Of a stretch of 27,910 nt of DNA, positions 1 to 27,910 are shown piece after piece; the first letter of the stretch is position 1, and each line of letters starts with the position of its first letter. The DNA lies in the IMG/VR virus record IMGVR_UViG_3300043464_000655, positions 1 through 27,910 of that record; one strand, 5' to 3'. This DNA comes from a virus. The notes beneath the pieces were generated by a model, which was given only the letters and a program-made list of their open reading frames with translations, did not search any database and was not told the DNA's origin. The position numbers and the translations under genes were made by a program.

Positions 1-1
1 G

Positions 2-58
2 TCGGTTACGCATAGTCGCGAAAATCAGGATTTCCGACAATTAGGATTTGTGCGATGA
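2..58 (+). CDS. 3' end of an upstream gene (partial)
   Basis: An open frame runs in from the left edge and stops with TGA at 56-58, giving about 18 C-terminal residues ending in QLGFVR. Its stop overlaps the ATG of the next gene as ATGA, the coupling used throughout this genome, and that is the main reason to call it. Another frame is open to a TAG at 42-44, so the choice is not certain. No function can be inferred. Confidence 0.3.
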   Translation, partial: SVTHSRENQDFRQLGFVR

Positions 59-663
59 CATCATTAAAACTAGAAACTATTAGCATAGATGCTTTGACTC
101 CTGATCCTGAGAACGCAAGGTTACATGACAAACGAAATATTGAGGCTATATCTGGTTCGCTGAGTCGGTTTGGTCAGCGTAAGCCGATAGTCGTGTCGGG
201 TAATAATGTGATCGTGGCTGGTAATGGAACTGTGACTGCTGCTAAGCATCTTGGCTGGTCTGAGGTCGTAGCTGTTCGTGTTCCAGCTGACTGGTCACCT
301 GAGCAGATTAAGGCGTATGCGTTAGCTGATAATCGCACAGCTGAACTGGCTGAGTGGGATGCACGTGTTTTGGCAGATCAGTTAATAGAGCTGGATGGTC
401 AGGGATGGGCTGTAGAGGACTTCGGGTTCTTACCGTTATCTCCTGATATCGTAGAGGATCCTTTCTCATTACTGAAAGATGATGAGAGAAAAGATGCTAC
501 GCAGATGACATTCACTCTCACTCTAGATCAGGCTGAGATAGTTAAGGCATGTATCACTGCTGCTATTAAGTCAGGGAAGATACCTGAGATATCTGAGAAT
601 ACTAACCGTAACGGTAATGCTTTATTCCTAATCTGTAGTGAGTGGTCTAATGACCTCAGCTAA
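55..663 (+). CDS. ParB-like nuclease-domain protein
   Basis: This is a 202-aa protein with a ParB/sulfiredoxin-type N-terminal domain at about residues 6-100. Visible marks are the LTPDPENARLHD opening (14-25), FGQRKPIVV (39-47), the phosphate-binding-type AGNGT (55-59) and ADNRTAELAEWD (91-102). The C-terminal 70 residues, starting around MTFTLTLDQA, form a small tail domain seen in phage homologues. Phage ParB-like proteins of this type bind or nick DNA and can hydrolyse nucleotides; the exact role is not established. They often sit beside DNA-modification genes and just upstream of the terminase, as here. The gene overlaps the following Mom-like gene by 14 nt, so the two are probably translated together. 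Alternative: a DNA-binding accessory factor for packaging or for the Mom-like enzyme. Confidence 0.85.
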   Translation: MTSLKLETISIDALTPDPENARLHDKRNIEAISGSLSRFGQRKPIVVSGNNVIVAGNGTVTAAKHLGWSEVVAVRVPADWSPEQIKAYALADNRTAELAEWDARVLADQLIELDGQGWAVEDFGFLPLSPDIVEDPFSLLKDDERKDATQMTFTLTLDQAEIVKACITAAIKSGKIPEISENTNRNGNALFLICSEWSNDLS

Positions 664-1360
664 AGACTTACGCATAGAGGGCATCGGTGTTAAGGATGCA
701 AACGCGTTCGTTAGGCAACATCATTATTCAAGCAAAGTCGATACCAGGTCTCAGCTACATCTAGGTGTGTTCTGGGATGGCAGGCTAGAGGGCGTGATGC
801 AGTTCGGCCCATCTATAGATAAGAACAAATCTGTTGGGTTAGTTAAAGATACAAGGTGGAATGGGTTCATAGAGTTAAACAGGTTAGCGTTCACTGATCG
901 TCTGCCACGTAATAGTGAGTCACGTGCTATCAGTGTGGCTATGAAATTATTAAGAAAGAAAGCACCACATATTGAGTGGTGTCTATCTTATGCTGATGGT
1001 ACTCAGTGTGGAGATGGCACTATATATAGAGCCTCTGGATTCCACCTACTAAAAGTGACACCTAATAAATCTATGTGGCGTATGCCTGATGGTGAGGTCA
1101 TATGCAAAATTGTTCTAGAGCCAGGATTCAGTCCACATGGATCACAGGAGAACACAGTCAAGTCTAGATATGGAAAGACTGGCACTGAGACATCTACCTC
1201 ATTTCTCAAACGCATAGGTGCAGAATGCTTAGGTGGGTTTCAGCTGAAATATATTTATTTTCTAAATCCTGCTGCGCGTGACCGACTAACTGTACCTGTA
1301 TTACACTATGATGAGATAAAGAAGCAAGGCGCACAAATGTATAAAGGTAATCGTGCCTAG
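650..1360 (+). CDS. Mom-like DNA adenine modification protein
   Basis: The 236-aa product resembles the phage Mu Mom family, GNAT-fold enzymes that convert adenine in DNA to N6-carbamoylmethyladenine and so block restriction. Matching features in order are HHYS at residues 24-27 (the His-Tyr pair is essential in Mu Mom), GVMQFGPS (48-55), IELNRLAF (74-81), SRAIS (91-95), SYADGTQCGDG (113-123, with the acidic residue) and IYRASGF (125-131, with the second Tyr). The overall size is similar to Mu Mom. I chose ATG 650; an upstream in-frame GTG at 638 would add four residues and lengthen the overlap with the ParB-like gene. No Com-like zinc-finger translational activator is visible upstream, so control must differ from Mu. 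Target sequence and the exact modification cannot be read from the gene. Confidence 0.8.
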   Translation: MTSAKDLRIEGIGVKDANAFVRQHHYSSKVDTRSQLHLGVFWDGRLEGVMQFGPSIDKNKSVGLVKDTRWNGFIELNRLAFTDRLPRNSESRAISVAMKLLRKKAPHIEWCLSYADGTQCGDGTIYRASGFHLLKVTPNKSMWRMPDGEVICKIVLEPGFSPHGSQENTVKSRYGKTGTETSTSFLKRIGAECLGGFQLKYIYFLNPAARDRLTVPVLHYDEIKKQGAQMYKGNRA

Positions 1361-1380
1361 TAGATGTAGATAGCGACATA

Positions 1381-1398
1381 CTGATCCATCCAGATCAG
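1381..1398 (+). other. Small inverted repeat in the terS leader
   Basis: CTGATC (1381-1386) and GATCAG (1393-1398) form a perfect 6-bp stem with a 6-nt loop in the 89-nt gap between the Mom-like gene and terS. There is no T-tract, so it is not a typical terminator. It may be a leader or mRNA-processing structure. The gap ends with an A-rich GACGAC just before the terS ATG, and a similar AAAAGGACGAC precedes the capsid gene. Confidence 0.3.
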
Positions 1399-1449
1399 GT
1401 AGGGCAGTGCAAATCTGACCACTAGGCTCCAACTTACAGAAAAGACGAC

Positions 1450-1959
1450 ATGAGTAGCAGAGGTAGACCACCTAAACCTATTGAGCAGAAACGCCTAACA
1501 GGTAACCCAGGGAAGAGACCATTACCATCACAAGGCTCATTAGTTTTATTACCATCCATGTATGAGATACCTGAGCCACCTAGACCACTGGTCACTGATG
1601 CTGCTAAAGCGATGTGGGACAGAGTCTGGAGTATGGGTCAGACCTGGTTAAGTCCTCAGACAGATATCGAATTACTGCTGATGACATGTGAGATGGTAGA
1701 TGAGAGATGGAACCTAAGAATTAAAGTGCTGACTGATAATCGACCAGAGGAAAGAAAAGGTTTAAGAGATTTAGAAAGACAGCTGGTTGCTAACCTGTCA
1801 CTATTAGGATTTACACCTACCGACAGATCACGTCTGGGTGTAGCTGAAGTTAAACGAGTATCAAAACTAGAGGAACTGCGTGCCAGAACAAAAGAGACCA
1901 GAGTCGTGGCCACCGAGGTGGCTCACACCGATACCACAACAGGATCTGATAGCGAGTAG
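1450..1959 (+). CDS. terS: Terminase small subunit (P27 family)
   Basis: This 169-aa protein recognises phage DNA and hands it to the large terminase during packaging. The N-terminus has the P27-family signature: a basic RGRPPKP (4-10) followed by LTGNPGKRPLP (16-26). Next come a proline-rich linker, the PPRPLVTDAAKAMWDRVW block (about 43-60), and LVANLSLLGFTPTDRSRLGV (about 112-131), a LGFTPxxRxRLG motif typical of the family. The charged C-terminus (VSKLEELRARTKE) fits the oligomerisation or large-subunit-binding tail. It starts with ATG after an A-rich GACGAC leader. Its last 80 nt overlap the start of terL in another frame. The position immediately upstream of terL confirms the call. Confidence 0.88.
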   Translation: MSSRGRPPKPIEQKRLTGNPGKRPLPSQGSLVLLPSMYEIPEPPRPLVTDAAKAMWDRVWSMGQTWLSPQTDIELLLMTCEMVDERWNLRIKVLTDNRPEERKGLRDLERQLVANLSLLGFTPTDRSRLGVAEVKRVSKLEELRARTKETRVVATEVAHTDTTTGSDSE

Positions 1960-3403
1960 AGGTGATGAGGTCTCAGACTTCATAGATGCCCTATGCATTC
2001 AGACTAAAGATACTGTCGCTGGTAGAGCTGGTGACCGTATCCTGCTACGTAATTGGCAGCGAGAATTATTAACTCACATATTTGCAGTACGACCTGATGG
2101 TCAGCTAAGACATAGAACTGCCCTAGTAGGTATGGCTCGTAAGAACGGTAAATCGGCTATGTCATCAGGTATCGCACTATGGGGTTTATTTATGGGTGAG
2201 CCTGGGTCAGAGATTTATTCCTGTGCTGCTGATAGAGATCAGGCACGTATCGTATTCGGTGATGCTAAGAGAATGATTGAGGCTGAGCCTGAGATGATGG
2301 AGCAGGCTAAGTTATATCGTGATGCGATAGAGATACCGTCACTCGGATCTGTGTATCGTGTGCTCTCATCTGAGGCTTTCACTAAAGAGGGTCTATCCCC
2401 AACTTTGGTCGTATATGACGAATTACATGCTGCACCTAATCGTGAGCTGTTCGATGTTATGACATTAGGTATGGGTGCTAGACGTGAACCGTTACTCCTA
2501 GCGATTACTACGGCTGGTGTTAAGACTGATAACACAGGACAGGACTCAGTGGCATACAACTTATATCAGTACGGTCAGCGAGTGGCTAAGGGTGAAACTG
2601 ATGACCCATCATTCATGATGGCATGGTGGGAATCCCCTATAGATGCAAACCATCGCAGTCACGACACGTGGGCTATGGCAAATCCAGCATTCGGTGATCT
2701 TAACAGTGTCGAGGATTTCGAATCAGCTGTAAAGAGGACACCTGAAGCAGAGTTTAGAACGAAGCGCACTAATGCGTGGGTGTCCAGTAATCAGGCATGG
2801 TTACCATCTGGCACATGGGATGCTAGAGCTGAACTGAGAGAAATACAGCCAGATACTGAAGTCGTGCTGGGATTCGATGGATCATTTTCAGGTGACGCAT
2901 CAGTAATAGTAGGAGTAACTATAGAGGAACAACCTCATGTTTTCTTAGTAAAAGCGTGGGAGAAATCACCGAACGACAGAGACGACTGGCGCGTGGACAC
3001 TTCTGAAGTGGAATCAGAAATCATCTTGGCGTGTAATAAATATAAAGTGCGTGAGGTCGCATGCGATCCATTTAGATGGCAGAGATCCATGCAGGTGCTA
3101 CAGGATGTAGGTATTCCGATAGTTGAGTGGCCATCGACATCAGCAGCAAGAATGATTCCTGCTTGCGCTAAGTTTTATGACGCTGTGGTGCAGGAGAAAC
3201 TGACACATGATGGTGACCCATTATTAGCACGTCATATCTCTAATGCTGTCATAAAGACCGATAGACTAGGGCCACGTATAGTAAAAGAACACAGAGGTTC
3301 ACCACGCAAGATAGATGCTGCAGTTGCTAGTATTATTGCATTTGACAGAGCAACAGCATCTCGCAACGAGGTGGAGCAACCTGTCCCAGATTTCTTTATG
3401 TAG
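1880..3403 (+). CDS. terL: Terminase large subunit
   Basis: The 507-aa packaging motor couples ATP hydrolysis to DNA translocation into the prohead and cuts the concatemer. The ATPase domain shows a deviant Walker A, GMARKNGKS (84-92), as in many HK97-type TerL proteins, and Walker B LVVYDE (176-181). A coupling-type ITTAG follows at 209-213. The RNase H-like nuclease domain shows the expected acidic residues: D333 in GFDGS, D396 in ACDPF and D479 in KIDAA. The length is normal for the family. The start is GTG 1880, which lies 80 nt inside terS. It is kept because the resulting N-terminus (SWPPRWLTPIP before RGDEVSDFI) looks like family members and no later ATG or GTG precedes the conserved block. 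The next small gene follows after 9 nt. Confidence 0.95.
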   Translation: MPEQKRPESWPPRWLTPIPQQDLIASRGDEVSDFIDALCIQTKDTVAGRAGDRILLRNWQRELLTHIFAVRPDGQLRHRTALVGMARKNGKSAMSSGIALWGLFMGEPGSEIYSCAADRDQARIVFGDAKRMIEAEPEMMEQAKLYRDAIEIPSLGSVYRVLSSEAFTKEGLSPTLVVYDELHAAPNRELFDVMTLGMGARREPLLLAITTAGVKTDNTGQDSVAYNLYQYGQRVAKGETDDPSFMMAWWESPIDANHRSHDTWAMANPAFGDLNSVEDFESAVKRTPEAEFRTKRTNAWVSSNQAWLPSGTWDARAELREIQPDTEVVLGFDGSFSGDASVIVGVTIEEQPHVFLVKAWEKSPNDRDDWRVDTSEVESEIILACNKYKVREVACDPFRWQRSMQVLQDVGIPIVEWPSTSAARMIPACAKFYDAVVQEKLTHDGDPLLARHISNAVIKTDRLGPRIVKEHRGSPRKIDAAVASIIAFDRATASRNEVEQPVPDFFM

Positions 3404-3412
3404 GGAGTTTCA

Positions 3413-3553
3413 TTGTTAGCCACTGTCGCACAAGCGTTAGGGTTATTAACTATCTCAGCTGGTATTACCTGGATTTATGCTCCAGCAGGGTTAGTCGCAT
3501 TAGGTATCAGCATCACAATATTTGGTTTAGCCATCGAGCGTGGTAACAAATAA
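3413..3553 (+). CDS. Small two-helix membrane protein
   Basis: This 46-aa product starts with TTG at 3413, five nt after a GGGAG ribosome-binding site (3403-3407). Nearly the whole chain is hydrophobic: one segment runs from about LATVAQALGLLTISAG through WIYA and a second from GLVALGISITIFGLAI, ending in the charged ERGNK. The short PAG turn between them suggests a hairpin of two membrane helices. Its stop overlaps the portal ATG (TAATG), so it is likely translated and coupled to portal synthesis. Small membrane proteins are found between terminase and portal in several actinophages, but their role is unknown. A holin-like or membrane-anchoring role for head assembly is possible and not shown. 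Confidence 0.6.
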   Translation: MLATVAQALGLLTISAGITWIYAPAGLVALGISITIFGLAIERGNK

Positions 3554-4911
3554 TGCTGTCACGTTTATTTAATAACAATATAGAAAGTCGTAATATCTCA
3601 TTCCAGTCCATCTGGGGTGCAGGTGACACTTTTGCATTTACTACTGAGGCTGGCACACCGATAGATGAAAATACTGCGATGCGTATCAGCGCGTTCTACG
3701 CTGCTGTGTTACTTATCTCAGACACCATATCCACATTACCTGTGGACTCATTTATTCGTAGAGATGGTAATCGTGTCCCATATCGACCACGACCTGAATG
3801 GGTTCAGAAACCAGACGTTGATTTATTAAGATCAGAGCATTATCAGCAAGTACTGATTTCATTATTATTAGACGGTAACTCATTTACACGTATCTATCGT
3901 GACAGCAGAGGCGATATTCAAAACTTAGTTGTCTTAGATCCTATGCGTATCACTGTGCGTAGAAATCCTGACACACGTGAAATCGAATATGTACTAGATG
4001 ACTCTAATCAGGCAGTCATATCTAAAGACGACATGATACAGATTACTGAAATGCGTAAGCCTGGTGCGCTCAGAGGCTTATCACGTGTATCAGAATTAAA
4101 AGATAATCTTGGTCTAGCATCAGCACTGCAATCATTCGCAGCACGCTTCTTTGGACAGGGTGCAACTGTGCAGGGCATCATCGAGTTCCCTGGTCAGCTG
4201 ACACGTGAGCAGGCAACTAATCTGCGCGATAACTTTGATATCTCTCATAAAGGGTTTAGAAAATCACACAAGACTGGTGTCTTATCTGGGGGTGCTAAGT
4301 ACACTAAAACTGGTACAGCTCCTGACGAAGCACAGATGCTGGAGTCTAGAAAGTTAGCATTTGAAGAAATAGCACGTGTGTTTAGAATCCCACCTCACAT
4401 GTTAGGAATCACAACGCCTGGTGCTATGAGTTACGCATCAGTTGAGCAGAACAATATTAACTTCGTAGTTCATACACTTAGACCATATATAGAGAAAATA
4501 GAACAGGCATACAGCGCATTATTACCAACTGATGCTTTTCTTAAATTTAATGTCGATGGGTTATTACGTGGTGATTACACAACACGTATTCAGGGATACT
4601 CTATCGGTCTGCAAGCAGGATTCTATTCAGTTAATGATGTGAGACGCTTCGAGGATTTAAGACCAGTAGATCAGGGTGACCAGTTCAGAGTTCCATTAGC
4701 GAATATAAATATCGTGGATGCTGAGGTCGTGGAGCAGTCTAAGAAAGTCGAAATGGCACAACGCCTAGTCATGGTTGGTTACGATCCTGCACAGGTATTA
4801 GCAGCATTAGAGTTACCTGCTATCACTCACACAGGTCTACCATCCACACAGCTACAACAGGTCGTGCAGATAGATCCAGAAAATCCTGAATCAGTTTATG
4901 AGGTCAAATAA
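3553..4911 (+). CDS. Portal protein (HK97 family)
   Basis: This 452-aa protein forms the dodecameric ring at one capsid vertex through which DNA enters and leaves. It has the HK97-type portal order: the N-terminal block GTPIDENTAMRISAFYAAVLLIS, the AVLLISDTISTLP stretch with PRPEWVQKP after it, LLLDGNSFTRIYRD, and the later ARVFRIPPHMLG with the conserved SYASVEQNNINFV. The EEIARVFRIPPHML/EQ region is the most diagnostic. The length is close to the family norm. The start overlaps the small membrane gene as TAATG, and the stop TAA overlaps the next ATG. The C-terminal 60 residues, after VPLANINIV, are variable tail sequence. Confidence 0.93.
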   Translation: MLSRLFNNNIESRNISFQSIWGAGDTFAFTTEAGTPIDENTAMRISAFYAAVLLISDTISTLPVDSFIRRDGNRVPYRPRPEWVQKPDVDLLRSEHYQQVLISLLLDGNSFTRIYRDSRGDIQNLVVLDPMRITVRRNPDTREIEYVLDDSNQAVISKDDMIQITEMRKPGALRGLSRVSELKDNLGLASALQSFAARFFGQGATVQGIIEFPGQLTREQATNLRDNFDISHKGFRKSHKTGVLSGGAKYTKTGTAPDEAQMLESRKLAFEEIARVFRIPPHMLGITTPGAMSYASVEQNNINFVVHTLRPYIEKIEQAYSALLPTDAFLKFNVDGLLRGDYTTRIQGYSIGLQAGFYSVNDVRRFEDLRPVDQGDQFRVPLANINIVDAEVVEQSKKVEMAQRLVMVGYDPAQVLAALELPAITHTGLPSTQLQQVVQIDPENPESVYEVK

Positions 4912-5174
4912 TGGCGATAATCACAGGACAAACATCAGTCGGTACAGCTGTTGTAAAGATCGCTGGTAATTACGGTCAGACTGCAGACATACACCTACAT
5001 CTAGTAGATAATACTGACAACGTTTATATAGGTGCATCAGATGTCACTACATCTACTGGTCTTAAATTAGAAAAGCAAGACCATGTGGAGTTACATCTCG
5101 GACAAAATGATGCACTTTACGCTGTCGCATCAGCTACAGGCCCATTTACAATTACATGGCTGGTAGAAAACTAA
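4911..5174 (+). CDS. Small beta-rich protein of the head operon
   Basis: This 87-aa protein has no recognised function. It is rich in Thr, Val and His with alternating hydrophobic residues (ADIHLHLVDN, KQDHVELHLGQNDALYAVA, GPFTITWLVEN), which predicts a compact beta-sandwich. There is no signal peptide and no membrane helix. It lies between portal and protease and is coupled to both by TAATG overlaps (4911 and 5174). That position and fold would fit a capsid-decoration or head-accessory protein. It could equally be a small protease cofactor; the sequence does not decide. Confidence 0.6.
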   Translation: MAIITGQTSVGTAVVKIAGNYGQTADIHLHLVDNTDNVYIGASDVTTSTGLKLEKQDHVELHLGQNDALYAVASATGPFTITWLVEN

Positions 5175-6991
5175 TGCCATACTTTATTACTGAATCATCG
5201 CCTGACTGCCCAGGATGGGCCACTATTAAAGAAGATGGTGAAGTTATCGGATGTCATGCTAATAAACAGGATGCTATAGATCAGATGGTGGCAGTGTCTA
5301 TCGCTGAGGGTATGGAACCTGGTGGTGAAAGAGCTGAGCCTGGTGACTTATCTGTAGGTGACTTTGTTTCATGGGGTGCTTCTGGTGGTACAGCTAGAGG
5401 TCGTATTGTTCGTATCGTCAGAGACGGTGAGATAAACGTACCTGATTCCAGTTTTACTATCACAGGTACAGAAGATGACCCTGCTGCACTTATCAGAATC
5501 TATAGAGAAAATGATGAGGGATGGCAAGCCACTGATGTATTAGTCGGTCATAAGTTTTCAACACTTACTAAAATAAATGATTTACGCTCTATCAAATTCT
5601 TACGAGTTTTACCAGATAACTATAGACCAGCATTAGCTGATGATGTGCCAGATGGCAGAGCATGTGGTAACTGTTTCTTTTACGATGAAGATAATCAAAA
5701 TGACTCAGGCACTAAAGCATGGTGTAGGAAATGGGATGACTATGTCGATGGCGCGTACTACTGTAATGCCTGGCTACCTGACGACCATGATGATCCTGAA
5801 ATGCACAATCCTGACCTAGATGAAGATATGACTCCTGACCTAGATGATGATATAGAAAATGACACAAGACAGGTTAATCTAACTCCACCTGCATACATGC
5901 GTGCTGCTGCTCGCAGAGGCTTAGAACTTAATCGTCAGGGATTCGGTGGCGATGGTCTAACTGATAAGACTAAACAAGAAGCACGTGATATGGCTGATGG
6001 TCGAGTATCTGAAGATAAGTGGCGCAGAATCGCACCCTGGATAGCCAGACACATGGTTGATTTAGATGCACCATCGAATAGAAATCCAGATGACCCAGGA
6101 TATCCAGGTGCAGGACTGGTAGCACATCTTTTATGGGGTTCAGGGCCATCTAAGTCATCAGCTGAACGCGCCATGAGATATGCGCAATCGATTATTGACC
6201 AACTGGATGCCGAGCAAGAGCGCACACGATGGTCGAGTATCGCTATACAATTAGATAAGACAACAAAGGATGAGCCAGTGACTAAAGTAGAACGTAGAGT
6301 TAAGACAGACGTAGACTTCGAAATTAGATTATTACCAGACGATAAAGATGGTATGAGATTCACAGGCTACGCTGCAGTATTTAACAGCGACAGCGAACCA
6401 CTACCTTTTACTGAGCGCATAGTCCCAGGAGCATTTAAGCGTTCCTTAAAGGCTCGTAATGAAATTAAAATGTTCGTCAATCACAATATGGATATGGTGC
6501 TCGCATCTACACGTGCTAAAACTCTTAGACTCACTGAGGACTCTAAAGGTCTACTGGCAGAAGCCTCACTCCCAGATACAACTTATGGTCGTGACCTATC
6601 AGTCTTAATGCAACGAGGAGATGTTCACTCCATGTCATTCGGTTTCTCTGTACCTAAGAAAGGTGACAGATGGTCAGATGATGGCACTGTCAGAGAATTA
6701 TTAGACATACGCCTGCATGAGGTATCTATCGTCACAGGATTCCCTGCCTACGAAGCGACTACAGCACAGGTCAGATCAGTAGAAATACTGGCATCTAGGA
6801 CTAACACTGACCCAGATCTATTAGCTGATGCTCTCATTAAATTAGAATCTGGTGAGAAGTTATCTGCTGATAGTGCTGACCTAATAACAGAAGTGGTAAC
6901 TAAATTACGAGCAGATGCCCCTATCTTAGGGTCATTCAGTAATTTAGATATCAAACGCAAACAACTAGACCTAGTCTACAAGGCACTCTAA
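5174..6991 (+). CDS. Multidomain prohead protease (S78 family)
   Basis: This 605-aa protein is far longer than a plain S78 protease of about 200 aa. The C-terminal part (about 380-530) is the HK97-type serine protease that trims the capsid scaffold domain. It shows RFTGYAAVFNSDSE, FTERIVPGAFKRSL, the His in FVNHN (H437), the Ser in HSMSFGF (S486 or S488) and RLHEVSIV (E516 nearby). In front lie CPGWATIKEDGEVIGCH (12-28), a small cysteine-containing entry motif; a Tudor/HVA1-like domain (about 60-130, GDFVSWGASGG); four cysteines at 164, 167, 184 and 197 that could bind a metal; an acidic linker; and a helical domain (about 238-350) with YMRAAARRGL and VSEDKWRRIAPWIARH. The ATG at 5174 overlaps the previous stop; ATG 5156 is less likely. 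The extra domains may be internal head proteins released by self-cleavage. Confidence 0.85.
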   Translation: MPYFITESSPDCPGWATIKEDGEVIGCHANKQDAIDQMVAVSIAEGMEPGGERAEPGDLSVGDFVSWGASGGTARGRIVRIVRDGEINVPDSSFTITGTEDDPAALIRIYRENDEGWQATDVLVGHKFSTLTKINDLRSIKFLRVLPDNYRPALADDVPDGRACGNCFFYDEDNQNDSGTKAWCRKWDDYVDGAYYCNAWLPDDHDDPEMHNPDLDEDMTPDLDDDIENDTRQVNLTPPAYMRAAARRGLELNRQGFGGDGLTDKTKQEARDMADGRVSEDKWRRIAPWIARHMVDLDAPSNRNPDDPGYPGAGLVAHLLWGSGPSKSSAERAMRYAQSIIDQLDAEQERTRWSSIAIQLDKTTKDEPVTKVERRVKTDVDFEIRLLPDDKDGMRFTGYAAVFNSDSEPLPFTERIVPGAFKRSLKARNEIKMFVNHNMDMVLASTRAKTLRLTEDSKGLLAEASLPDTTYGRDLSVLMQRGDVHSMSFGFSVPKKGDRWSDDGTVRELLDIRLHEVSIVTGFPAYEATTAQVRSVEILASRTNTDPDLLADALIKLESGEKLSADSADLITEVVTKLRADAPILGSFSNLDIKRKQLDLVYKAL

Positions 6992-7170
6992 TGAATAAAG
7001 AGCAAATAAAAGACGTAATACTTAAAACTGCAGGTTACCCTGAATCAGGTGCGATAGCTGAACTCGCTGATGCGATGGCTACAGCGATTATAGAAATAGA
7101 TGCACCTGAAATTAAGAAATTTGAACCAGTAAAAGAAACTCGAGTTGTAGAAAGTAAAGAGACTCGCTAA
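6991..7170 (+). CDS. Small acidic protein upstream of the capsid gene
   Basis: This 59-aa protein starts at the TAATG overlap with the protease stop. The first 40 residues contain ILKTAGYPESGAIAELADAM, an amphipathic helical stretch; the rest is charged (KKFEPVKETRVVESKETR). No membrane segment or metal site is visible. A short protein of this kind often lies between protease and capsid in actinophages, so a scaffold or capsid-assembly helper is possible. I do not recognise a characterised family. Confidence 0.6.
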   Translation: MNKEQIKDVILKTAGYPESGAIAELADAMATAIIEIDAPEIKKFEPVKETRVVESKETR

Positions 7171-7194
7171 ATCTGATATAGGATATATCTAGAT

Positions 7195-7250
7195 AGTTGC
7201 GTGGATGCCACCACTATCTCTACCTGTCGTGTGAGCCACGCAGTCCAACT
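7195..7250 (+). promoter_or_regulatory. Structured leader before the capsid gene
   Basis: AGTTGCGTGG (7195-7204) pairs with CCACG (7236-7240) and CAACT (7246-7250). This makes a ten-pair stem broken by a five-nt bulge, with a 31-nt loop. It sits in the 103-nt gap between the small acidic gene and the capsid ATG, just upstream of AAAAAGGACG. There is no T-tract, so it is more likely an mRNA-stabilising or processing structure than a terminator. Function is inference from position only. Confidence 0.35.
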
Positions 7251-7273
7251 CAAACAAAAAGGACGACATAATA

Positions 7274-8461
7274 ATGTCATTGGAATATATCAAGCAACAA
7301 CATGAAGCACGTAATCGTGCCTGGGAAGAAGCCAAAACTCTTCTCGATTCTGCAGCAGCAGAAAAGCGCGAACTAACAGCTGAAGAAGATGCTAAGTATC
7401 AAAGCATCTCAGCAGACTTAGATCGCAGAGCACAAATCATCGAAACCCTAAAAGCAGATGCAGATCGCGAAGTGCGTGCAGCAGAAGCCATGAGAGGATT
7501 CGAAGATCAAGCCAAACCAGTAGTAGAAAAATCCACAGCTAAAGACGAAGCAGAAATTATTCGTTCATTAGCACGTGGCGATATGAGATCATACGAATTT
7601 GAAAAAAGAGATATCACTACATCCTCAACAGGATCACCAGTGCCAACCTCTTTCTACAACCGTATTATCGAATTAGCAAGATTCGTAGGCCCAATGCTAG
7701 AAACATCTACCATCCTTAACACAGCTGGTGGAGAAAACCTACAAATCCCATCACTGAGTGCATACTCAGCAACTCAAGGAACTGCAACTGCAGAAGCAGC
7801 AGCATATTCAGAAGCAGATCCTGTATTCAACTCATTCGTTACATTAGGTGCCTACAAATATGGTTTCCTAATTCAAGTAACACGTGAACTAGTTGAAGAT
7901 GCTGGCGTTGATATTCTCGGTTTCTTGGCCGACCAAATCGGTAACACTATGGGAACAACTGCTAACAGCAGATTGACTCTAGGTACAGGAACTGTAGAAC
8001 CAAACGGTATCGTAGGTCGTGCAGGCTCAGGTGTAGCATCAACAGCTACATCATTAGCAGCAGATGACCTAATTTCTTTGGTCTACTCACTAGACACAGT
8101 TGCTCGTCGTTTGCCAGGATCTGGCTTCATGATGAATGCAAACACTGTTGCAGCAGTGAGAAAATTAAAGGACAACGCAGGACAATACCTATTCAGCCCA
8201 TCTATGAACTCAGAGGATCGCGATCTATTATTAGGTCACCGTATCTACGAGAACCCAGCGATGAGCAACGTAGGTTCAGCTGTGAAATCAGTTATCTTCG
8301 GTAACTTGAGTTCATACTTCGTGCGTCAAGTTGGTGGCATAAGAATCGACAGATCAGATGATTACGCCTTCAACCAAGACCTAATTACGTTCAGAGCCCA
8401 GGTACGCCTTGATGGCAACCTGATTCAAACCAGCCATGTTAAGTATTTAACAACCAGCTGA
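7274..8461 (+). CDS. Major capsid protein (HK97 fold)
   Basis: This 395-aa protein is the icosahedral shell subunit. Residues 1 to about 85 form a charged coiled coil (WEEAKTLLDSAAAEKRELTA, LDRRAQIIETLKADADRE), which is the delta scaffold domain normally removed by the S78 protease. The mature part shows family features: SPVPTSFYNRIIELAR, TEAAAYSEADPVFNSFVTLGAYKYG, the E-loop/spine LVEDAGVDILGFLADQIG, and the terminal DYAFNQDLITFRAQVRLDG. An AAAAAGGACG ribosome-binding site precedes ATG 7274. Codon choice differs from neighbours, with CAA for Gln and AAC/ATC/GAA/GCA preferred, as expected for the most highly expressed gene. A double hairpin follows the stop. Confidence 0.95.
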   Translation: MSLEYIKQQHEARNRAWEEAKTLLDSAAAEKRELTAEEDAKYQSISADLDRRAQIIETLKADADREVRAAEAMRGFEDQAKPVVEKSTAKDEAEIIRSLARGDMRSYEFEKRDITTSSTGSPVPTSFYNRIIELARFVGPMLETSTILNTAGGENLQIPSLSAYSATQGTATAEAAAYSEADPVFNSFVTLGAYKYGFLIQVTRELVEDAGVDILGFLADQIGNTMGTTANSRLTLGTGTVEPNGIVGRAGSGVASTATSLAADDLISLVYSLDTVARRLPGSGFMMNANTVAAVRKLKDNAGQYLFSPSMNSEDRDLLLGHRIYENPAMSNVGSAVKSVIFGNLSSYFVRQVGGIRIDRSDDYAFNQDLITFRAQVRLDGNLIQTSHVKYLTTS

Positions 8462-8476
8462 TTTGAATAATTAGTT

Positions 8477-8510
8477 GTCTAGGATGCGAAGCGCAGGTCG
8501 TGTCCTAGAC
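8477..8510 (+). other. Hairpin 1 after the capsid gene
   Basis: GTCTAGGA (8477-8484) and TCCTAGAC (8503-8510) form a perfect 8-bp stem. The loop itself contains TGCG-AAG-CGCA, a nested mini-hairpin. It lies 16 nt after the capsid stop and six nt before a second, stronger hairpin. No T-tract follows, so a 3'-end-protecting or RNase-processing structure is the best guess. Confidence 0.55.
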
Positions 8511-8515
8511 TCCCT

Positions 8516-8555
8516 TTAGACCCCATGCTCTAGTAGTGTGGGGTCTAACTTATTT
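8516..8555 (+). terminator. Terminator-like hairpin after the capsid gene
   Basis: TTAGACCCCA (8516-8525) and TGGGGTCTAA (8539-8548) make a perfect 10-bp stem around a 13-nt loop, followed by CTTATTT (8549-8555). This is close to a Rho-independent terminator, though the T-run is short. It would reduce transcription from the head genes into the glycosyltransferase cluster and could leave an abundant capsid transcript. The next gene's AGGAG (8556-8560) follows directly. Confidence 0.65.
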
Positions 8556-8566
8556 AGGAGTCCTGC

Positions 8567-9901
8567 GTGAATAGAGCTGAAAGACGAGCATTAGAGAAAC
8601 AAAAACCTAGACATCTGCATGCCGTTAAATCTGGTGAAAATAAAAGACGCATTTTATGGATGTCGAATGCACCCTGGGCTACGACTGGCTACGGCCAACA
8701 GAGCGCACAGGCTGTACCACGATTTAAAAAAGCAGGATATGACATCGCTATCGCTGCTAATTATGGTCTAGAAGCAGCAGCATCTACCTGGTCTACTGAG
8801 TACGGTGATGTACCTGTTTATCCACGTGGTCACGACCAGTGGTCTAATGATGTAATTCCAGCGCACATGTATGACTGGTATCGACATGATCCATCAGCTG
8901 AGCATGCCATGATCACACTGTTTGATCAGTGGGTATTTAAAGGCCCTAGATATTCTGACTGGCGTATCGGTGCGTGGACTCCGATAGATCACATGCCTGC
9001 ACCACCAGATGTTGCAGCGTGGGTACGTCAGGACTTTGTCACACCTATCGCTATGAGTATGTATGGTAAGTCGATGCTAGAGAATGTAGGTATCGCATCA
9101 GAGTATGTGCCTCATGCTATCGAACGTGTGTACGAACCAACAGATTTTATTACTAGAGATAATCAGCAGGTGACTGCTAGAGAAATGATGCGTGTCCCAG
9201 AGGATGCGTTCGTAGTGGGTATGAATGCTGCTAATAAAGGTGTGTACCCATGCCGTAAAGCGTTCGGTGAAAATATTCTGGCATTCTCCATGTTTGCTCA
9301 GAAACACCCTGACGCAGTTCTGTATCTACACACAGATGCTCTAGGCAGTTTAGGTGGTATCAAAATGCTGGAGTTAATTAAATCTGTAGGACTTAAAAAA
9401 GACCAATACAGATTCGTAGACCCATACATGCTCAGAACTGGTATCCCAGCTAATGAAATGGCAGCGATTTACACTGGCATGGATGTGCTATTAGCAACCA
9501 GCTATGGTGAGGGATTTGGAATACCTACTATTGAGGCACAGGCCTGTGGAACCAGAGTTATCGTGTCGCAGTTCGCAGCATCTACAGAGTTATGTGGAGA
9601 TGGATGGCTAGTAGGTGGACAACCGTTATGGGATGCGCCACAGAAATCGTTCTTCCATGTGCCATCTATCCCTGAAATAGTGTCAGCTCTAGATGAGGCA
9701 TACATAAAAGCAGATGACAGATCAGTCAAGGCGATAGATTTTGCAGCACAGTATCAGTCAGATGTCGTCTTTGATAAATACTGGACAAAGGCTCTAGATG
9801 CACTATTCGCTAAACCTGCACCTGTAATAGGTGACAGCACTCGAGGTGTACCTGTAGATATGCCAGAGAATCCAGCTGAGGCATCAGAAGCCAAAATATG
9901 A
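8567..9901 (+). CDS. Glycosyltransferase, GT4-like (GT-B fold)
   Basis: This 444-aa predicted sugar transferase would use a nucleotide-sugar donor. The N-terminal Rossmann-like half begins at RRILWMSNAPWATTGYGQQS (28-47), a glycine-rich acceptor-side loop. The C-terminal half holds VLYLHTD and the diagnostic E-x7-E element EGFGIPTIE (E315, E323), followed by AQACGTRVI, which is the GT4 donor-site signature. No signal peptide or membrane helix is seen, so it acts in the cytoplasm. It starts with GTG 8567, six nt after AGGAG (8556-8560). It opens a five-gene cluster of sugar and methyl transferases between the capsid and connector genes and overlaps the next gene as ATGA. Likely targets are a virion protein or a host surface glycan; the acceptor cannot be read from sequence. 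Confidence 0.88.
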   Translation: MNRAERRALEKQKPRHLHAVKSGENKRRILWMSNAPWATTGYGQQSAQAVPRFKKAGYDIAIAANYGLEAAASTWSTEYGDVPVYPRGHDQWSNDVIPAHMYDWYRHDPSAEHAMITLFDQWVFKGPRYSDWRIGAWTPIDHMPAPPDVAAWVRQDFVTPIAMSMYGKSMLENVGIASEYVPHAIERVYEPTDFITRDNQQVTAREMMRVPEDAFVVGMNAANKGVYPCRKAFGENILAFSMFAQKHPDAVLYLHTDALGSLGGIKMLELIKSVGLKKDQYRFVDPYMLRTGIPANEMAAIYTGMDVLLATSYGEGFGIPTIEAQACGTRVIVSQFAASTELCGDGWLVGGQPLWDAPQKSFFHVPSIPEIVSALDEAYIKADDRSVKAIDFAAQYQSDVVFDKYWTKALDALFAKPAPVIGDSTRGVPVDMPENPAEASEAKI

Positions 9902-10548
9902 TTCCAGTGATGATCGTGCCTGTGTTAGCACGTCACGATTTATTAGACAGGATGATTAAATCTATAAATTATGCTGTAAAAGATTTAGTGATTATAGATA
10001 ACGCTGGTGATAGTAAGTATGAGCCTGTGTGGAATCAGTGGGTAGGTAATGTACATCTCTGGAGATTCCCACATAATCTAGGTGTATCTACATCATGGAA
10101 TCTGGGCATCAAAGCATTTCCATACGCTGATTACTGGCTCATCTGTAACTTTGATACAGAATGGGCTGGTGACTCACTGAGATTATTTGCAGAAACAGCT
10201 ACAACTGACTCATTAGTGTTATCAGGATCACCACAGCCCTGGTGCGCTTTCACTTTAGGCTGGCAGGTCGTAGATACTGTCGGACTATTTGATGAGGCAC
10301 TGCATCCTGCATATTTCGAGGATAACGACTATCAGCGCAGATGCACAGCATCTAATATCAAAATAAATCACTCATTTATACCTATCGCGCACGATAACTC
10401 ATCGACATTACATGCAGGGTACACAGCACGTAACGCTGAGACATTTCCGAACAACGCTGACTATTATCATGATAAAGAGCAACGAGGTGACCTATCTGAG
10501 GGCAGATGGTCTATTAGACGTAGGAGACGTAATGCCTGGGACAGCTGA
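9898..10548 (+). CDS. Glycosyltransferase, GT2-like (GT-A fold)
   Basis: This 216-aa predicted family-2 type transferase starts with MIPVMIVPVLARHDLLDRMI, the usual GT2 opening. LVIIDNAGD (30-38) and the HNLGVSTSWNLGI block follow (nucleotide binding). ICNFDTEW contains the acidic donor/metal site, and AYFEDNDYQRR is the acceptor-loop ED motif. There is no membrane segment. The ATG overlaps the previous stop (ATGA), and the C-terminal basic stretch (WSIRRRRRN) overlaps the start of the next transferase by 17 nt. It is short for a GT2 but keeps every main motif, so it is likely active. The acceptor is unknown. Confidence 0.82.
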   Translation: MIPVMIVPVLARHDLLDRMIKSINYAVKDLVIIDNAGDSKYEPVWNQWVGNVHLWRFPHNLGVSTSWNLGIKAFPYADYWLICNFDTEWAGDSLRLFAETATTDSLVLSGSPQPWCAFTLGWQVVDTVGLFDEALHPAYFEDNDYQRRCTASNIKINHSFIPIAHDNSSTLHAGYTARNAETFPNNADYYHDKEQRGDLSEGRWSIRRRRRNAWDS

Positions 10549-11137
10549 CGTAACTATTATCACTGCCACTATTCCAACTCGGGCAGAGTTATTAGCCAGA
10601 GCAGTTAAGAGTGTAGAGGCACAAACGTTACAGCCTGCAGCACATTTGATTATGGAAGATACTGAGAAAATCGGTGGAGCAGCAGTATTAGATAAGTTAC
10701 TTAAAAAAGTTAAAACTAAATATGTCGCTGTGCTGGATGATGATGATGAACTGCTACCACGACACATAGAAGCCATCTACACATCTATTACAGAGTCGGA
10801 TGCTGATTTAGTGTATCCCTGGTTCAGATATCAGACCTGTGGTAACGCTGGTCACCTAGAACACTATTTTGGTGTGGCATGGTCTAATGACGATGTCCAC
10901 CAAGTACCTATCACGTGGATAGCCAAAACACTAACAATTAAACGAGCTGGGGGCTTCTCACAGGGATATGAGACAGAATCTATGAATCTGGATGGTAGTG
11001 GAAATCGCATAGGCTACGATTTCACACTTATACAGAACTTAGTAGCACATGACAGAATTATTAAGCATCACCCAGAAATTACCTGGGTTTATCATGATGA
11101 TCGTCAGTCCACATTAGGTATGCCATCTAGATGGTAG
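10532..11137 (+). CDS. Glycosyltransferase, GT2-like
   Basis: This 201-aa protein has the GT-A order: ADVTIITATIPTRAELLARA (about 5-24), the LIMED strand, and KYVAVLDDDDELLPRHIEAI, whose DDDD region supplies the metal-binding DxD site. A later YDFTLIQNLVAHDRI block follows. I place the start at ATG 10532, five nt after AGGAG (10522-10526). The longer in-frame extension back to 10412 would overlap the previous gene by more than 130 nt and carries no GT sequence. It overlaps the next gene by 7 nt. It is probably one of several successive transferases building a short glycan. Confidence 0.82.
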   Translation: MPGTADVTIITATIPTRAELLARAVKSVEAQTLQPAAHLIMEDTEKIGGAAVLDKLLKKVKTKYVAVLDDDDELLPRHIEAIYTSITESDADLVYPWFRYQTCGNAGHLEHYFGVAWSNDDVHQVPITWIAKTLTIKRAGGFSQGYETESMNLDGSGNRIGYDFTLIQNLVAHDRIIKHHPEITWVYHDDRQSTLGMPSRW

Positions 11138-11754
11138 CTGATGTCACGATAATCACATCAGTTTATGGTGACAAATATGATCACTTCATAGATGGCTGGT
11201 CTGAGGCTATAAATAATTTAACTATCGCACCGAAGCGTGTGATATGTGCTGGTGACAGATTAAGAGATATAAATGCTGAGCAGATAGTGTCTCAGCCTGC
11301 AGTCGGATGGAAATGGCGTTCACCCTGGTACTGGAATAGTGCTGCACGTAACACAGATACAGAGTGGATATGGGTATTGGATATAGATGATCGTATTAAA
11401 CCTGATGCGTTAGAGAATCTGATGGAGCAGACCTGTGACATTTGGTTAGTGGGCATAGATGTTAATGGTACAGAAAATTATCTTCCACCTAGATTAACTA
11501 ATGAACAGATAGCATCAGCTGAGCACTGCTATTTCTGTTGTGGTTCACCTATTAGACGATCATGGTGGCAACAGAATCCATACAGGGATTTAGCATTCAC
11601 TGACTGGGGTATGTGGCGCACGTCAGCTAAGATGGGTGCGCGTTTCGAGTGGGCTAATAAAGTGGGCTATTACTATCGTAAAGATTTCGATAACTCTATG
11701 TCTGGGTGGGCTGACGCAGATGCAAATAATAGGGCAGAAATATTAGCGTTATGA
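11131..11754 (+). CDS. Glycosyltransferase, divergent GT2-like
   Basis: This 207-aa protein opens with ADVTIITSVYGDKYDHFIDG, a GT-A style first strand, and carries WIWVLDIDDRIKPDALENL, where DIDD is a DxD metal site. The middle has RSPWYWNSAARN, similar to the N-rich loop of GT2 enzymes. The C-terminal half is divergent (CYFCCGSPIRRSWWQQNP, MGARFEWANKVGYYYRK) and Trp/Tyr rich. Overlaps on both sides (7 nt upstream, ATGA downstream) place it firmly in the same transcript. It could be a glycan-processing enzyme other than a transferase, but the DxD and first strand favour GT2. Confidence 0.72.
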   Translation: MVADVTIITSVYGDKYDHFIDGWSEAINNLTIAPKRVICAGDRLRDINAEQIVSQPAVGWKWRSPWYWNSAARNTDTEWIWVLDIDDRIKPDALENLMEQTCDIWLVGIDVNGTENYLPPRLTNEQIASAEHCYFCCGSPIRRSWWQQNPYRDLAFTDWGMWRTSAKMGARFEWANKVGYYYRKDFDNSMSGWADADANNRAEILAL

Positions 11755-12362
11755 ACGTAAAAGATTTTAAATCTAAATACAATCTGAGTACACCGATAAA
11801 GCATGGTGAGACTCATATACAGGGCTGGCAGTCGGACAGTTCAGTATTTACAGATGTGATTAAAAGATACAAACCTAAGACGATAGTCGAAGTGGGCTCA
11901 TGGTTAGGTGCATCAGCGTTACACATGGCATCACTAATGAAAGATACAGACTTTGACATAATCTGTGTGGACACATTTCTAGGTTCCAGCTCTGCACTGT
12001 GGGATGACTATAATCGTGACCTGGTTAATAATTTCAGTAGCATCTATGATCAGTTCTGTATTAACGTGACCAGCCATTATCTTAATAGTCAGATATCACC
12101 ACTACCTATGACATCGTCTGCAGCAGCAGAGTTACTTAGATTGAATCATGTCATGGTAGATATGGTTTATATAGACGCTGGTCACAGGTATCGTGACGTG
12201 CTCGCAGATTTACAGGACTGGTATCCATTAGCCAGTAAAGTGGTAGTCGGAGATGATTATAGTCCTGTGTGGGCTGGTGTGCAGGATGCTGTAAAAGATT
12301 TCACGCAGAGCATGAATATCAGCTATCAGGAGCAGGATCAAAAGTTCATCATAGGTAAATAA
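11751..12362 (+). CDS. Class I SAM-dependent methyltransferase
   Basis: This 203-aa enzyme is of the Methyltransf_24 type. Visible motifs are TIVEVGSWLGASALHMA (about 44-60, SAM-binding motif I), DIICVDTFLG (68-77, motif II acidic strand) and MVYIDAGHRYRDVLADL, with the DxGH signature and WYP after it, then VVVGDDY (motif with GDD). Relatives methylate sugars or other small acceptors, so with four glycosyltransferases upstream it probably caps or decorates the glycan. Its ATG overlaps the previous stop (ATGA). It is the last gene of the cluster; the connector gene follows after a 34-nt gap with its own AGGAG. Confidence 0.82.
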   Translation: MNVKDFKSKYNLSTPIKHGETHIQGWQSDSSVFTDVIKRYKPKTIVEVGSWLGASALHMASLMKDTDFDIICVDTFLGSSSALWDDYNRDLVNNFSSIYDQFCINVTSHYLNSQISPLPMTSSAAAELLRLNHVMVDMVYIDAGHRYRDVLADLQDWYPLASKVVVGDDYSPVWAGVQDAVKDFTQSMNISYQEQDQKFIIGK

Positions 12363-12396
12363 ACCGATAGACTATGAGCAATAACTAGGAGTTTTC

Positions 12397-13002
12397 ATGG
12401 CAATTACAAACGGATACGCTTCGCTGAACGAAACTAAGTCAGCACTGCGTATCACAGACTCAGTAGACGACAGTCTGCTAGAGATGGCTATCGAGTCAGC
12501 ATCCCGACTCATAGATGGTTATGCAGGTAGACAGTTCTTCTCATCAGGTACTGCCACACGTTACTTCACAGCTGATGATGACTTTGTATGCGAGATAGAT
12601 GACATATCCTCATCTAATATCACCCTAGTCACTGCTATGGATGCAGATGCAGTATTTGATACCACCTGGGCTACCACCGACTATCAGTTAGAGCCTTTAA
12701 ATGCTGTGCTAGATGGTCAAGCATGGCCGTACACACGTATTCGTGCTGTAGGAGATTATTTGTGGCCTATTTCTGGTGGAGAGGCGTTAGTAAAACTAAC
12801 TGCTGTATTCGGATGGCCTGCAGTACCTATCGCTGTAAAACAAGCGACTATTATTCAGGCATCACGTATTTTCAAACGACTCGATTCTCCTTTAGGCGTT
12901 GCAGGTTTTGGAGATTTAGGCGTTATGCGCGTGTCATCATCTCTAGACCCAGATGTCGCACAGCTAGTCGCAGCATATAGACGACTCAGGAACATGGCGT
13001 AA
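12397..13002 (+). CDS. Head-tail connector (gp6-like)
   Basis: This 201-aa adaptor sits below the portal and is the first ring of the neck. The N-terminus (GYASLNETKSALRITDSVDD, then LLEMAIESASRLIDGYAGRQF) is the classic helical gp6/gp15 connector pattern. The C-terminal helix AVKQATIIQASRIFKRLDSP and DPDVAQLVAAYRR complete it. AGGAG at 12387-12391 lies five nt before ATG 12397. Gene order normally puts it right after the capsid gene, so the glycosyltransferase cluster separates it from its usual neighbour. The stop overlaps the next ATG (TAATG). Confidence 0.85.
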   Translation: MAITNGYASLNETKSALRITDSVDDSLLEMAIESASRLIDGYAGRQFFSSGTATRYFTADDDFVCEIDDISSSNITLVTAMDADAVFDTTWATTDYQLEPLNAVLDGQAWPYTRIRAVGDYLWPISGGEALVKLTAVFGWPAVPIAVKQATIIQASRIFKRLDSPLGVAGFGDLGVMRVSSSLDPDVAQLVAAYRRLRNMA

Positions 13003-13409
13003 TGGCATCCATAAGTACACTGCGAACACAGATAGCCACTAACCTGGCTACGATAACTGGTCTGCGCACCACATCCACTATGCCTGACAACCCAAATCCA
13101 CCAGTTGCAATCGTTATTCCACGCTCAGTCAGCTACGATGAAGCGTTCAGAAAAGGAATGCAGATTTATGGTTTTAATGTCATGGTTATCGTAGGCAGAG
13201 TCGATGAAAGATCAGCCCAGAATAATTTAGACTCATATTGTTCATCCACAGGATCATCCAGTATCAAACTCGCTGTAGAACGCGATAAGACTCTAGGTGG
13301 TAACGCATTCGATGTGCGTGTAACTGAGATGACAAACTACGGTCAGATAACCATAGGTGAGGTAGTATATCTATCAGCAGAGTTTCAAGTCCTCTGCTAC
13401 GCAGACTAG
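13002..13409 (+). CDS. Probable tail terminator / tail completion protein
   Basis: This 135-aa protein begins ASISTLRTQIATNLATITGL, an N-terminal helix followed by a beta-rich body (VAIVIPRSVSYDEAF, YGFNVMVIVGRVDE, EVVYLSAEFQVLCYAD). That helix-then-strands layout, about 130-140 residues, directly before the tail tube gene, matches tail terminator proteins that cap the tail and join it to the neck. Individual catalytic or binding residues cannot be named. It is coupled to the connector by TAATG. A head-closure protein is the main alternative. Confidence 0.65.
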   Translation: MASISTLRTQIATNLATITGLRTTSTMPDNPNPPVAIVIPRSVSYDEAFRKGMQIYGFNVMVIVGRVDERSAQNNLDSYCSSTGSSSIKLAVERDKTLGGNAFDVRVTEMTNYGQITIGEVVYLSAEFQVLCYAD

Positions 13410-13419
13410 GAGAAATTAA

Positions 13420-13827
13420 ATGGCGAAATTCGCAGCAACCGACTATGCCGTAAGCATAAACGGAACCCAGTTTGGCACATCACTTAACAGTGCTGAACTA
13501 ACAATAGAGGCTGACGACTTAGAAACCACAGCGTTCGGTGGAACATTCCGAACACGTGTAGGTGGACTAAAGTCAGCATCAGTCACACTGAACTTCATGC
13601 AAGACTTTGCAGCAGCATCAGTAGACGCAACACTAAATACCCTCGTAGGTTCTATCGCTACCGTAGTGATAATTCCTGCAGGCACATCAGTTTCAGCTAC
13701 TAACCCTAGTTACACTGCCAACTGTTTAGTGACTCAATACTCACCATTCGCATCAAGCGTTGGGGATCTTGCAACATTTTCTGTGACATGGCCTGTTTCA
13801 GGCACTGTGAGCCGGGGAACGGTCTAA
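13420..13827 (+). CDS. Major tail tube protein
   Basis: This 135-aa protein is rich in Ala, Thr, Ser and Val and predicted nearly all beta. The ELTIEADDLETTAFGGTFRT stretch (about 25-44) and KSASVTLNFMQDFAAASVDA are typical of siphovirus tail tube subunits (the TAFGG motif is widespread). The C-terminal FSVTWPVSGTVSRGTV is also usual. AGGAG (13408-13412) sits seven nt before ATG. Codons lean towards those preferred in the capsid gene, as expected for a structural protein made in many copies. It is followed after two nt by the tail assembly chaperone, the usual order. Confidence 0.88.
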   Translation: MAKFAATDYAVSINGTQFGTSLNSAELTIEADDLETTAFGGTFRTRVGGLKSASVTLNFMQDFAAASVDATLNTLVGSIATVVIIPAGTSVSATNPSYTANCLVTQYSPFASSVGDLATFSVTWPVSGTVSRGTV

Positions 13828-13829
13828 AT

Positions 13830-14081
13830 ATGAGAATCAATCTGCGCGTTGAATATAACAATGGTGATGCAAAAGAAATCACCTGCTCTGCTAAAGACCT
13901 AGTTGCATTTGAGGACAAAACTAATCGGTCAGTCGTAACTCTTGAGAAAGATATGCGACTGACTGATTTGTTCTGGTTAGCATGGCATTCGGAATCTCGT
14001 ACAGGATCAACGAAGAAAGATTTTGATACCTGGCTAGATGACATTGACGGTGTTACAGCGAGTGAGATAGACCCAAAATAA
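13830..14081 (+). CDS. Tail assembly chaperone, short form
   Basis: This 83-aa protein is made when ribosomes do not frameshift. MRINLRVEYNNGDAKEITCS begins it, and the middle has KDLVAFEDKTNRSVVTL and LTDLFWLAWHSESR (the LAWHS motif is typical of these chaperones), then DFDTWLDDIDGVTASE near the end. It acts with its longer frameshifted form to hold the tape measure protein during tail assembly. I start at ATG 13830, just after the tail tube stop; an upstream start at 13788 would lie inside the tube gene. The gene ends at TAA 14079-14081, directly after the slippery heptamer. Confidence 0.85.
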   Translation: MRINLRVEYNNGDAKEITCSAKDLVAFEDKTNRSVVTLEKDMRLTDLFWLAWHSESRTGSTKKDFDTWLDDIDGVTASEIDPK

Positions 14082-14242
14082 AGCCGCTCGGTGACTCGAG
14101 CACTCACTGGCTGATCGCGTATTTAGCTGTGGAAACAGGTATTGCGCCATCATTATTATTACAAGAAACTGATCGTATGCTTTATACGATGTCCATGTAT
14201 CTGCGCTGGCGTGCCACAGAGTCTAATAAGAAGCAAAGGTAA
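13830..14242 (+). CDS. Tail assembly chaperone, -1 frameshifted long form
   Basis: If the ribosome slips one base back on C CCA AAA (14072-14078), translation continues past the TAA for 54 more codons to TAA 14240-14242, giving 137 aa. The extension reads PKIKPLGDSSTHWLIAYLAV and continues with GIAPSLLLQETDRMLYTMSM, then YLRWRA. That is a typical second half of a siphovirus chaperone: Trp- and Leu-rich, with a terminal YLRWRATESNKKQR. The extension has no start codon of its own at its beginning, which supports frameshifting over a separate gene. This mirrors lambda G/GT. Confidence 0.85.
14072..14101 (+). promoter_or_regulatory. Programmed -1 ribosomal frameshift signal
   Basis: The heptamer CCCAAAA (14072-14078) is in the correct phase (C CCA AAA) and fits the X XXY YYZ rule. 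It is followed by a seven-nt spacer containing the zero-frame stop. A hairpin comes next: GCTCG (14086-14090) pairs with CGAGC (14097-14101) around a six-nt loop. The loop's GTGA could also pair with TCAC (14104-14107), though a pseudoknot with no linker is sterically doubtful. Confidence 0.85.
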
Positions 14243-14244
14243 TT

Positions 14245-14796
14245 ATGGGGATAAAGATTGAGTCACCTGTAATAATCGGTGTGCAGGAAGTTCTTAATGA
14301 ACTACGCACTACAGAACCTGAGTTATATAAGCAGGCACGTAAAGACATGATCACGACTATTAGACCCATGACTGAGGCTATTAAAGGATATATCCGAGGT
14401 GAGGTTATAGGTAATCTGCCAAGTGGTTTCAAGCGTGGCAGAACTGAACCCTCACTAAGAAATATCAGAGTTAATGCTCGTATATCTGCACGTAAGCGTA
14501 AAGGGTTATCGACTCTTGCATCTGTGCGCACAACGTCATACGCTATCGAGTTAGCTGATATGGCTGGTCGTAAGAATCCATCGGGTAGCACTGCATCTGG
14601 TGGCAAACTTATTGAGTTTCTTAATTTTAGTTTTGGTAGACGACCATCTAGATTTATTTGGCCTGTCGCTGAGGAGTACATAGATGAAGTCAGCGCAGGT
14701 CTAAAGCGTTCTATCGCTAAATATTCTGCTGATGCTAATCAGAGACTAGAGATAAAATCTAACGCTAAATCGTCTGACTATCGCATACTTGACTAG
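14245..14796 (+). CDS. Tail/neck-associated protein of unknown function
   Basis: This 183-aa basic protein lies between the chaperone and the tape measure. The N-terminal half is helical (VQEVLNELRTTEPELYKQAR, then TIRPMTEAIKGYI), the centre is very basic (ARISARKRKG), and the C-terminal half has FSFGRRPSRFIWPVAEEYID and a last helix. The pattern (helix, basic loop, final WPV-E helix) recalls HK97 gp10-like head-tail/minor tail proteins, which more often sit before the tail tube. It has no signal peptide or membrane helix. The call as a structural or assembly protein rests mainly on position. Confidence 0.6.
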   Translation: MGIKIESPVIIGVQEVLNELRTTEPELYKQARKDMITTIRPMTEAIKGYIRGEVIGNLPSGFKRGRTEPSLRNIRVNARISARKRKGLSTLASVRTTSYAIELADMAGRKNPSGSTASGGKLIEFLNFSFGRRPSRFIWPVAEEYIDEVSAGLKRSIAKYSADANQRLEIKSNAKSSDYRILD

Positions 14797-14836
14797 ACTA
14801 TCGCTACTCGTTCTAGTGGTTTAGACTGAACTTACT

Positions 14837-16984
14837 ATGGCAATTATTATTCCGATTCTGTCCCAGTGGAACCCACAGGGACTTAATAAAGCGATGTCTG
14901 ATATCAGACGTGCTGAGGGTGGATTTAATAAATTCAAGGCTGGTATTAAATCTTTAGCTGTTCCAGCAGCAGCAACATTCGCAGCGATAACAGCTGGTGC
15001 ATTTTCTACAATTAAAGCGGCTGAGGAAGCCCAGGTCGCTAATAGACGACTCGCTAACGTTCTTAAACAAATGGGTTACGCTAATGCGACCAGTCGAGTA
15101 TTAGATTATGCAGATGCCCTATCGACTCAGATAGGTAAAGAAGATGAGTCGATTAAGTTAGTCCAGGCAAAATTAGCCACATTTAAGAATTTAACTGCCA
15201 CAATAAATACGACTAATGGTGCGTTCGATAGGGCCACACGTGCAGCATTTGACTTAGCAGCAGCAGGATTTGGCGAGGCAGAGCAGTCAGCTACACAGTT
15301 AGGTAAAGCGTTACAAGATCCGATTAAAGGTATCACTGCACTGGCTAGATCTGGTGTGACATTTACGAATGCTGAAAAAGAAAAGATTAAGGCTCTAGTC
15401 GAGTCAGGCAAATTATTAGAGGCTCAGGATGTGCTATTGAAAGCCATTGAGACTCAGGTAGGTGGTACAGCTGAGGCTACAGCGACAGCATCAGAAAAGA
15501 TGGCTATCCGATTCGGTGAGATGAAAGAGGCACTTGGTAATCAGTTACTTCCAGCCTTTGAAAGAATCACACCTGTTATTGAAAAGGTGTTTAACTACAT
15601 TGCTGACAATTCTGATGTGTTTATTGTTTTGGCTGGTGTTATTGCAGCCACAACTGCAGCCGTAATCGCTTTGAATGTTGCTTTAGCTCTGAATCCTTTT
15701 ACTTGGATTGTGGTGGGCATTGGTGCTGTAATTGTTTTGGTTGCTTTGGCGATTAAAAGATTTGAGTTTTTGAAACTAACTGTTTCTAATATTGGTTTAG
15801 CCATTGGACAAATATTTATTTACCTGTTCAATGTTGTTGCTGATGCCTTGACAAGACTTGTGAACGAGTTTGTTAAATTGTTCAACGCAAAACTTGCACC
15901 TGCGTTAAGAAAACTGAAAATAGATGTTGATGACTTATCTGAAGTAGATTTCACTAAACCATTTGATGATGCTAATGCTGCCATTGACAGATTTGGTGCT
16001 GCTAATCGTCAAGCACGTTCAGAACTTGAATACAACCTTGATGTTTCTGCTGAATTAGATAAGTTAATGAAAAAATTAACTCCTTCAATAGATGACAACT
16101 CTGAGGCTCTTGAAAGTTTGAAGAAAAATGCTGGTGAGGCTGCTAGAGCAATTAAAACAAAACTTGAATCCGAATTAGATAAAGCAAAATCTAGACTTGA
16201 ACAAGCTAAAAGCGCATTTGATAGTTTCAGGGACTCTGTTGCTTCACCTATTAGAAATATTGTTAATTTTGGAGAAATAGGTACTGGTGCTAACTTCTTA
16301 GAAAATCTTGAAAGCCAAACACAAAAAGCAAAAGGCTTTGCACAAAAAATTCAAAAACTTATCAGCATGGGTCTTAGTGAGTCTGCTATTCAGCAAGTCT
16401 TAAACGCAGGTTTTGATGCTGGTTCTAATATTGCTGACCAAATTATTGCTGGTGGGGCAAGCGTTGTAAATAAAGTTAATCAGCTCACAGCAAGTCTAAA
16501 TTATGTTGCTGAATCAACTGGGACTTTGGCTGCAACAAAGTTTTATCAGGCTGGTATTGATTCTGCACAAAATTTTGTTGATGGTTTGATTGCACAAATC
16601 AATGCTTCCGCTGCTGCGATTGCTAAAGCGTTAGCAGATGCAAGTAGAGGTAATACTTCTAATCCTACTGTTCCAACTGTTACGCCTCCTCCTGGACCAC
16701 CACCAAAACCAAAACCATTTGATTTTGGCTTTAGAGCAAATGGTGGACCAGTATCAGCAGGATTCCCTTATATCGTAGGTGAGCGTGGTCCAGAAATCTT
16801 TATGCCATCAACAAGTGGGTCAATCATGAGTAACGATAGAACAAGGAACGCTGTTGGTTCAAATGTGACTATCAATGTTAATGCAGGAAACATTGTTGGA
16901 TCTAAAGAGGAATTGTTAGCTTTTGTTCAAAGAGGTTTGCGTGAGTATGACAGACGAAACGGCAAGTTGAATATCAATGGCTAG
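14837..16984 (+). CDS. Tape measure protein
   Basis: This 715-aa protein sets tail length; at about 0.15 nm per residue it predicts a tail near 107 nm. The N-terminal half is long helices (residues 1-255), including AAATFAAITAGAFSTIKAAE and FGEMKEALGNQLLPAFE (226-242), a motif common in actinophage tape measures. Hydrophobic stretches follow at about 261-306 and 314-337, then charged coiled coil (KSRLEQAKSAFDSFRDS). A Pro-rich linker (VTPPPGPPPKPKPFDF) leads to a C-terminal GERGPEIFMPS element. Codon use changes abruptly near 15,550. Before it, I count 10 CAG to 2 CAA for Gln and almost no TTG; after it, 3 CAG to 12 CAA and frequent TTG. The two halves therefore seem to have different histories. 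Confidence 0.92.
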   Translation: MAIIIPILSQWNPQGLNKAMSDIRRAEGGFNKFKAGIKSLAVPAAATFAAITAGAFSTIKAAEEAQVANRRLANVLKQMGYANATSRVLDYADALSTQIGKEDESIKLVQAKLATFKNLTATINTTNGAFDRATRAAFDLAAAGFGEAEQSATQLGKALQDPIKGITALARSGVTFTNAEKEKIKALVESGKLLEAQDVLLKAIETQVGGTAEATATASEKMAIRFGEMKEALGNQLLPAFERITPVIEKVFNYIADNSDVFIVLAGVIAATTAAVIALNVALALNPFTWIVVGIGAVIVLVALAIKRFEFLKLTVSNIGLAIGQIFIYLFNVVADALTRLVNEFVKLFNAKLAPALRKLKIDVDDLSEVDFTKPFDDANAAIDRFGAANRQARSELEYNLDVSAELDKLMKKLTPSIDDNSEALESLKKNAGEAARAIKTKLESELDKAKSRLEQAKSAFDSFRDSVASPIRNIVNFGEIGTGANFLENLESQTQKAKGFAQKIQKLISMGLSESAIQQVLNAGFDAGSNIADQIIAGGASVVNKVNQLTASLNYVAESTGTLAATKFYQAGIDSAQNFVDGLIAQINASAAAIAKALADASRGNTSNPTVPTVTPPPGPPPKPKPFDFGFRANGGPVSAGFPYIVGERGPEIFMPSTSGSIMSNDRTRNAVGSNVTINVNAGNIVGSKEELLAFVQRGLREYDRRNGKLNING

Positions 16985-18305
16985 AACAAAACCTAAACCA
17001 AGAGTTATTCAAGCAAGTAGTGGTGAAGTAGTAGATTTTTATAATGAGATTTCTGTTGGTGACATTTTGTTTATGATGGGAACATTTGTTTTTCCTTTGA
17101 TACCAACAAAGTTTTTAACTGAAATACCTGGATTTTTCGCTGACGAAAAATTTTATTTAGCAAATGTTACAAAAGAATTATATGAGTATATGAAAAATGA
17201 AACATTAACAGATGACTTAACTTATATAAATGGATTTCAAGTAATTAGTGCATCAGATTCTTATGTTGGTGTGTTAAAAAATGCAAGATTGGTTGAGTTT
17301 AGAAGTGATAGTGGTTCAGGTGGAACACCTGCCGCAGGTGCTTTTACAGCAACAGAGGGTGACGGAATTGTAATTTTACATAAATCGGCTTCAACCAATT
17401 TGACTGGTTCTGTAAATTCAAGTAATTGGACTACTTTTGCTTGGCCAGTCACAGGGATACAATCTTTTTATCATCAAAGAAGTGGTGGTTCAGCAGGTTC
17501 TTTCACTCCACCATCTTTAACACCAGCAACACAAACAGGTGCATGGAATTTGAGAAGTTTTTATTTTGAATCAGCAACAGAAAATGAACCAATCTCATAT
17601 TCTGGACCATATATTGTCGGAAGCAGATTACTGACTTCCCCATCTTCTCTTGTAAGACCATCAGCTTATTTGCCATCTCAAACAGAAGTCGGTGATTTAG
17701 TTGTAAATGTTCATTCTTCTGCAACTGCTGTTCCAACAACACCTACTGGTTGGACCTCACTTGCTTCAAGTACAGCGATTCCTGCCTTTGATTTTTATTA
17801 CAAATATGTAACAAATGTTGATACAGATGATTCTTTCACAGATTATGGTTCAACTGATCTTCTGTACACAGCGCAATTAGCAAATGTTGGAACAGGAACT
17901 TTTGTTGCAGGCTCAGTTACTACCACGATAACAACTGGTTCAGTAGGAAGTCAGCCAACTATAACTTCAATGGAAAACACGCAACCTTACCAGCTGGGCT
18001 ATTTTGTGGGAATACAAAAAATGGAATTAGGTGGTGATGATGTTTTCAACGCAACAAAAGATATGCTGATTATGGATTCAACAAATGGGTGGAAATTAGA
18101 TAATTCTTTACCAGCACCAAACAGTTTTGGTGCCCAACCAGCAAGAATAAGTATGGCTGTTTCAACTTATGATGCTGTTGAACAACAGGTTTTACCACCA
18201 TCACAAATGGCCTACACAAACACTTTAGAAGCATTAGGCACAGCGTTAAGCACGACCTATCCAAGTGTTGCAATCAACTTTTTAGTGAAAAATAATCAAC
18301 AATGA
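16977..18305 (+). CDS. Minor tail / tail-tip protein
   Basis: This 442-aa protein overlaps the tape measure stop by 8 nt and the next minor tail gene as ATGA. The N-terminal region (VDFYNEISVGDILFMMGTFV, then YEYMKN) is followed by long Ser/Thr/Gly-rich beta sequence. QTEVGDLVVNVHSSATAV (about 233-250) with a PTGWTSL after it, then YYKYVTN, looks like the jelly-roll repeat found in many phage receptor-binding and tail proteins. No enzymatic motif is visible. Its place after the tape measure is where a distal tail protein is expected, but the body looks more like an adhesin. It lies wholly in the compositionally distinct block. Confidence 0.6.
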   Translation: MARTKPKPRVIQASSGEVVDFYNEISVGDILFMMGTFVFPLIPTKFLTEIPGFFADEKFYLANVTKELYEYMKNETLTDDLTYINGFQVISASDSYVGVLKNARLVEFRSDSGSGGTPAAGAFTATEGDGIVILHKSASTNLTGSVNSSNWTTFAWPVTGIQSFYHQRSGGSAGSFTPPSLTPATQTGAWNLRSFYFESATENEPISYSGPYIVGSRLLTSPSSLVRPSAYLPSQTEVGDLVVNVHSSATAVPTTPTGWTSLASSTAIPAFDFYYKYVTNVDTDDSFTDYGSTDLLYTAQLANVGTGTFVAGSVTTTITTGSVGSQPTITSMENTQPYQLGYFVGIQKMELGGDDVFNATKDMLIMDSTNGWKLDNSLPAPNSFGAQPARISMAVSTYDAVEQQVLPPSQMAYTNTLEALGTALSTTYPSVAINFLVKNNQQ

Positions 18306-21067
18306 GTAATACTGTTGAATGGAAAGTTGAAGCATTAACAGATGGCCGTAACTGGTCAGATATAAGTTCCTATGTTCAATCACTAAATATCAACATTGGT
18401 AAACCTGATGATGTTGATGAATTTGATACAGGATCCGCATCTGTGACTTTGGATAATCGTGATGGGCGTTTTGATCCAGAATCACCTTTCCCACAATACA
18501 CAGGTAGAGGAAGAATTAACTATGTGTCTAATCCTGCATCCACAAACGGAACACCGACTTTTTGGTCATTCACAGATGATAATGGAGTTAGTTTTACACC
18601 TGCACCTTATATTGGTTCTTATAGTGGTTCAATTGAAATTGGTAATGGGTATGCAGTAAATTCAGCAACAGCTTATTTTGATAATTCTGTTTACGACTAC
18701 AACTACATTTACCCTGAAGGGTTTAATGATGGGCTTTATGTTAATGATGAGTGGACTGTCAGCGCAGATATAGCGTTTGATTACATAACAGGTGTTGTTC
18801 AACAAGTTGGTGTTGGGTTTGAAATTTTAGATGAGGGTTTCAACGTAATTCAGCAGTATGTTAAAAATTTTGAGAAAAATGATGTTCCTGAATTTGTTGG
18901 TTCAACAATGCAAAGATATGCAGCAACTTTCACTATAAGTTACTTTTTTGCTAATCCACCTAAATATATTAGGGCAATAATCTTTAACACAAATTTGACA
19001 CTCCCTCAAGATGCTTTTTTTAAGAATGTTTTACTGGAACGAACAGGTGAATTGAACGACTATTTTGATGGCGATACTGATGTTCAAACATATTATGGAA
19101 CAAGTTGGTTGGGAACAGCAGACCAATCACCTAGTTTTTATTGGACTGATAAACCTTTTGATATTGGAACAGAAATAAGAATAAGTGCAAGACGAGACTC
19201 TGAATTGTTTGTTCCTAAGTTTTATGGTTATGTGAGCGCACTTGATTTTAATGATAGTGCTGACAATTATCCAATAGTTACACTAAATTTGGTTGATAAA
19301 ACTGCTTCTTACACAACCAAACCTGTTCAGTTTTCAGGTTACAAACAATGGGCTTTGAACGCTAACCCATACATTTTCTTTAATAATGTTCCAGGATTAA
19401 GTGTTCCGACAGTAGATGTGTATGAATATCAGTCTATGTCAAAGATTTTTTCAGATAATAGGAAATCATATTTTCAAAGTGAACCATCATGGTTTCCTTA
19501 CAGATTTAGAGACAATTTGTATGATTCAACTCATCAAATAAAAATTTTACAAACGACAAGTTTTTTGGACAATCAAGAACCTATTGCAACTGGGTTGAGT
19601 AGAAGCACACTTGTTGTTCATAGTGGCACAACTGATTTGATTTCACCGACACCAGGTGGCTACGACATAGAGAATGGATTGCTGAGAGGATGGCAAAGAC
19701 CATTATCAGGAGTTCAAGAGCCTTTTGTTTTCAGTTCATGGTTTCTACCTGTGAGTATTCCTGTTGGTGGTTTAACTTTATGGGAAATGGCAACAGAAAA
19801 AGTTTTGAATGTAAATTCTAATCTTGAAACAGATTTAACTAACTCTTTTGAGGTCATATTAAATCCAGATGGTTCAATGAGTTTTCGGTCCACAACTCCT
19901 GCTGGAGTCGCAACCACAACTTCTACAAGTGCTGGATTAGTGGACACAAGTGCGCCATTAAATATTACTATCAGCGCACCAGATTTAAATGTTGCTCCTG
20001 GTACTGGTTATCCAATTTATGCTTATATCAATGGTCAATTTGTTTTAGATTTGACTGGCCTAATCAACACCACACCAACTGGTACTGGTCTGGGTTATTT
20101 TAGGATCGCTGGTACTGCTGGTGGCTCATTTTACATGTCAGATTTTCATGTTGCCTACGGAAACGCAGTAGGTAAAGGTGGTGTGCAACCATCATACAAG
20201 TTTTTGGATTTTGTTGAAGGATACAATTATGCAACCAATATAGATTACGAAAACCTGAACGACAAAGCAGATTTTATTACTAACAGGTCAAGCATTGAAT
20301 TGGAAGTCCCACAAAAACGATTCAATGACACCGACACAGACTCAGAAAATCTTTTACAAACACAGTTTTATGAACAATCAACACTTGACGCATTAAAATC
20401 ATTAAGCAACGCATCATACGGATACCTGTCAATAAATTATGAAAACGATAAATCAGAAATATTGACCCGATTTTATTTACAAGAAAACACCCAACTCACA
20501 ACCTACACTTTCTCCGACTTTGATATTCAAGCAAACGAGCTGAAGTTCAAGGAAATAAGTTTTGAAAGAAATAACGAACTGGTGTCCAACATTATTCAAT
20601 TACAAACACCACAAAAATTTGACACCGTAACCAAACTCCCTTTACAGCAAAAAAATAGTTATCTTGCAACTAACCCTAATTCAATAAGGCAACTAGGGAA
20701 CAGGTTTGTGGAATTCACCACAGTTGATGTCAAAGAGGATGTTTCTGAGGGGTATGTTCAATGGCGCAACACAGCATTAGGATCTATAAACAACAAGATT
20801 CGTTTCATCAGTTTTGCAGATGGTGAAGCTAATGAGACTGAAGCGATTGTGAATATGAAACTTGGGCAGAAGGCTGTTTTGAAAATTACACCAGCCCAAA
20901 CAAACAATCCCCCAACAAGGCTGACCAAAAATTATCGTATTACAAGAATTGGTATTTCCGCTACCCCCGACAGAACAATTTGTGATATTGGTCTGTTTGA
21001 GTTGGAGAATGAAACAATGGCTATACTTGGAACAGCAACAACTGACAACGATAGGCTAGGTTTCTAA
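18302..21067 (+). CDS. Large minor tail protein with carbohydrate-binding-like insertions
   Basis: This 921-aa protein begins WKVEALTDGRNWSDISSYVQ and carries SVTLDNRDGRFDPESPFPQY (47-66), a hallmark of actinophage minor tail proteins of the hub/distal-tail group. Residues about 70-245 (starting RINYVSNPASTNG) resemble a carbohydrate-binding module, followed by YFDGDTDVQ and the YGYVSAL hub-like strand. Residues about 430-620 look like a concanavalin/LamG-type fold (LRGWQRPLSG, NPDGSMSFRS, YINGQFVLDL). The last 280 residues (YLSINYENDKSEILTRFYLQ, then a beta-rich end with IGISATPDRTICDIGLFE) form a separate hub-like domain. It probably forms the tail tip and binds host cell-wall glycans. The C-terminal third has more C-ending codons than the T-rich N-terminal part. 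Confidence 0.75.
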   Translation: MSNTVEWKVEALTDGRNWSDISSYVQSLNINIGKPDDVDEFDTGSASVTLDNRDGRFDPESPFPQYTGRGRINYVSNPASTNGTPTFWSFTDDNGVSFTPAPYIGSYSGSIEIGNGYAVNSATAYFDNSVYDYNYIYPEGFNDGLYVNDEWTVSADIAFDYITGVVQQVGVGFEILDEGFNVIQQYVKNFEKNDVPEFVGSTMQRYAATFTISYFFANPPKYIRAIIFNTNLTLPQDAFFKNVLLERTGELNDYFDGDTDVQTYYGTSWLGTADQSPSFYWTDKPFDIGTEIRISARRDSELFVPKFYGYVSALDFNDSADNYPIVTLNLVDKTASYTTKPVQFSGYKQWALNANPYIFFNNVPGLSVPTVDVYEYQSMSKIFSDNRKSYFQSEPSWFPYRFRDNLYDSTHQIKILQTTSFLDNQEPIATGLSRSTLVVHSGTTDLISPTPGGYDIENGLLRGWQRPLSGVQEPFVFSSWFLPVSIPVGGLTLWEMATEKVLNVNSNLETDLTNSFEVILNPDGSMSFRSTTPAGVATTTSTSAGLVDTSAPLNITISAPDLNVAPGTGYPIYAYINGQFVLDLTGLINTTPTGTGLGYFRIAGTAGGSFYMSDFHVAYGNAVGKGGVQPSYKFLDFVEGYNYATNIDYENLNDKADFITNRSSIELEVPQKRFNDTDTDSENLLQTQFYEQSTLDALKSLSNASYGYLSINYENDKSEILTRFYLQENTQLTTYTFSDFDIQANELKFKEISFERNNELVSNIIQLQTPQKFDTVTKLPLQQKNSYLATNPNSIRQLGNRFVEFTTVDVKEDVSEGYVQWRNTALGSINNKIRFISFADGEANETEAIVNMKLGQKAVLKITPAQTNNPPTRLTKNYRITRIGISATPDRTICDIGLFELENETMAILGTATTDNDRLGF

Positions 21068-21865
21068 ATGGCTTGGACAAATCCAAAAACTTGGATCACT
21101 GGTGAAGTTATTACTGCAAATGATTTGAATGTTTATGTTAAAGACAACACCAACTATTTGTACACCAATAGTGCGCTTAGTCCAGTTAATCTGTTCCCAG
21201 GTCAAACTAAACAAACTATTGAACCTGTTGGAAACAACTCAACAACTATCACTCAAATAGGTGTGGCTACTACTGCTACAGGTACAGCAACAGGTCGAAC
21301 AGTTGCTAACACAAACATTTTCACTTCAAAAAATAGAATTGGTTATGTCACAGGTGCTACTTCTGGAACTGCCGCAGGACTGAGAAGTAACTCTGTAAAC
21401 TTATTAACAAGAGATGCCAATTTAACTAGGATGAGATTTTCTTTTGGTATTTCACTTTCACCTGCTGCTGCTAAAAGAGGATTCACAGATGCTTCTGCTT
21501 ATCCTAATTTGTTTGGTGTTGGTTTCGATAACGCTGACACAACTTTGAAACTTTATCACAATGACGGCGCAGGTGGCGCACCAACAGCAGTTGATTTAGG
21601 TTTTTCAATTGCAACAGCCTCAGTAAACGTGAGTTGGTATTCAGTTGAATTAAAAGTTGATTCTGCAAGCACTTTTTCTTATTGGGTTCAACAATCTGAT
21701 ACAGGTTCAACTGTTTCAGGCACAGCAACAACAAATGTTCCAGCCAATACTACTTTTCTTGGTTGGAGAACACAAATAATAAATACTGCCGCAGTTTCCT
21801 ATGGTGTTGATTTAGCAAATATTACTGTTGAACAACAAGATTTGACAGGAACTTGGCCAGCATAA
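21068..21865 (+). CDS. Tail fibre / receptor-binding protein
   Basis: This 265-aa protein starts immediately after the previous stop. The N-terminus AWTNPKTWITGEVITANDLN (2-21) followed by VYVKDNTNYLY is a very common attachment segment of phage tail proteins (W-x-GEVITAxDLN-xYVxDN). The remaining part is Thr/Ala/Asn-rich beta sequence with VGFDNADTTLKLYHNDGAGG and WYSVELKVDSASTFSYWVQQ, resembling a jelly-roll or lectin-like head. This fits a short fibre carrying the receptor-binding head. It is the last structural gene before lysis and the most likely host-range determinant along with the large minor tail protein. Confidence 0.72.
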   Translation: MAWTNPKTWITGEVITANDLNVYVKDNTNYLYTNSALSPVNLFPGQTKQTIEPVGNNSTTITQIGVATTATGTATGRTVANTNIFTSKNRIGYVTGATSGTAAGLRSNSVNLLTRDANLTRMRFSFGISLSPAAAKRGFTDASAYPNLFGVGFDNADTTLKLYHNDGAGGAPTAVDLGFSIATASVNVSWYSVELKVDSASTFSYWVQQSDTGSTVSGTATTNVPANTTFLGWRTQIINTAAVSYGVDLANITVEQQDLTGTWPA

Positions 21866-21876
21866 AGGAGAGTAAT

Positions 21877-22104
21877 ATGAGAAAAAAGAAAACATTACAA
21901 GAATATTTACACTTATCAGATAAACAAGTGTCAATGATTAAATCGTATTTGCGAGCAGTTTTTGCTTCAGCAGTAACAATGGGTATTGCTTTGCTTACTA
22001 ACATGAAACCTGAATACGCTGTTTTGATTGGTGCTATTACTGCCCCTATTGCAAAGTGGGCTGATAAAACTGAAAAGGAATATGGCGTTGGCTCTACCGA
22101 TTAA
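21877..22104 (+). CDS. Putative holin (small membrane protein)
   Basis: This 75-aa protein starts at ATG 21877, six nt after AAAGGAG (21864-21870); an in-frame start at 21853 would lie inside the previous gene and bypass this site. A charged N-terminus (MRKKKTLQEYLHLSDKQ) precedes SYLRAVFASAVTMGIALL (about 24-41) and a second, weaker apolar segment EYAVLIGAITAPIAKWA. The charged end DKTEKEYGVGSTD follows. Two short apolar helices, a basic start and a position directly upstream of the endopeptidase fit a holin. The stop overlaps the endolysin gene by 23 nt. Confidence 0.7.
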   Translation: MRKKKTLQEYLHLSDKQVSMIKSYLRAVFASAVTMGIALLTNMKPEYAVLIGAITAPIAKWADKTEKEYGVGSTD

Positions 22105-22489
22105 AGATGGAAAGATTACAACTGCTTACAAAAAACTAGGCAAGATGTGGTCTAAGGGATACCATACTGGCGTGGATTTTTCTGTTCCTGTTGGAACTGA
22201 TGTTTTGGCTGTCGATGATGGTGTAATTGCTAACGCTAACTGGGGTAAATCTTATGGAATACAAATCGTGCAAAAGGTCGGGTTGCATAGTAAGTCCAGA
22301 TGGGTCATATATGCTCATTTATCAAAAGCGTTAGTTAAACCTGGTGACACAGTGGTAAAAGGTCAGCACATAGGTGAGTCAGGTAACACTGGTAACTCAT
22401 CAGGCCCACACTTACACTTTGAGATGCGCACAAATATTAGATGGTCAGCTGGGTCAGACTTAGACCCTGCAGGAATATTAGCGAGCTGA
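22082..22489 (+). CDS. M23 peptidase endolysin
   Basis: This 135-aa metallopeptidase cuts peptide cross-links in peptidoglycan. The zinc site is complete: HTGVDFS gives H28 and D32, and the HxH pair is H110/H112 in SGPHLHFE, with H79 (YAHLSKAL) as the catalytic-side histidine. GTDVLAVDDGVI and KPGDTVVKGQHIGESGNTGN are standard LytM/M23 motifs. I use ATG 22082, because an in-frame start at 22028 would add 18 residues from inside the holin. There is no cell-wall-binding domain and no signal peptide, so a holin is needed. Codon choice changes about half way (near 22,290) from the CAA/TTG style of the tail block to the CAG/TTA style of the rest, so the gene may be a recombinant. Confidence 0.92.
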   Translation: MALALPIKDGKITTAYKKLGKMWSKGYHTGVDFSVPVGTDVLAVDDGVIANANWGKSYGIQIVQKVGLHSKSRWVIYAHLSKALVKPGDTVVKGQHIGESGNTGNSSGPHLHFEMRTNIRWSAGSDLDPAGILAS

Positions 22490-22490
22490 T

Positions 22491-22760
22491 ATGAGACTTA
22501 TAGATTACATTCTGCTAACAGGTCAGGTGGCTATGGCTATAACAGCTGTGGGTGCATTACTTATAGCGTCACATCGTTACATTGTGGTAAAACCTATTCA
22601 GCGCAGTATCGCTGAGCACACATCTCTTATTCAGCCTGGGTCAAATGGGGGAAAGTCACTTCCCGATATAGCACTGGGCATACAGCGTGTGGAGTCTAAA
22701 ATCGAGGGGCTCACTAAGCGCGTAGACACCCTAGAGAAAAGCATCAAATTTACTAATTAG
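22491..22760 (+). CDS. Membrane/coiled-coil lysis protein (DUF2746-like)
   Basis: This 89-aa protein has one apolar N-terminal helix (LIDYILLTGQVAMAITAVGA followed by LLIASH), a flexible Pro/Gly stretch, and a C-terminal coiled coil (IALGIQRVESKIEGLTKRVD continuing through LEKSIKF). One membrane anchor followed by a coiled coil resembles the DUF2746-type phage proteins that lie beside endolysins and are often called holins. It starts one nt after the endolysin stop, so it belongs to the lysis operon. It may be the second holin, or a regulator of the first one. Confidence 0.65.
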   Translation: MRLIDYILLTGQVAMAITAVGALLIASHRYIVVKPIQRSIAEHTSLIQPGSNGGKSLPDIALGIQRVESKIEGLTKRVDTLEKSIKFTN

Positions 22761-22813
22761 ACGATATTGTCAGACCATCTATGTAGAGTCGTATGACACT
22801 GGAGAGGGTAATT

Positions 22814-22957
22814 ATGACTAATATAGAAGATCCTAAAATATGGGACAAACTAGCACTATCAGCCAAAATAAAGTGGCTACAAATAAAAGCCGATAATGAG
22901 GCGCAGAGATGTACCTCATGCGAGCAGTACCTATGCACATGTGGAGATGATATTTAA
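22814..22957 (+). CDS. Small Cys-rich protein
   Basis: This 47-aa protein is preceded by GGAGAGGG, eight nt upstream of ATG 22814. It has a helical N-terminal half (DPKIWDKLALSAKIKWLQIK) and a C-terminal cluster CTSCEQYLCTC, giving C-x2-C and C-x-C spacing that could bind zinc. The stop and the next ATG overlap as TAATG, which supports real translation. The first part resembles the small accessory proteins that precede annealing proteins, but I do not recognise a family. The 53-nt gap before it holds no clear terminator. Confidence 0.55.
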   Translation: MTNIEDPKIWDKLALSAKIKWLQIKADNEAQRCTSCEQYLCTCGDDI

Positions 22958-23625
22958 TGGGATTCGATTTATCTAATTATGAGCCTGTCGAGAAAAGAAT
23001 TGACAGATTTTATGCTGAGTATAAGAGTGGCAGGATAGTCACTGAGTTAGTGGCACATTCTGACCAGATGTTTATCGTAAAAGCATTTGCTTATCGTGAT
23101 GCTGCAGATGAACGACCTGCATCTACAGGATTTGCTGAGGAGCGTGTGGGCAGTAACCCTGTGAACCGTCAGTCGGCCCTAGAAAATTGTGAAACGTCAG
23201 CTATAGGCCGTTGTTTGGCCAATTTAAATTTTGCTCCTAAGGGGGCTCGACCTAGTTTAGAGGAGATGACTAAGACTGATCGTGTATCAGATGCTCCTGC
23301 ACCTAATCAGGAATACTCCTGGTCTAATGTGAAAATCAGTAATGGGCCTGCTGCTAGAGCTGATGCTTCAGAGAAACAGGTAGGTTACATCAAGAAATTA
23401 GTGCGAGAACTAGCTGAGGAGTTACAGGTAGATAATAAACTCGCTATGGAAATGGCATGGCAGGAAATGGGATGTGACCAGGTTACTGGTATTCCTAATA
23501 AAGCCAGTGCATCAGTTTTGATAAATGACCTCACTCAGGGTCAGCCATCAAACTCTATGTTTCGTCAGAAACTTAGAGGCACTACAGGTGAAGCCACAGA
23601 TTCATGGGCAACACCTAACTTCTAA
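22957..23625 (+). CDS. Candidate ssDNA-annealing recombination protein
   Basis: This 222-aa protein has an N-terminal domain (about 1-105) with YEPVEKRIDRFYAEYKSGRI, IVKAFAYRDA, and SALENCETSAIGRCLANLNF. The ETSAIGR-x-L-A-x-L block is found in ERF/Sak-like single-strand annealing proteins and their relatives. A flexible Pro/Asp linker follows. The C-terminal domain ASEKQVGYIKKLVRELAEEL, ending ASASVLINDL, is a small helical module often attached to such proteins. Homologous annealing would fit the strong mosaic signals in this genome. It is translationally coupled to the Cys-rich gene. It could instead be an ssDNA-binding protein without annealing activity. Confidence 0.6.
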   Translation: MGFDLSNYEPVEKRIDRFYAEYKSGRIVTELVAHSDQMFIVKAFAYRDAADERPASTGFAEERVGSNPVNRQSALENCETSAIGRCLANLNFAPKGARPSLEEMTKTDRVSDAPAPNQEYSWSNVKISNGPAARADASEKQVGYIKKLVRELAEELQVDNKLAMEMAWQEMGCDQVTGIPNKASASVLINDLTQGQPSNSMFRQKLRGTTGEATDSWATPNF

Positions 23626-23637
23626 CAAAGGAGATGG

Positions 23638-24003
23638 ATGCTCGAACTGCTAATAACAGTAACAGCACCTGTGCAAGAACCAACTGATAATAGGACAGAA
23701 ATGGCTCATTATCGGGAGTACGCACGATCACATCTATCAGCTAAACAATGGAAGTGTTTAGATGAGTTATGGGATCGTGAGTCATCGTGGAGAACTAACA
23801 AAAAGGCTTGGCGTGCGAGGAATAAATCGTCAGGAGCATATGGGATACCACAAGCATTACCAGCTAGAAAGATGTACACAGCTGGACTGGATGCGATGAC
23901 AAACCCTATCACTCAGATTAACTGGGGACTTGATTACATAAAGTCGAGATATAAGACACCATGTAATGCCCTAGCGCATCATGATAGGAAGAACTGGTAC
24001 TAA
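23638..24003 (+). CDS. Transglycosylase-like protein (lysozyme superfamily)
   Basis: This 121-aa protein resembles the aggregation-promoting-factor/SLT-type lysozyme-fold domains of actinobacteria and their phages. The catalytic Glu is in LWDRESSWR (about 44-52). Then come SSGAYGIPQALPARKM (about 64-79), TNPITQINWGLDYIKSRY, and the terminal ALAHHDRKNWY. The whole-domain order is complete, so it should cut the glycan backbone of peptidoglycan, complementing the M23 peptidase 1.2 kb upstream. The start is ATG 23638, four nt after AAAGGAG (23627-23633). The first 20 residues are slightly apolar, but no clear signal peptide is seen. The position among DNA-metabolism genes is unusual for a lysis gene. 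It may act in entry or release. Confidence 0.85.
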   Translation: MLELLITVTAPVQEPTDNRTEMAHYREYARSHLSAKQWKCLDELWDRESSWRTNKKAWRARNKSSGAYGIPQALPARKMYTAGLDAMTNPITQINWGLDYIKSRYKTPCNALAHHDRKNWY

Positions 24004-24005
24004 TC

Positions 24006-24482
24006 GTGAAAATCTGCCCTAGATGTGGTATAGATAAACCTGCGCACGATTACGCTCGAGATTCATCTCGACCTGATGGGAAACAGCGCCTATGTCGGAT
24101 ATGTGATAGTCACAAAGCGCGTGCATATTACGCAGCGAATAAAGAACACAAAGCCACCTATAACCGTATTCATAAAGGGTACAAAAAGTATCAAAGATTA
24201 AGACAGAAATATAACTTAACTGATGTGCAGTTCGATGAGATGCTAGTAGCACAAGACGGTAATTGTGCTATATGTGGGCATAAAGATAATCGTGGACTAT
24301 CTGTCGATCATGATCATACCTGTTGTCCAGGTCGTAATTCGTGTGGTAAATGTGTGAGAGGTCTGCTGTGTAGTCGGTGCAATATGGGTCTAGGTAATCT
24401 AGGTGATGACATAAACATATTACTAAAATCTGTAGATTATCTGATGTCACATAATGAAAAGCAAAAGAATGCGATACGATAA
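24006..24482 (+). CDS. Recombination endonuclease VII-like protein
   Basis: This 158-aa nuclease begins with GTG 24006. The N-terminus has CPRCGIDKPAHDYARDSSRP with a second pair CRICDSH, a small zinc finger. The C-terminal core holds the endonuclease VII (T4 gp49) signature: CAICGHKDNRGLSVDHDHTC, where the DHDH is the catalytic/metal part, then CVRGLLCSRCNMGLGNLGDD. Family members resolve Holliday junctions and branched DNA before packaging, and some act as homing HNH nucleases. Given the candidate annealing protein upstream, a role in recombination or in trimming packaging substrates is plausible. Confidence 0.88.
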   Translation: MKICPRCGIDKPAHDYARDSSRPDGKQRLCRICDSHKARAYYAANKEHKATYNRIHKGYKKYQRLRQKYNLTDVQFDEMLVAQDGNCAICGHKDNRGLSVDHDHTCCPGRNSCGKCVRGLLCSRCNMGLGNLGDDINILLKSVDYLMSHNEKQKNAIR

Positions 24483-24486
24483 TCAT

Positions 24487-24738
24487 ATGGGTCTATTAGA
24501 TGATTTAGACAAAGTAAAAAATACTAAAACTTATCGCAATAAGATATGCGCTGTAGAAAGATTACTAGCAAAATTACAACCAGCTGAGGCTGTAAAAGTG
24601 GCAAAAGCCATAGATGACCCTGAGTACCAGATATCGCTACTTTTTAAAGTGTTTAAAGATCATGGGTACGAGATCACAGCATCATCGCTTTATCGTCATC
24701 GCAGACGACTGACGCATGGTGGCTGTATATGTCCTTAA
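24487..24738 (+). CDS. Small helix-turn-helix DNA-binding protein
   Basis: This 83-aa protein is chosen from ATG 24487, which avoids overlap with the nuclease gene; ATG 24454 is an alternative. It is all helical: YRNKICAVERLLAKLQPAEA, VKVAKAIDDPEYQISLLFKV, then the recognition-type HGYEITASSLYRHRRRL. A helix-turn-helix ending in a basic HRRR stretch and a C-terminal HGGCICP tail is typical of a small protein that precedes the metallophosphoesterase-like gene in several actinophages. The two genes overlap by 10 nt here, so they probably act together. I do not know a tested function. Confidence 0.62.
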   Translation: MGLLDDLDKVKNTKTYRNKICAVERLLAKLQPAEAVKVAKAIDDPEYQISLLFKVFKDHGYEITASSLYRHRRRLTHGGCICP

Positions 24739-25508
24739 TAGATGACATAGAGAACGCATCAACTGAGGACTTAAAAGATAAACAAAAGCCCTGGGCTGAA
24801 ATCGGTCTTGATGGTGGACAGATATACACAGGCGTTCTTGACACACCTATCGCAGATGACTGGTCACCCATTCTAAGAGGATTCGGTCTAGACCCAGATG
24901 TGTTTGAGGTCGTAGGCGATCAGGTCAAAATGTCTAAGTGGCAACAGTCTAAAAGAACTGAATCTGGTGATCGTGACATCGTATGGTTGTACGCATACAA
25001 GGCAATATTTAGACGTAAATTAGCGTCAGCTGTAAGTCAGATAGATATAGATGAGATTAGAAAATCTATTCGAGCATGGAAACCCACACGTAAAGTCAAG
25101 GATTCAAAAGAGCCACCTAGTACCTTTGTGGTGCTGTGGGCTGACTGGCAGTTGTATAAATCAGCTAGTGGTGGAGTTAAGGCTACGACTGAGCGTGTAC
25201 TGAAATCGTTTGATGCGACTGTGAATCGTGTTAATGATTTAAGAAAATTAGGCAGAAATATTGAGAGCATAGCCATAGTTAATATGGGTGATCCTATAGA
25301 GGCATGTGATGGTCATTACGCATCTCAGCTGTTCAGTGTTCAGGGTGGTCTGCGTGATCAGTTACGATTAGCACTGGATTTGTGGACTAGAGGTGTGAGT
25401 GTGATAGCACCATTAGCTGAGCATGTGAGTTTCATATCGTGTATCAGTAATCATGGTGAGTGGCAGAGAAAAGGTAACAAATCAGCTACGACTGATAGTT
25501 CTAGCTGA
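24729..25508 (+). CDS. Metallophosphoesterase-like protein, N-terminal part
   Basis: These 259 residues carry the first half of a calcineurin-like phosphoesterase/nuclease. WADWQLYKS (about 137-145) is the first metal motif in the D-x-Q form seen in phage relatives, VNMGDPIEACDGHY is the GDxxE motif, and ISNHGEW is the GNHE-like motif. The frame stops at TGA 25506-25508, just after SATTDSSS, which is before the remaining metal-binding motifs. Those are found at once in the +1 frame (25453-25917). On its own this part cannot form a complete active site. Either a +1 frameshift, a real gene split or a sequence/assembly indel near 25,498-25,508 is needed. It overlaps the small HTH gene by 10 nt. 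Confidence 0.75.
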   Translation: MSLIDDIENASTEDLKDKQKPWAEIGLDGGQIYTGVLDTPIADDWSPILRGFGLDPDVFEVVGDQVKMSKWQQSKRTESGDRDIVWLYAYKAIFRRKLASAVSQIDIDEIRKSIRAWKPTRKVKDSKEPPSTFVVLWADWQLYKSASGGVKATTERVLKSFDATVNRVNDLRKLGRNIESIAIVNMGDPIEACDGHYASQLFSVQGGLRDQLRLALDLWTRGVSVIAPLAEHVSFISCISNHGEWQRKGNKSATTDSSS

Positions 25509-25917
25509 TGCACTGCAGCGTGTTGTCGGTGATTCTGGTCTAGTTAATGATTGGTATATCCCTCATGATGAGATGGTTATGCAGGCTGAGTTATCTGGTG
25601 TGCAGTGCGCTTTCACGCATGGTCATAAAATGCAGGGCAAAGAATTAGAGTGGTTACGTGGTCAGTCACTGAAACAGCTAAAAGTTAGTGGGATGGAACC
25701 TGAGATATGGTACACAGCTCACCGTCATCATTTGAAGATGACAGATTATGGTGGCATCACAGCATTCCAGTGTCCATCTATGGATACTGATGGATCTCCT
25801 AGTGGTGGCAGTAAATGGTATTCCGACTCACAGGCTGTCTGGTCTAGTCCTGGTGTGCTCACTATGCTGGTGGGGCATCATGATGATAAGAAGTGGAGCG
25901 ATTTAGCAGTCTTATGA
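25453..25917 (+). CDS. Metallophosphoesterase-like protein, C-terminal part (+1 frame)
   Basis: This 154-aa frame holds the missing half of the phosphoesterase: ADALQRVVGDSG, then AFTHGHKMQGKELEW (a GH metal-ligand motif) and WYTAHRHHLKM (the GHxH-like last motif), then GGSKWYSDSQAVWSS. It lies +1 relative to the upstream frame. Joining across the TGA by skipping one base gives DSSSDALQRVV, with no residues missing by eye. The listed start (ATG 25453) lacks a good ribosome-binding site, which argues for a fused product or a broken gene rather than independent translation. The stop overlaps the MazG-like ATG (ATGA). The combined protein of about 395 aa would be of usual size. Confidence 0.72.
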   Translation: MVSGREKVTNQLRLIVLADALQRVVGDSGLVNDWYIPHDEMVMQAELSGVQCAFTHGHKMQGKELEWLRGQSLKQLKVSGMEPEIWYTAHRHHLKMTDYGGITAFQCPSMDTDGSPSGGSKWYSDSQAVWSSPGVLTMLVGHHDDKKWSDLAVL

Positions 25918-26150
25918 CCAGTGAACAATTAGCAAAAGCCATTACGCACATGCTGAAATCGTTAGAGTCACGCATCATGGGTGTTGGAGCTGAGCAGTAC
26001 GACTCAGGTAATAGGCAGGCATTAGAGGACAAATCTGTGGATAGGGTGCTGGATGAGGCTCTGGAAGAAATAGATGATTTACTGGTATATCTGACCTGGG
26101 TTAGAATACGTGTGCAGCGTGTACGTGCAAATCTTAAAGATCTCACCTAG
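25914..26150 (+). CDS. MazG-like nucleotide pyrophosphohydrolase candidate
   Basis: This 78-aa helical protein starts at ATG 25914, overlapping the previous stop. SVDRVLDEALEEIDDLLVYL (about 43-62) fits the E-x2-E/E-x3-D helix pattern of the MazG/phosphoribosyl-ATP pyrophosphohydrolase superfamily, in which acidic residues hold Mg2+. The N-terminal MGVGAEQYDSGNRQALEDKS matches the usual Y-x-S/D loop before it. It is shorter than most MazG proteins, and not every ligand can be identified. It could adjust nucleotide pools during phage DNA synthesis. The stop lies inside an inverted repeat at 26141-26170. Confidence 0.6.
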   Translation: MTSEQLAKAITHMLKSLESRIMGVGAEQYDSGNRQALEDKSVDRVLDEALEEIDDLLVYLTWVRIRVQRVRANLKDLT

Positions 26151-26170
26151 CACCCTCTAGGTGGATGAGA
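26141..26170 (+). other. Inverted repeat at the end of the MazG-like gene
   Basis: TCTCACCTAG (26141-26150) pairs with CTAGGTG (26157-26163) and, across a GA bulge, with TGAGA (26166-26170). The stop codon of the MazG-like gene is inside the stem. No T-tract follows, so an mRNA-protecting structure is more likely than a terminator. Confidence 0.5.
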
Positions 26171-26197
26171 CTCATACTCTGGCGAGGTGAGTCGGTC

Positions 26198-26227
26198 TGG
26201 GCTGTGTCACCCTTTCTACACAGCCCA
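26198..26227 (+). terminator. Strong hairpin, probable terminator
   Basis: TGGGCTGTGT (26198-26207) and ACACAGCCCA (26218-26227) form a perfect 10-bp stem with a 10-nt loop. The following TACTTA is only weakly T-rich. It lies in the longest gap of the window (26151-26299) between two transcription units. It is probably a terminator for the DNA-metabolism operon, ahead of a new promoter region. Confidence 0.6.
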
Positions 26228-26244
26228 TACTTAATCAGCGTGGC

Positions 26245-26277
26245 GTGTCATACACATAAACTATCTATGTCATACAC
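26245..26277 (+). promoter_or_regulatory. Direct-repeat operator candidate before the RHH gene
   Basis: TGTCATACAC occurs at 26246-26255 and again at 26268-26277, 22 bp apart, or about two helical turns. The first copy is a perfect small palindrome, GTGTCATACAC (26245-26255); the second differs by one base (ATGTCATACAC). Such phased repeats are typical operators of ribbon-helix-helix repressors, and a gene of that family begins 22 bp downstream. A -10-like TATATC lies at 26279-26284, partly after the repeats, so binding would block it. Confidence 0.5.
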
Positions 26278-26299
26278 TTATATCTGATGAGAGGAATAA

Positions 26300-26443
26300 A
26301 TGGCTGAAAAGACAAACATGATCGCGTTGCGACTTAACGATGAGCAAATGCAAACAGTCCAGCAGTGGGCTAAACAGCATAACTCAACCGTTTCTGAAGT
26401 TATTCGCTTAGCGATACAGATGATGACTGGAGCAAAAACATGA
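26300..26443 (+). CDS. Ribbon-helix-helix transcription regulator
   Basis: This 47-aa protein has the CopG/Arc fold. MIALRLNDEQMQTVQQWAKQ (7-26) begins with the DNA-contacting strand (IALRL), and the two helices end with STVSEVIRLAIQMM, the family's S-x-V-I-R-x-A second helix. GAGG lies five nt before ATG. It would act as a dimer, probably on the phased repeats just upstream, and autoregulate this operon. Its stop overlaps the next ATG (ATGA). Confidence 0.82.
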   Translation: MAEKTNMIALRLNDEQMQTVQQWAKQHNSTVSEVIRLAIQMMTGAKT

Positions 26444-26736
26444 AAAATAATCAGGCTGGAGCGTTATTAGCGAGATATACATTTCTGCGTGAGCACCCAT
26501 CTCTACAGCACTGCGACTTTGAATTAGGGAAAGTGGACTGGGCGTATATAGATGCGCAGGAGTGGAATCAAACTCAGCTGATACTGATAGAAATCTTGAG
26601 ATTTCTCATGACTAATACTGGGAATGTGCAGGTAGAGGATATTAACTATCTGTCTGATGTGGAACGTCATGCTGTAGTGATGGCATTAAGTGAGAAATAC
26701 TCCACAACAGAATTAGAGGAGAATCTCGCTAGATAA
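26440..26736 (+). CDS. Hypothetical helical protein
   Basis: This 98-aa protein is coupled to the ribbon-helix-helix gene by ATGA. It is rich in helices: ALLARYTFLREHPSL, then SQ-free WNQTQLILIEILRFLM, and DVERHAVVMALSEKYST at the end. It has no visible metal-binding or catalytic motif, no signal peptide and no membrane helix. It could be a partner of the regulator. I do not recognise it. Confidence 0.6.
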   Translation: MKNNQAGALLARYTFLREHPSLQHCDFELGKVDWAYIDAQEWNQTQLILIEILRFLMTNTGNVQVEDINYLSDVERHAVVMALSEKYSTTELEENLAR

Positions 26737-26762
26737 TTATTATCTCTAGAAAGGGGATAAAG

Positions 26763-27059
26763 ATGAGAGAAGCGATAGATAGAGATGTGGTGCTGACTAA
26801 TTATCAGCAGACATCGTTAGACTCTGCGCATAAGTTATTACCTAAGTCAGGTAGTAAGCGTAGAAAGATTTATGACCTGATACAGGAATCTGGTGTATTA
26901 GGTTTATGTGATCATGAAATCGAGGAGATTACAGGCTGGAAGCATCAGACTGCATCTAGTAGTCGATGTGGTCTAGTTAAAGATGGTTGGGTGACCGACT
27001 CTGGAATGAAGCGACTAACTAATGATGGGAATAAGGCGATAGTTTGGATAGCAATCTAA
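26763..27059 (+). CDS. Small winged-helix DNA-binding protein
   Basis: This 98-aa protein is preceded by AAAGGGG (26750-26756), six nt before ATG. The C-terminal two thirds are a winged-helix pattern: SGSKRRKIYDLIQESG, LCDHEIEEITGWKHQTAS with a recognition-helix SSRCGLVKDGW, and the wing VTDSGMKRLTNDGNKAIVWI. Phage proteins of this type near a methyltransferase gene often regulate it or bind its target. Its last 16 nt overlap the methyltransferase gene. Regulation of the methyltransferase is inference from position. Confidence 0.68.
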   Translation: MREAIDRDVVLTNYQQTSLDSAHKLLPKSGSKRRKIYDLIQESGVLGLCDHEIEEITGWKHQTASSSRCGLVKDGWVTDSGMKRLTNDGNKAIVWIAI

Positions 27060-27910
27060 CTGCAGTGAGTTTATTTGCAGGTATCGGTGGCTTCGACTTA
27101 GCACTCAGTAATGCAGGTGTAAGAGTATGTGCATCTGTTGAGATAGATAACAAATGCAGAGATGTGCTAGCACGGCATTTCCCTGAAACAAAACTATTTA
27201 GCGACATTAAGGATGTAACAGGTGAGCAACTCAGAGCAGCAGGATTTATTCCCGAACGAGGAATCATTACAGCTGGATTCCCATGCCAAGACCTCAGCGT
27301 TGCAGGACTGCGTAAGGGTTTGGCTGGAAGCAGATCTGGACTTTTCTGGGAAATCATACGACTGGTCGATGAAACACAGCCGAGATATCTCATCATTGAG
27401 AATGTCGCTGGACTCCTGTCATCGCAGTCAGGAAGAGATCTGGGCATCGTCATCGAAGCGTTGGTTGAACGCAGGTATGGCATCGCCTGGCGTGTGCTGG
27501 ACTCTCAGTACTTCGGAGTACCACAGCGCCGCAGACGTGTCTTTATTGTCGCAAGTCTTGGAGACCACAGAAGTCCAGTCCAAATATTATTTGAGCCAGA
27601 AAGCCGCACAGGGCATCTTGAACCGAGCACAAAGGAGAAACAAAAAACTACCCGAGTATCTGTACAAAGCACTGATGTCCATACTTTCACAAAATCCAGA
27701 CGAGCATCCTCAGACACCGATTACGAGACCTGGGTCGAGTCAGACATAACACCAACACTAAATCAGTTCGATATAGCTGACACCAGGACTACCACGATAA
27801 TTACAGAACCACAGCTATTTGACGCAACTCGTAATGCTGATGTCAGATTTTATAATCAGTCACCTACCATGAAAGCGCGTTGGGGTACTGGTGGTAATAA
27901 TGTGCCAATG
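27044..27910 (+). CDS. C5-cytosine DNA methyltransferase (3' truncated by window end)
   Basis: The window holds 289 codons of a Dcm-type enzyme that methylates cytosine at C5. Motif I is FAGIGG (11-16), motif IV is GFPCQ with catalytic C81, motif VI is ENV (119-121) and motif VIII is QRRRR (161-165). After VFIVASLGD comes ILFEPESRTGHLEPS and a long specificity region with DITPTLNQFD and TMKARWGTGGNNVP. The last motifs (IX, X) must lie beyond the edge. I take TTG 27044 as start: it gives MDSNLTAVSLFAGIGG, has AAGG seven nt upstream, and an in-frame stop lies 12 nt earlier. GTG 27065 would cut into the first strand. It would modify phage DNA against host restriction. A long +1 frame lies inside it (27222-27749). 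Confidence 0.92.
   Translation, partial: MDSNLTAVSLFAGIGGFDLALSNAGVRVCASVEIDNKCRDVLARHFPETKLFSDIKDVTGEQLRAAGFIPERGIITAGFPCQDLSVAGLRKGLAGSRSGLFWEIIRLVDETQPRYLIIENVAGLLSSQSGRDLGIVIEALVERRYGIAWRVLDSQYFGVPQRRRRVFIVASLGDHRSPVQILFEPESRTGHLEPSTKEKQKTTRVSVQSTDVHTFTKSRRASSDTDYETWVESDITPTLNQFDIADTRTTTIITEPQLFDATRNADVRFYNQSPTMKARWGTGGNNVPM
27222..27749 (+). CDS. Overlapping +1-frame ORF inside the methyltransferase gene
   Basis: A 175-codon frame with GTG 27222 lies wholly inside the methyltransferase gene in the +1 frame. Its second half reads WLNAGMASPGVCWTLSTSEY, then SLLSQVLETTEVQSKYYLSQ and KAAQGILNRAQRRNKKLPEY. From memory, similar strings (SLSxVLE, then YYLSxKAxxGILRRAxRRGKxLP) occur as annotated phage proteins, some without a methyltransferase call. 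I cannot search to confirm this. The same DNA in the methyltransferase frame gives ILFEPESRTGHLEPSTKEK. No good ribosome-binding site precedes GTG 27222, so the start is doubtful; later in-frame ATGs at 27369 and 27402 are alternatives. It may be overprinted coding or only a long shadow. Confidence 0.4.
   Translation: MSNSEQQDLFPNEESLQLDSHAKTSALQDCVRVWLEADLDFSGKSYDWSMKHSRDISSLRMSLDSCHRSQEEIWASSSKRWLNAGMASPGVCWTLSTSEYHSAADVSLLSQVLETTEVQSKYYLSQKAAQGILNRAQRRNKKLPEYLYKALMSILSQNPDEHPQTPITRPGSSQT

Follow-up and report, generated by a model that had tools for sequence, protein, structure and literature searches.

A conserved overlapping frame in phage C5-cytosine methyltransferase genes probably encodes a subunit of a naturally split enzyme

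In the C5-methyltransferase M.EcoHK31I, the gene for the small chain is nested within the gene for the large chain and is read in another frame. The enzyme consists of two polypeptides; the large chain contains motifs I to VIII and X, and the small chain contains motif IX (PMC3404938). M.AquI also consists of two chains (PMC3404938). In the present study, we analyzed a phage methyltransferase gene (alpha) with an overlapping gene (beta) in the +1 frame, and compared the arrangement with these systems.

The window, that is, the whole stretch of DNA that was analyzed, is a complete IMG/VR contig of 27,910 bases from a tailed phage (terminase, head protease, and tape measure). The alpha product matches PF00145 (4e-53) and TIGR00675 (2e-52), and the presence of motifs I, IV (PCQ), VI (ENV), and VIII (QRRRR) identifies it as a C5-cytosine methyltransferase. 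The contig ends before the TRD, motif IX, and motif X of alpha. A relative with the whole gene (locus L008, with 89-91% identity to the window in both proteins) encodes motifs I-VIII, the TRD, motif IX (RRLTPTECERLQAFPDGW), and motif X, all in frame 0, together with a +1 beta. A first-pass annotation of the window had pointed to a 175-codon +1 open reading frame (ORF) within the methyltransferase gene; this ORF exists at 27222-27749 with a GTG start, and its segment SLLSQVLE..KYYLSQKAAQGILNRAQRR is indeed the +1 reading of the bases coding for VFIVASLGD..EPSTKEK. The features of the locus are as follows.

27044..27910, + strand: alpha, C5-cytosine DNA methyltransferase, motifs I-VIII; frame 0, open at the window end
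27209..27213, + strand: AAGGA, Shine-Dalgarno-like, 8 bases 5' of the beta GTG
27222..27749, + strand: beta, overlapping gene, 175 amino acids and stop, GTG start; +1 relative to alpha
27222..27539, + strand: N-terminal part of beta, overprinted on alpha motifs IV-VIII; open, with moderate synonymous constraint, weakly conserved residues, and QQDLF near the start
27281..27289, + strand: alpha motif IV PCQ, with the catalytic cysteine
27521..27544, + strand: alpha motif VIII PQRRRRVF; the conserved beta core begins here in +1
27540..27674, + strand: beta core in +1, SLLSQVLETTEVQSKYYLSQKAAQGILNRAQRRNKKLPEYLYKAL; matches a segment found in frame, after motif VIII, in Dcm-like enzymes

Elsewhere in the window, two overlapping ORFs (24729-25508 and 25453-25917) match residues 35-256 and 280-384, respectively, of the exonuclease family phrog_284, and this pair reflects either a frameshift within the gene or an error of assembly.

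The consensus of the beta core is LSxILE..KYYLSxKAxxGILxRA, and Escherichia coli Dcm and other single-chain enzymes have a matching segment in frame just after motif VIII. With Dcm-like enzymes as the unsplit controls, the beta-core profile was aligned to Dcm 309-338 by hhalign (P 9.6e-8, E about 1e-7, probability 94%, over about 30 columns only), and the beta-core HMM matched nine of 11 ordinary enzymes, in each case after motif VIII. Among 62 phage-type alphas, no meaningful HMM match to the core was found, and the hhalign probability was 0.1%. Thus, the segment is missing from alpha and present in beta. The first-pass annotation had suggested an accessory protein born from the methyltransferase gene; since the core matches a segment that is in frame in ordinary enzymes, the product is better called a displaced piece of the enzyme, i.e. 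a subunit, than a de novo accessory protein.

Searches with beta itself gave no match for a profile of nine betas against PDB and no family in Pfam and NCBIfam. AlphaFold2 modelled beta alone with a confident helical hairpin at about residues 121-156 only (mean pLDDT 64, pTM 0.37), and Foldseek found nothing in PDB for this model; the low predicted confidence outside the hairpin would be anticipated if beta folds on a partner protein, but does not prove that it does. When a virtual fusion of L041 was searched against PDB, only motifs I-VIII and IX-X were aligned, and the core remained unaligned. Four loci (L091 and L092 from Vibrio phages, L093, and L094) were single-piece tblastn matches of a virtual fusion and were considered as unsplit ancestors, yet they keep the +1 ORF and therefore are not ancestors. 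The +1 ORF of the two Vibrio phages is diverged, with WRLSTKALDGILRRERETNTPLPLSL, which suggests a further beta lineage.

Across the phages, the enzyme parts are distributed between the frames in four types of layout.

Type A (window, L008, L006, L048, P1-like phage RCS47, clostridial phages): alpha has motifs I-VIII, TRD, IX, and X (alpha of the window is cut); beta is the overprinted N-terminal part and the core
Type B (L010, Lucky2013): alpha ends shortly past motif VIII; TRD-IX-X is on a third ORF
Type C (L025, L070): beta reaches motif IX (RRLTPxECERLQGFPDGW); alpha keeps X
Type C (L041): beta carries motifs IX and X; both are absent from alpha
Type D, EcoHK31I-like (L049, L054, L056, L068, L086, others): beta is the N-terminal part, TRD, and WVEWLMGFPxGW; alpha has motifs I-VIII and X, without motif IX

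Because beta carries enzyme motifs in types C and D, a subunit role is the simplest reading for beta in types A and B as well. In RCS47 (L005, gene dmt), alpha contains an intein-like insertion after its catalytic cysteine (PC..HNCQ); the insertion lies upstream of the beta start, and thus beta is uninterrupted. In Mycobacterium phages Thibault (L137) and Constella (L138), an HNH-endonuclease cassette is found right after motif VIII (about 2998-3620), with no intron detected by Rfam at the insertion. In the N-terminal half of their alpha the +1 frame is full of stops, and the beta core survives downstream as a small ORF. In Thibault this ORF is gp104, an 81-aa protein labelled hypothetical and near-identical to the core of Lucky2013, and it supplies the stand-alone +1 homologue by which the first-pass annotation proposed to judge the frame.

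One alternative is that beta is an independent accessory protein, e.g. a regulator, an anti-restriction factor, or a sliding-clamp tether, which merely shares the gene. The survival of the core as a separate ORF in Thibault is consistent with this, as is a QxxLF-like motif near the beta start (QLDLF/QLTLF/QMELF-like; QQDLF at 27237-27251 in the window), which was found in 18 of 81 loci, some of them closely related, against 0.6 expected from frame 0. This motif resembles the one by which bacterial proteins bind the sliding clamp. However, the methyltransferase segment matched by the core is missing from alpha, motif IX is on beta in the sister loci, and beta was always alongside a methyltransferase in the examined records, and we consider an independent accessory protein improbable.

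The best explanation for the locus, with its two overlapping genes on the same strand, is a naturally split C5-cytosine methyltransferase, of which beta is probably a subunit made by its own initiation. Frame 0 would make alpha, with motifs I-VIII followed by the TRD, IX, and X as in L008, and beta would be made from the +1 ORF through its own GTG and the Shine-Dalgarno site inside alpha. The beta core would then be the interdomain segment that ordinary enzymes have directly after motif VIII and that alpha lacks. Most likely, beta docks on alpha at the boundary of the catalytic and recognition domains and completes the enzyme in trans; we infer that beta is produced in vivo, that it associates with alpha, and that methylation depends on it. 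The conserved +1 frame, its boundaries, the match of the core, the lack of the core in alpha, and motif IX on the sister betas were all shown in the present analysis and support the split enzyme. Furthermore, phage SpSL1 has a beta ORF within its methyltransferase gene and methylates its DNA at RCGRC (PMC6755750), and thus a locus of such layout makes an active enzyme.

Viral loci were collected so that the +1 frame played no part in the choice, with 80 taken for frame-0 similarity alone. When eight loci retrieved previously and the window were added, motif VIII could be identified in 84. To obtain the number of stops expected in +1, synonymous codons were resampled so that the frame-0 protein stayed unchanged. 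The interval is open by definition and the loci are related, so that the following counts represent effect sizes and not independent probabilities: over the 84 loci, 308 stops were expected from the beta start to motif VIII and 143 after motif VIII in beta, and none was observed in either part (the mean expectation per +1 ORF was 5.4), whereas upstream of the beta start in alpha 445 +1 stops were seen against 356 expected. The beta start is thus a sharp 5' boundary of the open +1 stretch. In addition, Shine-Dalgarno-like 5-mers are enriched 5' of the beta starts (40 of 81 loci, 21.3 +/- 3.5 expected).

These results bear on a second alternative, in which ribosomes on alpha shift by +1 after motif VIII, and the resulting fusion of alpha and the core is the working enzyme. 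A virtual shift after motif VIII does give motifs I-VIII and the core in the canonical order (followed by TRD-IX-X in L041). However, the +1 frame is open for about 100 codons before motif VIII in spite of the 308 expected stops, the synonymous constraint described below starts at the beta start, and the Shine-Dalgarno sites are enriched there; a frameshift fusion needs none of these, and they count against it. Frame 0 is also without a stop near the junction. Programmed frameshifting is thus very improbable, and initiation at beta itself is preferred.

For the window, 9.5 stops were expected in the beta ORF and none was seen, and none of 1000 resamples was open; therefore, chance is excluded for this ORF. 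In homologues, the first-pass annotation would have taken scattered +1 stops as a sign of a shadow, but +1 is open across motif VIII in all 84 loci, with a median of 164 codons against 29 for +2. The tblastn search with beta gave 211 phage records, none more than 60% identical, and in the first seven beta records examined (Mycobacterium, Streptococcus, P1-like, Clostridia, and others) beta was always +1 in a methyltransferase. The two protein patterns named in the first-pass annotation are both real, and in many phages a single stretch of DNA gives both, each in its own frame.

Synonymous differences in the alpha frame were scored as observed/expected, with the expectation taken from codon usage. 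The ratios before, inside, and after beta were 0.93, 0.66, and 0.92 for the window type, 0.93, 0.58, and 0.95 for the clostridial type, and 1.00, 0.75, and 0.99 for the EcoHK31I-like type, and the minima were just 3' of motif VIII (0.20, 0.13, and 0.18, respectively). The reduced synonymous variation that had been proposed as a check is thus present in the window type, both inside the ORF and at the core. After motif VIII, the beta reading was more conserved than the alpha reading in 152 of 153 and 91 of 91 pairs (243 of 244). When 56 codons of phage Lucky2013 were used as the query, the beta reading retrieved 128 phage records of many taxa, whereas the same codons read as alpha, the matched control, retrieved 19 records, 17 of which were from Mycobacterium phages.

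A shadow ORF, open and similar in +1 only through the conserved methyltransferase protein and its codon usage, is scarcely tenable. Frame 0 does account for some of the N-terminal +1 similarity (SHAKTS/SPARTS from FPCQDLS), and before motif VIII the conservation of the beta residues does not exceed that of the +2 shadow. However, the expected stops are absent, the +1 frame of ordinary methyltransferases is open across motif VIII for short stretches (12-104 codons), and this reading is already refuted by the synonymous constraint, which is bounded exactly by the ORF, and by the frame comparison after motif VIII, where +1 outdoes frame 0. Selection preserves both frames in many unrelated phages, and the methyltransferase segment is almost certainly under conserved dual coding. 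The proposal of conserved overprinting rather than a chance ORF is therefore borne out with respect to dual coding under selection, but only the approximately 105 beta residues upstream of the core look like genuine overprinting, kept open with a sequence no better conserved than the +2 shadow, and the core is better regarded as a displaced enzyme segment.

Long same-strand overlaps under double selection have rarely been demonstrated in prokaryotes. The present overlap occurs repeatedly, in phages that infect Mycobacterium, Streptococcus, Lactococcus, and gut Clostridia, in P1-like phages, and in others, and in most records a single frame is annotated. Should beta be a required subunit, phage methyltransferases that were cloned or tested in its absence may have been judged inactive, and the layouts in which the segment, motif IX, and motif X move between frames provide a natural series for the evolution of split enzymes and overlapping genes. 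A more speculative proposal, which we regard as rather unlikely, is that the supply of the hinge segment in trans from an overlapping gene defines a large, mostly unannotated class of obligately two- or three-part phage methyltransferases, and that in a subset the small subunit, with its sliding-clamp-like QLxLF, couples methylation to replication.

An overlapping two-polypeptide C5-methyltransferase is already known in M.EcoHK31I. Our literature search found no paper on the window-type beta, which provides the interdomain segment and lacks motif IX, or on how widely this form occurs among phages. Both kinds of beta are present in the PHROG families 16143 and 1008, which appear to consist of second-frame proteins. 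These families are labelled 'DNA methyltransferase', and this label omits the origin in an overlapping second frame and the absence of catalytic motifs I-VIII. ORF14 of Streptococcus phage MM1 is annotated in exactly the frame of beta, inside ORF13. The single-chain Dcm and M.EcoRII-like enzymes share with our locus the post-motif-VIII segment that matches the beta core; however, it is in frame in Dcm and in +1 on a separate protein here. With M.AquI, the locus group shares a natural split after motif VIII, and L010 and Lucky2013 also have TRD-IX-X on a separate ORF, but these two have a third overlapping chain, beta, in between, and the M.AquI-type division (large chain to motif VIII, small chain with IX and X) is not that of the window type, since motifs IX and X of L008 are still part of the frame-0 protein. 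M.EcoHK31I, with M.EaeI, is alike as a two-polypeptide C5-methyltransferase, and its layout is common to L049, L054, L056, L068, and L086. As in M.EcoHK31I, a nested gene in another frame, here under selection, is present in the window. In L025, L070, and L056, motif IX is on the small subunit and missing from the large one; in contrast, the window-type beta ends after the interdomain segment, without motif IX, and L008 has the TRD, motif IX, and motif X in frame 0 of alpha.
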